Below are positions 1 to 64,000 of a DNA stretch of 64,000 bases, one piece after another. Origin of the DNA: Arenicellales bacterium (lineage in GTDB: Bacteria; Pseudomonadota; Gammaproteobacteria; Arenicellales; JAHEKD01); the NCBI GenBank assembly GCA_028284225.1, contig JANQSD010000015.1, forward strand, positions 1-64,000. Direction: 5' to 3'. Both the position numbers and the translations under genes were made by a program. Under the pieces are notes generated by a model. That model was not told the origin of the DNA and did no database searches. It saw nothing but the letters and a program-made list of their open reading frames with translations. How positions within the stretch are numbered: position 1 is the first letter of the stretch; every line of letters begins with the position of its first letter.

Positions 1-1698
1 TTTGACTAACCAGTTATGCAGTTTTTTCCATTCACCGTCAGCACCGTCTAATCCCCACAGTTGAAAGCCAACATTAAACAGTTCACTGCCGGTGGTCCAA
101 CTTACCTCTATACGGTTGCCACTATGTTCACTATGAAATTGCGACAGAGTTACTGGAAGAGTATCAATAGGAATTTCGTAATCTTCAACTTCACCGCCGA
201 ACGCGATACCCGTAGGTGTTTCGACTTCAACTGCATTTGGGCCGATTCTAAATCGCGCATAGGTGATTTCAGTATCATTGTGGATAAAATCAGCAGGTGC
301 TACGAAGGTTAAATCGCAAGTGCCGGTAGTACCGCCACCAGCACACGAAGAAGTATCAATACAGCTACGTTCGTCAATGTCAAATGTGCCATCACCAGCC
401 TGACCATTGTAATCAAAATCAATCCAGCCGCAGAGCCTGGCATCACCAGTATATGGAACAGAAATCGTATAATTATCGCCTGCAGAAAAATCAGGAGGTG
501 CAAAAGGAAAAACAATACTTCCATCATCAGTATCATTAGTCGCAGGACTACCCTCAGCGACTGGGTTTCCGTCAAGTTCCGAGGTCGAACTACTGCCGAT
601 AAAGATGTCATCAGATGCACTTACGCTGAAGCCTGATTGGATCAGATGTTCAGGTCCACCGGATGCTTCCAGAGTAGAGTAGGAATCAGGTGCATCGCCA
701 TAATCTGATTCCTTGAACACCCAAAAACCGAGTTGATCAGTGGTTCGGTTGCGTTCGGCATCGCTTATTTGATCTTCATCTATAACTAACGCCAGTAAAC
801 TTGATGCGAAAGGGTTAGATCCGAACAGATTTCCAAAGCCGCCATTGCCCCCGTCCATAGCTTCCATGACAGCGACACCGAAGTTATAGGTTTGACCGAG
901 ATTGTAATTATAGGGCGGGCTATCGGTAACACCGAGCACATTATCCGGACCCAGGGCTGATTCATGTTTAACTGTTCCAGACGCACCTAAACCACCCTCG
1001 ATCACAAAATAACCCAGTGTCTCATCCGCTCGAGTTTGAATAGAATCTTCGCCAAGATGTTTTCCTATACAAATTCCATCAGCAAATCCACTATTGAAAG
1101 GCGGGTTGTTTTTATTCTCGCAATCGTAACTCCAAAAAACACTGAAGTTCGGATCATTAAACGTCATCACCTGTCCCAAGACTACCGGATTGGTATAGAC
1201 ATTGGTTAACTGCGCACTGACATTTTCGCCTCTACCGTTCCAATCCGGTCCCGGGATACCATTGCCGGCCACATCATCTGAAAGCTGGGTTCGAGCTTCG
1301 AATTGTGTGCCATCTGCCAATTCATTCGCACCTTCCTCTGCGACCAGGCAATAAACATTGGCAGGTGTGACGTTAGTACTGTTTCGCGGTTCTTGTAACC
1401 GAACTTCAAAGCTCGATGCTCCGGTATTTCTTACTCGAACTACAGCAGGGTTGTCAGTTACTGCAGCCAGGTTATGGGTGCAAACCACAACTGAAGACGT
1501 ATAGGTGTTTTCTAGGGAGATTGTTTGCCAGTTTCCGTCAACTGAGCGAATTGTAATGGCCTCTAATTGGCCAGCATTTGTTGGAATTATTAATGCATAG
1601 ACGGGTGCTAAAAGCAATAAGCCGCTGAATAGAAGTGCTAGATTAGCAACTAAACTCCAGGCCTTCCGGCATTGTATATGGCTTATTAGATTAGACAT
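1..1698 (-). CDS. Large secreted GEVEDY-type protein, 3' part missing
   Basis: One frame stays open for 566 codons from an ATG at 1698 to the left edge, so the gene is real but truncated by the window. Residues 1-36 look like a signal peptide: a basic start, then a leucine-rich core ending near APVYA. The mature protein is rich in Asn, Asp, Gly and Ser and has paired cysteines, as expected for an exported protein. Around residues 360-530 it has the signature of GEVEDY-domain adhesin-like proteins: YGDAPDSY, a calcium-type DFDYNGQAGDGTFD stretch, then GGEVEDYEI. After it comes a beta-sandwich-like segment (SWTTGSELFNVGFQLW) resembling C-terminal sorting or FnIII-like domains. The function is probably surface-attached or secreted, but the substrate is unknown. 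The gene is divergent from glyQ. Confidence 0.8.
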   Translation of the reverse strand, partial: MSNLISHIQCRKAWSLVANLALLFSGLLLLAPVYALIIPTNAGQLEAITIRSVDGNWQTISLENTYTSSVVVCTHNLAAVTDNPAVVRVRNTGASSFEVRLQEPRNSTNVTPANVYCLVAEEGANELADGTQFEARTQLSDDVAGNGIPGPDWNGRGENVSAQLTNVYTNPVVLGQVMTFNDPNFSVFWSYDCENKNNPPFNSGFADGICIGKHLGEDSIQTRADETLGYFVIEGGLGASGTVKHESALGPDNVLGVTDSPPYNYNLGQTYNFGVAVMEAMDGGNGGFGNLFGSNPFASSLLALVIDEDQISDAERNRTTDQLGFWVFKESDYGDAPDSYSTLEASGGPEHLIQSGFSVSASDDIFIGSSSTSELDGNPVAEGSPATNDTDDGSIVFPFAPPDFSAGDNYTISVPYTGDARLCGWIDFDYNGQAGDGTFDIDERSCIDTSSCAGGGTTGTCDLTFVAPADFIHNDTEITYARFRIGPNAVEVETPTGIAFGGEVEDYEIPIDTLPVTLSQFHSEHSGNRIEVSWTTGSELFNVGFQLWGLDGADGEWKKLHNWLVK

Positions 1699-1845
1699 TA
1701 AAAACCTCTGCGATTTGGTGGAACCGCGCATTACCTTTCTGACAACAGCGTTTTATAGCATGTATTTTGTTCTTATAGATGAAAATTGATAATTGTTAAC
1801 AATCTCAACGATTCGACTAATCGAGCATTGATAAGTTCCTATGGG

Positions 1846-1851
1846 TATAAT
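1846..1851 (+). promoter_or_regulatory. Possible -10 element of the glyQ promoter
   Basis: A perfect TATAAT lies 26 bases before the glyQ start. I see no good -35 at normal spacing (a TTGATA lies only 12 bases upstream), so this is tentative. Confidence 0.35.
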
Positions 1852-1877
1852 TCGCCTGTTATCTTAGGTTAAATACA

Positions 1878-2756
1878 GTGAATTTTCAGAATATCATATT
1901 CGAATTAAACCAGTACTGGGCTGAACAGGGTTGTGTCGTCATGCAACCTTATGATATGGAGGTTGGTGCAGGTACTTTTCATACGGCAACCTTTTTGGCA
2001 GCTGTTGGTCCGGAGCCGATTGCAACGGCCTATGTGCAACCTTCCAGGCGGCCTACTGATGGTCGTTATGGGGATAACCCAAATCGCACACAGCGCTATT
2101 TTCAGTATCAGGTGATTATCAAGCCGTCTCCTGATGATTTTCAGGATCTATATCTTGGATCACTAAAGCGCCTTGGTATTGATTTTTTAAATGCAGATGT
2201 ACGTTTTGTTGAGGATGATTGGGAGTCACCTACGCTGGGTGCATGGGGTCTAGGTTGGGAAATTTGGTTAAATGGGACAGAGGTCAGCCAATTTACCTAT
2301 TTTCAGCAAGTCGGTGGTTTGAATTGTCGTCCGGTAACGGGTGAGATTACGTATGGCCTGGAGCGTCTGGCGATGTATATCCAAGGTGTCGACAGTATTT
2401 ATGATCTTCGTTGGAATCAAGATTACAGTTATGGTGATATTTACCACCAGAATGAGGTCGAGATGTCAAAATATAACTTTGAGCTGGCGGATGTAGATGA
2501 ATTATTTCACCAGTTTGATTTTTTCGAGCAACAAAGCCTGAAGATGTCTGAGCAAGATTTGCCATTGCCAAGCTACGAAATGGTATTAAAAGCGTCGCAT
2601 ACCTTTAATCTGCTCGATGCTCGTCATGCAATTAGTGTAACTGAACGTGCCAGGTATATTGGCCGGGTTAGAAATATGGCTAAGGCAGTGGCGCAAAGTT
2701 ATTATGAAAGTCGTGAGAAATTAGGCTTTCCGCGCGGCCAGTCAAAAGAGGTTTAA
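1878..2756 (+). CDS. glyQ: Glycyl-tRNA synthetase alpha subunit
   Basis: The alpha chain of the bacterial alpha2beta2 glycyl-tRNA synthetase holds the class II catalytic site that activates glycine. At 292 residues it is close to the usual ~300. Family hallmarks are plain: [13 protein letters not shown] near residue 23, [16 protein letters not shown]-like text near 55, [13 protein letters not shown] near 120 and [10 protein letters not shown] near 158. The start is GTG at 1878, with only a weak AGG upstream. It is the first gene of glyQ-glyS-gmhB-rraA and is one base from glyS, so the subunits are made together. Confidence 0.97.
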
Positions 2757-2757
2757 T

Positions 2758-4830
2758 ATGTCCAATACACAACCTTTTTTGTTTGAAATCGGCACTGAGG
2801 AATTACCTCCCAAGTCACTCCATAAACTAGCAGTTGCTTTGGAAAAAGAGTTAATTGCTCAACTAAAAAAGCAAAAGCTGATCGATAATGCTGCTGATTC
2901 GAGGATTTATGCTACACCCAGACGCTTGGCTGTATTTCTTGATCGTGTTGCTATTAAACAGCCCGATCAAGTGGTTGATCGTCGTGGTCCGGCGCTCAAA
3001 CAAGCTTATGATGAGCAGGGTCAGCCGACCCAGGCAGCAATTGGATTTGCCAAATCAGTGGGTTTTGACGTGCAACAGCTACAAACACAAAAGTCTGACA
3101 AAGGTGAGTGGTTGTTCTGTCAGGTGAATCAGCCCGGACAGGCGGCTCAGGTACTGCTGCCGGATTGTGTTGATAATGCGCTTAAAGCATTGCCGATTCC
3201 AAAACGCATGCGATGGGGGAATCTTGAGGCTGAATTTATTCGGCCGGTAAAATGGGTGATTCTGCTACTTGGTGATGAAGTGATTGAAACGCAGATTCTG
3301 TCAGTCAAATCGGATCGCTTTACCCAGGGGCATCGGTTCCATGCTATTCGCAAGTTACGCCTGCGAAACGCAAATGAATATGAATCCTTGCTTGAACAAG
3401 AAGGCATGGTAGTGGCTGATTTTGCCAGGCGTAGACAAGAAATTCTGACTAGCATCACTGAACTGGCTGCGGAAAAGGATGCTCAAGTTTTACTTGATAA
3501 TGCATTGTTAGATGAGGTGACGGGTCTGGTCGAGTTGCCAGTAGCACTACTTGGAAATATTGATCAGGAATTCATGCAATTACCTCAGGAAGTGTTAATT
3601 TCATCTATGCAGGATCATCAAAAGTATTTTCCGCTAGCCGATCAACAAGGCGCAATGCTGCCCTATTTTATTACCGTCAGTAATATCCGTAGTAAAGACG
3701 ATCAAAGCATAATTGACGGTAATGAACGGGTTTTAAAAGCACGCTTGTCAGATGCTAATTTTTTCTGGGAGACAGATCGTAAAACACCATTGGCAGATTA
3801 CCATCCGGCGCTATGCAATGTATTATTTCAAGAAAAACTGGGTTCACTTGCAGACAAAGTTGATCGAATTAAGAAAATAGTCGTTGTTTTGGCTCAGAAG
3901 TTAAATGTTGATACAACGGAAGGTTGCCGTGCAGCACAATTGTGCAAACTCGATCTGGTCACCAGCATGGTAGGTGAGTTTCCGGAGTTGCAAGGCATTA
4001 TGGGCAAGTATTATGCACTTAATGATGGGGAGTCAGAAACGGTTGCTAATGCGATTGAGCAACATTACTGGCCCAAGTTTGCAGGCGATAAAATTCCTTC
4101 AATTCCTGCTGCAAGAGTATTGGCGATTGCTGATAAGGTGGATACGATTTGTGGCCTGTTTACCATTGATCAAATTCCCTCTGGTGATCGAGATCCCTTT
4201 GCACTCAGGCGAGCAGGGCTTGGACTCATGAGAATATTGATTGAAGGTCAGATTGATCTTGATATTCCCTGGGTTATAGCCGAATCGCTGACAAACTTTG
4301 ATTTAGATATAAACGCAAATACCGGCGATGAGGTTTATCATTTCGTTTTCGATCGATTAAGAACCTACTATCAATCACAAGGTATTGATACTCGCGTTTA
4401 CCAGGCTGTCATGCAAGTCAAGCCCGAAAGCCCGCTTGATTTTGACAAACGCTTAAAAGCAGTGGCTGAGTTTTCACAGTTAGAATCTGCCGAGAGTTTG
4501 ATCGAGGCAAATAAGCGTATTAATAACTTGTTGCAAAAGACCGCTAATCATTCTACAGGGGTAGATGAAAAACTTTTACAACAAGCTCAGGAAAAAGCCT
4601 TGTTTAAGCAGTTGCAGATAGTGATTAAAAGCACATCATCACTGCTACAAGAAAATCATTATGCTGATTTGTTGAATCAACTAAGCAGCCTTAAACAACC
4701 CATCGATGATTTTTTTGATCATGTGATGGTCATGGATGAAAATATGGATAAGCGTCAAAATCGTCTTGCCATGTTGAGTAATGTCCAGCAGTTGTTTCGA
4801 CAGGTGGCGGATGTTTCCTATCTGAAATGA
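2758..4830 (+). CDS. glyS: Glycyl-tRNA synthetase beta subunit
   Basis: The beta chain is needed for tRNA-Gly recognition and for activity of the alpha2beta2 enzyme. It has 690 residues, full length for the family. The N-terminus (LFEIGTEELPPKSL), the central SSMQDHQKYFPL block and DANFFWETDRK are typical of GlyS. An HD-like segment and the C-terminal anticodon-binding region follow. Its stop overlaps the gmhB start by four bases (ATGA), which indicates translational coupling. Confidence 0.97.
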   Translation: MSNTQPFLFEIGTEELPPKSLHKLAVALEKELIAQLKKQKLIDNAADSRIYATPRRLAVFLDRVAIKQPDQVVDRRGPALKQAYDEQGQPTQAAIGFAKSVGFDVQQLQTQKSDKGEWLFCQVNQPGQAAQVLLPDCVDNALKALPIPKRMRWGNLEAEFIRPVKWVILLLGDEVIETQILSVKSDRFTQGHRFHAIRKLRLRNANEYESLLEQEGMVVADFARRRQEILTSITELAAEKDAQVLLDNALLDEVTGLVELPVALLGNIDQEFMQLPQEVLISSMQDHQKYFPLADQQGAMLPYFITVSNIRSKDDQSIIDGNERVLKARLSDANFFWETDRKTPLADYHPALCNVLFQEKLGSLADKVDRIKKIVVVLAQKLNVDTTEGCRAAQLCKLDLVTSMVGEFPELQGIMGKYYALNDGESETVANAIEQHYWPKFAGDKIPSIPAARVLAIADKVDTICGLFTIDQIPSGDRDPFALRRAGLGLMRILIEGQIDLDIPWVIAESLTNFDLDINANTGDEVYHFVFDRLRTYYQSQGIDTRVYQAVMQVKPESPLDFDKRLKAVAEFSQLESAESLIEANKRINNLLQKTANHSTGVDEKLLQQAQEKALFKQLQIVIKSTSSLLQENHYADLLNQLSSLKQPIDDFFDHVMVMDENMDKRQNRLAMLSNVQQLFRQVADVSYLK

Positions 4831-5402
4831 AATTTGATCCCACAGAATTATCAGCCATTATTCTCGATCGTGATGGTGTGATTAACGTTGAAACGGGTTA
4901 TTACGTTAAATCAATTGCTGAGTGGCGATTTCTACCCGGCAGTGTTGAAGCTATTGCACGATTATCAAAAGCAGGTTACCCATTATTTATTGCAACTAAT
5001 CAAGCCGGTATTGCTAAAGGACTCTATGATGAAAAAATACTTAACGACATTCATCGCTTGATGATTAAGGGTATAGAAGAAAAGGGTGGAAAAATAGCAG
5101 CGGTACATTATTGTCCTCACCAGGATCAGGATGATTGTGATTGCCGTAAGCCTAAATCTGGATTGTTGACCCAGATAGCACAGCAGCATCATGTAGACTT
5201 AAGCCGAGCACTGATGGTTGGTGACAGTTTGCGAGATCTACAAGCGGCTGTTAGTGTGGGGACTAAAGCCGTGTTAGTTGGATCAAAACAGATCAATCTC
5301 GAACAGCATTTTGGTGATTTAGCAAATCAGATTCCTCGCTATAAAAATTTAGCCGGTTTTGTTGAGGATCTATTAGATGAATATTCAAAGGAGACAGAAT
5401 GA
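4827..5402 (+). CDS. gmhB: D-glycero-D-manno-heptose 1,7-bisphosphate 7-phosphatase
   Basis: A HAD-superfamily phosphatase that removes the 7-phosphate from heptose bisphosphate during synthesis of ADP-heptose for the LPS inner core. The nucleophile motif is LDRDGVIN near residue 13. A zinc-binding loop of the GmhB subfamily (CPHQDQDDCDCRKPK) lies near residue 98, and the GDSLRDL motif near 131. The length of 191 residues is normal. Placement directly after glyQS is the usual gammaproteobacterial order. It overlaps both glyS and rraA by four bases. Confidence 0.93.
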   Translation: MKFDPTELSAIILDRDGVINVETGYYVKSIAEWRFLPGSVEAIARLSKAGYPLFIATNQAGIAKGLYDEKILNDIHRLMIKGIEEKGGKIAAVHYCPHQDQDDCDCRKPKSGLLTQIAQQHHVDLSRALMVGDSLRDLQAAVSVGTKAVLVGSKQINLEQHFGDLANQIPRYKNLAGFVEDLLDEYSKETE

Positions 5403-5884
5403 ATCAAAAATCTTATTTAACTACCGATCTTTGCGATGCCCATTCTGATGAGATCAGTATTGTTGAACCTGTATTTAATGACTACGGCGGTATCAAGCAG
5501 TTTCATGGTCGAATAGTAACGGTCAAGGTGTTTGAAGATAATGTTCTAGTCAAAAAGACACTAAGCGAAAAGGTTGACGGGGATGTGTTAGTGGTTGATG
5601 GGGGTGCATCACTAAGATGTGCTTTGCTTGGCGATATGCTTGCCGGCATGGCCGAGGAAAATGGTTGGGCCGGGATTATTATTAACGGTTGTATCCGAGA
5701 TAGCGTTGAAATTGGCAGGATTAATGTTGGTGTAAAAGCCCTAAATACGCATCCGCTTAAAAGTATTAAGCGTGGAGAAGGGCAGTTACAATTAGCGCTT
5801 CGTTTTGCCGGTGCAACATTTAATCCGGGCGATTATGTTTATGCGGATGAGGATGGAATTATAGTTTCGTCAAAACGACTTTAA
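5399..5884 (+). CDS. rraA: RraA family protein, RNase E regulator
   Basis: A 161-residue RraA protein. In Escherichia coli RraA forms a ring that binds RNase E and inhibits mRNA decay; relatives in other bacteria are class II aldolases. The family core GDMLAGMAEENGWAGIIING followed by CIRDSVEI matches RraA. A strong AAGGAGA ribosome site precedes the ATG, and the gene overlaps gmhB by four bases. Its presence as the last gene of the glyQS operon is unusual compared with enterics, where it follows menA. Sequence alone does not fully exclude an aldolase role. Confidence 0.88.
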   Translation: MNQKSYLTTDLCDAHSDEISIVEPVFNDYGGIKQFHGRIVTVKVFEDNVLVKKTLSEKVDGDVLVVDGGASLRCALLGDMLAGMAEENGWAGIIINGCIRDSVEIGRINVGVKALNTHPLKSIKRGEGQLQLALRFAGATFNPGDYVYADEDGIIVSSKRL

Positions 5885-6087
5885 AGCCGGAGTGATTGGA
5901 AATCGAACGCAAACAATCTTAAAATAGAAGTATGTTTCGAAAATTGTGATAAATATAACATTTTTTTGGGTCAGGGGCCCTTTATAATACCGCCTCTATT
6001 TTTTCTGAGGTATGAATGGCCCAGCAGCCCCATTAATACCCTCGAAGCAACGGTATTTAATTTTTAAATTTTTGTGATTAGGACAAT

Positions 6088-6963
6088 TTGGAAGATGGAG
6101 CAGTGGATCTGCAGGTCGTAACACTGAATAATGCATTCGGTTTTGAAGCTTGCAAGCTTAGTGAATCTGGTAATCATGAATCACTATGGCCGCTTAGTGT
6201 TAACACCACCAAACTCGATTTCTATCTCGCCACTTTTGTTCTAAAAGGGTCTGGACGGTTACTCATCGATTTCGATGAGTATGATTTAAGTCCGTGCACA
6301 TTCGCATTTATTTCACGCGGTCAGTTAGTTAAGTTAGTCAAAAACAATGACCTGGATGCGATTTTGTTTATTATTACTGAAGATTTTTTATCCGAGCTTT
6401 TTGATGGGCGTGGTATTTTGCCATTTTCCAGGTTGTTCAGCTATCATCAGTTCAGTCCCTTGATTTTGTTTTCCGGGGAGCAATTTAAAACTGTCACTGG
6501 GGCAGCCGAGACTATCCGACAGGAATATCTAGATACAGACAACTATGGCTATAAAGAAGTATTGCAATTACGCCTAAAGCTGATCATGTATCAATTAGTC
6601 AGGCAGCGCGAACGTCGTCTGATCGATAATCAGGAGCCGAGATCAGTAAAGCTATTCTCGCGCTTTAGCCGCTTGGTGATGGAGAATTTCAGCACCATCA
6701 AAAGTGCTCATGATTATGCCCGCATGTTAAAGATTTCATACAAAACTTTAAACCAGGTCTCCAAGGCGAATATTAATAAAACAGCCAAGGCCTATATTGA
6801 ATACTACACTGTGTTAGAGATAAAACGCAGTTTAGCCTATTCATCAAAAAGCATACAGGAAGTTGCTTACCAATTTGGTTTTGATGAACCCACCAATATG
6901 GTTAAATTTTTTAAAAAGCATACTCAACAAACGCCAAGCCAATTCCGAAAGGAACAGAAATAG
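6088..6963 (+). CDS. AraC/XylS-family transcriptional regulator
   Basis: The C-terminal ~100 residues hold two helix-turn-helix units of the AraC type: the first around SAHDYARMLKISYKTLNQV, the second around SIQEVAYQFGFDEPTNMVKF, ending with TPSQFRK. The N-terminal ~160 residues form a cupin-like sensor domain (FYLATFVLKGSGRLLIDFDE). The effector is unknown. The best start is TTG at 6088, with AGGA five bases upstream; GTG at 6103 is the alternative. It stands alone between rraA and a terminator, so its target cannot be read from context. Confidence 0.85.
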   Translation: MEDGAVDLQVVTLNNAFGFEACKLSESGNHESLWPLSVNTTKLDFYLATFVLKGSGRLLIDFDEYDLSPCTFAFISRGQLVKLVKNNDLDAILFIITEDFLSELFDGRGILPFSRLFSYHQFSPLILFSGEQFKTVTGAAETIRQEYLDTDNYGYKEVLQLRLKLIMYQLVRQRERRLIDNQEPRSVKLFSRFSRLVMENFSTIKSAHDYARMLKISYKTLNQVSKANINKTAKAYIEYYTVLEIKRSLAYSSKSIQEVAYQFGFDEPTNMVKFFKKHTQQTPSQFRKEQK

Positions 6964-7089
6964 AAGGTTACACTTTCACCATTTTTGAGAGCTAAATTAC
7001 CTATGCAGTCGACTGTTAATTACAGATAATTAAGGTACTCATAGTGCAGCTATGAGTACTTACTTATTTTGTATACCCCTTACGTTTTT

Positions 7090-7120
7090 GACACCGCCTG
7101 ACCCCCAGGCGGTGTTTTTT
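7090..7120 (+). terminator. Rho-independent terminator after the AraC-type gene
   Basis: CACCGCCTG and CAGGCGGTG arms around a short C-rich loop, followed by a T run. It lies 130 bases past the AraC gene and just beyond the ltaE stop, so it may serve both converging genes. Confidence 0.8.
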
Positions 7121-7136
7121 ATGGAATCAATGCCCG

Positions 7137-8150
7137 CTAGTGATCGACAAAAAACTCTTTAAAGCGATTAATGGTGTAATCGATATCTTTTGCACTAATA
7201 TCCAGGTGTGTAACCAATCGAAGACTGTAGCGTCCTGAGATTAATATACCTTTATCTTTCATATAATCTGTTAAACCAGACCATAAATCGGCATCTAGCT
7301 TGACGAATACCATATTGGTTTGGTTCTTTGTGTATTCAACGGTTATTTCATCAATACTGGCAAGATTTTCAGCCAGATATGCAGCGTTTTCGTGATCATC
7401 TGCCAGGCGCTCTATATTATTGTTTAATGCATAAATACCTGCGGCAGCCAAATTGCCGGCTTGACGCATACCGCCTCCCAACATTTTTCGATAACGTCGG
7501 GCGTTATCGATTAACTCGGATGAGCCACACAGGGCAGAACCGACAGGTGCCCCTAAACCTTTTGATAAACAAATTGAAACAGAATCAAAATACTGGGCTA
7601 TGTTTGCTGCTTCTACATTAAGCTTGGTCGCCGCATTGAATATTCGAGCACCATCAAGATGATGAGCAAGTTGATATTGCTGGCAAAGATCTGCTGCATG
7701 ACTAAGGTAGTCTAGAGACAGGGCTTTGCCGGCCTGGGTATTTTCAAGACATAAAAGACGTGTTTTAGCAAAATGAATATCATCTTCTTTAATATTAGCG
7801 ATGACCTGATTTAGATCAATACTGCCATCGGCTAGATTTTCAAGAGGTTGAGGCTGGATACTACCCAGAACAGCCCCACCACCTGCTTCGTAACGGTAAG
7901 TATGGGCCTGTTGACCGACTATATATTCATCACCACGATCACAATGGCTCATTAACGCTAATAAGTTACTTTGTGTACCGCTAGGTGCAAAAATAGCTGC
8001 TTGTTTACCCAACATATCGGCAATCAGTTGCTCTAATTCACAAATACTGGGATCTTCGCCGTAGACATCGTCTCCAACTTCAGCGTTATACATGGCGTCC
8101 AGCATGGCTTTGCTGGGTTTGGTTACAGTATCGCTACGTAAATCAATCAT
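7137..8150 (-). CDS. ltaE: Low-specificity L-threonine aldolase
   Basis: A PLP-dependent enzyme that cleaves L-threonine or L-allo-threonine to glycine and acetaldehyde. It has 337 residues, the usual size. MIDLRSDTVTKPSKAM is the family N-terminus. HLDGARIFNA supplies the PLP-contacting Asp, and SICLSKGLGAPVGS holds the Schiff-base lysine near residue 198. It is monocistronic and divergent from plsC. Confidence 0.93.
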   Translation of the reverse strand: MIDLRSDTVTKPSKAMLDAMYNAEVGDDVYGEDPSICELEQLIADMLGKQAAIFAPSGTQSNLLALMSHCDRGDEYIVGQQAHTYRYEAGGGAVLGSIQPQPLENLADGSIDLNQVIANIKEDDIHFAKTRLLCLENTQAGKALSLDYLSHAADLCQQYQLAHHLDGARIFNAATKLNVEAANIAQYFDSVSICLSKGLGAPVGSALCGSSELIDNARRYRKMLGGGMRQAGNLAAAGIYALNNNIERLADDHENAAYLAENLASIDEITVEYTKNQTNMVFVKLDADLWSGLTDYMKDKGILISGRYSLRLVTHLDISAKDIDYTINRFKEFFVDH

Positions 8151-8255
8151 GTTAAGGTGTCCCTGGTTACTGCTAAAAATAGCTTTATAAAAATTGTAGC
8201 GCGTTTATGATAGAGCTTGAAGATAAGCGATCAAATTTCTAGGCAATAGACCCAA

Positions 8256-9014
8256 ATGTTGTTCATTCGTTCAATCATATTTTTAATAGGCCAGGCGATA
8301 ATTACTTTATTGTATTTCCCCCTGACTTTATTCGCTGTGTTTTTGCCTGTCAGAAGGAAGGTCAGTTTGATTAGCGGATGGGGATGGCTAGTAATTAAAT
8401 GGTTAAGATTAAGCTGTGGACTGGATTTTTCGGTTCAAGGGGTCGAGAATCTGCCAGCCACACCTTTTGTGGCTCTGGTTAATCACCAATCGGCCTGGGA
8501 AACCACAGCATTACTGTTTTTGTTGCCCCCGCATTGCTGGGTGCTTAAAAAAGAATTACTACGTATTCCGGTATTTGGTTGGGGTCTGGCGCTGGCTAAA
8601 CCTATTGCTATAGATCGATCGCAAAATAAAGCTGCCTTGAAGCAATTGCTTGCTCAGGGTAAAGAGCGTTTACAAGACGGGCTATGTGTAGTCATTTGTC
8701 CTCAAGGCACGAGAAAGCCACCGGGTGAGTTTGGCCGTTTTAATGTTGGCGGGGCGATGCTTGCAGTAAGAAACCAGGTCCCTGTTGTGCCTATTGCCCA
8801 TAACGCCGGTAGTTTTTGGCCGCGTCGGGGGCTATTGAAATTTCCGGGTACAATTGAACTGGTGATCGGTGAAGCCATTGAAACTAAAAATAACTCGGCT
8901 GATCAGGTCAACGATCAAGCCAGACAGTGGATTGAACAAACCCTGGCCAGTCTTGAGTCAGGCATTACTACTGACACAGCGATGCCGTTGGAAAATAAAC
9001 CTGAGCCTCATTAA
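8256..9014 (+). CDS. plsC: 1-acyl-sn-glycerol-3-phosphate acyltransferase
   Basis: A membrane acyltransferase that converts lysophosphatidate to phosphatidate in phospholipid synthesis. The N-terminal ~60 residues carry hydrophobic anchors. The PlsC blocks follow: NHQSAWETTAL (catalytic His with Glu in place of the usual Asp), CPQGTRKPPGE (a Gln variant of PEGTR) and VPVVPIAHNAG. At 252 residues it is complete. In pseudomonads a paralogue follows glyQS-gmhB; here AraC and ltaE genes lie between. Its last 47 bases overlap a convergent gene. Confidence 0.88.
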   Translation: MLFIRSIIFLIGQAIITLLYFPLTLFAVFLPVRRKVSLISGWGWLVIKWLRLSCGLDFSVQGVENLPATPFVALVNHQSAWETTALLFLLPPHCWVLKKELLRIPVFGWGLALAKPIAIDRSQNKAALKQLLAQGKERLQDGLCVVICPQGTRKPPGEFGRFNVGGAMLAVRNQVPVVPIAHNAGSFWPRRGLLKFPGTIELVIGEAIETKNNSADQVNDQARQWIEQTLASLESGITTDTAMPLENKPEPH

Positions 9015-9522
9015 TACTCGCTAAAATTGAACTGCCGGATTGTTGTGAGAAGGTAAAATCGGCTCTTATTTTATCGTCACCTTGAATATCTGCTGCGTAG
9101 GTTGTGCCTGTATCTAAATCGACAAGTTGCCCGGGTTTAAGCGCAATAGGCCCATAATGAAAAGGCGCATAGCCGTCTTCGACTCTGTTATAGATAATAA
9201 TATCTTCCAATATGAGTTGTCCTGCATCTGGCCAATCAAACACGAATTTTCCGTACAGTTTGTCATTGGTAAATACCACAGCCAGGCCGCGTTCAGGTCG
9301 ATCTTTGCGCAGGTAAAATTTGCCTTTTTGGCTGGCATTAAAGTCATCAAAACTAAGTTCACTGGATACTGCAGGCACATAGCTTTCCGGTGCAACTAAA
9401 AAATCTTTATGCATCAGGCTATCAAACTCATCGTAGATGACGCTACAGTCAAAGGCATATAGTGAGGTGAGATGGGAAACCCCAAGCAATAATAGTGTTC
9501 GTTGTAGAAATTTAATCAGCAT
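8968..9522 (-). CDS. Secreted protein of unknown function
   Basis: I do not recognise this 184-residue protein. It starts with a clear signal peptide (MLIKFLQRTLLLLGVSHL, cleavage likely after LYA). It has only two cysteines, near the N-terminus and at the end (CSVIYDEF and SLCQ), which could form a disulfide. The mature part is acidic and predicted beta-rich. It is the last gene of the minus-strand operon beginning at rph and follows rsmA by 25 bases. Its 3' end runs 47 bases into the convergent plsC. Confidence 0.7.
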   Translation of the reverse strand: MLIKFLQRTLLLLGVSHLTSLYAFDCSVIYDEFDSLMHKDFLVAPESYVPAVSSELSFDDFNASQKGKFYLRKDRPERGLAVVFTNDKLYGKFVFDWPDAGQLILEDIIIYNRVEDGYAPFHYGPIALKPGQLVDLDTGTTYAADIQGDDKIRADFTFSQQSGSSILASINEAQVYFPTASLCQ

Positions 9523-9547
9523 TTAAACAATCCCTTACCGGTGCGGA

Positions 9548-10324
9548 TTATATCATTCGCTTTGCCAGTGATAAAAAGTCATTAATCGTTAACGATTCAG
9601 CACGTAAACCCGGATCAATATTAAGATCAATAAAATCCTGTTGACTGACTGCTGAGCCAAGACTGTTTTTTAGTGTTTTACGGCGCTTCAGAAACGCAAG
9701 TTTAACCAGTTCGTCAAACTTGACAGCTAACTCCGTTGGGGTTTGTTGCTGATGCGGAATCATGCGAATCACGCTGGATTGAACTTTGGGAGGCGGGTTG
9801 AATGCACCCTTGCTAACATCAAATAATTTATCGATTTGAAAGCGCAAACCTGCTGAAAGCGTTAACCTGCCGTAAGTTTTATTGCCCGGGCACGCCATGA
9901 GTCGATCCGCAACTTCTTTTTGGATCATAAAGGTCATATCTGAAATTAAATCAGCAAACTTGGCTAAGTGAAAAAAGATGGGTGTAGAGATGTTATAAGG
10001 CAGATTTCCAACCAGGCGCATTTTATCTATGGGCTGAGCGAGTGCGCTAATATCGGCGCTCAAAATATCCAGATTAATGACCTGTATTTTGCTGTTATTT
10101 CTGAATCGACTTGTTAATTCATCAGCAAGGTCACGGTCAATCTCGATCAAGGTTAATCGCCAGACCGCATGCGTTAATGAATCGGTGAGTGCACCTTGCC
10201 CCGGTCCAATCTCAACCCAATTATCATTTTCACTAATGTTGAGTGATTCAATAATCCGTCTAATGACTTGAGCATCATGTAAGAAGTGTTGCCCAAAGCG
10301 TTTGCGCGGAATATGTCCATTCAT
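9548..10324 (-). CDS. rsmA: 16S rRNA dimethyladenosine transferase
   Basis: RsmA (KsgA) dimethylates A1518 and A1519 near the 3' end of 16S rRNA, a late 30S maturation step. It has 258 residues. SAM-binding motif I (VEIGPGQGALT) follows the N-terminal RKRFGQHFL, and the catalytic LVGNLPYNISTPI block lies near residue 108. The C-terminal FLKRRKTLKNSL is typical. It overlaps pdxA by four bases, the conserved pdxA-rsmA coupling. Confidence 0.96.
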   Translation of the reverse strand: MNGHIPRKRFGQHFLHDAQVIRRIIESLNISENDNWVEIGPGQGALTDSLTHAVWRLTLIEIDRDLADELTSRFRNNSKIQVINLDILSADISALAQPIDKMRLVGNLPYNISTPIFFHLAKFADLISDMTFMIQKEVADRLMACPGNKTYGRLTLSAGLRFQIDKLFDVSKGAFNPPPKVQSSVIRMIPHQQQTPTELAVKFDELVKLAFLKRRKTLKNSLGSAVSQQDFIDLNIDPGLRAESLTINDFLSLAKRMI

Positions 10325-11298
10325 TGTGCTTGTTGTTGAACCATGTCGTCAGCCATCGCAAGTGCAGTCATTAGGCTGGTTGTTTCGATTTGCCCGGTAG
10401 CGGCCAAGGATAAGGCTGTGCCGTGATCAACGGAAGTTCGAATAATCGGCAATCCCAGGGTGATATTTACAGTCTTACCAAACCCCAGTGCTTTGACCAC
10501 AGGTAAACCCTGGTCGTGGTACATCGCTATCACTGTATCAACCTGATCCAGAATATTAGGGGTAAAGGCTGTATCAGCGGGCAGAGGGCCGATTAAATCA
10601 AAACCTTGAGCCTTTAATTGATCGACAATAGGAGTGATGATTTCTATTTCCTCAGTGCCCAAATGGCCGCTTTCTCCAGCGTGCGGATTGAGCCCACAGA
10701 TTGCAATTTTCGGATTTGGAATGCCGAACTTTTGAATTAAGTCAGAGTGGGTGATTCGGGTGACCAACTCAACTTTCTCGTGAGTAATCGTTTTGGCTAC
10801 ATCGGATAAGGGTAGATGAGTTGTTACCAGTGCAACTCTTAGCATTTCATTAGCCAGCATCATCACTGGTAATTCGGCTCCCGTTTTTTCAGCCAGAAAT
10901 TCTGTATGACCTGAAAACCGGATACCGGCATCATTAATAATACTTTTCTGGATCGGGCCGGTCACCAAGGCGTCAAACTGCCCGGTCAGACAACCTTGTG
11001 TTGCAATTTCCAGTGTTTCAAGCACGTAGGCCGCATTCTTATTATCTAGCTGACCGGGATTTACATGTTTTAAGCCGGTAACAGGGACGATTTGAAGTTC
11101 GCCGGGATTGGATATTGAACCGTCAAATTCTTTAATGTCCAATGCAAGCCCGAGCAGGTTGGCGCGTTCTTGTAAGGCCCCCGGATCTACAATTGCAACC
11201 AAACAATACGCGTGTTGTTGCTGTGCGATCATAATAGCCAGATCAAGGCCGATTCCTGCCGGTTCGCCCGGCGTCAATGCCAATATGCTGGGTTTCAT
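10321..11298 (-). CDS. pdxA: 4-hydroxythreonine-4-phosphate dehydrogenase
   Basis: PdxA oxidises 4-phosphohydroxy-L-threonine with NAD in the DXP-dependent pathway to pyridoxal phosphate. It has 325 residues. The N-terminal TPGEPAGIG, the metal-ligand HTEFLAE block, GLNPHAGE, and AMYHDQGLPVVK with TSVDHGTALSLA are all diagnostic. The usual upstream surA-lptD pair is absent; a DUF945 gene and nudF take that place. Confidence 0.96.
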   Translation of the reverse strand: MKPSILALTPGEPAGIGLDLAIMIAQQQHAYCLVAIVDPGALQERANLLGLALDIKEFDGSISNPGELQIVPVTGLKHVNPGQLDNKNAAYVLETLEIATQGCLTGQFDALVTGPIQKSIINDAGIRFSGHTEFLAEKTGAELPVMMLANEMLRVALVTTHLPLSDVAKTITHEKVELVTRITHSDLIQKFGIPNPKIAICGLNPHAGESGHLGTEEIEIITPIVDQLKAQGFDLIGPLPADTAFTPNILDQVDTVIAMYHDQGLPVVKALGFGKTVNITLGLPIIRTSVDHGTALSLAATGQIETTSLMTALAMADDMVQQQAQ

Positions 11299-11304
11299 CT
11301 GTAT

Positions 11305-12540
11305 TTAGTGATTTACGCTCAATTTACTGTTTTCGAAACCAAGGTTTGCATAATACGATTGATGTTTCTCGATTAACAGGCCTTTTTCCAGCATTGAGTC
11401 CAGAAATTCAATCAAATCGGATTGATTCAATTTAGTAACCAGCACTTTGGGCAGTTCAGCCTCCAGCTTTAAATTTAGATTCTCCAATAACGAAAATGGG
11501 TTCAGTTCAGTGTCGGCTGTGCTCAATAACTGGCTGGAAAAATCAATTTTAAGCATCTGCTGATCAGATTGAGCATTTAAAGCCAGGGTGATTTCAGGTT
11601 GATTTTTAGAAGTTAGTTTTAATAAATCTGAAAAGTGTTTCAGTAGAACCAACCATTCATTATTGTTAATAGATTCAGAAATCGAATCATAGTTTTCTGA
11701 CATGAATTGAACCAGCTGCTGATCCAGATTCATGACCTGAAATTCTGCGGTAATATCGGACAGGGATGCTTGATTAAGATCTAATAGATCTGTGTCCAGT
11801 ACAGATTCAAAATGATAAACGTCGTTATGTTTATTTAATTTACTGGCTAAATTGATTCTACTAGCCCGATAGTGATCAGTGATCAAGCGGCTTGAAAGTG
11901 CTTCGGCGCTGAAATCAATTTTTTCAGGAAATACTAACGCTGGGTTTAAATCAATCTCAAGTTCAGGCTTTACCAGATAAGTGGTTTGCCAGGAGTCTTT
12001 GAGTTCCAGTTGGTTGGTTTTGAGCGAGGCATTGATTGAGCCATTAGCACTAATCCGGCTTTTTATATCAGCCAGGTCGGCAAATACTTGGGCCTGCGAA
12101 ATAGAAAAGTCCAGACCGGGATGTTGAATGTGGGGATGGCTTTGTCCCAGATAATTTATCCATGTCGTTGCTGTGCCGGGTTGATCACTGATTTTTAAAC
12201 CTGTTTGAGGACTTATAAGTTCGAATTGTGTATCGATGTTGTACCAGGCGAAAGATTTACTCGGATTTTTAAAAAGATTTGACCAAATTATCGGGCCATG
12301 CTTGATTTGATTATCGGTTTTAATGATCAGGTTTTGCTGATTTAGAAGTAGTTCAAGCTGTGCAGTTGAATTTAACCAGCCATGATTAAAATCGAGTTGG
12401 TTGATTTTGATATCGGTATCGAAATTGCTAATAAAATGATGCTGTAAATAGTAACTGGCCGCAAAAGATAGAATAAACGGTGTTGTCACCAAGGCCAGTA
12501 AGCTACCAATAACTATTTTTCGCACGCTACTTAAAATCAA
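11305..12540 (-). CDS. DUF945 (YdgA-like) membrane-anchored protein
   Basis: A 411-residue protein with an N-terminal hydrophobic anchor (IVIGSLLALVTTPFILSFAA) and a large periplasmic domain. The segment NHGWLNSTAQLELL, followed about 30 residues later by KHGPIIWSNL, matches the DUF945/YdgA pattern. The function of that family is not established. The annotated start is TTG at 12540, with no clear ribosome site; GTG at 12525 would give a tidier membrane anchor. It is six bases from both neighbours in the operon. Confidence 0.72.
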   Translation of the reverse strand: MILSSVRKIVIGSLLALVTTPFILSFAASYYLQHHFISNFDTDIKINQLDFNHGWLNSTAQLELLLNQQNLIIKTDNQIKHGPIIWSNLFKNPSKSFAWYNIDTQFELISPQTGLKISDQPGTATTWINYLGQSHPHIQHPGLDFSISQAQVFADLADIKSRISANGSINASLKTNQLELKDSWQTTYLVKPELEIDLNPALVFPEKIDFSAEALSSRLITDHYRASRINLASKLNKHNDVYHFESVLDTDLLDLNQASLSDITAEFQVMNLDQQLVQFMSENYDSISESINNNEWLVLLKHFSDLLKLTSKNQPEITLALNAQSDQQMLKIDFSSQLLSTADTELNPFSLLENLNLKLEAELPKVLVTKLNQSDLIEFLDSMLEKGLLIEKHQSYYANLGFENSKLSVNH

Positions 12541-12546
12541 GCGGCT

Positions 12547-13071
12547 TTAAGCCGATTGTAAGAATTGTCTGGCCCGCAATAAGGCAATAATACTCTTGGC
12601 ATCGATAATTTCATTGTTAAGTGCCATCTGCACGGCTTTATCGAAACTCAGCCAATGGATTTCAATATATTCATGTAACTCATGTTCAATTTCGCTCGAA
12701 TCTAAATCAAGCGCCAGGTACAGGTACAACACTTCATCCAGAATTCCGGGTGAAGAAACCATGTTGCCTAGATCATGCCATTGGCCGGCAATAATACCGG
12801 CTTCTTCCTGTAATTCACGTTTTGCGGTTTGTGCGGCAGGTTCCTGATTGTCAATTTTACCGGCAGGCAGTTCCCATAACCACTGGCCGACCGCGTGCCG
12901 GTATTGCTTCAATAAACAAACTTCGTTGTTGTCGTTAACGGCAACAACTGCTGCGCCACCGGGGTGGCGGATAATCTCTAAGGTTGCAGCGGGCTTTTCC
13001 GGACTGATTTGAACCGTTTCAAGGCCTAAATCAACAACTTTACCTTGGTAAATTTGCCGACGCTTAGTCAT
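12547..13071 (-). CDS. nudF: ADP-ribose diphosphatase, Nudix family
   Basis: A Nudix hydrolase of the ADP-sugar type, which breaks down ADP-ribose and related sugars. The Nudix box spans [20 protein letters not shown] and continues AGI, near residues 77-99. The upstream [14 protein letters not shown] and [11 protein letters not shown] segments are typical of ADP-ribose pyrophosphatases. It has 174 residues, somewhat shorter than E. coli NudF (209). It overlaps gpmA by four bases. Confidence 0.85.
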
Positions 13072-13805
13072 TGTTTGGTTTGATTCGAAACCTCGTTCAC
13101 CGCTGCCTGCAATTTTTCCTGATCTCCGAGATAATAATGTTTTAGCGGGTTGAGTTGTTCATCAAACTCATAAATCAATGGGATTCCGGTTGGGATATTC
13201 AACGTCATAATGTCTTCATCTGAGACCTTATCGATATGTTTAACCAGTGCCCGTAAACTGTTGCCGTGAGCAGCAATAATCACGCTCTTGTCTTGCTCCA
13301 AATCAGGAATGATTTGCTCATTCCAATAAGGAATAACGCGATCCAGGGTGGTTGCCAATGACTCTGTTGCAGGCAGATCGGCAATGCCGCTGTAACGGGC
13401 ATCATGGCTTGGATGCATGTCGCTATCCAGGTCAACGGCCGGGGGCTGAATTGCATAGCCTCGGCGCCATTGATGAACTTGTTGCTCGCCATGCTTGGCT
13501 ACAGTTTCCGCTTTATTCAAACCCTGTAAAGCACCATAATGACGCTCATTTAGTTTCCAGGATTTTTTTACCGGTAACCACATTTGGTCAAGTTCATCCA
13601 GCGTCAACCACAATGTACGGATGGCCCGTTTTAATACTGAAGTATGGGCCACATCGAAGGTAAACCCATCCTGCTTGAGTAATTGTCCAGCTTGTTTAGC
13701 CTCGTTAATGCCACGATCAGAAAGATCGACATCAACCCAGCCAGTAAACCGGTTCGCCAAATTCCATTCACTCTGGCCATGGCGTAATAAAACTAGTTTT
13801 TTCAT
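13068..13805 (-). CDS. gpmA: 2,3-bisphosphoglycerate-dependent phosphoglycerate mutase
   Basis: A glycolytic and gluconeogenic enzyme interconverting 3- and 2-phosphoglycerate. LRHGQSEWN at residue 7 holds the phosphohistidine, [15 protein letters not shown] the substrate loop, and [13 protein letters not shown] the second catalytic histidine. At 245 residues it is the expected size. It lies between rdgB and nudF in the minus-strand operon. Confidence 0.95.
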
Positions 13806-13837
13806 GATTATTCGTGGATTTAACGGTGAGACCGATT

Positions 13838-14449
13838 TTAAGCGTTTATGATGCGCTTTGCTACGAGCTTATCGAGTAAAGCTTTAGTCGCCTTGCCTCG
13901 ATGGCTGATCTGATTCTTTTGTTGTTTGGATAATTCGGCGCAGGTTTTATTGAATTCTTTCACATAAAAAATGGGGTCATAACCAAACCCATTTTCACCC
14001 TTGTGCTCATCAATAATCTCTCCGTCAAGGGTGCCTTCACTAATGACCGGGCTGGGATCGTCCCAGTAGCGTAGATAGCACATTACACAACGAAAATTTG
14101 CCTGCCTGTCAGTGTTGCCCGTTTCTCTAAGTATTTTTAGCAATTTTGCATTGTTGCTGCGATCGTTAGCGTTTTCACCGGCAAAGCGAGTTGAGTAAAT
14201 GCCGGGTTTACCGTTTAATACAGCCACTTCAAGGCCGGAGTCATCTGCAATGGCAGGCAAATTGGTAATTTGACTTGCATTGCGGGCTTTTAAAATAGCA
14301 TTTTCGACAAAACTTAAACCGGTCTCATCTATTTCCGCAACACCAAGATCGCCTTGGGCAATAATGTTGATATTGAATGGTGAAAATAAATCGTTGAGCT
14401 CGGATATTTTTCCAGCGTTGTTGCTGGCCAGCACGATTCTCTTATCCAT
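13838..14449 (-). CDS. rdgB: dITP/XTP pyrophosphatase
   Basis: A RdgB/HAM1 house-cleaning enzyme that hydrolyses non-canonical purine nucleoside triphosphates and keeps inosine and xanthine out of DNA. It has 203 residues. [13 protein letters not shown] is the nucleotide-binding start. [18 protein letters not shown] and GFGYDPIF are signature blocks, and the SHRGKA motif is near the end. It begins directly after the rph stop, so the two are coupled. Confidence 0.95.
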
Positions 14450-15172
14450 TTACAACTCAAGAGCCTGGCGTTGTAAATCGATTAACTCATCAATACCCTT
14501 TTTGGCATAGTCAAGCATAGTGTTAATTTCGTCGCGACTAAATGCCACGCCTTCTGCAGTGCCTTGAACCTCGACAAACTCACCCTTGTCATTCATTACA
14601 ATATTCATGTCAGTTTCGGCTTTACTGTCTTCAGCATAATCCAGATCTAATACCGCCTGTTGATTGAAAATGCCCACTGAGACTGAAGCAACTTGTGAAA
14701 TCACCGGTGACTTTTTAAGCTCTTGCACTTCAATCAAATAATTAATTGCATCAATCAGGGCGACAAACGCACCGGTAATCGAGGCCGTTCGGGTACCACC
14801 GTCAGCCTGGATCACATCGCAGTCCATAGTTATTGTTCGCTCGCCAAGTTTTTTTAGATCAACGCAGGCGCGCAACGAACGGCCGATAAGGCGTTGAATT
14901 TCCTGAGTTCGCCCACTCTGTTTGCCTCTTGCTGCTTCGCGTAAGGCGCGTGTACCGGTTGCTCTGGGCAACATGCCGTATTCGGCGGTAATCCAGCCAC
15001 TGCCTTGACCTTTTAAAAATGGTGGTACTCGATCATCCACACTGGCCGTACAGATGACTTTTGTTTCACCGAATTCGATCAATACTGATCCTTCAGCGTG
15101 TTTAGTATATTCGCGGGTAATACTGATATCACGTAATTGATCGGTAGCGCGGCCGCTAGGTCTAAAAGACAT
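14450..15172 (-). CDS. rph: Ribonuclease PH
   Basis: A phosphorolytic 3'-5' exoribonuclease that trims tRNA precursors. The sequence is collinear with RNase PH from [12 protein letters not shown], with [30 protein letters not shown] and [15 protein letters not shown] place the start at the ATG at 15172 because the family begins MRPSGR. An in-frame ATG at 15184 would add four residues. It is the first gene of the long minus-strand operon and is divergent from yicC, as in enterics. Confidence 0.94.
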
Positions 15173-15190
15173 AAAAAAATTCACTCATTG

Positions 15191-15276
15191 ATTAAACCCG
15201 AATTATGCAATAAAAATCTGTCCTGATGAATAATTGCTTTTCACGACGAGTTCCATTGCATAATTCGGATTAAAGC
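15191..15276. repeat. Inverted repeat between rph and yicC
   Basis: CCGAATTATGCAAT occurs near 15199 and again inverted near 15255, about 40 bases apart, with the identity extending into flanking TTAA. A related half-copy sits near 63625, so this is probably a small dispersed element. It falls in the divergent promoter region. Confidence 0.6.
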
Positions 15277-15393
15277 TATTTTCTCACAGTCATGAGCGTT
15301 GACAAGCTGAATAATGGTAAGATCACAGCACTTAAATTTACAGGCAAAGATTAACCTGTGATTTAAGTCCGATAAACAAATTGGAATTAAAGC

Positions 15394-16251
15394 ATGAAAA
15401 GTATGACAGCCTTTTCGCGTCAGGAAGTGACGGTTGAGTGGGGCTCACTAAATTTAGAAATGCGGACTGTTAATCACCGTTATCTTGACATCAACATGAG
15501 ATTAGCGGAAGAACTGAGGTTTTTTGAACCCATCGTCCGGCAGATGATTGCTGACAGCTTAAGCCGTGGGCGTGTCGATCTGGCGCTTAAATATCAACCC
15601 GCACTGACTAATCAAATAGACCTTAATCAAAATACGGTTAATCAGTTATTTGAATTACAAAATCGTCTGCAGCAGCAAAATCCTGAATTGAAAGAATTAA
15701 CCACGGCAGAGATTTTGAACTGGCCGGGTGTGCTGGAAATGTCAGCCCAAGACGAAGAACAAATGACACAGGTGTTATCAACGCTATTAAGTAAAGCTCT
15801 TGAAGAGTTGCAGCAACAGCGCGAAGTTGAAGGCAATAAAATCCAACAGCTGCTTAAGCAAAAAACCGTGGAAATCAAATCAATCGTTGATGATGTAAGA
15901 CATATTTTGCCTCAAGTCAGCCAGCAGTTCAGAGAAAACTTTCAGGAAAAACTGGAAAAAATGGATGTAGAAATTGACTCTTACAGACTGGAACAGGAAT
16001 TAGTTATCTTTTTGGGCAAGCAAGATATTGCTGAAGAACTAGATCGACTAGACGTGCATTTAGATGAAGTTGAGAAAATTTTGACCACAAATCAGGCGAT
16101 AGGTCGCCGGCTTGATTTTTTGATGCAAGAATTAAATCGAGAAGCCAATACACTGACATCAAAATCAGTTGATATTAGACTGAATAATGCCTCGGTAGAA
16201 ATGAAAGTATTAATCGAACAAATGCGTGAACAGGTGCAGAACATAGAATGA
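15394..16251 (+). CDS. yicC: YicC family endoribonuclease
   Basis: YicC proteins are endoribonucleases involved in RNA turnover. The N-terminal MKSMTAFSRQE and EMRTVNHRYLDINMRL match, and the C-terminal DUF1732 region (GRRLDFLMQELNREANTLTSKS) is highly conserved. It has 285 residues and a central predicted coiled coil. It overlaps gmk by four bases; this pairing is the usual gammaproteobacterial order. Confidence 0.93.
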   Translation: MKSMTAFSRQEVTVEWGSLNLEMRTVNHRYLDINMRLAEELRFFEPIVRQMIADSLSRGRVDLALKYQPALTNQIDLNQNTVNQLFELQNRLQQQNPELKELTTAEILNWPGVLEMSAQDEEQMTQVLSTLLSKALEELQQQREVEGNKIQQLLKQKTVEIKSIVDDVRHILPQVSQQFRENFQEKLEKMDVEIDSYRLEQELVIFLGKQDIAEELDRLDVHLDEVEKILTTNQAIGRRLDFLMQELNREANTLTSKSVDIRLNNASVEMKVLIEQMREQVQNIE

Positions 16252-16880
16252 TGACGACTCAAGATTCACGTTTGATTATTATCTCGGCGCCTTCTGGAGC
16301 GGGCAAGACATCACTGTCGAAGCGATTGATTGCTCAACATGATGATATTGCTGTTGCTGTGTCGCATACGACCCGAGCACCCAGGCCGGCAGAGAAAGAC
16401 GGTGAGGATTATCATTTTGTCAGTGAACGAGAATTTGAACAACTTATCGATGCTGATGGGTTTTTAGAATTCGCTGAAGTCTTTGGTAAATATTACGGCA
16501 CTTCGAAACAAGCGGTTCAGGTGTTGCTGGATCAAGCTAAGAACGTTTTGTTGGAAATCGACTGGCAGGGTGCACAAAATATTCGTAGATTAATGCCCGA
16601 TTCAATTAGTATATTTATCCTGCCGCCTTCAAAACAGGCATTGCGTGCCAGATTGACAAACAGAGGGCAGGATAGCGAACAGATTATCAACCTGCGTATG
16701 CGCGATGCATTAAATCAAATTAGCCACTATCAAGAGTATGATTTTGTCATTGTTAATGATGACTTCGAGCAAGCTTTCGCAGAACTTGAATCAATTGTCT
16801 ATAACCAATCCTACCAACCCCATATCGATGCTAAAGCGGTTACAGAATTTGTCGCCGGCTTGATGGGAGATGGCGTCTGA
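16248..16880 (+). CDS. gmk: Guanylate kinase
   Basis: Phosphorylates GMP to GDP with ATP. The P-loop is SAPSGAGKTSL near residue 13, and the GMP-binding region is SHTTRAPRPAEKDGEDYHFV, with LEIDWQGAQNIR further on. It has 210 residues, complete. It leads into rpoZ and spoT, the common stringent-response cluster. Confidence 0.96.
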   Translation: MMTTQDSRLIIISAPSGAGKTSLSKRLIAQHDDIAVAVSHTTRAPRPAEKDGEDYHFVSEREFEQLIDADGFLEFAEVFGKYYGTSKQAVQVLLDQAKNVLLEIDWQGAQNIRRLMPDSISIFILPPSKQALRARLTNRGQDSEQIINLRMRDALNQISHYQEYDFVIVNDDFEQAFAELESIVYNQSYQPHIDAKAVTEFVAGLMGDGV

Positions 16881-16963
16881 GAGGCTGTAGCGACTTAATC
16901 AACAGTTAAGTTATATGATATATTTCAACTATATCTAAGACTGTTTTAATCAAAAGGTGAAAT

Positions 16964-17320
16964 ATGGCACGTGTAACCGTGGAAGATTGTCTTGAGTATG
17001 TGGACAATCGGTTTGAACTGGTATTATTGGCGACAAAGCGTGCTCGTCAATTGACTTTCGGTGTTGAAGCGCTGGTTCCTGAAGAAAATGATAAACCAAC
17101 AGTGATTGCGTTGCGTGAAATTGCTGAAGGTTTGATTAGCAAGGATATCCTGCAGGAGCCGGATGAACCTGATTTATTTATTGAGACCGCTGATACTGAC
17201 TCTCAAGAAGAAGTCGACTCAATTGCTGAGGAAGTACGCCTACTCCTAGCGGAAACTGAGGCTGAAGAAGATGAACCGGCCAGCGATCAAGAGCAAGACG
17301 AAGATACTGCCCTACAGTAA
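16964..17320 (+). CDS. rpoZ: RNA polymerase omega subunit
   Basis: The small subunit that helps beta-prime fold and contributes to the ppGpp response. [20 protein letters not shown] and RARQLTFG are diagnostic. At 118 residues it is longer than the 91 of E. coli because of a very acidic C-terminal tail (many Glu and Asp from residue 60). The tail coding sequence overlaps the spoT start by 50 bases. Confidence 0.95.
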
Positions 17321-19463
17321 TACAGCTACAAATCATGCACTGCAGGAATATCCGCAAGCAGTGCATGCGCTTATTACTCAAGTCGAGTCTTATCTTGACC
17401 AGGATTCGATCGATGAGTTAATTGAGGCTTATCAATTAGGCGCCCGGGCTCATGAGGGTCAGTTTCGCAAATCCGGTGAACCTTACATTACCCACCCTGT
17501 ACAGGTTGCTGGGTTGTTGGCAGATTTTCATCTGGATCTGGCAACGCTGATAGCCGCAATCTTGCATGACACCGTGGAAGACACGGCGCTTACCCATCAC
17601 GATCTGGAAACAACGTTCAACAAAGAAGTCGCTGATTTGGTTGAAGGGGTGACCAAAATCGGTCAGATCGAGTTTGAAACTAAAGAGCATGCCGAAGCGG
17701 AAAACATTCGCAAAATGCTGCTGGCGATGTCGCGTGATATCAGAGTCATGCTGATTAAGCTTGCTGACCGCTTACATAACATCCGCACTCTCGAGTCGAT
17801 GCCGCGCAACAAGCAAATACGCATCGCCGGACAGACACTTGATATCTTCGCGCCTATTGCTCACCGTCTGGGACTAAACCAATGGGCGACTGAATTGCAG
17901 GATTTGAGCTTCAAAACCCTGTACCCCAAACGCTATGAAAAACTGGTTAAAACGCTGGATCGCAAGAAAGGCAACCGCAAAGCTATTTTAACCAAAATCA
18001 AAGCGTCTATCACTGAGCACTTGCAAGCAGCCGGTATTGAGGCCCGGGTGGATGGACGTAAAAAAAATGTTTATAGTATTTACCGAAAAATGCAAAAAAA
18101 GCAGGTGTCGCTGGATGAGATTCGAGATATCTATGGGTTGCGCATTATAGTTGAAAGCCGTGATCAATGTTATTTGACGCTGGGTGCCATACACAGTTTG
18201 TATAAACCGGTAGCCAATCGATTCAAGGACTATATCGCCATTCCTAAAATAAACGGTTACCAGTCATTGCATACCACTGTATTCGGTAGTTTTGGTGAGT
18301 TACTGGAAATTCAAATTCGTACTGAACAAATGCATCATTTGTCAGAAAGCGGTGTTGCTGCCCACTGGTATTACAAAATCTCCGGCGAAGAAACTGAGAT
18401 TGCACCACAGGAACATGCCAGGCAGTGGCTGGTTGATTTGCTGGACACACAAAAACAAGCAGGTAATCCCAGTGAATTTCTTGAACATCTGAAAGTCGAC
18501 CTATTTCCTGACGAAGTCTATGTGTTTACACCTAAAGGCGACATTATAAAATTAGCACAAGGGGCTACGGCTTTGGATTTTGCCTATGCTATTCACTCGG
18601 AGATTGGCAATTCTTGTGTTGGGGTCGAGGTCAATGGCACGGCGGTACCGCTTTACACTCAGCTTTCCAGCGGTGATCATGTAAAAGTACATACAGATAA
18701 GACCAGCCATCCATCACCAACCTGGCTTAATTATGTCAAAACTGCAAGAGCCCGTGCCAGCCTTAGAAGTTTTCTTAGAAGTAATGAACGTACCGATGCG
18801 GTAAAACTGGGCCAGAAGCTACTCGAACGAGAGCTCAAAGAAGAAGGTCTGGTCCTGGATACCATTACTGAGGAACGTAAGCAGGCTCTGCTTAAGCGTA
18901 TTGAGCTGGCAGACTGGAGTGATCTATTGGCTGATATCGGCCAGGGTAAGCGCTTGCCTTTGGTCGTGATGCATCAGTTGATCGATGACGTTTGCGGTAT
19001 GCGACTTAAGGCTGAACCTTCACCTTTGACCATCCAGGGTTCAGAGGGAGTAATGGTAAACTTTGCCCGTTGTTGCCATCCTATTCCCGGCGATGAGATT
19101 TTAGGGTATTTCGCTGAGGGCAAAGGCGTGGTAATTCATACTCAAACCTGCCCTAATCGCACTGAATACAACAAGCATCCGGAAAAATGGATTCCGGTCA
19201 GTTGGGCCGGAGAGATTGAAAAGAATTTCCCTGTCACCTTAAGAATAGATACTAAAAATAAACCCGGTGTGCTGGCCTCTCTAGCCACCACCATCGCTGA
19301 GAATAATTCAAATATCAACACCGTTTCGGTAGAAGAACGTGACGGCAAGTTTTCAATTATTCGTTTTACCATCGAGGTCGAAGACAGGGTTCACCTGGCG
19401 AGGATAATGCGTAAGGTGCGTTCACTGGAAGGTGTGCTAAAAATTTCGCGAGTTAAAGGATAA
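17271..19463 (+). CDS. spoT: Bifunctional (p)ppGpp synthetase/hydrolase
   Basis: A Rel-SpoT homologue of 730 residues. The N-terminal HD hydrolase domain has its metal ligands in ILHDTVEDT near residue 99. The synthetase region carries [10 protein letters not shown] near 284 and [18 protein letters not shown] near 325. TGS ([20 protein letters not shown]), a zinc-finger-like [13 protein letters not shown] and a C-terminal ACT domain follow. An intact HD site argues for SpoT rather than RelA. ATG at 17271 has GAGG nine bases upstream. GTG at 17361 would give an E. coli-like start. The start choice decides whether it overlaps rpoZ. Confidence 0.94.
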
Positions 19464-19511
19464 AACGTTACAATCCAGCATTTCAACCCTTAGAATCTAG
19501 TCGGAGAAAAC

Positions 19512-19898
19512 ATGTCACGAGAGATTGTTAATACTGCTGCTGCGCCTGCAGCTATCGGCACTTATTCACAGGCCGTTAAAGTAAATAATATGGTATTTAT
19601 TTCAGGCCAAATACCGCTTGACCCTGAATCAATGGAAGTCGTAGAAGGGCAGTTCAAAGCCCAGGCTGTGAGGGTTTTTGAAAATTTAAAAGCTGTAGCC
19701 CAGGCCAGTGGGGGAAGTCTTGCAGATGCGGTTAAATTGACTGTTTATTTAGCGGATTTAAGCAATTTTCCATTGCTTAACGAAGTGATGAGTGATTATA
19801 TTAGCGAGCCGTATCCAGCACGTGCCGCAATTGAAGTATCGGCTCTACCCAAAGGCGTAATGGTTGAGATTGATGCTATTCTCAGTTTAAACAGTTAA
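19512..19898 (+). CDS. ridA: 2-iminobutanoate/2-iminopropanoate deaminase
   Basis: A RidA/YjgF protein that hydrolyses reactive enamine/imine intermediates made by PLP enzymes such as threonine dehydratase. It has 128 residues. AAPAAIGTYSQAVKVNN, FISGQIPLDP, the catalytic Arg in PARAAIEVSALPKG and VEIDAI are all conserved. It lies between spoT and recG, a position shared with many gammaproteobacteria. Confidence 0.95.
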   Translation: MSREIVNTAAAPAAIGTYSQAVKVNNMVFISGQIPLDPESMEVVEGQFKAQAVRVFENLKAVAQASGGSLADAVKLTVYLADLSNFPLLNEVMSDYISEPYPARAAIEVSALPKGVMVEIDAILSLNS

Positions 19899-19905
19899 TC
19901 TATAT

Positions 19906-19932
19906 AAACTAACCTGCAAAGCAGGTTAGTTT
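19906..19932 (+). terminator. Terminator-like hairpin after ridA
   Basis: A perfect 12-base inverted repeat (AAACTAACCTGC and its complement) with a three-base loop, ending in a short T-rich stretch. It sits immediately before the recG start, so recG probably has its own promoter or depends on readthrough. Confidence 0.65.
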
Positions 19933-19943
19933 CACTGGCTACA

Positions 19944-22004
19944 GTGACGAGTGAGTTACCTACAACCCATTTAAAAGGTGTTGGCAGCAATCTGGCACAA
20001 AAGCTGACCAAGTTAAATATTGAGTCTATTCACGACTTGATTTTCCATCTGCCTCATAAATATCAAAATAGAACTCGTGTTGTTCCTTTGGGCGAGTTGA
20101 GTGCTGGTATGGAGGCATTATTCTGTGGGCAAATAGAAGCGGCGTCTGTGGTTTACGGACGTCGCCGCAGTTTAATGGCGAGAATTTCTGATGGCACCGG
20201 TTGGATGACGTTAAGGTGGTTTTATTTTAATCGTAACCAGCAGCAACGGATAAAGCGTAATTTTTGGATTAGTGGATTTGGCAGCGTTCGTCACGGCACC
20301 AAGTCGTTGGAAATTATTCATCCTGAATACCGAATCAGTGCTGACGAACCCGATGACATAACAGCCGATAGCCTGACTCCTATCTATCCGCTTACAGAGG
20401 GGATATCACAAACTAAAATGCGTGATCTGGTCAACCAGAGTTTAGTGTATCTGCCGGACTTAGAGGATTATCTTGCAATCGAATCTTTAACCGAAAGTTT
20501 GCCCAATCTCACAAAAGCCTTGCAAAGGGTTCATTTTCCAAGTGACCCTAAATCTGCAATGACGTTAATGCAGGGCACGGACCCCGCACAAAAAAGACTG
20601 GCATTAGAAGAATTAACAGCTCATCATATTAGTCTCAAGCGCTACAAACGAAAGCGGCAAAAAAGACAGTCGCCCAGTTTAAGCGCCGGTTTTGCACAGA
20701 CCTCGCAATTTCTTAATGCCTTGCCGTTTGTACTGACTACTGCTCAAAAGCGAGTCATCGCGGAGATTGAAACTGACATAAATCAGCAGCTCACCATGCA
20801 ACGCTTGGTGCAAGGTGATGTGGGTTCGGGTAAAACTGTGGTTGCAGCAGCAGCGATTTGCCAATGCATAGGAGCAGGTTATCAAGCCGTTGTCATGGCG
20901 CCAACTGAGTTACTGGCCGAACAACACTTGACCACATTCAAACAATGGTTAACACCATTTGATATTAAGATCACCTGGCTTTCTGGTCGTTTGTCCGCAG
21001 CACAGCGTAAATCTGCCTTGGATGCTGCGGCTTCAGGTACAGCACAGCTTATTATCGGTACTCATGCGTTATTTCAAGATGCAGTGGAATTTTCTCAATT
21101 AGGCTTGGTGGTTGTCGATGAACAACATCGCTTTGGGGTCAGCCAGCGTTTGGCATTAATTAATAAAGCTGCCCCCGGCGTAGTACCGCATCAGCTAGCG
21201 ATGACGGCGACGCCGATTCCACGAACCATGGCGATGATTTTTTATGCTGATATGGATGTATCGAGCATAGATGAGTTACCTCAAGGCCGCAAACCTGTTG
21301 AAACTGTATTGGTATCAGATACGCGTCGTGATGAGTTAATTCACAGAGTGTTTAATGCCTGTCAAGCTGGCCGCCAAGCGTATTGGGTATGCCCATTAAT
21401 CGAAGAGTCCGAATTGATACAAGCTGAAGCGGCAAGTAAGCGAGCCGAAGATTTAACTAAAGCACTGCCGAATTTGAATATAGCTTTAATCCATGGGCGC
21501 ATGAAAAGCGATGAGAAAAATACCATTATGCGTGCTTTTCGAGATCACAAAGTAGATGTGTTAGTTGCAACCACCGTAATAGAAGTTGGGGTGGATGTGC
21601 CAAATGCGAGTTTGATGATTATCGAAAACTCCGAGCGCCTGGGGTTAGCGCAATTACATCAGTTACGTGGCCGTATTGGCCGCGGCGAAATTCAATCTTG
21701 TTGTGTGCTCATGTATCATTCACCCTTAGGTAAAACAGCACAAAAACGCTTGTCTATGATGCGAAGTACTAATGATGGTTTCAAAATTGCTAAATATGAC
21801 CTGGAATTGCGTGGCCCTGGGGAGTTGCTGGGCACCCGGCAGACAGGTTTACAACAACTCAAAGTGGCAAATCTTGTGCGTGACAGGGATTTATTAAAAC
21901 AAGTTGAGTCGTTAGGTAAAGTCCTGATGACTGATAATCCAGAGAAGGCTAAAGGTCTGGTTGACCGCTGGGTAAAACATGCTGAGCGTTATGCAGATGT
22001 TTGA
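19944..22004 (+). CDS. recG: ATP-dependent DNA helicase RecG
   Basis: A branch-migrating helicase that remodels stalled forks and recombination intermediates. The 686-residue chain has the N-terminal wedge/OB domain, Walker A GDVGSGKT near residue 293, the DEQH box (VVDEQHRFG), MTATPIPRT, and the C-terminal TTVIEVGVDVPNAS and QLRGRIGRG motifs. The start is GTG at 19944. The last 26 bases overlap ubiA. Confidence 0.96.
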   Translation: MTSELPTTHLKGVGSNLAQKLTKLNIESIHDLIFHLPHKYQNRTRVVPLGELSAGMEALFCGQIEAASVVYGRRRSLMARISDGTGWMTLRWFYFNRNQQQRIKRNFWISGFGSVRHGTKSLEIIHPEYRISADEPDDITADSLTPIYPLTEGISQTKMRDLVNQSLVYLPDLEDYLAIESLTESLPNLTKALQRVHFPSDPKSAMTLMQGTDPAQKRLALEELTAHHISLKRYKRKRQKRQSPSLSAGFAQTSQFLNALPFVLTTAQKRVIAEIETDINQQLTMQRLVQGDVGSGKTVVAAAAICQCIGAGYQAVVMAPTELLAEQHLTTFKQWLTPFDIKITWLSGRLSAAQRKSALDAAASGTAQLIIGTHALFQDAVEFSQLGLVVVDEQHRFGVSQRLALINKAAPGVVPHQLAMTATPIPRTMAMIFYADMDVSSIDELPQGRKPVETVLVSDTRRDELIHRVFNACQAGRQAYWVCPLIEESELIQAEAASKRAEDLTKALPNLNIALIHGRMKSDEKNTIMRAFRDHKVDVLVATTVIEVGVDVPNASLMIIENSERLGLAQLHQLRGRIGRGEIQSCCVLMYHSPLGKTAQKRLSMMRSTNDGFKIAKYDLELRGPGELLGTRQTGLQQLKVANLVRDRDLLKQVESLGKVLMTDNPEKAKGLVDRWVKHAERYADV

Positions 22005-22854
22005 GAAGCTATGTCACTACGCGGCTCTAATCCGTCTTGACAGACCGATCGGTACATTATTGTTATTATGGCCGACATTATGGGGGTTATGGATTGCCGG
22101 TGACGGTCAGCCGCAGGCAAAGCATTTGGTAATTTTCATTGCCGGCGTGTTTGTAATGAGAAATGCAGGTTGTGTGATTAATGATATTGCTGATCGGGAT
22201 ATTGACCTTCATGTTGAACGTACTAAGCAAAGGCCTTTAACCAGCGGCAAAATTAGTTTGCGCGAGGCGATCGGTGTATTCATTTTTTTCTGTTTTTGTG
22301 CGTTTATATTAGTCTTAAATCTTAATCTAAAAGCTATTTTATTTTCATTTGCAGGTCTTGTTTTGGCGGCAAGCTATCCATTTATGAAGCGTTTTACTCA
22401 CTGGCCGCAGGTATTTTTAGGTGTGGCATTTGCCTGGGGGATTCCGATGGCGTTTGCAGCAGAAACTAACCAAGTACCTGTTATTTGCTGGTGGCTGATG
22501 CTGGCGAATATATTTTGGGTGCTGGCCTACGATACCATGCTTGCAATGGCGGACAAGAAGGATGATTTAAAAATCGGGGTTAAGTCTACCGCCATTTTTT
22601 TTGGTCAGTATGATCGCATTATGGTACTAGGCTGCCAGATCATGGTTGTGGCATTACTCTATTATGTCGGTCAGGTACTGAATTTAAATAATTACTATTA
22701 TTTCGGCCTGTTTATCGCAATAATTTTCGCCATTTACCAGGTCTGGTTGTATTTTTCACGACAGCCACAACGTTGTTTTCGTGCCTTTGTGAATAACGCC
22801 TGGTTTGGTGCCAGCGTCTTCACAGGTTTTGTGCTGGCGTATTTGCCGGCCTGA
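21979..22854 (+). CDS. ubiA: 4-hydroxybenzoate polyprenyltransferase
   Basis: The membrane prenyltransferase that attaches the polyprenyl tail in ubiquinone synthesis. The first Asp-rich motif NDIADRDIDLHVERTKQRP lies near residue 67 and the second, YDTMLAMADKKDDLKIGVKS, near 184. It has about eight hydrophobic segments. It has 291 residues if started at 21979; ATG at 21991 or 21997 is also possible and fits E. coli UbiA equally well. Confidence 0.95.
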   Translation: MLSVMQMFEKLCHYAALIRLDRPIGTLLLLWPTLWGLWIAGDGQPQAKHLVIFIAGVFVMRNAGCVINDIADRDIDLHVERTKQRPLTSGKISLREAIGVFIFFCFCAFILVLNLNLKAILFSFAGLVLAASYPFMKRFTHWPQVFLGVAFAWGIPMAFAAETNQVPVICWWLMLANIFWVLAYDTMLAMADKKDDLKIGVKSTAIFFGQYDRIMVLGCQIMVVALLYYVGQVLNLNNYYYFGLFIAIIFAIYQVWLYFSRQPQRCFRAFVNNAWFGASVFTGFVLAYLPA

Positions 22855-22865
22855 TTAAGTTTACA

Positions 22866-23879
22866 ATGCAATCATCTATACCCATTGTCGTTGATCTGGA
22901 TGATACCTTGGCGCGAACGGATTTTTTCTATGAGTCACTTTTAAAATTCATAAAGCTGAATCCGCTTAATTTCTTTCGGGCAGTAATTTGGCTAATGACC
23001 AAGGGCAAGGCACATCTGAAATCCAAAATAGCTGAAACGGTAACACTTGATGTCAGTTTGATACCCTATAACGAGAAGGTAATCAGTTATATCGAGACGA
23101 AAAAGCAGCACAATCACCCGATAATTCTTGCAACAGCGACTCACAGGGTTTTTGCACAGGCAGTTGCCAACCATTTAAATTTATTTGATCAGGTTTTTGC
23201 AACCGATGCCAGGGAAAATTTAAAGGGAGATAATAAAGAAAAAAAATTGATAAAAACATTCGGTGAACGGGGCTTTGTCTATGTTGGAGACAGTTATGCA
23301 GACTTAAAAGTCTGGCGATCTGCAAAATCTGCCGTCGTGGTTGCGCCGACAGATAAATTAATGAGTCAGGTACAGGTCGTCGCTCAAATTGAACAAGTTA
23401 TCCCCACTAACGGTGATAAACCGTCAATATCTCAGATACTTTACAGTTTTGATTGGCTTAAAACCTTATTACTATTTTTACCTTTATTTGTTCTTGGTTA
23501 TTGGGATAACACTCAAATCTGGATCAAAATGTGTTTTGCAATTGCGAGTATGTGCATGATTGCAGTATCTATTAATACTTTTGCCGAGCTTTTTAATTTG
23601 GATACAATCCGAAGAGATAAAAATCTGCGTAATAGGGTATATGCTGATGGTCAGCTGGGCATTACAAACGGTATCGGGTTAGCTTTGTTTTGTCTGGTAG
23701 GTTCAGCTGCCTTAAGTTTGATCATCAGTGTTGACTTTTTAATTCTTGTATCGATCTATTTCATATTTCTAAGTGGCTATTTTATATATTTTCAGGCAAT
23801 TGTCCCAAAATCACTCATATATTCGTTTAGTATTGCTGTACACATTTTTGCCGGCTATTTAGTTATATTGATAAATTAG
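22866..23879 (+). CDS. HAD phosphatase fused to a shortened UbiA-like membrane domain
   Basis: Residues 1-190 are a HAD-type domain: motif I is VVDLDDTLAR, with T in LATATHRVF as motif II and GDSYADLKVW as the acidic motif. Residues ~205-337 form about five membrane segments. In intact HAD-UbiA fusions (often near 470 residues) this region carries an NDxxDxxxD motif. Here the corresponding stretch reads INTFAELFNLDTIRRDKNLR, so the Asp motif is lost, and the second Asp motif is missing because the chain ends early. The HAD half looks active; the prenyltransferase half probably is not. It follows ubiA by 11 bases. Confidence 0.7.
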   Translation: MQSSIPIVVDLDDTLARTDFFYESLLKFIKLNPLNFFRAVIWLMTKGKAHLKSKIAETVTLDVSLIPYNEKVISYIETKKQHNHPIILATATHRVFAQAVANHLNLFDQVFATDARENLKGDNKEKKLIKTFGERGFVYVGDSYADLKVWRSAKSAVVVAPTDKLMSQVQVVAQIEQVIPTNGDKPSISQILYSFDWLKTLLLFLPLFVLGYWDNTQIWIKMCFAIASMCMIAVSINTFAELFNLDTIRRDKNLRNRVYADGQLGITNGIGLALFCLVGSAALSLIISVDFLILVSIYFIFLSGYFIYFQAIVPKSLIYSFSIAVHIFAGYLVILIN

Positions 23880-24240
23880 AGCATCTCTCCAAATGTTCTT
23901 TTTGCCATAAGTCAACTGTGCTTTTTGATCATCAGCGCCTGCTCTAAAATTCTCACGGCTACTTTGCGCTGGATTTAGTAAATAATTGTTTTAATTAAAT
24001 TTATTTAACTAAATTGAGGGTCTTGTTACAATTGTTAACACACTAAATCTATTCACTTAGTTATCATTCTTTGCAAATTAAGAACGTTAACAAGTGGGTA
24101 GGCTAGACCGAACGATAACCGTAAGGGATAGTAGAATAGAGGCAGCCGGTAACAATCACAGATTGTTGCCGGTTTTGCTTTTTTATTTTAGTCGAAAATA
24201 TGTATTAGTAATCAGCTGCAGCGAAAAATTGTTTCGACCG
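23880..24240. other. AT-rich convergent intergenic region, possible small RNA
   Basis: There is no coding frame here. From about 24085 a more GC-rich stretch (GTGGGTAGGCTAGACCGAAC onward) leads into a strong terminator at 24145-24184. A terminator with no coding gene immediately before it may mark the 3' end of a small RNA, or simply end the HAD-UbiA transcript. I do not recognise a known RNA family. Confidence 0.35.
24145..24184 (+). terminator. Strong Rho-independent terminator
   Basis: CCGGTAACAATC and GATTGTTGCCGG arms around a three-base loop, followed by TTTTGCTTTTTT. It lies 266 bases past the HAD-UbiA gene. Confidence 0.85.
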
Positions 24241-26013
24241 CTACGATTGCTTACGAAGTCTGATATTTAACTCTTTTAATTGTGTATCGCTGACCTGATT
24301 GGGCGATTCAGTCATCAGACAGGATGCTTTTTGAGTTTTAGGAAAGGCGATAACATCACGGATGGAGTCGCTGCCACTCATCATTGCTGCAAGTCGATCC
24401 AGGCCCCAGGCAATGCCGCCATGAGGAGGTGCACCATATTTAAGAGCACTGAGTAAGAAACCAAACTTTTCTTCAGCTTCAGCCTCATTAATATCGAGCA
24501 TATCGAATACTTTTCGTTGTACGGCTTGATCATGAATCCGAATTGAGCCGCCACCGATCTCAGTACCGTTCAAGACCAGATCATAGGCTCTGGATAAAAC
24601 TTTGCCAGGATCGGCTTCTAATTGGTCTAGATGTTCAGTTTTAGGTGAAGTAAATGGATGATGTAAAGCAATCCAGCGTTTTGCAATGGGATCATATTCC
24701 ACCAATGGAAAATCAATCACCCATAATGCTTGCCAGTCGCCATTTACTAAGGATAGATCTTGGCCAAGTTTTACCCGCAAATGACCCAACGCATCATTGA
24801 CAATAGTTGCACTGTCAGCACCAAAGAAAACCAGATCACCATTTTCAGCGTTGGTGCGCCTCATAATTTCCTGGATAACGTCATCTGGCAAAAACTTCAA
24901 AATCGGTGACTGCAGGCCCTCAGTCCCATTTTCTAATTGATTAACCTTGATATAAGCCAAGCCTTTGGCACCAAACTGCTTAACATATTCGGTATATTGA
25001 TCAATTTGTTGCCGGGTCAGTGTTTTACCACCCTGAGGCAGCCGCAGTGCAGCTACTCGACCGCCGCTTTGATTAGCAGGCCCGGAAAAAACTTTAAACT
25101 CAACATCTTTCAACAAGTCGTCGACATCAACCAATTCAAGCGGGATTCTCAGATCCGGACGATCACTACCGAATCGGCGCATGGCTTCGGCATAGGTCAT
25201 TTGCTGTAAAGGGAGTTCAATGTTAACGCCCAGAAGATCTTGAAACAGCTTGGCAAATAGTTCTTCCACCAGAGTCATAATGTGTTGTTCTTCTATGAAT
25301 GACATCTCTATATCAAGCTGGGTGAACTCGGGTTGGCGATCAGCCCGTAAATCTTCATCACGAAAACAGCGGGCAATTTGATAATAACGCTCAAATCCGG
25401 AAACCATCAAAAGCTGCTTAAATAATTGCGGTGATTGCGGTAAGGCAAAAAATTGACCCGGGTGTGTTCTGCTCGGGACCAGATAGTCTCGTGCACCCTC
25501 AGGGGTTGAGCGAGTCAGTATTGGTGTTTCAATATCAACAAAACCGTTAACATTCAGATATTCACGAATAAGTTGAATAATTTGATGACGCAGACGAATA
25601 TTGCGCTGCATTTTTTCACTGCGAAGATCCAGATAGCGATATTTTAATCTAACCGCCTCGCCAACATCGTCTTCATCGAATTGAAATGGAATAGGTTCAG
25701 AGCTGTTTAATACTTCGATTTCTGTGGCATAAAGCTCTACATGACCGGAAGGCAGTTCAGTATTAATTGTACCTTCAGGCCGTTGTCGGATTCGGCCGGT
25801 AACCTTTAGAACATACTCATTACGCGCAGCATCGGCGACGGTGAATGCTTGTTTTTCATCTGGATCAGCAACAACTTGAGCGATCCCTGTTTTATCGCGC
25901 AGGTCAATAAAAATTACGCCACCATGATCACGATTGGTATTTACCCAGCCGCACAGGGTCACAGTTTGGTCTATATGGCTTGAATTTAAATCGCCACAAT
26001 AATGTGTTCGCAT
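24241..26013 (-). CDS. aspS: Aspartyl-tRNA synthetase
   Basis: A class II synthetase of 590 residues, the long bacterial type. The N-terminal OB anticodon-binding domain contains [20 protein letters not shown]. Motif 2 is [18 protein letters not shown] near residue 215, and motif 3 is [20 protein letters not shown] near 530. A bacterial insertion (GAD) domain lies between. It follows the FmdB gene by 21 bases, a common gammaproteobacterial pair. Confidence 0.97.
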
Positions 26014-26034
26014 ATTGAATGATTTTCCCAGTGT

Positions 26035-26358
26035 TCAGGCTGCGTCTTTTTTAGCCGTACTTTTGTTATCAGATTTACTTTCGCTGGATTTAGACCCTGA
26101 GTCCGATTTCGATTCGGTATTCGTTTTGCTGGATGTGTTATCACTGGACTTTGCCTGATCTGAATCTTTTTTATTATTGTTTTTGAAATCCGTTTCATAC
26201 CAACCCGTTCCGGTCAGCTTAAAAGCAGCCGCCGTAATTTGCTTTTTTAACTCAGGCTGATTGCAATCCGGGCAATCAGTCAAAGCTGCATCAGAGATAC
26301 GCTGAATTTTGTCAAATTGATGTCCACAAGCCTGGCATTTGTAAGCGTAAATCGGCAT
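26035..26358 (-). CDS. FmdB family zinc-ribbon protein
   Basis: A 107-residue protein. The first ~55 residues form the FmdB/CxxC_CxxC regulatory domain: MPIYAYKCQACGHQFDKIQ, then DCPDCNQPELKKQ, with two CxxC pairs to bind zinc. The conserved TGTGWYETDFK follows. The C-terminal half is low complexity, mainly Ser, Lys, Asp and Thr, and likely disordered. The function is not established. It is placed before aspS as in many relatives. Confidence 0.9.
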   Translation of the reverse strand: MPIYAYKCQACGHQFDKIQRISDAALTDCPDCNQPELKKQITAAAFKLTGTGWYETDFKNNNKKDSDQAKSSDNTSSKTNTESKSDSGSKSSESKSDNKSTAKKDAA

Positions 26359-26449
26359 GTTGATCTCCCGCGATACGTTTTAAAACTATTACTACTGTTC
26401 AGGGCGCGAAATTATAACGTAATCAATTAGTTGTAGCTATCTGTAATAG

Positions 26450-27256
26450 TTAAAGTTTTCGATGTTTTAAGCAGGGAATTTGCTCGCGAACCTGGACAAT
26501 CCGATTATGGTTGATCTCAGTGAAGATAACACCATTACCGTCTTTTAATAATTCCAGTTGTTCACCCCAAGGGTCAAAAATCACACTATGGCCGAACGTT
26601 GATCTGCCGTTATCATGTTTGCCTGTTTGGCCTGGAGCCAGAATGTAAACCTGGTTTTCAATGGCTCTTGCACGCAGCAGGGTCAGCCAGTGTGCCTGCC
26701 CGGTTGTAAAAGTAAAGGCCGACGGTACAGTGATAATATCTGCGCCTTGTTCAGATAAATGCCTATAGTATTCTGGAAATCTTAAGTCATAACAAATACT
26801 TAGCCCGATTCGGCCAATAGGTGTATTGATCAGCTGGGCTTGATTGCCGGGTTCGATATAGCTGGACTCTTTATACGATTCACCGTTGGCAAGATCAACA
26901 TCGAATAAATGCTGTTTGTCATAGCGGCATACGCATTGTCCCTGTTCATCATAAACCAGGCAGCTGCTACGCACCTTGTTTTCGGTTTTTGCGTTAATAG
27001 AAATCGTTCCGGCGATAATCCACAGCTTAAGTTGGTTTGAAATCTCGCTAAGAAAGTCTTGAATTGGCCCGGCTGAAAAGGGTTCTGCTGCCTGTAGGCG
27101 CTGTTTTTCAGATAGCGGCATTTGCGAAAAGTTCTCTGGCAATACCGCTAGCACTGCTCCTTGTCCCGCTGCTTGCTGCAATAAAGTTGTGGCCAGCTTG
27201 AGGTTATCTTCAACCCTGGAGCTGGAATTCATCTGAATGACAGCGGCTTTATTCAT
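26450..27256 (-). CDS. Carbon-nitrogen hydrolase (nitrilase family)
   Basis: A 268-residue Nit-type amidase. The catalytic triad is visible: Glu in LPENFSQMP near residue 40, Lys in YDKQHLFDVD, and Cys in SICYDLRFPEYYR near 153. Close relatives next to rng hydrolyse deaminated glutathione (repair amidase) or omega-amides. The substrate here is inferred only. It follows rng by 12 bases, the usual gammaproteobacterial arrangement. Confidence 0.88.
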   Translation of the reverse strand: MNKAAVIQMNSSSRVEDNLKLATTLLQQAAGQGAVLAVLPENFSQMPLSEKQRLQAAEPFSAGPIQDFLSEISNQLKLWIIAGTISINAKTENKVRSSCLVYDEQGQCVCRYDKQHLFDVDLANGESYKESSYIEPGNQAQLINTPIGRIGLSICYDLRFPEYYRHLSEQGADIITVPSAFTFTTGQAHWLTLLRARAIENQVYILAPGQTGKHDNGRSTFGHSVIFDPWGEQLELLKDGNGVIFTEINHNRIVQVREQIPCLKHRKL

Positions 27257-27268
27257 TGCATTGAGGCC

Positions 27269-28780
27269 TTACATTAATATAACGTCATAATCTTGCTGAC
27301 TATACAAAGAATCAACCTGAATATTAATAGGTTTGCCGATGAAGTCCTGCAAATTCTGTAAACCTTTGGCATCTTGGTCTAAGAGTCGGTCTGCGACCAC
27401 TTGTGAAGCAATAATCAAATATTTGCTAGCTTCAAATAAGTGGCTTTCCCGGATAATTTCCCTGAAAATTGAATAACAGATTGTTTCTGTGGATTTTACT
27501 ATACCTTTGCCTTCACAAACCGGGCAAGGCTCACACAGCATTCTACCGAGACTTTCTCGTGTACGTTTGCGTGTGACTTCGACTAATCCAAGCGATGACA
27601 TCTGGGTGATAAAGGTTTTGACCCGATCTTTGGCTAAGGCTTTTTCCAGAGCGCGCATGACCTGGCGTTTGTGTTCATCGTCTTGCATATCAATAAAATC
27701 GATAATAATAATTCCACCGATATTGCGTAGACGTAGCTGCCGAGCCAGAGCTTGCGCGGCTTCCAGATTAGTCTTGAATAATGTTTCTTCCATAGTCCGG
27801 CGCCCAACAAAGCCACCGGTATTGACATCTACCGTAGTCATTGCTTCGGTCTGATCAATGACTAAATAGCCGCCTGATTTAAGTGGAACTTTTCGCTCCA
27901 GCGCTTTATTGATTTCATCCTCGACCTGAAATAAGTCAAAAATCGGCCGTTCAACTCTATAGTGCTCAATTTTCGGCATTACATCGGGAATAATATCCTG
28001 GACAAAATCACGTACTTTTACTACTGCTTCAGCAGAATCAATACGAATTCTCTCAACCTCATCATGAACATGATCTCGCATTGTCCGAAGCAGTAGTGGG
28101 ATATCTTCATGTACAAGACCGATGGCGTTAGAATCCTTAGTGCGGTTTTGAATTCGCTCCCAGAGTTGGTTTAAAAATTGGATATCTTCAATTAATTCAT
28201 CTCGGCTGACTGCTTCTGCAACAGTGCGTATGATATATCCACCGGGTGCGTTTAACTCAGTAACTATGTCTTTGAGTAATTCCCGTAATCGCTCTCGCTC
28301 CTCCGGGTCGTTGATTTTCTGTGAAACACCAATATGGTCCGATAAAGGTAAAAAAACTAAGTGTCGAGCAGGAATGGTCAATTCAGTAGTTAATCGGGCT
28401 CCCTTGTCACCCAGCGGATCCTTGATTACTTGAACAATAATCTGCTGTCCTTCGTGCAGGGATTCCTGGATAGGAGCACGGACAGTTTTATCAACGGTTG
28501 CCGTCAGTTGTTTATCTTCGGTCGTTTTATCTTTTTCTTGCTCAATTTCTTGTGCGGTAAAAATATCTGCTTCATGCAGAAATGCAGTGCGTTGTTCACC
28601 AATATTAATAAATGCCGCCTGCATACCGGGCAATATTCGTACTACTTTGCCCTTGTAAATATTTGCGACAATACCGCGTGTTTCATTGCGCTCGACATGC
28701 AATTCCTGCAGTATGCCGTTTTCCACAATTGCAACACGTGTTTCCTGGGGCGTCACATTGATTAATATTTCTTCACTCAT
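27269..28780 (-). CDS. rng: Ribonuclease G
   Basis: An endoribonuclease of the RNase E/G family that matures the 16S rRNA 5' end and some mRNAs. It has 503 residues, with an N-terminal S1 domain (NIYKGKVVRILPGMQAAFIN), catalytic Asp residues in TTVDVNTGGFVG and IIIIDFIDMQD, and a zinc-link motif CEPCPVCEGKG near 410. There is no long disordered tail, so it is RNase G rather than E. It overlaps maf by eight bases. Confidence 0.96.
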   Translation of the reverse strand: MSEEILINVTPQETRVAIVENGILQELHVERNETRGIVANIYKGKVVRILPGMQAAFINIGEQRTAFLHEADIFTAQEIEQEKDKTTEDKQLTATVDKTVRAPIQESLHEGQQIIVQVIKDPLGDKGARLTTELTIPARHLVFLPLSDHIGVSQKINDPEERERLRELLKDIVTELNAPGGYIIRTVAEAVSRDELIEDIQFLNQLWERIQNRTKDSNAIGLVHEDIPLLLRTMRDHVHDEVERIRIDSAEAVVKVRDFVQDIIPDVMPKIEHYRVERPIFDLFQVEDEINKALERKVPLKSGGYLVIDQTEAMTTVDVNTGGFVGRRTMEETLFKTNLEAAQALARQLRLRNIGGIIIIDFIDMQDDEHKRQVMRALEKALAKDRVKTFITQMSSLGLVEVTRKRTRESLGRMLCEPCPVCEGKGIVKSTETICYSIFREIIRESHLFEASKYLIIASQVVADRLLDQDAKGLQNLQDFIGKPINIQVDSLYSQQDYDVILM

Positions 28781-29360
28781 ATAGTGGTTTATTTTCCAAC
28801 AAACAGGTCAGCTCGTACAATGGTAACCCCATTACCCCCGAATAGCTGCCATTTAAATGTTTAACAAATTTGGCTCCCAGTCCCTGGATACCATATGCTC
28901 CCGCTTTATCTGCAGGTTCGCCGCTGTCGCAGTATTCTTTAATTTCTTGCTTGGACAATTGTTTGAAGGCCACTTTACTGACTTGCGTAATAACCTGCGG
29001 ATTTTGTTCGGCTAACAAACAAATTGACGAATAAACCAGATGAGTATTGCCTGATAGAAGGTTTAACATCGACATGGCGTCGCCCGTATTCCTGGGTTTA
29101 CCTAAAATTTGCTGATCATATACGACGGCAGTATCAGCAGAAATTATTGGGTGAACGGTTAATTGTTGTTCGCCCACGACCTGATTGACATAAAATGCTT
29201 TGGCAACAGCGATGCGTTGTGTATAGGCTTGAGGATCAACATCATCCAGTCTTGATTCGTCAACATCTGGTTTGATAACAGTATATGCAATACTTATTTG
29301 ATCGAGCAACTCACGACGACGTGGTGATGCTGAAGCAAGGTAGACATGTGTATTCATCAA
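28773..29360 (-). CDS. Maf family nucleotide pyrophosphatase
   Basis: A Maf/HAM1-fold enzyme that hydrolyses nucleotides such as dTTP/UTP (YhdE type). It has 195 residues. The start LASASPRRRELLDQI, SADTAVVYDQQILGKPRN and the AGAYGIQGLGAKFV block are characteristic. Being directly upstream of rng fits the YhdE branch. It overlaps rlmH by four bases. Confidence 0.93.
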   Translation of the reverse strand: MMNTHVYLASASPRRRELLDQISIAYTVIKPDVDESRLDDVDPQAYTQRIAVAKAFYVNQVVGEQQLTVHPIISADTAVVYDQQILGKPRNTGDAMSMLNLLSGNTHLVYSSICLLAEQNPQVITQVSKVAFKQLSKQEIKEYCDSGEPADKAGAYGIQGLGAKFVKHLNGSYSGVMGLPLYELTCLLENKPLYE

Positions 29361-29842
29361 TAGCTATTGCCTCGGTGATAAGGATGCCCTGTCATGATGC
29401 TCCAGGCTCGGTAAAGTTGTTCGCTCAATACCACGCGTGCAACCGGGTGAGCCAAAGTCATTGATGATAATGACCAAAGCTGTTGGCAATGTTGAAAATG
29501 AGAACTCGGAAATCCCTCCGGACCACCAATACTAATAGCGACATTTTGGCTATTATCAAGCCAGTTTTGCATGGTTTGTGCAAGCTTTTCGGAAGTCATG
29601 AGTTTACCGGTACGATCTAAACATATATGTAAAAAACCAGGCGGAATCTTGGTAATGACTTGTTGGCTTTCTTTAGCGAGTATATTTTTAATATTAGCGG
29701 TTACAGTTCTCTTAATTATTGGAATTTCAACTAAAGTTGTTTTGAATTGCTGCCTGGGTAAACGCGACAGATAAGTGTCAACAGCTGTGTTAACCCATAC
29801 AGGCATTTTGGTTCCAAGGCTGATGATATGTATTTCGGGCAT
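29357..29842 (-). CDS. rlmH: 23S rRNA pseudouridine-1915 N3-methyltransferase
   Basis: A SPOUT-fold methyltransferase acting on helix 69 of 23S rRNA. It has 161 residues. The knot motif SIGGPEGFPSSHF lies near 107 and SLSSMTLAHPVARVVLSEQLYRAW at the C-terminus is nearly invariant; LDRTGKLMTSE is also typical. It heads the rlmH-maf-rng-nitrilase operon. The rsfS gene that often precedes it is not here. Confidence 0.96.
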   Translation of the reverse strand: MPEIHIISLGTKMPVWVNTAVDTYLSRLPRQQFKTTLVEIPIIKRTVTANIKNILAKESQQVITKIPPGFLHICLDRTGKLMTSEKLAQTMQNWLDNSQNVAISIGGPEGFPSSHFQHCQQLWSLSSMTLAHPVARVVLSEQLYRAWSIMTGHPYHRGNSY

Positions 29843-29938
29843 TACGCTGTGAATGACTGTGTTTGTGAATTGTCCATATAAAGGGCGAACTTAACACTAA
29901 ACTAACGGTCTGTAGTTATAGTTCATAAAGAGATTAAA

Positions 29939-30679
29939 ATGAAGTTTAAATTTATTCTTATTATATTGACTACAATAGCTTTTAATGTGCAGCTATTCGC
30001 CGAATCAACGCTAATTAGTTCAGGTAAAGAGAAAAACCAGTTTATTGAGCTATACACATCAGAGGGTTGTAGTAGCTGTCCGCCTGCAGATGATTGGATT
30101 AGCCAACTAAAAACTAACCCTCGCTTATGGAAAGATGTTGTTCCTATTGCGTTTCATGTGGATTATTGGGACCGCCTTGGCTGGAAGGATGAACTCGCCA
30201 GTAGCGATTTTAGCCAACGCCAGCGTCTGCATCGTGAGCAAGGTAATATCAGCCAAGTCTATACTCCAGGCTTTGTGGTTGACGGAAAAGAATGGCGCGG
30301 GTTTTTCCGGCGCGAAAGCCTGGATAATATTAAAGTTGAAGAAGTAGGTGAGCTTAGTGCCGAGGTTGTTGATCAGCAAGTGACGGTCCAATTTAGTCCG
30401 CTTTTAAACGGTGCAGAAAGCTTGGTTATCCATTGTGCAGTGTTGGGCTTTGGAATTAGTAATGAAATCAAGGCAGGAGAAAATCGAGGTAGAACCTTAA
30501 CTCATGATTTTGCTGTTTTGGGGTATAACTCTGAAATTATTAAATCCGAGAATGACAATTTTAGTTTAGTGACTGAATTACCGAAGCAAAATCTGTCTGC
30601 CGAACGCAAAGCATTGGTGGTTTGGGTGAGTGAGTTAAACAGCCAGTCTCCGTTACAGGCCGCAGGCAACTGGCTATAA
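29939..30679 (+). CDS. DUF1223 family secreted thioredoxin-like protein
   Basis: A 246-residue protein with a signal peptide (MKFKFILIILTTIAFNVQLF, then AES). The mature start ELYTSEGCSSCPPADDWI has a CxxC pair (CSSC) characteristic of DUF1223. FHVDYWDRLGWKDELAS and YTPGFVVDGKEWRGF are also family hallmarks. It probably has a periplasmic thiol role, unproven. It converges on marR with 12 bases between. Confidence 0.85.
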   Translation: MKFKFILIILTTIAFNVQLFAESTLISSGKEKNQFIELYTSEGCSSCPPADDWISQLKTNPRLWKDVVPIAFHVDYWDRLGWKDELASSDFSQRQRLHREQGNISQVYTPGFVVDGKEWRGFFRRESLDNIKVEEVGELSAEVVDQQVTVQFSPLLNGAESLVIHCAVLGFGISNEIKAGENRGRTLTHDFAVLGYNSEIIKSENDNFSLVTELPKQNLSAERKALVVWVSELNSQSPLQAAGNWL

Positions 30680-30691
30680 CTGGAACCTGAG

Positions 30692-31135
30692 TTACTCATC
30701 GTAACGTGATTTGACTGCATCAAGCAGCTGAATCAGTGTATTGTAATTTTTAGCTCCTAATTTTTTCTTGGTCAGTGTTTGCCATTCCTTGACCGCCGGA
30801 ATTAACTGCTGGATAGCTTTGTTACCATTGACCGTTAATTCAAGAAACATTGAACGCTTATCATTTTTATTTAGTTTGCGTTTAACGAGTTTACGCCTGA
30901 CTAATTCTTTCACAGCCCGGCTAACCATGACCTTCTCCATATAAGTCAAGTCACAAACTTGCTTTGCCGTCAATTGACCGTGTTCATTAAGGGTCACTAA
31001 AATACGCCACTGTGAGCGACTGAGCTTATGTTTGCTCGTGTATATTTCAGCAAAATCTCTGCTAATTAAGTCTGCTGTTGTATTGAGTTTGAATGGTAAA
31101 AATACATCAAGTTTGAAAGGTGTTGATCTTTTCAT
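30692..31135 (-). CDS. MarR family transcriptional regulator
   Basis: A 147-residue winged-helix regulator. The recognition region runs through LSRSQWRILVTLNEHGQLTA, then KQVCDLTYMEKVMVSRAVKE, with the wing KLNKNDKRSMFLELT. Such proteins often respond to phenolic compounds or antibiotics. It begins 23 bases after the ileS stop on the same strand with no terminator visible between. It is therefore probably the last gene of the T-box-controlled gst-ileS unit. The target is unknown. Confidence 0.88.
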   Translation of the reverse strand: MKRSTPFKLDVFLPFKLNTTADLISRDFAEIYTSKHKLSRSQWRILVTLNEHGQLTAKQVCDLTYMEKVMVSRAVKELVRRKLVKRKLNKNDKRSMFLELTVNGNKAIQQLIPAVKEWQTLTKKKLGAKNYNTLIQLLDAVKSRYDE

Positions 31136-31158
31136 GTTATATCTTTTGTCATTTATGG

Positions 31159-34100
31159 TCAGTTTTCAGATTTTACCAGTTTAATTAGCCAATTGTGTTC
31201 GTCAAGTGTTTTTTCAATTTTGTAACCTTTTGACAAATTTTCTGCGCTAACAAGGTCATTAGTCAGAGTCTCTTCAATAATGTACGATTCAAACTCTTCA
31301 ACGACCTGTTTAATAGTATCACTGCCGTCAATCGCCAGATTAATACGGTCTGAAATTTCAAGCCCAGCCTGTTTGCGAGCGTCTTGAATGGTGCGCACTA
31401 ATTCGCGGGCCAAACCTTCCCGAATTAAAGTTTCGTCGAGTGCTGTATCCAAACCTACTAGAAAGCCATTTGATTCAGCACATGAATAACCTTGCGCGGA
31501 CTCGGTTTCAACTAACACATCTTCCGGTGAGAAGCTTAGACTCTGGTTGCCTAGGCTAAGTTCAAAGTTTTCTTTCTTAGCAACCGCCGCCGCAATCCCA
31601 CGGCTATCAGCTTCTAATAACGCCTGTTTGATAGCGGGAATTTGTCTACCATACAATTTGCCGATTCTGGGTAAATTAGGTTTGATTCGATATTGCACTA
31701 ACGACGCATCAGCGGGAAGAAATTCAATCGATTTAACGTTTAATTCTTCCATTAATTGCTGGCGGTGTTTTTCTGCCGCTTGTTGGGCAAGCGCATTGGG
31801 AACACGCAATAACAGCCGCGACAGAGGCTGGCGAACTTTAACTTTACTTTGTTCACGTGCGGCGCGGCCCAGGTAAATAATACGTTGTACGTCGTCGAAT
31901 TCTTCAACTAACAGATCGTTTTTCCATGCCGGGTTAAGTTCCGGCCAGACACACAGGTGTACGCTTTCAGGTGCATTCGCATCAATGCTGCATGTCAGGT
32001 TTTGATAAATACGTTCTGCCAAAAACGGCATGAAGGGTGCAATCAGTTTTTGAATAGCATTTAAGCATTCATACAAAGTTAAATAGGCTGATTGCTTATC
32101 GTCACTGGCTTTTGCTTTCCAAAATCGCCGGCGGTTGCGCCGGATATACCAATTACTGAGTTGATCAACAAAACTTTCAATGGCTTCACCGGCAGTTTTG
32201 GCGTCGTAGGCATCCATTGCTTCGGTTGTCACCGAAATGGTTTTATGAAGTAGCGCTAACGCCCATCGGTCAATCTCCGGGCGCTGATCAACAGCAACAT
32301 TTTTATTCAAGTCAATATTATCGAGCTTGGCATACATAATGAAAAATGCGTAAGTGTTCCATAATGTATTAATAAAATTACTTGCCACATCGGAAACAAT
32401 ATCAATGGAAATGCGTTTTTGACCTTCAGGTGCGATTCTGGCCAAAAAATACCAACGTAATGGATCAGCACCGACTGTATCGAATACATCATAAGGGTTG
32501 ATAATATTACCCAGCGATTTGGACATTTTTTTGCCATGTTGATCGACAATATGGCTTAAGCAAATCACATTTTTGTAGGCAACACTGTCCGAAACCAGTG
32601 AGCCGATTGCGTGCAGTGTGTAAAACCAGCCACGGGTCTGGTCGATGGCCTCACAAATATAGTCTGCAGGAAAGTGTTGTTCGAATTCTTCTTGGTTTTC
32701 AAATGGATAATGCCATTGGGCATACGACATAGCACCTGAGTCAAACCAACAATCAATAACCTCAGGTACACGTCTGTAAGTTTTGCCGTCTTTCTCAAAG
32801 GTGATTTCATCGATAGCAGGGCGGTGAAAATCGATATCACTGATGGGTCTGCCGCAAAGTTCTTCAAGCTCCGCGACTGAACCGATGCAGATCATGTCAC
32901 CCTCACCATCTGTCCAAACCGGTAATGGTGTGCCCCAGAAACGTTCGCGTGACAATGCCCAATCGATATTATTTTCCAGCCAATTACCAAATCGGCCTTG
33001 CTTAATGGTTTCAGGCACCCAGTTAATGGTGTTATTCAATTCAACCATACGGTCTTTGATTGCCGTGGTACGGATATACCAGGCATTTTTGGCGTAATAA
33101 ATGATTGGGTCGCCAGTACGCCATCCGTGTGGATAATTGTGAGTGTATTGCTCGTTTTTAAATAACACGCCCTTTTCCTGTAAGACGTCAATCAAAATGG
33201 GATCGGCATCTTTAAAGAATTTTCCAGCTACCGGCATTACCTCCGGTTTGAAGTAACCGTCTAAACCAACGCCATGAACAATCGGAATACCGTTTTCCAG
33301 TGCAATCGGCATCTCTTCGGCGCCGTAAGCCGGCGCGCAATGAACAATACCGGTTCCATCTTCTGTAGTGACAAAGTCAGCGGCATATACTCTGAAGGTG
33401 ACTTGTGGATGCTCATCGGCTAAATAATCAAGCGGGCGCTGATAGGTTTTGCCGACTAATTCATTGCCCTTGATTGTTTTGGTAATTTCGTAAGTTTGCT
33501 CACCTAAGACCTGCTCAAGTAAGTCTTTAGCTAAAATAACCGTTTCATCTTCAAGTTTGGCGTAGACATAGTCAATATCCGGATGTACAACTAAAAATTG
33601 ATGAGAGGGAATCGTCCATGGAGTCGTCGTCCAAGCCAGGAATGAGACAGTCGGGTCGTCTGATAATCGAAAGCGAACAGTAATGGCTGGATCGACAATT
33701 TCTTTATAGCCCTGGGCGAGTTCATGTGAGGAAAGCGTTGCACCGATCCTTGGGTCATATGGTACAACTTTATAACCCTGATAAATCAATCCTTTGTCCC
33801 AAATCTGCTTGAGTAACGCCCAGACTGATTCGATATAGTCATTATCCAGCGTGTAATAGGCCTGTTCGAGGTTTACCCAATATCCCATGCGCTGAGTCAT
33901 TTTCTCCCACTCACCGATATAGCGCATAACGGAATCGCGACAACGACGGGTAAATTCGCCCACCCCAACTTCCTCTTCAATGAGCTTTTTATCGAAAATC
34001 TTAAGCTCTTTTTCGATTTGATGTTCAACCGGCAAGCCATGCGTATCCCAGCCTGCTTTTCTAGGTGCGTAGTAACCACGCATGGTTTTGTAGCGTGGAT

Positions 34101-34305
34101 AAACATCCTTAAATGTCCGCGCCAGAACATGATGAATGCCAGGTTGACCGTTAGCTGTTGGCGGACCTTCGCAGAATGAAAAGCGCGGTTTACCTTCGCT
34201 TTGTTTTATTGATTGTTCGAAAATATTATTCCTATGCCAAAAATCGAGCACATCCTGTTCAATTTGTGGGCCGTTATAGCGGCTTTCTACGTCTTTAAAT
34301 CCCAT
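31159..34305 (-). CDS. ileS: Isoleucyl-tRNA synthetase, type 2, GxHH variant
   Basis: A class Ia synthetase of 1048 residues. The length, the start MGFKDVESRYNGPQIEQDVL and AGWDTHGLPVEHQIEKEL place it in the eukaryotic-like type 2 group rather than the ~940-residue type 1 of most proteobacteria. KMSKS is intact at residues 593-597. The HxGH signature is replaced by G56-I57-H58-H59 (codons 34140-34129), an exchange of the first and third positions. In type 2 enzymes this GxHH form has been linked to very high mupirocin resistance. The usual ribF and lspA neighbours are absent. A T-box with an Ile specifier lies upstream of the preceding gst gene. Whether a type 1 copy exists elsewhere cannot be told from this window. 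Confidence 0.97.
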   Translation of the reverse strand: MGFKDVESRYNGPQIEQDVLDFWHRNNIFEQSIKQSEGKPRFSFCEGPPTANGQPGIHHVLARTFKDVYPRYKTMRGYYAPRKAGWDTHGLPVEHQIEKELKIFDKKLIEEEVGVGEFTRRCRDSVMRYIGEWEKMTQRMGYWVNLEQAYYTLDNDYIESVWALLKQIWDKGLIYQGYKVVPYDPRIGATLSSHELAQGYKEIVDPAITVRFRLSDDPTVSFLAWTTTPWTIPSHQFLVVHPDIDYVYAKLEDETVILAKDLLEQVLGEQTYEITKTIKGNELVGKTYQRPLDYLADEHPQVTFRVYAADFVTTEDGTGIVHCAPAYGAEEMPIALENGIPIVHGVGLDGYFKPEVMPVAGKFFKDADPILIDVLQEKGVLFKNEQYTHNYPHGWRTGDPIIYYAKNAWYIRTTAIKDRMVELNNTINWVPETIKQGRFGNWLENNIDWALSRERFWGTPLPVWTDGEGDMICIGSVAELEELCGRPISDIDFHRPAIDEITFEKDGKTYRRVPEVIDCWFDSGAMSYAQWHYPFENQEEFEQHFPADYICEAIDQTRGWFYTLHAIGSLVSDSVAYKNVICLSHIVDQHGKKMSKSLGNIINPYDVFDTVGADPLRWYFLARIAPEGQKRISIDIVSDVASNFINTLWNTYAFFIMYAKLDNIDLNKNVAVDQRPEIDRWALALLHKTISVTTEAMDAYDAKTAGEAIESFVDQLSNWYIRRNRRRFWKAKASDDKQSAYLTLYECLNAIQKLIAPFMPFLAERIYQNLTCSIDANAPESVHLCVWPELNPAWKNDLLVEEFDDVQRIIYLGRAAREQSKVKVRQPLSRLLLRVPNALAQQAAEKHRQQLMEELNVKSIEFLPADASLVQYRIKPNLPRIGKLYGRQIPAIKQALLEADSRGIAAAVAKKENFELSLGNQSLSFSPEDVLVETESAQGYSCAESNGFLVGLDTALDETLIREGLARELVRTIQDARKQAGLEISDRINLAIDGSDTIKQVVEEFESYIIEETLTNDLVSAENLSKGYKIEKTLDEHNWLIKLVKSEN

Positions 34306-34318
34306 AACTAATACCTAA

Positions 34319-34963
34319 CTACTTTACAACTTCGGATAATTCAATCACATGCAGTTCTTCGGCTGCGGCTGAAAACCATTGCTTCATATGTTTATCATTC
34401 AAAACATGCTGCATATATTTGGAGCATGTTTGATTTAATTCAACACCATAAGTGTTGAATCGGCTCACGATAGGTGCGTACATGGCATCGGCAATACTGA
34501 AATCTCCGAATAGCCATGGCCCTGGGTGATTTTCCTCCAGGCAGTTTTGCCAAATGGATTGAATACGGTCTATTTCTTGCTGAATTGGAGCAGTGATGGA
34601 AACATGTCGTCCCACTGCACGGCAATTCATAGGCATATTTTCTCTAATTAGACTAAAGCCAGAATGCATTTCATGGCTAATCGATCTGGCTAATGCTCTT
34701 GATTGCGAATCTTGTGGCCACATCAATGGACTGACTTCCGCTATATATTCACAAATTGCTAGTGAATCCCAGATAGTCAATGCATCACTGATCAATACCG
34801 GTACTTTCCCGGAAGGCGAATAGGGTGCAAGCGCTTGTTGATAGCCATCTACATACAGCGGTATGACTAGCTCTTCAAATTCTATTTTTGCTTTTTTCAT
34901 TACCAACCAGGGTCGCAGCGACCAGGACGAGTAATTTTTGTTGCCTAAAATTAGTTTATACAT
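34319..34963 (-). CDS. Glutathione S-transferase family protein
   Basis: A 214-residue GST. The N-terminal thioredoxin fold starts MYKLILGNKNYSSWSLRPWL (probable catalytic Ser in SSWS), with the glutathione-binding GKVPVLI and DSLAICEYIAE segments. An all-helical C-terminal domain contains WLFGDFSIADAMYAP. I start it at ATG 34963, eight bases past a GGTG. A longer frame to 35026 would begin inside the T-box terminator and is not credible. It is the first gene after the T-box and 13 bases before ileS. Confidence 0.9.
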   Translation of the reverse strand: MYKLILGNKNYSSWSLRPWLVMKKAKIEFEELVIPLYVDGYQQALAPYSPSGKVPVLISDALTIWDSLAICEYIAEVSPLMWPQDSQSRALARSISHEMHSGFSLIRENMPMNCRAVGRHVSITAPIQQEIDRIQSIWQNCLEENHPGPWLFGDFSIADAMYAPIVSRFNTYGVELNQTCSKYMQHVLNDKHMKQWFSAAAEELHVIELSEVVK

Positions 34964-34975
34964 AGTAGTTTCACC

Positions 34976-35011
34976 AATAAAAATCCCGGATGTTGTAACG
35001 CAACATCCGGG
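34976..35011 (-). terminator. T-box regulated intrinsic terminator
   Basis: CCCGGATGTTG and CAACATCCGGG arms (11 pairs, five-base loop), followed on the minus strand by ATTTTTATT. The 5' arm shares CCCGG with the antiterminator, which is what makes the two folds exclusive. It lies 22 bases before the gst start. Confidence 0.93.
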
Positions 35012-35245
35012 ACGTTTGATTCTCAACGCGGTACCACCCGGTTTTACTGATTTTTCACAAAACCAGCCTTAATCACTGCGATAACAGCGATAATCCTGTT
35101 TCGGGGATTAGCCGTCTTAACTTACTTGAAAAAACTCGTTCAGCCAGCAGCTCCAGGGTGATTTTCAGCAGGGTTTGCTTCAGGGCTTGCACCATCCCCT
35201 GATCGCTAAAAGCAAATAAACCGACTTACTCGTCCCTTTCAACGC
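34977..35245 (-). promoter_or_regulatory. Class I T-box riboswitch, isoleucine (AUC) specifier
   Basis: Read on the minus strand, every hallmark appears in order. GAAAGGGACGAGTAAG opens stem I (35240 on). The AGCGA bulge (35206-35202) and GATGGTGCAAG distal loop sit within CAGGG/CCCTG arms. Specifier ATC is at 35162-35160 in the context GAAAATCACC, then GGAGCTGCTGGCTGAAC. AAGTAAGTTAAGACGG and TTATCGC mark the linker and stem III. The T-box CCGGGTGGTACCGCG is at 35041-35027. Its CCGGG can pair with CCCGG at 35011-35007 as antiterminator, or that CCCGG joins the terminator. The TGGT bulge matches an A discriminator plus CCA, as in tRNA-Ile. Uncharged tRNA-Ile should therefore turn on gst-ileS. 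Confidence 0.96.
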
Positions 35246-35249
35246 TTTA

Positions 35250-35255
35250 TCTATA
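35250..35255 (-). promoter_or_regulatory. Possible -10 of the T-box leader
   Basis: TATAGA on the minus strand, placing the start near 35243, just before the conserved T-box opening. The -35 is poor because the upstream T run of a terminator occupies it. Confidence 0.4.
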
Positions 35256-35265
35256 CTCGAATTTA

Positions 35266-35314
35266 CCAAAAAAAAGTAAGTATATAAACCAGAATTACTG
35301 GTTTATATACTTAC
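35266..35314 (-). terminator. Long perfect intrinsic terminator upstream of the T-box
   Basis: Two perfect 17-base arms (GTAAGTATATAAACCAG and its complement, 35276-35314) with a five-base loop, followed on the minus strand by eight T. It should end transcription coming from the exported-protein gene at 36038-35565 and insulate the T-box unit. Confidence 0.9.
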
Positions 35315-35531
35315 CCCGGCCTTGTGCCGGGACGATAAAGAGATAACGCAATCCCGGCCTTGTGCCGGGGTCTCATTGAGCATGCAGAGACTTCTTAAGT
35401 GAATAGCCCCAACTTTGAGTCTGTAGCTCCTTGAGAAAATAGAGATTTAATTAAAAAGATTCCCAGTCTTAAATCTGAACCACTTAAAAGAGCAGGAATT
35501 CAATTAAAAAGATCCCGGCATTAAAGCCGGG
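35315..35531. repeat. Cluster of short GC palindromes
   Basis: CCCGGCCTTGTGCCGGG occurs twice (near 35315 and 35354), and a variant CCCGGCATTAAAGCCGGG lies near 35513, in otherwise AT-rich DNA. AATTAAAAAGAT also recurs near 35449 and 35493. These look like REP-type palindromes in the 3' region of the exported-protein gene. I see no coding sequence. Confidence 0.65.
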
Positions 35532-35564
35532 ACAAGTGTAGGAACGAGTTTTAGTTTTTAGATT

Positions 35565-36038
35565 CTAGACAAACTGACAATCGAATACCGACACCATTAA
35601 TTCACCGTTAACAGAAGCATCTGTGGTGCTGATGGCTATTTTTTCACTGGCAATGGTCGGTACAACAGGTACTGAGCTGCGAGCGGAGTTAGGCGAAACG
35701 GCTTCGGCGTAGACTGGCATACTCTCTCCAGGCGCTAACGTGACCGGCAGTGTAGGTGTTTTGACATTAACAGTGACTTGGCCGTTGATCGATTTAAATG
35801 ACGATGGATTAAACTCAGTGATAGTTACAGGTTTATTACCCTGGTTTATGATTTCACTTTTTTGCTTTCCGCGTGTTTGACCCAGCATTACATCAACATA
35901 CAACGGTATGGGTTTTAAGTTTGCAGTGCTTTTAGTTAATACACTTTTAGATAGGGCCTGAGCGCCCATAGGAATCGTCGCAACCGTTCCTGTAACAGCA
36001 ATGGTTTTAAGAACATCTCTGCGATTTACATTCGGCAT
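35565..36038 (-). CDS. Tat-type exported protein of unknown function
   Basis: A 157-residue protein with a twin-arginine-like signal: NRRDVLKTIAVTGTVATIP near residues 4-22, with cleavage likely after AQA. The remainder is predicted beta-sandwich with many Val, Thr and Pro, and one cysteine near the end (VFDCQFV). It resembles small thiosulfate-carrier-like or Ig-like periplasmic proteins in general character, but I cannot assign a family. It is monocistronic and ends before the palindrome cluster. Confidence 0.65.
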   Translation of the reverse strand: MPNVNRRDVLKTIAVTGTVATIPMGAQALSKSVLTKSTANLKPIPLYVDVMLGQTRGKQKSEIINQGNKPVTITEFNPSSFKSINGQVTVNVKTPTLPVTLAPGESMPVYAEAVSPNSARSSVPVVPTIASEKIAISTTDASVNGELMVSVFDCQFV

Positions 36039-36166
36039 TTTCTTCTCCTGAATTTTAAATAAGATTAAGTATTAAACATTCAGATGAAAATCAGCTGAAC
36101 AACATGATCCATGTTGTAGTATTTCTGATCTGCTAAACTTCATCCTTTTTAACAATGGAGGAACCC

Positions 36167-36574
36167 ATGTCAGAAGTTAGTCTATCAACTCATCTTAACG
36201 TTAAACCGGAACAAGTCTGGGATTTAATCGGTCAATTCAATGCTCTAGCTGATTGGCACCCGGCTGTTGAAAAAAGCACTCTGGAAGAAGGCGGCACTGT
36301 TCGTAAACTTGCCCTGGTCGGCGGTGGTGAAATCGTTGAGAAATTAATCCCGACAGAAGAAGATCATACTTACGAATATTCTATTTTATCGGGGCCGTTA
36401 CCGGTAATGAATTACAAATCTAAAATTCGAGTGGTTGAAGATGGTGATGGCGCAAAAGTGGAATGGTCAAGTCAATTTGAGCCTGCTGGAGCACCTGAGT
36501 CTGAAGCAGTGGCGGCTATTCAAGGTATTTATCAAGCAGGATTCGATAACCTGAAAAAAATGTTTAAGATGTAA
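36167..36574 (+). CDS. SRPBCC family (polyketide cyclase/START-like) protein
   Basis: A 135-residue helix-grip protein. HLNVKPEQVWDLIGQFNALADWHPAVEKS is the conserved opening of this family (partial match), followed by VEKLIPTEEDHTYEYSI and VEWSSQFEPAG. These bind hydrophobic ligands; the ligand here is unknown. I start it at ATG 36167, which has GGAGG six bases upstream. The upstream in-frame ATG at 36155 overlaps that ribosome site and is less likely. Confidence 0.8.
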   Translation: MSEVSLSTHLNVKPEQVWDLIGQFNALADWHPAVEKSTLEEGGTVRKLALVGGGEIVEKLIPTEEDHTYEYSILSGPLPVMNYKSKIRVVEDGDGAKVEWSSQFEPAGAPESEAVAAIQGIYQAGFDNLKKMFKM

Positions 36575-36611
36575 ATAAATCGCTCGACAGTCATTGCACT
36601 TGGCATGATGT

Positions 36612-36620
36612 TGCTATAAT
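36612..36620 (+). promoter_or_regulatory. Extended -10 promoter before cysS
   Basis: TGCTATAAT, a perfect extended -10, with TTGCAC upstream at 15-base spacing. If used, it gives cysS a leader of about 240 bases made up almost entirely of the hairpin element described next. Confidence 0.5.
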
Positions 36621-36857
36621 CCTAGATTCCCCAGCTGACCACTATCAAGTACCCTAAGCTTTATGAGTTTTTTAATAACTTTGTTGATACAAACATCCAC
36701 TTCATGGTTGAAATCGCTACTGGCATTAAGGCGGGTTAAAATCCACTGCTGTTGCGTTATGGATTTCGTAAGTAGACCAACTACATACTGCAATCCATGC
36801 CTTGCATCAGCAGATTTTACCCTCGTCTTAAAGCCAGTCCAGTTGAGGATTCTAGGA
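36620..36857. repeat. Long imperfect palindromic element in the cysS leader
   Basis: The ends TCCTAGATTCCCCAGCTG and TCCTAGAATCCTCAACTG are inverted copies, and the complementarity continues through ACTGGCATTAAGGCGGGT and TAAAATC..TGCTG..TGC down to a loop at ACCAA (36776-36780). The left arm carries about 83 extra bases (from about 36638). Terminal inverted repeats plus near-full palindromy suggest a MITE-like element or a structured leader. The first 48 bases have a ~73% identical relative before mutM. Confidence 0.65.
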
Positions 36858-36867
36858 TAATCGCGTC

Positions 36868-38247
36868 ATGTCAATCACGTTACATAATACACTCAGCCGC
36901 AGCAAACAGGAGTTTGTACCTTTAGACCCTAACAAGGTTACCATGTACGTCTGTGGGCCAACTGTTTATTCACATCCACACATTGGTAATGCTCGCCCTG
37001 CTGTGGTGTTCGATGTGCTGTTTCGATTGTTATCATCCCAATACCCAAATGTCATATATGCTCGCAACATTACTGACATCGATGACAAAATTAATGCCGC
37101 AGCCAAACAAAACAACATCCCTATATCGGTAATTACCGATAAATATACGGCTGTCTATCATAATGATATGCAGGCACTGGGTGTCTTGGCACCAACAGTA
37201 GAGCCGCGAGCGACCGAACATATTCCACAAATGATCAATATGATCGAGACATTAATCGCTGACGGGTTTGCATATGAAGCCGAGCAACATGTTTTGTTTA
37301 ACGTGCCGGCTTATGAAGATTATGGTCATTTATCGGGTCGGAATCGAGAAGACATGATTGCAGGAGCGCGAGTCGAGGTCGCACCCTATAAAAAAGACCC
37401 GGCGGATTTTGTTTTGTGGAAACCGTCGACCGACGATCTGCCTGGCTGGGATAGTCCCTGGGGAAGAGGGCGACCGGGTTGGCACCTTGAATGTTCAGTT
37501 ATGAGTGCAGAACACTTAGGCGAGACCATTGATATCCATGCAGGTGGACATGATTTGATTTTTCCTCACCATGAAAATGAAGTTGCCCAGAGTACTTGTG
37601 CTCATGGTGGCAACTTGTTTGCCCGTTATTGGTTGCATAACGGCTTTGTCAACGTTGATTCCGAGAAAATGTCCAAGTCGATTGGCAATGTATTGCTGGT
37701 TGATGATTTACTTAAGGAACATAAAGGCGAGACCATCCGTATGGTTTTGCTGAGTACACATTATCGCAAGCCATTGGATTGGACTGACGATGTTGTTAAA
37801 CAGGCTAAACGAAACCTGGATCGCCTATATGGTGCGTTACTCGATAATAAGGATGTGTCTATTAGCTCAGATGTCGATTATCCGCAGTCCTTCATAAATG
37901 CTCTGTGTGATGATTTGAATACACCCCAGGCTATTTCTGTGCTATTTATGTTGGTCAGGGAGTTAAATACTTCCGATTCGACCGAACAGAAAACCAGGCT
38001 TAAATCTCAGTTAGTCAAAGCAGCGGGGCTATTGGGTCTGCTTGGTGATAATCCAGAGAACTGGTTCTCCCAGGCGCAAGGATTGGATACTGATTTGATA
38101 GAATCGTTGATTGAGGAACGCACAGCAGCGAGAAAAGCTAAAGATTTTGCCGCTGCTGACCGAATTCGTGAGCAATTGACTGAAATGAATATCGAAATCG
38201 AGGATTTAGCAGGTGAAACACGGTGGAAGGTTAAATCGGATGTTTGA
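36868..38247 (+). CDS. cysS: Cysteinyl-tRNA synthetase
   Basis: A class I synthetase of 459 residues. The zinc/cysteine site begins at YVCGPTVYSHPHIGNARP (Cys27 region plus the HIGH motif). HLECSVMSAEHLGETIDIHA and HHENEVAQS are conserved, and KMSKSIGN lies near 270. The C-terminal anticodon region ends IEIEDLAGETRWK. It begins 10 bases after the palindromic element. Confidence 0.97.
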   Translation: MSITLHNTLSRSKQEFVPLDPNKVTMYVCGPTVYSHPHIGNARPAVVFDVLFRLLSSQYPNVIYARNITDIDDKINAAAKQNNIPISVITDKYTAVYHNDMQALGVLAPTVEPRATEHIPQMINMIETLIADGFAYEAEQHVLFNVPAYEDYGHLSGRNREDMIAGARVEVAPYKKDPADFVLWKPSTDDLPGWDSPWGRGRPGWHLECSVMSAEHLGETIDIHAGGHDLIFPHHENEVAQSTCAHGGNLFARYWLHNGFVNVDSEKMSKSIGNVLLVDDLLKEHKGETIRMVLLSTHYRKPLDWTDDVVKQAKRNLDRLYGALLDNKDVSISSDVDYPQSFINALCDDLNTPQAISVLFMLVRELNTSDSTEQKTRLKSQLVKAAGLLGLLGDNPENWFSQAQGLDTDLIESLIEERTAARKAKDFAAADRIREQLTEMNIEIEDLAGETRWKVKSDV

Positions 38248-38262
38248 CAGGTTTAACGTTAT

Positions 38263-38300
38263 TGACCCCTCCTGTTCTCCCCTGGAAGGGGCGGGCAATC
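38263..38300. repeat. Short dispersed palindromic repeat after cysS
   Basis: CCCCTCCTGTTCTCCCCTGG followed by AAGGGGCGGG forms a GC-rich hairpin. The CTCCCCTGAAAGGGG-like core also appears in the element at 62690, so it is likely one dispersed family. Confidence 0.5.
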
Positions 38301-38416
38301 ACAAGAACTCAATGGTTACGGCCTTGCATAGATTTTGTTTATTGGGAAATGAAACGTGCATTAAACTAAATACTTAATTTTACAGAGTCATCGAGTTTCA
38401 ATTTAAAATTGTATAA

Positions 38417-38683
38417 ATGAACATCCCCCAATATCTGATAACCAAACTGATTCGAGGCTATCAACTTACTCTTTCGCCGTTAGTTGGGTTTCATTGCCGG
38501 TTTGATCCATCCTGTTCAGAGTATATGCGTCAGGCTGTTATTGAGCATGGAGCTATAAAAGGTGTGTATTTGGGTGTTAAACGTCTGCTTCGGTGCCATC
38601 CCTGGGGCGGGCATGGTTATGATCCGGTGACAAAAGACTCTGATAAAAAGTCCGATTATTCTTCAACATCCAGCACTCACTAA
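38417..38683 (+). CDS. yidD: Membrane protein insertion efficiency factor
   Basis: An 88-residue Yid[37 protein letters not shown] and [15 protein letters not shown] contain the conserved cysteines and motifs. It helps membrane protein insertion near YidC. It is remarkable only in being separated from the usual rpmH-rnpA-yidC locus. Confidence 0.94.
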
Positions 38684-38688
38684 CTCAG

Positions 38689-39237
38689 TTGCCTTCTCCA
38701 GTCGGACATACATTGTTAGGATTAGCAGCCGCGCATATTCCGCTCAGGCAAAAGCTGTATCAATCTGTGTTTTGGCTTGGATTTGTGGTCCTGGCGGCCA
38801 ATGCACCCGATCTGGACTTTCTCCCAGGCTGGTTTATCGGTGACTTTAATCGTTTTCACCATGGTATTTCTCACTCGATTGGGATGGCACTGATTTTTGC
38901 GGTAGTCTGTGCATGGATTTCCCGTTTTTTTACTCAACAGACCAAACTGGTTTTCTGGGTGGGGTTGCTGGTTTTTCTGTCACATTTGCTGGGGGATTAC
39001 CTGGGAGTGGATAGGGTAGAGCCTTTTGGTGCCCAGTTTTTATGGCCGCTCAGTAATGAATACTATCTGGCTCCATTTCAGTTCTTTCATCCGGTTGAAC
39101 ATGGTGATGTGGGGGAAGCTACAAACACTGTTTTCGACAAAATATTTTCAATGGATAATGTGATTGCTGCAGCAAAAGAGATATTGCTAGTATTGCCCTT
39201 GTGGTTGATTACTTTCTGGTTGGCTCGTCGAGGTTAA
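38689..39237 (+). CDS. DUF457/YdjM-like membrane-bound metal-dependent hydrolase
   Basis: A 182-residue integral membrane protein with four to five hydrophobic segments. MPSPVGHTLLGLAAAH, ANAPDLDFLPG, RFHHGISHSIG and LLVFLSHLLGDYLG carry the His/Asp pattern of this family. The substrate is unknown. The start is TTG at 38689, six bases after yidD; the next gene starts two bases after its stop. Confidence 0.82.
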   Translation: MPSPVGHTLLGLAAAHIPLRQKLYQSVFWLGFVVLAANAPDLDFLPGWFIGDFNRFHHGISHSIGMALIFAVVCAWISRFFTQQTKLVFWVGLLVFLSHLLGDYLGVDRVEPFGAQFLWPLSNEYYLAPFQFFHPVEHGDVGEATNTVFDKIFSMDNVIAAAKEILLVLPLWLITFWLARRG

Positions 39238-39238
39238 T

Positions 39239-40081
39239 ATGCGAATTTTAATTGCCGGTTGCGGTGATATAGGTACTAAAGCAGGAATCATGTTGCATGA
39301 AAAAGGCCATGAGGTTTTTGGTCTTAAACGAGATATTTCCACACTCCCTGAACAGATTATTCCTATAAAGGCAGATTTAAGCGAGGCAATCGATCCTAGT
39401 ATATTGCCAACGGATGTTGACAAGGTCATCTACATTCTCGCTGCAAGTGCTTTTAATGAGCAAGCCTATCAGCAGGCTTATGTTGACGGCGCAAGGCAGT
39501 TGCTCGAAGCCCTGGGTAATCAGGTCAAAACATTAGATCGATTCATATTTGTTTCAAGCACCAGTGTTTATGCGCAGAACAATGGTGAGTGGGTTGATGA
39601 GCAATCCTTAACAGAGCCTGTCTCGTTTAACGGACGGGTCATGTTGCAGGCTGAGCAACAGATTTTAAACTTAGCTCAGGGTTTAGTTGTACGTTTCAGT
39701 GGTATTTACGGTCCGGGGCGTAATCGCATGCTTGCACAAGTTAAAGCAGGTCAGATCGCTGCTGAGAGACCCGTTATTTATTCCAATCGCATTCACAGTA
39801 ATGATTGTGCATCAGTGTTAGTGTATTTGACTGAATTAAGTGGGTTACAAGATAAAATTTTACTTGCTTCTGACCACTATCCGGTCAATCTAAATGAAAT
39901 TCAAACCTGGTTGGCGGATCAACTGGGTGTCCCTGAGACTCAACGTGATTATCAAATACCAAAGCGTCGTGCCGGCAGCAAGCGTATCAGTAATAAGCGA
40001 TTAACTGAACTAGGTTATGAGTTTAAGTTTCCCGATTACCGTGCCGGTTATGGGGATATCTTGAAGAGCATCAATAATTAA
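39239..40081 (+). CDS. SDR family NAD-dependent epimerase/dehydratase-like protein
   Basis: A 280-residue extended/atypical SDR. The Rossmann motif is ILIAGCGDIGTKAG at residues 3-16. IFVSSTSVYAQNNGEWVDE supplies the catalytic Ser/Tyr region, but the expected YxxxK is not evident (NGRVMLQAEQ follows), as in YeeZ-like proteins. VVRFSGIYGPGRNR is typical of them. Its metabolic role is unassigned. It may be co-transcribed with yidD and the DUF457 gene. Confidence 0.8.
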   Translation: MRILIAGCGDIGTKAGIMLHEKGHEVFGLKRDISTLPEQIIPIKADLSEAIDPSILPTDVDKVIYILAASAFNEQAYQQAYVDGARQLLEALGNQVKTLDRFIFVSSTSVYAQNNGEWVDEQSLTEPVSFNGRVMLQAEQQILNLAQGLVVRFSGIYGPGRNRMLAQVKAGQIAAERPVIYSNRIHSNDCASVLVYLTELSGLQDKILLASDHYPVNLNEIQTWLADQLGVPETQRDYQIPKRRAGSKRISNKRLTELGYEFKFPDYRAGYGDILKSINN

Positions 40082-40260
40082 TCGTTGACCAAAAACAGGG
40101 TGGATCGATTATTGAAATCGATAACTCAGTTGGCTTGTTGTGCAGCATTTAATTCATCGGCTGAAAATTTACTGGATTTCAATGCTTGATGAGTTTTTAA
40201 AGAAATTCCTGGGAACTTGGCTTTAGAAGTTTAGAGATTTCAATATATAGCTACAAGCGC

Positions 40261-40289
40261 TTGCTTAAGCCCCATATGTTGTGTATTCT
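40261..40289 (+). promoter_or_regulatory. Sigma-70 promoter of the cobalamin riboswitch
   Basis: TTGCTT and TATTCT separated by 17 bases, with the start expected near 40296, right at the beginning of the riboswitch. DNA between the SDR stop (40081) and here is AT-rich and holds nothing else I recognise. Confidence 0.6.
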
Positions 40290-40295
40290 CGCTGC

Positions 40296-40436
40296 TGGTG
40301 TTAATGGTTAAGGGAAATCGGTTAAATGCCGATGCTGCCCCCGCAACTGTAAATGGTGAGTTTATTTCAGTACCACTGGGCAACCGGGAAGGTGAAATAA
40401 GCGTTCTAGCCGTGAGCCAGGAGACCTGCCGTTAGC
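40296..40436 (+). promoter_or_regulatory. Cobalamin riboswitch
   Basis: The conserved order of the adenosylcobalamin-type aptamer is readable: AAGGGAAATCGG, TGCTGCCCCCGCAACTGTAA, CCACTGGGCAACCGGGAAGG, and the B12 box GAGCCAGGAGACCTGCC at 40414-40430. A hairpin CCGAAC/GTTTCGG at 40448-40465 follows and could act in a translation-type expression platform. The regulated gene is the unknown small protein at 40542, not a familiar btuB or cob gene. Confidence 0.95.
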
Positions 40437-40476
40437 GAATGTTATGACCGAACGGGGTGTTTCGGCGGGAACCAAC

Positions 40477-40575
40477 ATGACATTGCTCTTCAAAAATTTG
40501 TTCAGTTTCCGTCCTGCCCTGGCATTAAATGGAGATAAACCATGCCAGCACGACAAAATAATGTTTCTAATCTAG
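40477..40575 (+). other. Possible 32-codon leader ORF behind the riboswitch
   Basis: An ATG eight bases after GGCGGG opens a 32-codon frame (MTLLFKNLFSFRPALALNGD onward) that overlaps the start of the 114-residue gene in another frame. It could be a leader peptide coupling riboswitch state to translation, or chance. Confidence is low. Confidence 0.25.
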
Positions 40576-40886
40576 TTGTATTTCCAGGCTGCGATCCCAA
40601 AGCCAAGCTAAGCCATATATTTTTAAACGACCAAATCAACAATAAAGCCGAATTGGTGATATTGAATTGGTTGGTTGCCTTGCCGAGTGCAATTGATCCG
40701 GCATTTGCAGCTCGATCGGTTTTGATAAAACTTGAAGCGGAAAAACAATCGCTCAGTAAAGATCAACGTAACTTACTCACGTTGCTGCGTGAAATTTCTA
40801 ATCATCCTCGCCAAAAGTTGCTCAAGTTGGCGGATAGAAATGATCGAGACAAGCGCCGCAGAAACTGGTTGAGGCGTACGCAGTAG
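40542..40886 (+). CDS. Small protein of unknown function under B12 riboswitch control
   Basis: I do not recognise this 114-residue protein. ATG 40542 has GGAG seven bases upstream. The N-terminal half is mixed (NLVVFPGCDPKAKLSHIFL, with a single Cys). The middle is hydrophobic and helical (ELVILNWLVALPSAIDPAFA). The C-terminal third is strongly basic (RDKRRRNWLRR at the end), suggesting a nucleic-acid or acidic-partner contact. There is no signal peptide and no clear membrane span. Control by cobalamin is inferred from the leader. Confidence 0.7.
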   Translation: MPARQNNVSNLVVFPGCDPKAKLSHIFLNDQINNKAELVILNWLVALPSAIDPAFAARSVLIKLEAEKQSLSKDQRNLLTLLREISNHPRQKLLKLADRNDRDKRRRNWLRRTQ

Positions 40887-40897
40887 AAAACATTCTT

Positions 40898-41578
40898 CTA
40901 TGGTTTGGTTTTTTCACTGTTAAATACCAGATTACAAATAATCAGTGCCGCCAATGCACCGATGAGTTGTGCAATGATAAAGCCAGCTATATTTGCCGGT
41001 GCAATACCGGCAAATGTATCTGAAAAACCGCGGGCAATAGTGACTGCGGGATTAGCAAACGATGTGGATGCAGTAAACCAGTATGCCGCTGTGATATATA
41101 ACCCGACCAGCCAGGGGATTGCATTCGGCGCTGAATGAAGACCGCCAAGTATGGCTAGCAAAAGCCCAAAAGTGGCAATGGATTCGGCAAACCATTGTCC
41201 GGTGCCTGTGCGGATAGTGGTTGATGCTTGTAAAAGCACTTCCTCAAACATGATGTGTGTTGAAAGCACGCCCAGAATGCCGGCGATTATCTGTACGGCA
41301 ATGTAAATCACTGCAAGCTGCAAGGATAATTCTTTTTTTAACCAGAACACCATGGTTACGGCAGGATTAAAATGTGCTCCCGAAATCGGTCCGAATATAG
41401 TAATAATGACAACCAATATTGCACCTGTCGGAATAGTATTGCACAACAATGCTAAAGCAATAGAGTCGCCGGATAATCGCTGTGCCATAATACCGGAGCC
41501 AACTACAGTGGCTAATAGCAAAGCAGTGCCAAGTGCCTCAGCGGTGAGTTTTTGCAAAGTTGAATAGGAGTTCATCAA
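40898..41578 (-). CDS. MIP family channel (aquaporin/glycerol facilitator-like)
   Basis: A 226-residue membrane channel with six spans and both half-helix motifs, in GAHFNPAVTMVFW near residue 67 and TSFANPAVTIARGFSD near 180. It is distinct from AqpZ and closer to the solute-conducting MIP group seen near stress or arsenic genes; the substrate is unproven. It is divergent from oxyR with 67 bases between, so OxyR control is plausible. It converges on the B12-controlled gene. Confidence 0.87.
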   Translation of the reverse strand: MMNSYSTLQKLTAEALGTALLLATVVGSGIMAQRLSGDSIALALLCNTIPTGAILVVIITIFGPISGAHFNPAVTMVFWLKKELSLQLAVIYIAVQIIAGILGVLSTHIMFEEVLLQASTTIRTGTGQWFAESIATFGLLLAILGGLHSAPNAIPWLVGLYITAAYWFTASTSFANPAVTIARGFSDTFAGIAPANIAGFIIAQLIGALAALIICNLVFNSEKTKP

Positions 41579-41645
41579 AATACTCTAGTCACAAAATGGC
41601 TTATTATATGACTGAAATGTTACAGAAAGTTGTCAATAACGCACG

Positions 41646-42548
41646 ATGACATTAAAAGAGTTAGCGTATTTAGTTGCGGTTGCGGATTATGGCCATTTTG
41701 GTCATGCCGCCAGGTCATGCCATGTCAGCCAGCCTACTTTGAGCACACAATTAAAGAAATTAGAGGATCGCCTTGGTGTTGCCCTGGTTGAGCGGACCAG
41801 CAAAAACGTTCATTTAACACCAGTAGGTGAGCAGATTGTAGTTCGAGCCCGTGAAATTTTAGCCAATGCGGACTCCATTATAGAAATTGCTAAATCCCAA
41901 ACCAGTGAATTAGTCGGTGCTTTTAATTTAGGTGTTATCCCAACCATTAGCCCATATGTATTGCCGTGGGTGGCACCGCTCTTAAATAAGCATTTCAGTC
42001 AATTAAATCTAATCGTACATGAAGATATTACAGAGGAGCTATTGATTAAATTAAAAGAGCACCGATTAGATGCACTATTGCTTGCTTTGCCGGTTGACGG
42101 TCTGGGTTTGGAGTCGGCTTCGCTATTCAATGAGCCGTTCTGGTTTGCCTGTCATAAATCACATCGTTTTGCCAAGTTCAAGAAAATTACTCAAGCACAT
42201 TTAAAGCAGGAAACCCTGCTGTTGTTAACTGAGGGTCACTGTCTGCGTGAACAGGCACTTGAAGTATGCGGAATGACCTCTGCTAATCAAAATCTGAGAA
42301 CTGATTTTCGTGCATCCAGTCTGGAAACAATCAGACAAATGGTGCAGGCAGGTTGGGGCTCGACCCTATTACCGGCTTTAGCCATCGAAGGCGATAAATC
42401 GAAAGATATTGCAATTAAACCACTGACAAAAAATGCTTACCGCCAGGTTGGATTAGTTTGGCGCAGTGGTTTTCCTAAACACACAGAGTTAATCAAATTA
42501 ACTAAAATTATCAAAAATAATTTACCCAGATCAGTCTATAAAGCTTGA
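41646..42548 (+). CDS. oxyR: Hydrogen peroxide-sensing LysR regulator OxyR
   Basis: A LysR-type regulator of 300 residues. The N-terminal helix-turn-helix spans HFGHAARSCHVSQPTLSTQL. The redox pair is present in TEGHCLREQALEVCGM, equivalent to Cys199 and Cys208 of E. coli OxyR, so disulfide sensing should work. It lies directly upstream of katG, its classic target. Confidence 0.95.
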   Translation: MTLKELAYLVAVADYGHFGHAARSCHVSQPTLSTQLKKLEDRLGVALVERTSKNVHLTPVGEQIVVRAREILANADSIIEIAKSQTSELVGAFNLGVIPTISPYVLPWVAPLLNKHFSQLNLIVHEDITEELLIKLKEHRLDALLLALPVDGLGLESASLFNEPFWFACHKSHRFAKFKKITQAHLKQETLLLLTEGHCLREQALEVCGMTSANQNLRTDFRASSLETIRQMVQAGWGSTLLPALAIEGDKSKDIAIKPLTKNAYRQVGLVWRSGFPKHTELIKLTKIIKNNLPRSVYKA

Positions 42549-42578
42549 TTGATAAAATCAATCGAAAAGAGTTATAAA

Positions 42579-42615
42579 ATCGATTGGCCCTATCGACTGT
42601 AACATATTATATTTA
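42579..42615 (+). promoter_or_regulatory. Candidate OxyR binding site before katG
   Basis: ATCG-N7-CTAT-N7-AACA-N7-TTTA, a partial match to the ATAG-N7-CTAT-N7-ATAG-N7-CTAT consensus (CTAT is exact). It is 35-70 bases before the katG start. Weak on sequence, better on context. Confidence 0.4.
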
Positions 42616-42640
42616 TGCCCCAGAAGTAAATCAGATTTAG

Positions 42641-44857
<2,217 letters not shown>

Positions 44858-44877
44858 TTAACCCTCTCTCTAGTATT

Positions 44878-44903
44878 AAGGGCCCTGTTAGCAGGGCCCT
44901 TTC
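44878..44903 (+). terminator. Terminator of katG
   Basis: AAGGGCCCTG and CAGGGCCCTT arms around a four-base loop, then TTTC. Confidence 0.85.
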
Positions 44904-45232
44904 ATTCTAGTCCGGGAATTTATGGATTTCGAACAGGTCTAGCTGTCACTGAAACGTTAATAGTTAATATTATTTTCTTGTATTTTCATACATTAAATCG
45001 CCACCGATTTAATGATTATTAAAACTTAATCAAAGTTTACAATTTCCATCATTAAAGCAGCTTTAATCGAGCAACTACTCTGCTAAAATAATTTTTATAA
45101 CAATAATTCTTTTGTGTCGTGAACTTCAATTTTGACGAGTCAGATTGTCGGTGTTTTTTCACTTAAGACAGGATCGTTGGGGATTATTGCGATTTGAATC
45201 GCTGTGTTTAACTTTCATTAAGGAATTTCTTT
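44904..45232. other. AT-rich intergenic region between katG and aqpZ
   Basis: I see no coding sequence or known RNA. It must hold the aqpZ promoter; a short inverted repeat ATTAAAGC/GCTTTAAT lies near 45051. A candidate ribosome site AAGGAA is near 45219. Confidence 0.5.
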
Positions 45233-45943
45233 ATGTCTTTATCAAAAAAATTAGGTGCCGAATTTATTGGTACGTTTTGGCTGGTTTTAGGTGGTTGTGG
45301 CAGTGCAGTACTAGCAGCAACATTTGGCGATGACTTAAGCAGTACCCTGGGCATTGGTCTAGTAGGCGTTTCATTAGCGTTTGGACTAACGGTACTGACC
45401 ATGGCTTACGCAATTGGACATATATCCGGCTGTCATTTAAACCCGGCAGTTTCTTTTGGGTTAATGATAGGTGGTCGATTTTCAGCAGCAGAATTATTGC
45501 CTTACATCATTGCACAAGTTGCAGGTGGAATTGCCGGTGCTGCTGTATTACTGATAATAGCTTCCGGTGTAACAGGTTTTGACGTTTCGGCAGGATTTGC
45601 CTCAAACGGGTATGGAGAAAATTCACCCGGAGGTTATAGCTTTGCAGCAGCACTCGTTACTGAAGTGGTGATGACTTTCATGTTTTTAATTATTATCCTG
45701 GGCGCCACTGATGAGCGAGCACCGGCGGGTCTTGCACCAATAGCAATTGGTTTAGGCCTGACGCTGATTCACTTAATCAGCATACCCGTCACTAATACTT
45801 CAGTTAATCCTGCCAGAAGTACAGGTGTGGCTATTTTTCAAGGTGGCTGGGCACTACAGCAGCTGTGGCTATTCTGGGTCGCACCCATAGGCGGTGCAAT
45901 TCTTGCTGGTGTTTTCTATCGATGGATGGGTAGTAAAGACTAA
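45233..45943 (+). CDS. aqpZ: Aquaporin Z
   Basis: A 236-residue water channel. [21 protein letters not shown], the first NPA motif in [13 protein letters not shown], and the second in [16 protein letters not shown] are AqpZ hallmarks; the histidine and arginine of the water-selective filter appear present ([14 protein letters not shown]). It may also pass hydrogen peroxide. It is the second MIP gene close to oxyR-katG. Confidence 0.95.
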
Positions 45944-45956
45944 CCGACAGTAATGG

Positions 45957-45990
45957 CAAAGCCCCACTGTATCAGCTGGGGCTTTGTTTT
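45957..45990 (+). terminator. Terminator of aqpZ
   Basis: CAAAGCCCCA and TGGGGCTTTG arms around a ten-base loop, followed by TTTT. Confidence 0.85.
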
Positions 45991-46103
45991 GAACCCGGAT
46001 TAGAATCTATCTCAAAATGCTCATTTACCTTAAGTAAACGGCGCTTTTTCGCCCACTTTTTCCACGTCTGAATATCGTTCGACTATTTTGAGGTAAGTTC
46101 TAG

Positions 46104-47342
46104 TTAATCTTTATCGGGCAGGATTAAGTTCAACAAAATTCCTAAAATTGCGGATAATCCGATGCCTTGCAAAACAAAATCTCCGGCATTGAGTTGCATG
46201 CCGCCAATACCAAACACCAGGATTAAAGCGATAATTGCCAGATTACGGGGCCGAGTCAAATCGGTTTTATCATTGGCAAAGGTATTAATGCCGATTGCGG
46301 CAATCATACCGAATAGCAACGTCATAATCCCGCCCATCACAGGTGTAGGGATTGTGGATAAAAATGCACCTAGCTTGCCGCAAAACGAAAGCACAATGGC
46401 AAATAAAGCCGCCCAGGTCATGATGGCCGGATTGAAAGCTCGAGTAAGGGTTACTGCTCCTGTTACTTCGGAATAGGTAGTATTTGGCGGACCGCCTACC
46501 ATGGCCGCAGCAGAAGTGGCCAGGCCATCACCTAATAAAGTTTTGTTTAAACCCGGTTTTTCCAGGTAATTTTTGCCGGTGACATTACTGATTGCCAACA
46601 TGTCACCGATATGTTCAATTGCCGGAGCAATGGCTACAGGAACAATAAATAAAATGGCCTGCCAGTTAATTTCCGGCATCACAAAATCAGGAATAGCAAA
46701 CAACGGCGCGGCAGCGATTGCATCAAAGCTGACTAATCCCATGACCATGGCCAGTACATAGCCGGAAACAATGCCGATCAGAATAGGAACCAGCTTGAAC
46801 ACGCCGCTACCCAATACCGCCACAAACAGAGTCACAGCCAGAGAAAACATGGAAACAATCAATGCCTTATCTTGTGGAACCAGGACTGCAGCCCCGTCAC
46901 CGGTTTTACCCAGTGCCAGATTAACCGCAACAGGGGCCAGGCTAAGACCAATCACCATGATGACCGGGCCGACTACGACCGGTGGTAACAAGCGATGTAA
47001 AAATTCTCTGCCTCTTAAGGTGACCACAGCACTCAGTACCATATAAAGTAAACCGGCCGCGAATAATCCGGATAAGGTTGCCGGGATTCCCCATTGTTGT
47101 ACGCCGTAGATGATCGGTGCGATAAATGCAAAGGAAGAGGCTAAAAATATCGGGACTTGTCTGCCCGTTACTAACTGAAAGATCAAGGTGCCGATGCCAG
47201 CCGTAAATAACGCAACATTCGGATTAAGTCCAGTCAAGATAGGCACTAACACTAAAGCACCGAATGCAACGCACAGCATTTGTGCACCCACGATGACTTG
47301 TTTTATCGGATTCTCTAATTCGGCTTCAGCTGTTTGAGTCAT
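46104..47342 (-). CDS. uraA: Uracil permease, NCS2 family
   Basis: A 412-residue transporter with about 14 hydrophobic segments. LASSFAFIAPI, the IAPAIEHIGDMLAISN motif with its conserved Glu, and GDGLATSAAAMVGGPPNTTY are characteristic of nucleobase:cation symporter-2 proteins. Co-location with upp (nine bases) indicates uracil as substrate. It is the last gene of thiN-upp-uraA. Confidence 0.94.
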   Translation of the reverse strand: MTQTAEAELENPIKQVIVGAQMLCVAFGALVLVPILTGLNPNVALFTAGIGTLIFQLVTGRQVPIFLASSFAFIAPIIYGVQQWGIPATLSGLFAAGLLYMVLSAVVTLRGREFLHRLLPPVVVGPVIMVIGLSLAPVAVNLALGKTGDGAAVLVPQDKALIVSMFSLAVTLFVAVLGSGVFKLVPILIGIVSGYVLAMVMGLVSFDAIAAAPLFAIPDFVMPEINWQAILFIVPVAIAPAIEHIGDMLAISNVTGKNYLEKPGLNKTLLGDGLATSAAAMVGGPPNTTYSEVTGAVTLTRAFNPAIMTWAALFAIVLSFCGKLGAFLSTIPTPVMGGIMTLLFGMIAAIGINTFANDKTDLTRPRNLAIIALILVFGIGGMQLNAGDFVLQGIGLSAILGILLNLILPDKD

Positions 47343-47351
47343 TATATTTCC

Positions 47352-47978
47352 CTATTTTGTTCCAAAAATTTTATCGCCGGCATCACCCAGTCCGGGCAAG
47401 ATATAACCGACATCGTTTAGTTTTTCATCAATTGATGCCGTGTATATGTCAACATCGGGGTGGGCTGTGGTGATTTTTTCGATGCCTTCCGGGGCGGCAA
47501 CCAAAAAAAGTCCGGTAATTTGAGAGCAACCTGCTTGTTTGAGCAACTCAACAGTGGCTAATAAGGTTCCGCCGGTAGCCAGCATCGGATCGATAATTAT
47601 TACCCGGCGTTCAGCGATATCAGCAACTAATTTGCTGAAATACGTCACCGGTTGAAGCGTTTCTTCATTTCGGTATAGACCAACAACACTTACTTTGGCA
47701 CTAGGTACAGCGGTGAGTACACCGTCCAGCATGCCGATACCCGCACGCAAAATCGGTACCACAGTAAATTTTTTGCCTTTTATTTTTTCAACTTCGATGC
47801 TACCGGCCCAACCTTGAATCGTAATGGTTTCCGTGGGTAGATCTCTGGTGGCTTCATATGTCAATAATGCACCGATCTCTCCGGCTAACTCTCTGAAGTG
47901 TTTAGTGCTGATATCGTGCTGACGAATTAATGCAAGTTTATGCTTGATCAGTGGATGGTTGATTTCATGAACGGCCAT
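47352..47978 (-). CDS. upp: Uracil phosphoribosyltransferase
   Basis: Makes UMP from uracil and PRPP in pyrimidine salvage. It has 208 residues. [13 protein letters not shown] at the start, [15 protein letters not shown], the PRPP loop [16 protein letters not shown] and the uracil-binding C-terminus [17 protein letters not shown] are diagnostic. Confidence 0.97.
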
Positions 47979-47980
47979 AG

Positions 47981-48625
47981 TTATTCCTTAATGCTATTGT
48001 TAGATCGGCTGTCAGTTAAAACCAACAAGACGCCATTATTTAAGCTTATCGAAGCCGGGTTGGTGACAGTTTGATTGCTTAGGCCAAAGCCGCTACCCAT
48101 CAGGATAGTCGCATCGGTAAGTGGGTATTTCATGCCCTGGTTCGAAACGCCGTGACAGTCATTCAGCATTGCCATGATGCTGACAGTTTGCCCGATTTGG
48201 TGCTCGATAACAATTTCATGGCCGCACTTCAGTAAATAACCATTTTGCCTGGCTCCGGGCATGGCTACGGGCAATAGTTTTGATTGTCGTGCCAGGCACA
48301 GCAAATTAGCCAATGCGTGATCAGTACGACCGCCCCATGTACCTAAGACAGTTAACCGCTGCGGTGATTCTGCCAGCGCAGCTTGAATCGCCAGTTCAAG
48401 GTCAGTAAGGTCCTTGTGACTGGAATAGTGATCAATCCTAGTGGCAAATTCGGGCAAACGTTCAAAATCGTGATCCTCTAGACTGTCGAAATCTCCAATG
48501 GCCAGATCGATTGCAAGATGATTTTCAATACACCACTTACAACCGCCATCGACACCAATAATAAAATCATAGTTCTCTATCGGTGCGGCATCATCTGTTT
48601 GATTTAAAACAATTAAAGTATTCAC
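47981..48625 (-). CDS. thiN: Thiamine pyrophosphokinase
   Basis: Transfers pyrophosphate from ATP to thiamine. It has 214 residues. [20 protein letters not shown] and [11 protein letters not shown] contain the Asp residues of the TPK catalytic domain, and [15 protein letters not shown] the thiamine-side motif. Two bases separate it from upp. I see no TPP riboswitch upstream. Confidence 0.88.
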
Positions 48626-48717
48626 AATCAGCTTGATAGAGTACGCACTTTCAGTTTAAACGAGTTTATTCTACAATCCCCGTCCGTTTTTAACGAATAA
48701 AACTGAGATTAAATCTT

Positions 48718-50430
48718 ATGGGTGGTTTTAAAGCGCCTCATGGTGGTGAACTGATTAATCTTTACCTGGATGCCGAGCAATCAGTACAAGAGAAACAAGC
48801 AGCGGGTGATTACCGCAATTGGACCTTAACAACCAGACAAATCTGCGACCTGGAAATGTTGTTAAACGGTGCTTTTTCTCCCTTAGATAGTTTTAACTCT
48901 AAAGCCGATTATGACGGTATTGTTGAAAATATGCGGCTGACCAGCGGTGTATTGTGGCCAATGCCCGTCACGCTTGATATTCCACAATCCTTAGCCGATG
49001 AGCTTTCACTAGGCGATAGCCTGGCTCTGCGTGATCGAGAAGGTGTACTGATTGCGACCTTGAAAATCGGTGAAATGTGGAATCCGGACAAACAAAATGA
49101 GGCGCAAAAAGTATTTGGCACAAACGATATTGCCCATCCGGGAGTGGCGTATTTATTTGATTACACTCATGATGTATATGTCAGCGGGGAACTCAAAGGC
49201 ATAGCACCACCGGATCATTATGATTTTCGCCATTTGCGTCATTCTCCAGCTGAGTTGAGAGATTATTTTGTAAAAGTCGGTTGGCGGCGGGTAGTTGCAT
49301 TCCAAACCCGCAACCCCATGCACCGCGCTCATATCGAATTGAATCGGCGGGCGTCGGCGCAAGTTGAGGCGAATCTGTTGATCCACCCGGTGGTAGGTCA
49401 AACCAAACCTGGCGACGTTGACCATTTTACTCGGGTGCGATGTTATGAGCATGCTATCAAACGCTTTCCAGAACAAACAACCATGCTGAGTTTGTTACCC
49501 TTGGCGATGCGTATGGGAGGGCCGCGGGAAGCAGTCTGGCACGCCATCATTCGTAAGAACTATGGTTGTACGCATTTTATTGTTGGTCGTGATCACGCCG
49601 GTCCGGGCAAAGATTCCAACAATCAGGATTTTTATGGTCCTTATGAAGCACAGGAATTAGTCCAGCAATACCAAGATGAACTGGATATTGCCATGGTGCC
49701 TTTCCAACACATGGTCTATGTGCCGCAGCGGGCCCAGTATATGCCTGATGAGGAAGTCCAGGCGCCGGATACAAAACTTAATATTTCCGGCACGGAATTC
49801 CGTCGTCGTTTGCGTGAGGGTCTGGAGGTAGAGGAATGGTTTTCTTATCCTGAAGTAATCGCTGAACTGCGAAAAACCTTCCCGCCGCGCAGCAGCCAGG
49901 GATTCACCGTGTTTTTTACCGGTTTATCAGGCTCGGGCAAATCAACGGTTGCTAATGCATTATTGCTCAAGCTGATGGAAATCGGTGGCCGTAATGTGAC
50001 TTTGCTTGATGGTGATGTAGTCAGAACACATTTATCCAGCGAATTAGGATTTAGTAAAGAGCATCGAAATTTGAATATTGAGCGAATTGGCTATGTGGCT
50101 TCAGAAATCACCAAACACGGTGGCATAGCACTATGCGCACCTATTGCACCGTATGCCACTACCCGCCGTAAAGTTCGTGAAATGGTTGAAACAGGCGGCG
50201 GATTCATAGAGGTCCATATTTCAACACCGCTGGAGGTTTGTGAACAGCGTGACCGTAAAGGTCTTTACGCACAGGCCAGAGCCGGCAAGATTAAACAATT
50301 CACCGGCATCGATGATCCTTATGAAGCCCCTGAGAATGCAGAAGTAGTCATTGATACTTCTGAACTCAGCCCAGACCTGGGTGCTCATCGGGTTTTAGTC
50401 AAGCTGGAAAGCATGGGATTTATTAAATGA
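48718..50430 (+). CDS. Bifunctional sulfate adenylyltransferase/adenylylsulfate kinase
   Basis: A 570-residue fusion making PAPS from sulfate. The N-terminal ATP sulfurylase (residues ~1-385) has AFQTRNPMHRAHIE and VGRDHAGPGKD. The C-terminal APS kinase has the P-loop FTGLSGSGKSTVANAL near 402 and KGLYAQARAGKIKQFTGIDD. This single-chain Sat-CysC arrangement replaces the heterodimeric CysDN of most gammaproteobacteria. No other sulfur gene is adjacent. Confidence 0.93.
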   Translation: MGGFKAPHGGELINLYLDAEQSVQEKQAAGDYRNWTLTTRQICDLEMLLNGAFSPLDSFNSKADYDGIVENMRLTSGVLWPMPVTLDIPQSLADELSLGDSLALRDREGVLIATLKIGEMWNPDKQNEAQKVFGTNDIAHPGVAYLFDYTHDVYVSGELKGIAPPDHYDFRHLRHSPAELRDYFVKVGWRRVVAFQTRNPMHRAHIELNRRASAQVEANLLIHPVVGQTKPGDVDHFTRVRCYEHAIKRFPEQTTMLSLLPLAMRMGGPREAVWHAIIRKNYGCTHFIVGRDHAGPGKDSNNQDFYGPYEAQELVQQYQDELDIAMVPFQHMVYVPQRAQYMPDEEVQAPDTKLNISGTEFRRRLREGLEVEEWFSYPEVIAELRKTFPPRSSQGFTVFFTGLSGSGKSTVANALLLKLMEIGGRNVTLLDGDVVRTHLSSELGFSKEHRNLNIERIGYVASEITKHGGIALCAPIAPYATTRRKVREMVETGGGFIEVHISTPLEVCEQRDRKGLYAQARAGKIKQFTGIDDPYEAPENAEVVIDTSELSPDLGAHRVLVKLESMGFIK

Positions 50431-50457
50431 TCTGATCACCTGATGTGATCAGATCAT
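50427..50457 (+). terminator. Perfect palindrome at the end of the Sat-CysC gene
   Basis: Two perfect 13-base arms (ATGATCTGATCAC and its complement) around CTGAT, overlapping the stop codon. There is no T tract, so it is more likely a transcript-stabilising or Rho-associated hairpin than a classic terminator. A second, looser CCTGAATAC..GATTCAGG palindrome follows. Confidence 0.5.
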
Positions 50458-50550
50458 CCTGAATACTGAATCAGGTTCAGCACATGCTTGATTCAGGATA
50501 TCCTAAATCTATCGCCTATTTGAAACTAGATTACAGTGACTCACTATCTG

Positions 50551-50850
50551 CTAATAATGGAATCGACACTGGATGACAGTCAACCTATCATCGTCTACGG
50601 CGTAGACTAATCGATGTTCAATGTCAATTCTTCTAGACCAGATATTATCAAGGTGATGTTTGAGTCGTTCAGGTTTTCCGGTTCCTTCAAACGGAGTACG
50701 TTGGCATTCTTTTATAAGTGCAAAAATCTTCTTTAGTTTTTGCCTGTCCTGACGAGACCAGTATTCGAATTCTTCCCAGGCTGTAGGTGTAAATTCAACC
50801 CTAAGGCTTTTCTGCTTCCCAGTCGAGCTCGGGTGAGATTGTCTTGCCAT
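50551..50850 (-). CDS. yoeB: YoeB family toxin (mRNA interferase)
   Basis: A RelE-fold ribosome-dependent endoribonuclease of 99 residues. TAWEEFEYWSRQDRQKLKKI, RTPFEGTGKPERLKHHL, WSRRIDIEHRLVYAV and the terminal CRFHY match YoeB, including the catalytic Glu, Arg and C-terminal His-Tyr. The reading frame begins about 15 residues before the usual YoeB start. It overlaps yefM by 50 bases. Confidence 0.92.
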   Translation of the reverse strand: MARQSHPSSTGKQKSLRVEFTPTAWEEFEYWSRQDRQKLKKIFALIKECQRTPFEGTGKPERLKHHLDNIWSRRIDIEHRLVYAVDDDRLTVIQCRFHY

Positions 50851-51073
50851 TTTGATATTCCTTTATCGATCGATTCAAGCGCTCGGCATTTTTGGGCGAG
50901 CTGAGTAAATACAGTGTTTCCATTAACGAACTGTAGTCAGATTCAGACATGACCACACATGACTCTTTTGATTTACGAGTGATTCGTGCAGGGATGTGAT
51001 CTGCAGAAATTCGATCTAACCAGCTGGCTAATTCCTGCCGGAATGATGAATAGTTAATATTTATGGTTTCCAT
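50801..51073 (-). CDS. yefM: YefM family antitoxin (Phd/YefM)
   Basis: A 90-residue antitoxin. The N-terminal Phd/YefM fold (ININYSSFRQELASWLDRIS) binds DNA, and the segment CVVMSESDYSSLMETLYLLS is the family core. The C-terminal tail NGKTISPELDWEAEK would thread through YoeB to neutralise it. It is first in the operon, with operator palindromes upstream. Confidence 0.93.
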   Translation of the reverse strand: METININYSSFRQELASWLDRISADHIPARITRKSKESCVVMSESDYSSLMETLYLLSSPKNAERLNRSIKEYQNGKTISPELDWEAEKP

Positions 51074-51112
51074 TTTCTATTTCTAGAGCTCACTTAACAA
51101 ATACATAACTAA

Positions 51113-51132
51113 TTGTACAATAAATTGTACAA
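51113..51132 (-). promoter_or_regulatory. YefM-YoeB operator: paired TGTACA palindromes
   Basis: TTGTACAA occurs at 51113-51120 and 51125-51132, with centres 12 bases apart. The E. coli yefM-yoeB operator also has two TGTACA palindromes at this spacing. The site is 40-59 bases upstream of yefM, in the promoter region. Confidence 0.8.
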
Positions 51133-51135
51133 ATA

Positions 51136-52056
51136 TCAATCCTGGTAAATTTTCCCCATATGATCTTCGCCGCGCTTTTTGGCGAGTTCAATTTGTTTTT
51201 GACGCTCGGCAAATCGCTGTTTTTGATCTTCGGTCAAGCGACCATAGCATTTGGGGCAAGATACGCCTTTGAGATATTTGTCGGACTGTTTGTCAGTGTC
51301 TGAAATAGGGCGGCGACAACCATGGCACTGATCAAAACCGCCGGGTTTCAGATCATGATCAACCGTTACTCTTTGGTCAAACACAAAGCATTCGCCCTGC
51401 CATAAGCTGTCCTGTTTATCGATTTCCTCCAGGTATTTCAGAATTCCGCCTTGCAGGTGATAAACATTATCAAAGCCTTGATCCAACAAATAGGAACTGG
51501 CTTTTTCACAGCGTATGCCGCCTGTGCAAAACATGGCAATCTTTTTGTGTTTGTCGGGGTCGTAGTGGCGACGAATATACTCTGGAAACTGACGAAAATT
51601 ATTGGTGTTTGGATTAATTGAGCCTGCAAAAGTGCCTACTTCGAACTCATAATCATTACGAGTATCGATTAAGAACACTTCCGGATCACTGATTAGCTCA
51701 TTCCAGTCGCCGGGTTTTACATATTCTCCAACTTTTTGCCGAGGATCCACCTCGGGCAGGCCAATAGTGACAATCTCTTTCTTTAACTTTACTTTCATCC
51801 GATAAAACGGAATTTCATCGGCATAGGATTGTTTATAGACAATATCTGCCAGACGACTATCGGTGGAAAAATAATTTAACAGAGCTTGTGTTGCCTCTGT
51901 GCTGCCGGCGACCGTACCGTTAATGCCTTCATGTGCTAACAATAACGTACCTTTCATGCCATGACTGCTACACAACTCTAATAGGGGTTGCTTGAGAGAC
52001 TGATAATCCTCAAGTTGCACAAATTTATACAGCGCTGTTATGACTACAGATGACAT
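51136..52056 (-). CDS. trhO: tRNA uridine(34) hydroxylase
   Basis: An oxygen-dependent rhodanese-family protein that forms 5-hydroxyuridine at tRNA position 34. It has 306 residues: an N-terminal ferredoxin-like domain ([14 protein letters not shown]), a rhodanese domain ([19 protein letters not shown]) with the active cysteine in [13 protein letters not shown], and a C-terminal Cys-rich region ([15 protein letters not shown]) likely binding zinc. It is monocistronic. Confidence 0.93.
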
Positions 52057-52128
52057 ATTCAGGTTGAATTTTACTTGGTCGCAGATTTTACTGCGAATTA
52101 TATTAACTTTGAATCAACGTATTTTGCG

Positions 52129-52171
52129 TTGACATAAGTCAAAGCAAATATTTACGGCATTTTGTTATAAT
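52129..52171 (+). promoter_or_regulatory. FNR/ANR-like site and promoter of the stress protein gene
   Basis: TTGACATAAGTCAA (52129-52142) is a near-consensus FNR-family palindrome (TTGAY-N4-RTCAA). A perfect TATAAT is at 52166-52171. With a start near 52178 the site centre falls at about -42, the class II activator position. Low-oxygen induction is inferred. Confidence 0.65.
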
Positions 52172-52214
52172 ACCGAAATTCCATTGCAAGACTAACAAGT
52201 AGAGGATTTCAATC

Positions 52215-52643
52215 GTGTACAAAAAAATTTTATTACCTTTGGATTTAGGAAACGTCAGAAGTCAGCGCAAAGCTGTTAAAACAGCTGTTGAAATGGCACA
52301 GACGTTTAATTCGACATTGCATATCATGACGGTTGTACCTGATTATGGAATGAGCATTGTGGGCTCGTATTTTCCAGCCGATCATGAAAAAACCATGATT
52401 GCCGATACCAAGGAAAAATTAGCGGCGTATGTGGCAAAAAATGTTCCCGATTCGGTCAGAAAAAAGGAAATAGTTGCCCACGGCACCATTTACAGTGAAA
52501 TTCTCGATTACGCTAACAGATTAAAGGCTAATCTTATCGTCATGGCCTCACATCGACCTGAGTTGAAAGATTACTTAGTTGGCCCGAACGCTTCAAGAGT
52601 GGTTAGGCATGCAAATTGTTCGACTATGGTTGTTCGACCCTAA
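52215..52643 (+). CDS. Universal stress protein (UspA family)
   Basis: A 142-residue Usp domain. KKILLPLDLGN is the start, and the ATP-binding-type motif is MASHRPELKDYLVGPNASRV, then VRHANCSTMVVRP. The G-2x-G-9x-G(S/T) spacing is retained only loosely. Expression at low oxygen or in stationary phase is likely from the promoter. The start is GTG at 52215, 11 bases past GAGG. Confidence 0.92.
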   Translation: MYKKILLPLDLGNVRSQRKAVKTAVEMAQTFNSTLHIMTVVPDYGMSIVGSYFPADHEKTMIADTKEKLAAYVAKNVPDSVRKKEIVAHGTIYSEILDYANRLKANLIVMASHRPELKDYLVGPNASRVVRHANCSTMVVRP

Positions 52644-52660
52644 CAGGTTCTCTGTTTTTA

Positions 52661-52695
52661 AAAAGGGAGACGCTTTTTAGTGTCTCCTTTTTTTA
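52661..52695 (+). terminator. Terminator of the universal stress protein gene
   Basis: AAAGGGAGACGC/GTGTCTCCTTT arms with a T-rich loop, then a run of T. Confidence 0.88.
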
Positions 52696-52728
52696 TTTAA
52701 GAAAGAATAATTATTAAAGATTCACCGT

Positions 52729-52778
52729 TTCTGTCATTCCGAGCGAACGATAAGTGAGCTGAGGAATCTCTGAGACAG
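52729..52778. repeat. Dispersed palindromic repeat downstream of lysA
   Basis: CTGTCATTCCGAGCGAACG followed by GAGGAATCTCTGAGACAG folds back on itself (CTGTC/GACAG, ATTCC/GGAAT). The GTCATTCCGAGCGAA-type unit is a widespread intergenic repeat in proteobacteria. It ends 12 bases from the lysA stop. Confidence 0.6.
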
Positions 52779-52789
52779 TGATGTAGCTT

Positions 52790-54052
52790 TTAGCTAGCCG
52801 AGAATTCAGGAATAATTTCTCTATCGAATAAATCGTTGTAGCTTTCTCGCTGGCGAATGATGTGAAACTTATCACCATCTACTAAAACTTCTGCTGGTCG
52901 TGGTCGGCTGTTGTAGTTGGATGCCATGCTGGAGCAATAAGCGCCGGTGCTTTGCACAGCGATTAAATCACCTTGCTCGATAGCCAGTGAGCGATTTTTA
53001 CCCAGAAAATCAGCAGATTCGCAAATTGGGCCCACTACATCGTAATCACGGCGAGATTTACTATCGTTCTGTTGAACTTCGCAGATGTTCATCCAGGCTT
53101 TGTACAGGGCCGGGCGAATCAGATCATTCATGGCGGCATCAACGATAGCAAAATGTTTTCCGCTATTATTTTTTAAGTACTCAACTTTACTGATCAACAA
53201 TCCCGTGTTGCCAACAATTGAACGGCCTGGTTCAATTGAAATGTGTAAATGAGGATGTTGCTTATCAACGGTAGAAACCAATGCTTGTACATAATCTTCA
53301 AACAGGGGTGGATTCTCATCCTGATAGCGAATACCCAGACCCCCTCCCAAATCCAGGTGCTTAATAACTATCCCCAGTTCTAACAATTGATCTACCAAAA
53401 CCAAAACTTTATTAATGGCATCAATCATAGGTCCCAACTGCATAATTTGAGAACCGATATGATAGGCAATACTCGGTGCTTTAATATTAGGTAGAGATTG
53501 GATTTGTTGATAAAGCCCGATTGCTGTTTCCGTATCGACGCCGAATTTATTTTCCTTTAAACCGGTGGAAATGTATTCATGGGTCTTTGCATCAACATCC
53601 GGATTCACACGCACAGCCACTGTTGCACTCTTGTTCATTGATTGTGCAATAGTTTGGATGCGTTTTAATTCGGCGGCTGATTCAATATTAATCGAACTTA
53701 TATTGTGCTCAAGAGCAAGGCGAATTTCCTCTTCACTCTTCCCCACACCAGAAAAAACAATATCCTCAGGGTTGCTAACTTTAAGGGCCCGAGTTAATTC
53801 GCCTCCGGAAACCACATCAAAGCCTGCACCCAGTTTGCTCAAACAAGCGAGCAAACCCAGGTTAGGGTTGGCTTTAACAGCATAATGAATCTGATGTTGG
53901 CGTTGACCGAATGCAGATTGCAAACGCCTAAAGTTGCTGCGAATTCCCTGGGCTGAATAAACGAAAAAAGGTGTACCGATTTGATCAGCTAAATCTGCAA
54001 TCAGCAAATCATCAGCATAAAGATCGCCTTGCTTGTATTCAAAGCCGTCCAT
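52790..54052 (-). CDS. lysA: Diaminopimelate decarboxylase
   Basis: The PLP enzyme for the last step of lysine synthesis. It has 420 residues. HYAVKANPNLGLLA holds the Schiff-base lysine near residue 59. GVGKSEEEI, HIGSQI, DLGGGLGI, SIEPGRSIVGNTG and CESADFLGKNR are conserved PLP and substrate motifs. It follows lptM; dapF, often next, is absent. Confidence 0.96.
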   Translation of the reverse strand: MDGFEYKQGDLYADDLLIADLADQIGTPFFVYSAQGIRSNFRRLQSAFGQRQHQIHYAVKANPNLGLLACLSKLGAGFDVVSGGELTRALKVSNPEDIVFSGVGKSEEEIRLALEHNISSINIESAAELKRIQTIAQSMNKSATVAVRVNPDVDAKTHEYISTGLKENKFGVDTETAIGLYQQIQSLPNIKAPSIAYHIGSQIMQLGPMIDAINKVLVLVDQLLELGIVIKHLDLGGGLGIRYQDENPPLFEDYVQALVSTVDKQHPHLHISIEPGRSIVGNTGLLISKVEYLKNNSGKHFAIVDAAMNDLIRPALYKAWMNICEVQQNDSKSRRDYDVVGPICESADFLGKNRSLAIEQGDLIAVQSTGAYCSSMASNYNSRPRPAEVLVDGDKFHIIRQRESYNDLFDREIIPEFSAS

Positions 54053-54079
54053 TTTGTTATTTAAAATGGAAAAGTAGGA

Positions 54080-54223
54080 TTAGTAGCGTTTGTAATAGCC
54101 TTCTAAACGTTCCTTGGATGAACGCTCAGGCTCATCGGGCACATACAATGGCCCTTTTTGTCCACATCCTGATAGCGCAATTAACAGCGCTGTGGTGAGA
54201 AAGGTGTTGATTAACAGTTTCAT
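54080..54223 (-). CDS. lptM: LptM-type small lipoprotein
   Basis: A 47-codon gene. MKLLINTFLTTALLIALSGC is a lipoprotein signal with lipobox LSGC (acylated Cys20), followed by GQKGPLYVPDEP, the strongly conserved LptM/YifL motif. LptM assists maturation of the LptDE LPS translocon in the outer membrane. It is placed 27 bases before lysA, the standard gammaproteobacterial position. Confidence 0.93.
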   Translation of the reverse strand: MKLLINTFLTTALLIALSGCGQKGPLYVPDEPERSSKERLEGYYKRY

Positions 54224-54288
54224 CAGTCTGATTATAATCTGTGTTAAAGAGAAATTGTAACGAGTTTTTGGCTAAACACAACAGATAC

Positions 54289-55671
54289 TTATGCCTGTAA
54301 GCGCCTTCTGGCTCTGATTGCAGCTTGTTTTACTTGCTCTGGTGCAGTACCGCCAATGTGATTGCGGCTGCTGACAGAACCTTCCAGCGTCAAACAATCA
54401 TAAACATCATCCTCAATTAAATTGCTGAATTGATTTAATGTTTCAATGTTGAGTTGGCCAAGTTGCTGATTATTCTGTACACAATAGGCTACAACCTTGC
54501 CGACAATTTCATGCGCATCGCGAAATGGAATTTGCTTTTTAACCAGATAATCGGCCAAATCTGTCGCCGTCGCAAAACCATCGCTGGCAGCCTGATACAT
54601 TTGTTCGGTATTCACAGTTATTTGTGCCAGCATCCGTACTAAGATATCCACGCACGCGAGTGCGGTGTCGGCGCTGTCAAATAAAGGTTCCTTATCTTCC
54701 TGATTATCACGGTTATAAGTTAGTGGTTGACCTTTCATTAACACCAACAGCTGGGTCTGGTTGCCAAGCAGCCTGGCAGATTTACCGCGTAACAATTCGG
54801 CCACATCCGGGTTTTTCTTTTGCGGCATGATGCTGGAGCCGGTACAAAATGCATCGCCCAGGTCGACAAACTTGAACTTATCGGATGACCAGATCACCAT
54901 TTCTTCTGCCATGCGGGAAATATGTGTGCCCAGAATTGCTGCATTGGAACAGAATTCCAGCACAAAATCTCGATCTGAAACACTATCCTGTGAATTCTCG
55001 CTGGGTCGATCAAATGCCAATAATTCAGCAGTTTGTTGTCGGTTAATGGGGTAGCTTGTTCCAGCCAGTGCTGCAGCCCCAAGCGGTGAAATATTCAGCC
55101 TGGTTCGACTGTCGGTTAATCGCTGTCGATCACGTTCCAGCATTTGCTCCCAGGCCAACATGTGGTGCCCAAAGGTTACCGGTTGAGCAGCTTGAAGATG
55201 AGTAAAGCCGGGCATAATCGTATCAAAATGTTGTTCGGCTAAATCGACCAGTACAATCTGCAAATCCTTGACCCGCTGACTCAGTTGGTCTACTACATCG
55301 CGCACATACAAACGCATATCGGTGGCAATTTGGTCGTTACGTGAGCGCCCGGTATGTAGTTTTTTCCCTGTGTCCCCAATCATTTCAGTCAGTCTGGCTT
55401 CGATATTCATGTGTACATCTTCCAGCTCACGCTGCCAGCTGAAATTGTCAGATTCGATGTCTTTTTGAATTTGCTTAAGCCCGGCAATAATTTCATCGGC
55501 TTCTGCGTTAGAAATAATTCCACAGTTGCCGAGCATGCTGGCATGTGCAATCGAGCCCTGGATGTCGTACAAAGCCAGACGCTGATCAAAATGTACTGAA
55601 GCGGTAAAAGATTCAACTGCTTTATCGATGGCTGCTGAAAATCGGCCGCCCCAAAGTTTTTTATTACTCAT
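54289..55671 (-). CDS. argH: Argininosuccinate lyase
   Basis: The last enzyme of arginine synthesis, releasing fumarate. It has 460 residues. [14 protein letters not shown] is the start; [29 protein letters not shown] and the signature [20 protein letters not shown] are all present. It is divergent from hemC, as in many gammaproteobacteria. Confidence 0.97.
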
Positions 55672-55794
55672 TCGGGGTTGATTAGCGATTAAAAAACTGA
55701 GATTAACAGAGAAAATCTATTTATAGAAGAATATCCTCAACTTAGGGCCTAATGTATGATAAATAGGCATTGCCAGATTAACCTTAATATTATT

Positions 55795-56736
55795 GTGACT
55801 GTAATAAAAATCGGAACACGCAAAAGCCGGCTTGCACTGTGGCAGGCTGAGCATGTTGCCCGCTTATTGAAATTGAATTTTCCGGATGTGGATGTTGAGC
55901 TAGTCAAAATCACCACGTCCGGGGATAAATTCATTGATGCGCCGTTGTCGCAGGCAGGGGGTAAAGGCTTGTTTCTTAAAGAGCTTGAGCAAGCCCTATA
56001 TGATAAGCGAATCGACCTGGCTGTACACTCAATGAAAGATGTGACAGTCAGCTTGCCGGATGGATTGCATATTGGCGCAATCCTGCAAAGGCATGATGTC
56101 AGGGATGCGCTGGTATCTAAAAACGATATGCCCTTGGACAAGATGAAACCCGGATCGGTGATCGGTACCTGCAGTTTACGGCGCCAGTGTTTGGTTAATC
56201 ATTACTATCCGCATTTAAAAGTCGAAAATATCCGCGGTAATGTTGACACCCGGTTGTCAAAACTTGATGCAGGTGAGTATGATGCGATTATTCTGGCCGT
56301 TGCGGGGTTGGAACGTCTTGAACTGGGTCAGCGAATTTCGCAGCGTTTGACTGAGCAAGAATTTATTCCGGCAGTGGGTCAGGGCGCAGTGGGTATTGAG
56401 TGCAGGACTGATGATGAAAGGGTTAGTGCTCTTAACGCAAAATTAAATGATCAACCGACAAGTATCTGCGTGACTGCTGAGCGCGTTGTCAATGAAAAAC
56501 TTGATGGAGGTTGTCATATGCCGATTGCTGTTTATGCAAAGCTTGCAAACAATAATTTACAGATGTTTGCTTTTGTCGGCTTGCCAGATGGATCAGAAAT
56601 TGTTTCAGTAACACATAAATTTAATCATCAAAGCTTCACAGATATAAATCCTGTATTGGCAGGAGAACAAATGGCTGATAAATTAATCGCCAGAGGAGCA
56701 ATGAAAGTAATCGAGCAAGTGAATGATAGATCTTAA
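55795..56736 (+). CDS. hemC: Porphobilinogen deaminase
   Basis: Builds hydroxymethylbilane from four porphobilinogens. GTRKSRLALWQA, SMKDVTVSLPDGL, GTCSLRRQC and the dipyrromethane-cofactor cysteine in LDGGCHMPIAVYA are diagnostic. The frame is open from an ATG at 55756, but GTG at 55795 gives 313 residues, exactly the usual length, and avoids a non-homologous 13-residue prefix. It overlaps hemD by 14 bases. Confidence 0.95.
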   Translation: MTVIKIGTRKSRLALWQAEHVARLLKLNFPDVDVELVKITTSGDKFIDAPLSQAGGKGLFLKELEQALYDKRIDLAVHSMKDVTVSLPDGLHIGAILQRHDVRDALVSKNDMPLDKMKPGSVIGTCSLRRQCLVNHYYPHLKVENIRGNVDTRLSKLDAGEYDAIILAVAGLERLELGQRISQRLTEQEFIPAVGQGAVGIECRTDDERVSALNAKLNDQPTSICVTAERVVNEKLDGGCHMPIAVYAKLANNNLQMFAFVGLPDGSEIVSVTHKFNHQSFTDINPVLAGEQMADKLIARGAMKVIEQVNDRS

Positions 56737-57535
56737 TGAATATCGTGTATTAGTAACCCGCCCGGAGGAGCAGGCCGGTCACTTTTTGGACATGATTGAG
56801 TCCAGCAATGGTTCAGCGGTTAATTTCCCAACTATTGCAATTGCAGCAAGTCCATTAACGGATAAGGCTAAGCAGCAGTTAAAAGACTTATCTCAGGTCA
56901 ATATCGCAATATTCGTTAGTGTTAATGCGGTTGAATATGGCCTTAAAGCATTAAAATCATTAAAACGGAGCTTTCCTGAAACCCTGATCGTTGCCGCTGT
57001 TGGACCATCTACAGCAGAAGCACTGGCTGCCAATGATATTCAGATAGATATTATCCCTGATGACAATTTCTCCAGTGAAGGATTGCTCAATACCCCTGAG
57101 CTTGAAGAAATCGCCGGTGAGAATATTCTGATATTTCGTGGCCAGTATGGCCGTGAGTTATTATCCGTGCAGTTAACTAAACGCCATGCAAACGTTGACA
57201 GCGTTGAATGTTATCAGCGAGTAATACCTGAATTTGATGTTAAACCGGTAGTTAAGGAACTGAAAGCAGGTTCGATTCAGGCAGTTACAGTAACCAGTGC
57301 AACAGGACTTACAAATTTGTTTGAGATGCTGGGCAAGGATAATGAATTACTGCTGGATATCCCTTTTGTAGTGGCGAGTAGAAGAATTGCGGAAGTCTGT
57401 GAAAACTTTGAGATAAAGCGAATCAGCGTTGCCGATAATGCGGGTGATAAAGCCATGCTGGAAGCGGTTTCCGAGCTTGCGAATCAAACTGAAGAAGATT
57501 ACCTCACCGAGGAAGACGAGGATTATTTAGAATAA
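56723..57535 (+). CDS. hemD: Uroporphyrinogen-III synthase
   Basis: Closes and inverts ring D to make uroporphyrinogen III. It has 270 residues. The family is poorly conserved, but VLVTRPEEQAGHFLDMI at the start, IFVSVNAVEYGLKAL, AAVGPSTAEAL and VTVTSATGLTNLFEML fit. Position between hemC and hemX is decisive. The C-terminus is very acidic. Confidence 0.93.
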   Translation: MIDLNEYRVLVTRPEEQAGHFLDMIESSNGSAVNFPTIAIAASPLTDKAKQQLKDLSQVNIAIFVSVNAVEYGLKALKSLKRSFPETLIVAAVGPSTAEALAANDIQIDIIPDDNFSSEGLLNTPELEEIAGENILIFRGQYGRELLSVQLTKRHANVDSVECYQRVIPEFDVKPVVKELKAGSIQAVTVTSATGLTNLFEMLGKDNELLLDIPFVVASRRIAEVCENFEIKRISVADNAGDKAMLEAVSELANQTEEDYLTEEDEDYLE

Positions 57536-57620
57536 CTGGACGTTTTTTTGTCAGTTTTAGGGCTGAATGTTAAAGTATGCCCCCTGACAGGGACGATTAG
57601 TGCATACAGGTACAAAATTT

Positions 57621-59276
57621 ATGAGCAAGAGAAAGAACAGCAAAAGCCAGGATACAGATGCGGTAGAAAATGAAAATATCGAGTCTGAGATTGATCACGA
57701 GGCCGCCGAAAATCCGGTAGAAGAACAAACTGATAAAGAAAATATTGATGATGAGGTCATTGCTGAAATAGATGATGTTGAAGATCAACAAGAGGAATTA
57801 GAGCAAATGGAAGTTGATAAAGCAGATGCTGAAACTGAGCAGGACCAGGGGTTTGACCGGCAGCCCGCTCCTGTTGCCGCAAGTAATTCCGGTGGTAAAG
57901 GTATGGCCGGTACAGCAATGGTGATGAGTTTATTGGCATTGGCAGGTACAGGTTATAACTGGTACGACACCAAATCCCTGAAAGCGACTCAATCACAAGG
58001 TGATGAGCAAGCTGCAGTGGATTATTCGCAGCAGATTGCCGGTCTTGAGCAACAAATTCAATCATTGACTGAATCGCAACAAGCACTTAGTGCCATGGCG
58101 GATTTAAATCAGGCAGAACCTGCTGAAGATGATTCGGCTGCAATGGCCGCAGCCGATGAGTCAGCCGAACAAGCAGAAGCCGTAGCAGAAGAAATAACCG
58201 CTGCAGAACAAACTGAGGAGAGTCAGGAATCGACTGAACAAGTCAGCGAAACTTCAGCAGTTGAGTCAGATGAACAGACTGCAGCCAGCACAGAGCCTGA
58301 AGTCGCTGAAAGCGAAGCAACTGATGAATCTGAAGCAATTGCAGTAACGGAAGAAACTACACAAGCGAGTAGCAGTGACACTGAGGCTGCAGGCGCAGTT
58401 ATGCCTACTAGTGATGACATCAAGCAAATTGCGATTGAGCAGGTTGACGCCGTGTTGGCTGATGCGAAAAAGCGCCTGGGCCTGAATGAAGTGGCACAAT
58501 TACTATCAATCGGTGAGCAACGACTGTCATTGGCAGGAGATGTAACAGGCGCTCAGACGGCGTTTGGCATCGCTGATCAGCGATTGGCTGCATTTGCCGA
58601 TCCAATGATTGATCCAGTGCGTGAATCTATTGCAAGTAATATAGAAAGCCTGAATGCGGTTGAAATAATTGATAAAAATGCACTGACGCAGGATTTAGGC
58701 AGTCTCGCCAGTGCAGTCGATACACTGGCCTTTAAGCCACTTGAAACGCTTGCTGATGAAGAATCTACGGATGCAGCCGCAGCTGAGGAGGTTACTACTG
58801 AAACAGCTGGAAGTGGTGAAGAAACTCAGTCTGACGGTTTATCAGTTGAAGGAGCGGGCAATTTGCTTAAATCCTGGGGAGCCAAGCTAGGCAACACAAT
58901 AGGAGAAGTTGGCTCCGGTATTGCCGGTGATTTGAAAAACATGGTCAGAATCAAAAAGACCGGTGCCATGTCAGATGTAGTATTAGCACCGGAGCAAGAG
59001 TATTTTATTCGTGAGAATATGAAATTAATGCTGGGCGGTGCGCAACGAGCAGTATTACAGAATAATACTGGTGTCTACCAGCAAAATATCACCCAGGCCC
59101 AATCGCTGTTAGGTGATTTTTTTGATCCGGATAACGAGGAAGTACAGTCAGTCGCAAATCGGTTGACCGGTCTGGCACAGATTAATCTCGAACCCGAATT
59201 ACCGGATATCAGTAATTCCTCGGCATCGCTCTCCGAAGTATTGGACCAACTCGCGTCCGGCGATTCGAACAACTAA
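57621..59276 (+). CDS. hemX: HemX family membrane protein
   Basis: An inner-membrane protein with an acidic cytoplasmic tail (residues ~1-90), one membrane span (MAGTAMVMSLLALAGTGYNW) and a coiled-coil start (QQIAGLEQQIQSLTESQQAL). A long Glu/Ala/Ser/Thr-rich insert (~58130-58390) comes before the conserved periplasmic domain (IEQVDAVLADAKKRLGLNEV and QEYFIRENMKLMLGGAQRAV). The role in heme synthesis is not settled. ATG 57621 is preferred; the open frame begins at a GTG at 57600. Confidence 0.88.
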   Translation: MSKRKNSKSQDTDAVENENIESEIDHEAAENPVEEQTDKENIDDEVIAEIDDVEDQQEELEQMEVDKADAETEQDQGFDRQPAPVAASNSGGKGMAGTAMVMSLLALAGTGYNWYDTKSLKATQSQGDEQAAVDYSQQIAGLEQQIQSLTESQQALSAMADLNQAEPAEDDSAAMAAADESAEQAEAVAEEITAAEQTEESQESTEQVSETSAVESDEQTAASTEPEVAESEATDESEAIAVTEETTQASSSDTEAAGAVMPTSDDIKQIAIEQVDAVLADAKKRLGLNEVAQLLSIGEQRLSLAGDVTGAQTAFGIADQRLAAFADPMIDPVRESIASNIESLNAVEIIDKNALTQDLGSLASAVDTLAFKPLETLADEESTDAAAAEEVTTETAGSGEETQSDGLSVEGAGNLLKSWGAKLGNTIGEVGSGIAGDLKNMVRIKKTGAMSDVVLAPEQEYFIRENMKLMLGGAQRAVLQNNTGVYQQNITQAQSLLGDFFDPDNEEVQSVANRLTGLAQINLEPELPDISNSSASLSEVLDQLASGDSNN

Positions 59277-59294
59277 GCAGCGGAGGGCAACAAG

Positions 59295-60578
59295 ATGAAA
59301 TTAATTCTACTACTTGTCATTGCCTTTGTTGCGGCAGTTGGCCTGGCTTCATTTACTCAAGATACCAACGGTTATGTTCGGATCCACCTGGATCCTTACA
59401 CCATTGAAGCTAATCTGTGGGTGTTTATTTTAGGCGCTATTGCGTTATTCATTGTTGGCTACTTGTTATTTCGTTTTCTAGGCTGGATTTTTAGTACTAA
59501 AAAACGTGTCGGAGCCTGGAAACAGAAAAAAGATGAGATCAGTGCGGGTAAGTCGATGCAGCGCGGTTATATAGATTTAATCGAAGGTAAATGGGATACT
59601 GCTGAAAAACAATTGACGGCCAAGGTGGATAAAAGCCCGGCGCCAGTTTTGAATTACCTGGCGGCAGCGCATGCCGCTCAACAAAACGGTAATCAAAAAG
59701 CACGGGATGAATACCTGAAAAAAGCGTATGACAACGATCCATCCAGCAAGGTTGCGGTAGATTTAACCCAGGCGCGTATGCAATATGAGGCAGGTGATCT
59801 GGATGAAGCTAAAAACACATTAACGCGTCTGTTGTTTCATGTGCCTAAAAGCGAACAGGTGCATCGAATGTTGTTGGCTGTTAATCGTGAACGCGGTGAC
59901 TATCAAAGTGTACTGGAACAATTGCCCAAGCTAAAAAGGCTTAAGAATTTCACCACCGAAGAAGCGGTTGCCTGTGAAAATGAAGCCTGCACTAATTTGC
60001 TGGAAGGCGTTCAGGATCAAGGTATAGACGCCATTGACAAAACCTGGAATTCACTCAGCAGAAAACAGCGCCAGATTCCCGAAATTGTTGACCAATACGC
60101 CTATGAATTATTGCACGAGGGGCGCACGGAAAAGGCAGAGTTGTTAATTCGGCAAACTCTGCGTAAACACTGGAATTCAGATTTAGCCTATACCTATGGA
60201 GTGGTTGACCATGATGCGCCACGTCAATTACGTCTGGCAGAGGGCTGGTTAAACAATCAGCCTCAAGATAGCAATCTGTTGCTGACCCTGGGGCGTTTAG
60301 CAGTGCGCAGCCAAGCCTGGGACAAGGCCAGAAACTACTATCAACAGGCTATTACCGCCGGTGCCAGCCAGGAAGCTAATCGGGAGTTAGGCCAACTATT
60401 GGAAGACCTGGGCGAAACCGATAAGGCGCTGGAGTACTATCGCTCTGGTTTAGAACAAGTATTGCCTTTGCCCAAGCTGCAGGCAGAAGATGATCACATC
60501 GTCGATGTCGAAGTTGCTGAGGAGGTGGTCAATGAGCAAAGTGTTGCAGAAAGCGAAGCGGAACCGGCTAAGGCTTAG
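59295..60578 (+). CDS. hemY: HemY, TPR-containing heme-biosynthesis-associated protein
   Basis: A 427-residue membrane protein. Two N-terminal spans (LILLLVIAFVAAVGLASFT and ANLWVFILGAIALFIVGYLL) flank a short loop with GYVRIHLDPYTIEAN. The remainder is helical TPR-like repeats (YLAAAHAAQQNGNQKARDEY, AYTYGVV, NLLLTLGRLAVRSQAWDKAR). It closes the hemCDXY operon; this is not the protoporphyrinogen oxidase also called HemY in Bacillota. Confidence 0.93.
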   Translation: MKLILLLVIAFVAAVGLASFTQDTNGYVRIHLDPYTIEANLWVFILGAIALFIVGYLLFRFLGWIFSTKKRVGAWKQKKDEISAGKSMQRGYIDLIEGKWDTAEKQLTAKVDKSPAPVLNYLAAAHAAQQNGNQKARDEYLKKAYDNDPSSKVAVDLTQARMQYEAGDLDEAKNTLTRLLFHVPKSEQVHRMLLAVNRERGDYQSVLEQLPKLKRLKNFTTEEAVACENEACTNLLEGVQDQGIDAIDKTWNSLSRKQRQIPEIVDQYAYELLHEGRTEKAELLIRQTLRKHWNSDLAYTYGVVDHDAPRQLRLAEGWLNNQPQDSNLLLTLGRLAVRSQAWDKARNYYQQAITAGASQEANRELGQLLEDLGETDKALEYYRSGLEQVLPLPKLQAEDDHIVDVEVAEEVVNEQSVAESEAEPAKA

Positions 60579-60596
60579 CAATAACGTCCTGTAAGG

Positions 60597-60742
60597 TGTG
60601 ATAGCGTCATACCGGCACTGAATCGAAGCCTGTGCTGACCCCGGATCGGAGTCCGGGGTGACGGATTCAGTATTCAGCATAGACTCCAGCCGGTATCTAG
60701 CTATCACTTGAATTCACTGGATACCCGCCTTCGCGGGTATGA
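60597..60742. repeat. Nested palindromic repeat cluster between converging genes
   Basis: The outer arms GTGATAGCGTCATACCGGC (60598) and GCCGGTATCTAGCTATCAC (60689) are inverted. Inside them lie ACTGAATC/GATTCAGT and ACCCCGG..CCGGGGT. A second unit, GGATACCCGCCTTCGCGGGT, follows at 60719. It is a REP/BIME-like structure, probably working as a two-way transcript boundary. Confidence 0.7.
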
Positions 60743-60757
60743 CGGCTTAATGCCTTA

Positions 60758-61795
60758 TCATCGAGAGTTTTTTGCATAATTCAGCTTGGATGTAACATCA
60801 ACTGAATAATCGAATGAATCAAAGTAAAAGTTGTTTATATCTAGCCCCTTGTCAGCAATAAAGCCTTGCTTAGCGGCCGTAATCATCTGCGGCGGGCCGC
60901 TGGCATAGATTGCGTAATCGGATAGATCGTCATGATCGTCCATAATTGCCTGGTGTACAAAACCTTTGTGACCGCTCCAAGTGTCGTCAGTCTCAGATAA
61001 AACTACTTTATGCGTAAACCATTCATTTGATTGAGAAAACTGCTCCATCCAGAGTTTCATATAAATATCGTCGGCAGTGCGTACTCCCCAGTAGAATTTC
61101 ACTGGACGCAGTGCTCCTGTTTGCTGCAGTTGTTCTAATAATGCTTTAATTGGAGCAAAGCCAGTACCGCCGGCCAGCATGATAATCGGTTTGTTACTTT
61201 CTTCGCGCAAAAAGAAAGTGCCCATGGGACCGTAAAGGCGCAACACATCACCGATTTTGAACTCATTGAAGACCCGATGCGTGAATTCTCCATCAGTAAC
61301 CTTGCGGATATGAAATTCCAGCTTGTCGCTTTGTGTATTGGCGATGGAAAAACTTCGAAAACGATTATCGGCGAGCGCAATATCCAGATATTGTCCAGGT
61401 AGATAATCCATTTTTTGGCCCGGTGGCAGTTGAACAACGAGTTGCATTACATCATGGCACAGCAGTTTCATGGAGGTAATACGGGCAGGCCAATATTTAG
61501 CTGGCGAGAGTCGTTGATCAAATTCCTCTATATCGATTTCAAGATCGGACTCGGCTATCGCGCTACATAGCAAAATGAATCCCTGGGCGAGTTGCTGTTC
61601 AGTCAATGCTTGTTCTGCGAATCCAGTTCGATTGACCTTGCCACTGATTAACCGGGCTTTACAGCTGCCGCAGTTCCCAGCCCGGCAGCTATGTGGCAAT
61701 GCAAGACCCGATGTCAGGGCAGCAGCCAGAATAGTCTGCTCAGACGAGCAGTGGAAAGTCGATTGGGTACGCTTGTTTTTGACGTTAAAATTCAC
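60758..61795 (-). CDS. 2Fe-2S ferredoxin-flavin reductase
   Basis: A 345-residue electron-transfer protein. The plant-type 2Fe-2S domain (residues ~1-95) has CRAGNCGSCKARLISG and a fourth cysteine in LLCSAIAE. A ferredoxin-NADP reductase-type module follows: FAD motif RSFSIAN near 145 and NAD(P)-binding LAGGTGFAPIKALLEQL near 208. It resembles the AscD/UbiB-group reductases. The electron acceptor is unknown and no partner gene is adjacent. Confidence 0.87.
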   Translation of the reverse strand: MNFNVKNKRTQSTFHCSSEQTILAAALTSGLALPHSCRAGNCGSCKARLISGKVNRTGFAEQALTEQQLAQGFILLCSAIAESDLEIDIEEFDQRLSPAKYWPARITSMKLLCHDVMQLVVQLPPGQKMDYLPGQYLDIALADNRFRSFSIANTQSDKLEFHIRKVTDGEFTHRVFNEFKIGDVLRLYGPMGTFFLREESNKPIIMLAGGTGFAPIKALLEQLQQTGALRPVKFYWGVRTADDIYMKLWMEQFSQSNEWFTHKVVLSETDDTWSGHKGFVHQAIMDDHDDLSDYAIYASGPPQMITAAKQGFIADKGLDINNFYFDSFDYSVDVTSKLNYAKNSR

Positions 61796-61799
61796 AAAA

Positions 61800-61847
61800 A
61801 TCCTGGATTCCTCAGTTGACTGCTGTGAAGTACACTAAAACATATGA
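61800..61847. repeat. Partial relative of the cysS-leader element, before mutM
   Basis: TCCTGGATTCCTCAGTTGAC and the following ~28 bases align to 36620-36667 with about 73% identity and no gap, many differences being transitions. The opposite arm is not found here. Confidence 0.45.
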
Positions 61848-61868
61848 ACCATAATGTAATGAGTTATT

Positions 61869-62687
61869 ATGCCTGAACTACCCGAAGTTGAAACAACCCG
61901 TAGAGGGATTATGGGTCATTTGATTGACCAAAAGGTCACAAAAATAAATATACATCAGCCGGCTCTGCGTTGGCCGGTTGAAGTGAATAAATTAACAAAA
62001 GGGATTGTTGGGCAACCCTTTTCCAGTGTGAATCGGCGCGGAAAGTATTTGCTGTTTGAAAATAGCAATGGAACGATGCTTTGCCATCTTGGCATGTCCG
62101 GCAGTATGCGCATTGTCACTAACCGGGAACCTCCCCGCAAGCATGATCATATTGAATGGCGGCTGGAAAATGGTGCGGTGATGCGGTTTCATGATCCCAG
62201 GCGTTTTGGCTGTGTTCTATGGATTGACACCAATGTTGAGCAACATAAATTACTACGTGATCTCGGTCCGGAACCGTTATCCAGCTCATTTAGCGGTGAC
62301 TATCTTTATCAGCGTTCCAGAACTCGCAAACAAGCAGTAAAAACATTTATCATGGACAGTAAAATCGTGGTCGGGGTAGGCAATATTTATGCCAGCGAAG
62401 CCCTGTTCTTAGCCGGTATTCACCCGGCCAGACAGGCCGGCAGGGTGTCCAGGCAGCGTTATGAATTGCTAGTCCAATCGATCAAACTAACCCTCAAGAA
62501 ATCCATTAAATCCGGGGGAACAACATTACGCGATTTTGTTAACTCATCCGGTGAGCCAGGTTATTTCCGGCAGCAGCTCAATGTCTATGAAAAATACGAT
62601 CAGGCCTGTGTGCGTTGCCATTCACCAATTAAGCGGATCGTTCAGGGTCAACGAGCGACTTATTATTGTTCTCGGTGTCAGAGGTGA
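61869..62687 (+). CDS. mutM: Formamidopyrimidine-DNA glycosylase
   Basis: Removes 8-oxoguanine and Fapy lesions. It has 272 residues. The catalytic Pro2-Glu3 start is MPELPEVETTRRGI. VGVGNIYASEALFLAGIHP is the helix-two-turn-helix, and the C-terminal zinc finger is CVRCHSPIKR..YYCSRCQ. Its start region lies next to a relative of the cysS-leader repeat (61800). Confidence 0.96.
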   Translation: MPELPEVETTRRGIMGHLIDQKVTKINIHQPALRWPVEVNKLTKGIVGQPFSSVNRRGKYLLFENSNGTMLCHLGMSGSMRIVTNREPPRKHDHIEWRLENGAVMRFHDPRRFGCVLWIDTNVEQHKLLRDLGPEPLSSSFSGDYLYQRSRTRKQAVKTFIMDSKIVVGVGNIYASEALFLAGIHPARQAGRVSRQRYELLVQSIKLTLKKSIKSGGTTLRDFVNSSGEPGYFRQQLNVYEKYDQACVRCHSPIKRIVQGQRATYYCSRCQR

Positions 62688-63562
<875 letters not shown>

Positions 63563-63624
63563 GGAATGGCTTGCTTTTAACAGGCTGTTGATTATATAAG
63601 TTAGCGATTAATATTACATCTTTG

Positions 63625-63653
63625 TTTAAACCCTGATTATGCAATGAAAGTCG
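63625..63653. repeat. Half-copy of the 15.2 kb dispersed repeat
   Basis: TTTAAACCCTGATTATGCAA and the following TGAAAGTCG match the right arm at 15253-15276, read in reverse complement. The flanking 200 bases hold no gene. Confidence 0.4.
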
Positions 63654-63764
63654 AAATTGAGCTTAAGTGGCTGGTCATCAAAGAATTAGTGGGTGATTTA
63701 AACAATACATTTGAAAAATATGACGGCTTCTGATCAATGAATTCGTTTTGGCAATGAGTGAACT

Positions 63765-64000
63765 ATGATAGCTGATCAATCTGACAATCTTAATGCAAAG
63801 GCGTTAGCAGGCCTTAAAGTTCTGGATCTAAGCCGGATTTTGGCAGGTCCCTGGTGTAGCCAGATGCTTGCTGATCTGGGTGCTGATGTCATCAAAATAG
63901 AACGTCCCGGTAAAGGTGATGATACCCGTGGCTGGGGTCCGCCTTATGTCAAAAATGAGCAAGGCGAGCCAGTTGAATCGGCATACTTTTTATCGACCAA
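63765..64000 (+). CDS. CaiB/BaiF family CoA transferase, 3' part missing
   Basis: The first 78 codons of a class III CoA transferase. [20 protein letters not shown], then [20 protein letters not shown], is the conserved N-terminus of the family. The frame remains open at the right edge. It moves CoA between carboxylic acids; the substrate cannot be told from this part. Confidence 0.92.

Follow-up and report, generated by a model that had tools for sequence, protein, structure and literature searches.

An isoleucine T-box leader preceding a type 2 isoleucyl-tRNA synthetase gene in the gammaproteobacterial order Arenicellales

T-box switches that sense uncharged tRNA-Ile are textbook elements of Gram-positive bacteria. 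T-box leaders have been listed in genomic surveys for Firmicutes, Actinobacteria, Chloroflexi, Deinococcus-Thermus, and Geobacter (PMC3766115, PMC2494555), and a T-box of an ile tRNA ligase gene has been reported in Dehalococcoides (PMC2494555). Whether such scattered occurrences result from transfer or from common ancestry was left as an open question (PMC3766115). According to established T-box biology, uncharged tRNA docks at the specifier and at the bulge and holds the antiterminator, which charged tRNA cannot do (PMC7583486). A search of the open-licence literature returned no report of a gammaproteobacterial T-box, although database entries may already exist.

The window analyzed here, a stretch of 64,000 nucleotides from an Arenicellales bacterium (contig JANQSD010000015.1), was described in an earlier note as carrying a complete isoleucine class I T-box. 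The Rfam covariance model agrees with this description: positions 35251-35005 of the minus strand match RF00230 over the full model (1-219) with 115.8 bits (E 6.5e-25), the gathering cut-off being 93 bits, and 45 of the 46 model pairs are standard pairs. The leader indeed lies in the previously given span (34977-35245), but reaches a few bases further upstream, to 35251. It is the only T-box detected in the whole genome (4.09 Mb).

All elements named in the earlier note were found in the order given there: GGGACGAGTAAG, AGCGA, GATGGTGCAAG, the AUC specifier within GAAAAUCACC, AAGTAAG..ACGG, GGGUGGUACCGCG, the antiterminator, and the terminator (Table 1). The assignment of AGCGA to the double T-loop module follows the T-box literature (PMC7583486). 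The specifier is followed by a purine (AUC-A, 35162-35159), and the codon type agrees with the downstream ileS. The 3' arm of the antiterminator overlaps the 5' arm of the terminator in CGUCCCGG, which is common to both; since the two structures share one strand, their helices are mutually exclusive, as a class I T-box requires.

Table 1. Features of the T-box leader and the downstream genes (window coordinates)
Feature	Position	Strand	Evidence
Class I T-box leader, stem I to antiterminator	35005..35251	-	RF00230, 115.8 bits; covariation, 11 homologues
AGCGA, first half of the stem I distal double T-loop module	35203..35207	-	Invariant in 11 aligned gammaproteobacterial leaders
GATGGTG, second half of the stem I distal module	35190..35196	-	Strong conservation in alignment
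AUC specifier (isoleucine), within GAA-A-AUC-A-CC	35160..35162	-	Aligned to the Rfam specifier position
Stem III region, ACGG..CCCG	35102..35114	-	Model helix CGG/CCG
UGGU acceptor-end bulge, complementary to 5'-ACCA-3' (A73-CCA) of tRNA-Ile	35033..35036	-	RF00230 alignment
Antiterminator, CCGGG(UGGUACC)GCGUU ... AACGUCCCGG	35008..35040	-	Fold of isolated region, -12.3 kcal/mol
Intrinsic terminator, GUCCCGGAUGUUG-CGUUA-CAACAUCCGGGAU + U tract	34975..35013	-	12 bp
GST-like ORF, 214 aa, first gene 3' of the T-box	34319..34963	-	Pfam GST_N/GST_C
ileS2, isoleucyl-tRNA synthetase, eukaryote-like type 2, 1048 aa	31159..34305	-	TIGR00392, 946 bits; trees
GIHH in place of the class I HIGH motif, IleRS2 residues 56-59	34129..34140	-	Translated sequence

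Comparison of 11 aligned gammaproteobacterial leaders with 500 shuffles revealed 89.8% paired cells (76.5% in the shuffles) and 76 double-sided changes (25.6 in the shuffles). None of the 500 shuffles reached the observed level on any measure; thus, chance is excluded for the leader structure, and the T-box structure is kept by compensatory change. The A-U-C specifier is invariant in all 11 aligned leaders and is also present in the other leaders listed, and the UGGN bulge was observed together with the AUC specifier throughout the homologues. Judging from its sequence, the leader appears to be a canonical class I transcription-terminating T-box that would respond specifically to tRNA-Ile.

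A simple scan upstream of the T-box gave no convincing sigma-70 promoter. In the stretch that separates the T-box from the gene upstream of it (window 35273-35533, minus strand), there are several GC-rich palindromes of the CCCGGCACAAGGCCGGG type, as well as a U-tailed hairpin of 20 bp. Elsewhere in the window, a cobalamin riboswitch was observed on the plus strand (40279-40447, RF00174, 101.9 bits); the next sizeable frame on that strand is a 114-aa ORF (40542-40886), which is followed by a LysR regulator and then by a peroxidase-family gene (42650-44857).

The cognate tRNA was read in two relatives carrying the T-box: their tRNA-Ile(GAU) ends in A-CCA and therefore fits both the AUC specifier and the UGGU bulge, so that the earlier claim of specifier, bulge, and ileS agreeing on tRNA-Ile stands. 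In the draft of the window genome, tRNA-Ile(GAU) was not found; the E. coli tRNA-Ile as query matched just tRNA-Val and tRNA-Met, a search by tRNA-Ile pattern returned nothing, and there was no tRNA-Ile(GAU) among the tRNA genes examined. The gene is probably missing from the draft together with its rRNA operon. In the proposed mechanism, when isoleucyl-tRNA is scarce, uncharged tRNA-Ile would make two contacts, one between the GAU anticodon and the AUC specifier and the other between the free ACCA end and the UGGU bulge. Docking of the tRNA would stabilize the antiterminator (CCGGG..CGUCCCGG) and block the overlapping terminator, and transcription would then continue into a two-gene unit, gst and ileS2. 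With charged tRNA-Ile, the 3' end would stay undocked and the terminator would form.

The ileS gene that had been placed downstream of the leader is present; however, the first gene after the T-box is the GST-like ORF, and ileS starts 13 nt after it. The match of this ORF to the NCBIfam glutathione transferase model is below the cut-off. The ORF was not seen beside ileS2 in relatives; it had no tblastn match at other T-box loci among the loci compared, and no relatives of it were found on viral contigs. By its place between the T-box and ileS2, the GST-like gene has apparently been put under T-box control.

Besides the intervening gene, two further features of the locus extend the earlier description: the encoded enzyme is of the IleRS2 type, and it is the sole IleRS found. 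The protein is 43-68% identical to IleRS2 of many phyla, whereas its identity to the order's IleRS1 is about 32%; MupA/MupB-like profiles score high on it, yet below their cut-offs. Its GIHH motif falls within the G/AXHH pattern of mupirocin hyper-resistant IleRS2. In tested IleRS2 enzymes, GXHH is tied to mupirocin hyper-resistance, and replacement of a HIGH-type motif by GXHH in other IleRS2 makes the Ki for mupirocin two to three orders of magnitude higher (PMC10485003). The GIHH motif thus predicts that the window IleRS2 is insensitive to mupirocin, and intrinsic mupirocin insensitivity is predicted in these bacteria.

The other class I synthetase matches in the genome, a 25-contig draft of 96% completeness, are ValRS and a LeuRS-sized protein. 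With IleRS1 of a relative as query, nothing was matched but the window IleRS2 (32%) and, more weakly, proteins such as ValRS; a 938-aa frame considered as a candidate IleRS1 was rejected, being ValRS. In a relative the gene order is murJ-ribF-ileS1-lspA-ispH, whereas the window genome has murJ-ribF-lspA-ispH, intact on one contig, and the 195-nt gap between ribF and lspA contains no ileS1 remnant above chance. This gap (L181 4050-4265, G000 contig C23) is bounded by a perfect MITE-like inverted repeat of ~20 bp (AGCCTGCATATTGCACCAGT), the right arm of which overlaps the lspA start as called. Since ileS1 is absent both from the assembly and from its operon, it has been lost, and ileS2 is, to judge from the assembly, the sole IleRS gene. 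The gene content of the genomes indicates that a foreign-type ileS2 has replaced the native ileS1 in part of this gammaproteobacterial order.

The distribution of the T-box was examined in 60 genomes of the order and in 369 genomes sampled from the class. In the order, IleRS2 was observed in 28 genomes and IleRS1 in 29; neither was detected in 3 genomes, and no genome has both. T-boxes were found in 23 genomes, all of them among the 28 IleRS2 carriers, and in none of the 29 genomes with IleRS1. The expectation that the same leader precedes ileS in related genomes was thus borne out: among the IleRS2 carriers of the order, 23 of 28 have it, as does one genome from a different order. All 23 T-boxes of the order are located before ileS2, with an intervening gene in the window only. 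By the generic RF00230 model, 2 of the 60 genomes exceed the Rfam cut-off and most T-boxes of the order score below it; the latter still carry the AUC specifier and the core and are found at the same location. In the class-wide sample, 16 of 369 genomes have an IleRS2-grade match, and the T-box was observed in 2 only, the window genome and G225 of another order. The examined members of the ~45% IleRS2 group gave no T-box signal, Rfam having been run on three of them.

Five of the 28 IleRS2 genomes of the order lack a T-box match, which shows that the T-box is dispensable. One of these loci is cut by a contig end, and the other four belong to family f8, where no trace of a T-box was seen upstream of ileS2 even at permissive thresholds. 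No T-box is detectable upstream of several IleRS2 genes of the same clade (L126, L127, L130, L131, L030, and L034), and secondary loss is the probable explanation for them.

A different modification was observed in family f3, where ten leaders (L016-L019, L021-L023, L025, L026, and L113) have kept the T-box and the AUC specifier and have no U-tailed terminator; L121 of the same family retains it. Stem I is also kept in most f3 leaders, and most of them have GCGCG or CGCGCG, which can pair with the T-box core, directly before the start codon. When folded, three f3 leaders scored no better than shuffles (z -1.4 to +1.0), and so a switch from transcriptional to translational control in this family is put forward as a possibility.

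In two trees, the gammaproteobacterial IleRS2 proteins linked to T-boxes form one clade with support 100, which falls with Chloroflexota enzymes (support 96); the stem branch to the nearest Chloroflexota is long (0.43-0.68). When Rfam was run on eight ileS2 loci, six exceeded the cut-off, five of them from Chloroflexota and one labelled cyanobacterial. The latter is an Rfam-positive T-box before an IleRS2 gene (L055 3068-3336) on a contig labelled Leptolyngbyaceae cyanobacterium, its origin being given by the label alone. A second gammaproteobacterial IleRS2 lineage (L172-L179), also with GXHH, groups with Rhodothermota and Ignavibacteriota, and no T-box was seen there. The existence of two separate lineages means that IleRS2 entered Gammaproteobacteria at least twice. 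Of the two, only the lineage with T-box-bearing relatives has the T-box, as joint movement of RNA and gene would predict. Most likely, the T-box and ileS2 were co-transferred, as suggested by their shared presence and by the tree of the enzyme rather than of the RNA. The transfer and retention proposed in the earlier note are supported by the single IleRS2 clade among T-box-bearing Chloroflexota enzymes, by the presence of the T-box in 23 of 28 genomes, and by the disappearance of ileS1 from its operon.

The GXHH motif, linked to hyper-resistance (PMC10485003), and the existence of bacteria with two IleRS enzymes would also suit an ileS2 serving as an inducible resistance spare, activated through the T-box whenever mupirocin or isoleucine starvation blocks a housekeeping IleRS1. 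We rejected this very improbable idea since the genome yielded no IleRS1; ileS1 is also missing from the ribF-lspA locus, and both types do not coexist in any of the 60 genomes of the order. An ileS2 read mainly from another promoter, or a T-box surviving as an unresponsive, degenerate relic, would fit the relatives that lost the T-box while keeping ileS2 and the lack of a clear promoter in the window. This reading is very improbable given the full Rfam score, every functional motif being intact, including both the antiterminator and the terminator, and the strong compensatory change across homologues.

A misbinned or contaminating contig from a T-box-bearing phylum might be suspected because the genome is a draft in 25 contigs and T-boxes have otherwise been reported from Bacillota, Actinomycetota, Chloroflexota, and Deinococcota (PMC3766115). 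The T-box/ileS2 pair, however, is found again in 22 further genomes of the order and in one from a different order; the IleRS2 proteins of these genomes form a single clade with branch lengths spread among its members, genome G001 of the same genus has an IleRS2 79% identical to that of the window, and a genome without ileS1 needs ileS2. Contamination is therefore extremely improbable. We consider it very likely that a class I tRNA-Ile T-box controls gst and ileS2, that T-box and ileS2 were acquired together from a Chloroflexota-like donor, and that ileS1 was lost. An ancestor within Gammaproteobacteria would have received both jointly, and after the subsequent loss of the native ileS1 the T-box would tune the only IleRS of the cell.

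More tentatively, and with distinctly less confidence, the T-box and the GXHH-type ileS2 may be regarded as one self-regulated cassette from such a donor that displaced ileS1 across a large part of the order, reached at least one other order, and diversified. The T-box would then have been lost in some descendants, a GST gene captured in the lineage of the window, and the terminator lost in f3, with control there perhaps becoming translational via CGCGCG.

A tRNA-sensing RNA has apparently moved between phyla together with its gene, and the new host lineage has kept it upstream of an essential gene. The transfer is directly testable because one can read the lineage that received the gene, the native gene that was displaced, and the relatives of the enzyme. 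The leader itself is a T-box of the ordinary kind; its host is unusual, its history can be read unusually well, and the news lies in the lineage and in the gene replacement.

Class I T-boxes of Bacillota ileS leaders (RF00230) share with the window leader the long stem I, the double T-loop module, the specifier loop, stem III, the T-box sequence, the choice between antiterminator and terminator, the specificity for tRNA-Ile, and the ileS target. The window differs from them in its gammaproteobacterial host, in having one T-box per genome rather than many, and in the GST-like gene before ileS. The leuA T-box of Geobacter and Pelobacter likewise comes from bacteria then classed as Proteobacteria, but it precedes a leucine biosynthesis gene in a deltaproteobacterial lineage (PMC2494555), whereas the window T-box precedes ileS in Gammaproteobacteria. 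The translational ileS T-boxes of Mycobacterium and Nocardia have the same tRNA-Ile specificity and target; they act on ribosome binding and mostly have a short stem I (PMC7583486), whereas in the window leader stem I is long and the terminator carries a U tail. The ileS2 T-boxes of Chloroflexota, for example at Anaerolineae loci, belong to the same RNA family and precede IleRS2 enzymes with GXHH that are the nearest relatives of the window enzyme; protein identity to them is about 48%, and the window clade is distinct and monophyletic, with a long stem branch.

Follow-up and report, generated by a model that had tools for sequence, protein, structure and literature searches.

Few RNA switches are understood as well as cobalamin riboswitches, whose targets form a small number of familiar groups; binding of cobalamin to this riboswitch class switches the downstream gene off, either through a block of translation or through Rho. 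The regulons under their control comprise cobalamin biosynthesis, B12 transport, cobalt transport, and B12-independent isozymes (PMC3766115), and in the class concerned here a hairpin with a G-rich loop located 3′ of the aptamer kisses the L5 loop (PMC9600662). In addition, an early metagenome survey came across a pair of unknown proteins, similar to each other, encoded behind B12 elements (PMC2211319). In the DNA analysed here, a 64,000-nucleotide stretch from an Arenicellales bacterium (hereafter the window), a riboswitch of this kind precedes a gene for a 114-aa protein, and the locus is composed of the following features:

40261 to 40289, plus strand: promoter-like pair TTGCTT-17-TATTCT, seen in the sequence, with a similar pair in a congener
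40279 to 40447, plus strand: cobalamin riboswitch aptamer RF00174, cmscan 101.9 bits
40448 to 40465, plus strand: P13-L13 hairpin CCGAACGGGGTGTTTCGG, seen in the sequence and identical in the congener
40531 to 40534, plus strand: Shine-Dalgarno-like GGAG, seen in the sequence and kept in the congener
40542 to 40886, plus strand: 114-aa small helical protein of an unnamed family (motif W-L-x-x-L-P...AA), supported by the open reading frame, homologues, and codon-level selection

The riboswitch itself is ordinary, and it is the target gene, unnamed in Pfam and NCBIfam, that differs from the described systems. RF00174 matches at 40279-40447 (+) with 101.9 bits, where the gathering score is 31.5, and with an E-value of 2.4e-24, and the model is covered from position 1 to 189, in line with the preliminary description, which had called the element a well-formed B12 riboswitch. 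As is known for RF00174 members with an L5-L13 kissing loop, there is a full aptamer with the conserved core and a G-rich 3′ hairpin; the L5 loop contains CCCCC at 40338-40342, and the GGGG of L13 is complementary to the CCCC of L5, making a kissing-loop pairing possible at the level of sequence. A G-rich hairpin lies directly 3′ of the aptamer in all family members that have the riboswitch, that of genome G297 being the least regular. Unlike in the class as described, the hairpin in the window stands about 75 nt ahead of the start codon, so that a connection with the ribosome site is not readily seen, and 94 nt separate the end of the aptamer from the ATG. The terminator scan of the window flagged no terminator-like site at 40448-40541, and because no intrinsic terminator lies between the aptamer and the start codon, control would probably be translational or Rho-assisted. 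Judging from the riboswitch class, abundant cobalamin would bind the aptamer, the L5-L13 kissing loop would form, and expression of the 114-aa protein would be turned off; when B12 is scarce, the protein would be expected to be made.

The promoter that had been assigned to the riboswitch exists as written, with TTGCTT at 40261-40266 and TATTCT at 40284-40289 of the window, but it agrees with the consensus at about 7 of 12 positions, was not flagged by the promoter consensus scan, and its −10 element TATTCT shares positions with the 5′ strand of P1 as aligned by Rfam. The pair can nevertheless be regarded as a plausible candidate promoter, because a similar one, TTGCTA-17-TATGCT, is kept at the same position in the congener.

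The open reading frame extends from an ATG at 40542 to a stop at 40886, and the start codon can be taken as fixed because an in-frame TAA lies immediately upstream of the ATG and the GGAG shortly before it. The gene is present as a single copy in the source genome; its product is soluble by composition, and its sequence gives no sign of a membrane segment or a metal-binding cluster. No known family of B12 transport or synthesis had been recognised in the protein, and the family searches agree: Pfam gave no match (the best, BatA, has an E-value of 0.62, below the cut-off), nor did NCBIfam, and a search of the PDB by sequence returned nothing significant. Compared to the described regulon targets (PMC3766115), the RNA control is of the same kind, whereas the protein has no family match and shows the features of none of the four categories. 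A missed or frameshifted known gene was also considered and is excluded; the congener homologue is of nearly the same length, and no member of the family matches a known one.

The next gene downstream, for an MIP/aquaporin (40898-41578, −), is convergent, so the opposite-strand neighbour of the preliminary description is confirmed, and its statement that the protein is the only target stands for the window, where the target is a dedicated one. This does not necessarily apply everywhere, since an ArsR-type gene follows on the same strand in the congener in place of the aquaporin. Likewise, the basic C-terminal tail that had been pointed out is real in the window protein and the congener, whereas other members show it weakly or not at all. 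We hold it highly probable that the 114-aa gene is a dedicated cobalamin-riboswitch target.

The congener, the second genome of the genus (G001, contig JAHEKD010000252.1), encodes a 112-aa homologue 55% identical to the window protein, and its gene is directly preceded by a riboswitch that scores 94.5 bits. The genes upstream are identical in kind at the two loci, an epimerase being the neighbour on that side, and the promoter-like site, riboswitch, hairpin, GGAG, 94-nt distance to the ATG, and gene are all kept. The leader is conserved in blocks, with 27 identical bases in a row over the L13 hairpin (GTTATGACCGAACGGGGTGTTTCGGCG) between the window and the congener. At the codon level, silent changes per site exceed replacement changes in every comparison, so the family genes are translated and the 114-aa protein is, as judged from these alignments, under purifying selection. 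An incidental open reading frame was ruled out by the same excess of silent changes.

A profile of the two sequences from this genus detected no additional member among 109 genomes belonging to the same order, and a single one in a sample of the class (G364, E = 3.2e-8), relatives of which occur in 16 of the 48 genomes of its own order. All of these homologues that were inspected (L014-L029) are divergent to obgE, most of them placed in the rpmA-obgE gap, and no riboswitch stands beside them in the DNA fetched around those inspected. Many members of this obgE-linked subfamily, which occupies the rpmA-obgE gap wherever rpmA is in view, carry long basic C-terminal extensions. The next profile, combining the obgE-type members with the window group, yielded two more members (G159 and G168), both with RF00174 immediately upstream. 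For the order of G159, a profile that included G159 and G297 and left out the G401 and G519 proteins found a member in all four genomes searched, and the genes of G401, G519, and G297 each have a riboswitch directly upstream. Thus, the riboswitch is directly upstream in seven of seven member genomes outside the obgE-linked order. This link is not due to ascertainment, because four of the linked genes (G159, G168, G401, and G519; loci L032, L033, L185, and L186), all with RF00174 upstream, were found by protein profile alone; the gene of G297 (L046/L184) has RF00174 upstream likewise. Under random placement, with two to five riboswitches per genome, the chance of such adjacency would be about 1e-3 per gene.

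The riboswitch-gene pair occurs in at least three orders of Gammaproteobacteria and in four neighbourhoods: an epimerase with an aquaporin or ArsR; RHH_4/methyltransferase; BLUF/M28 peptidase; and, in G168, threonine dehydratase/GFA. In G297 the neighbours are BLUF/M28 peptidase, against RHH_4/methyltransferase in its three congeners, and the riboswitch is kept regardless. The preliminary description had named conservation of the pair as a check and homologues lacking the riboswitch in unrelated contexts as a refutation; conservation is seen across three orders and four gene contexts, and homologues without the riboswitch do exist, but in one order and divergent to obgE, which is half of what the refutation described. 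Because of these homologues the family is not strictly B12-bound, and they caution against the label "cobalamin protein."

Across the 369 genomes of the final class sample, clear members are confined to the few lineages named above, and the family is patchy. When about 145 regions downstream of riboswitches were surveyed with a family profile, no members beyond those known came up, and none were found in the plasmids, phages, and viral contigs searched. The last class search also gave weak extra hits (L194-L206), of which the ones examined proved to be unrelated proteins or frames with stops, with no riboswitch at the loci scanned; two other weak hits with internal stops, L006 (G004) and L013 (G451), were taken as chance. 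Two observations of the class survey deserve a separate mention: its strongest riboswitch (L034, G302; 131.7 bits) is not directly followed by any convincing gene within the fetched stretch, and contig 31 of G136 carries two cobalamin riboswitches back to back on opposite strands, about 100 nt apart (10999-11231, −; 11333-11520, +).

Homology among the subgroups was assessed with independently built profiles and E-values scaled to 100000 proteins. The obgE-type profile matches the window protein with an E-value of 1.1e-14 and the G159 protein with 1.7e-4, and the profile of the G159 genus matches the window protein with 9.3e-5; reciprocal profile E-values are between 1e-14 and 1e-3 for most pairs of subgroups, some single members being weaker, and hhalign probabilities between subgroups are 94-99%. 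What the subgroups share is a core of two helices joined by a loop: the first carries (hydrophobic)-x-x-W-L-x-x-L-P and the second AA-x-x-(V/L)-L, and W, L, P, and one A never vary across the main profile alignments. From these profile comparisons we conclude that the subgroups form one unnamed W-LP-AA small-protein family. No description of such a family was found in the open-access literature, subscription journals being mostly outside the scope of the search, and the unknown proteins of the metagenome survey (PMC2211319), likened to it by description only, may or may not belong here.

Very likely, then, the pair is a real, uncharacterised part of the B12-shortage response in these bacteria, and it is its regulation, and that only, which points to a cobalamin-related function of the protein. 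Since the protein is small, soluble, and predicted to be helical, has no enzyme or membrane features, is encoded alone, and sits in varying neighbourhoods, it would most likely act in trans, adapting a protein or RNA partner to scarcity of B12, and these properties would suit an adaptor or regulator more than an enzyme or transporter subunit tied to an operon. The whole statement, of a one-gene riboswitch unit whose protein acts in trans under B12 shortage, is on balance probable, with most of the weight on its first part; that the protein would be produced at low B12 and serve as an adaptor or regulator is a tentative assignment. Against the statement stand the 16 of 48 genomes with obgE-linked homologues and no riboswitch, which may mean that the activity of the protein is not about B12 as such, the patchy occurrence of the family, and the basic tail, which would suggest nucleic-acid binding and is not conserved. 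A conserved small-protein target outside the known groups would imply a B12-linked factor that is absent from current regulon descriptions.

A general role unrelated to B12, with the riboswitch acquired once or several times to tune the level of the protein, is not very likely. In its favour, the obgE-linked homologues have no riboswitch and share with the window protein the N-terminal FPxCDP motif, which is common only to the window genus and the obgE group; against it speaks a riboswitch in every one of the seven members outside that order, across four contexts. It is unlikely, too, that the protein assists in acquiring B12 or cobalt or in assembling B12, for instance by partnering a transporter or enzyme in a chaperone-like way. 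Known cobalamin regulons are mostly made of biosynthesis, B12 transport, cobalt transport, and isozyme genes (PMC3766115), which would favour an accessory, and the source genome has three cobalamin riboswitches in total, the second preceding a BtuB-like receptor beside CobU and the third an AztAB-like ABC metal transporter beside BluB and a CobB-type gene. However, the family gene never stands beside B12 or cobalt genes in the contexts seen, and its product shows neither an apparent membrane segment or metal-binding cluster nor a match to a known family.

A bolder reading takes the family for a new class of B12-starvation protein, a small stand-alone helical module maintained as a riboswitch-gene cassette in several orders, whose direct target would be either a protein that binds cobalamin or some process that depends on B12, and which might represent a cobalamin cap in detached form; this seems to us distinctly doubtful. 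The narrower form, a stand-alone cobalamin-cap-like four-helix bundle that would cover or load cobalamin on a partner B12-binding domain, is given only a slim chance. The structure models, built from two sequences only and therefore poor, are all-helical and of low confidence (mean pLDDT 66 for the window protein and 57 for the congener), and Foldseek with the window model returned nothing significant (best E 1.1). In a second-look alignment of the window model, B12-domain entries stand near the top of the ranking, namely photocobilin (8j2x; Z 5.3, 69 residues, rmsd 3.4), the MetH cobalamin fragment 663-742 (8ssd; Z 5.0, 69 residues, rmsd 3.0), AppA SCHIC (4heh; Z 5.0, 71 residues, rmsd 4.0), and a MerR-family B12 domain (8jbs; Z 4.1, 70 residues, rmsd 3.5), and AppA SCHIC recurs with the congener model (Z 3.1-3.4); unrelated helical bundles score about the same, and helical bundles at such Z are often chance. 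Like the helical cap (B12-binding_2) of MetH, CarH-like proteins, and photocobilin, the window protein may be a four-helix bundle of similar size, but it has no sequence support for this and no Rossmann partner in the gene. The PF02607 (B12-binding_2) profile matches no member scanned, hhalign against the E. coli MetH cap scores no better than a shuffled sequence, and the Wx9EH motif of the CarH adenosylcobalamin cap (PMC8156234) is absent, W43 being followed by P53-A54 at +10/+11. The modelled resemblance to the helical cap is therefore a weak lead and not evidence. Finally, the RNA itself as the product, a riboswitch-controlled small RNA in which the open reading frame is incidental, has hardly any chance, as the single-gene unit and long leader that would suit it are outweighed by protein-level homology across large distances and the excess of silent changes, by which it is largely refuted.

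Two further loci may be recorded. The AztAB/ZnuCB-like metal ABC transporter behind a cobalamin riboswitch (L004, 549-1307 and 2-577; G000 contig 10) is a candidate cobalt rather than zinc transporter. Elsewhere in the window, a strong T-box leader (RF00230, 35251-35005, −; 115.8 bits against a gathering score of 93), which contains both a GGTGGTACCGCG-type element and a stem resembling a terminator, precedes a glutathione-transferase-like gene (34319-35026, −) and a gene for a 1048-aa IleRS (31159-34305, −), which also reaches sub-threshold scores with the MupA/MupB models. Gammaproteobacteria do not usually have T-boxes, and this one was possibly acquired together with the synthetase.
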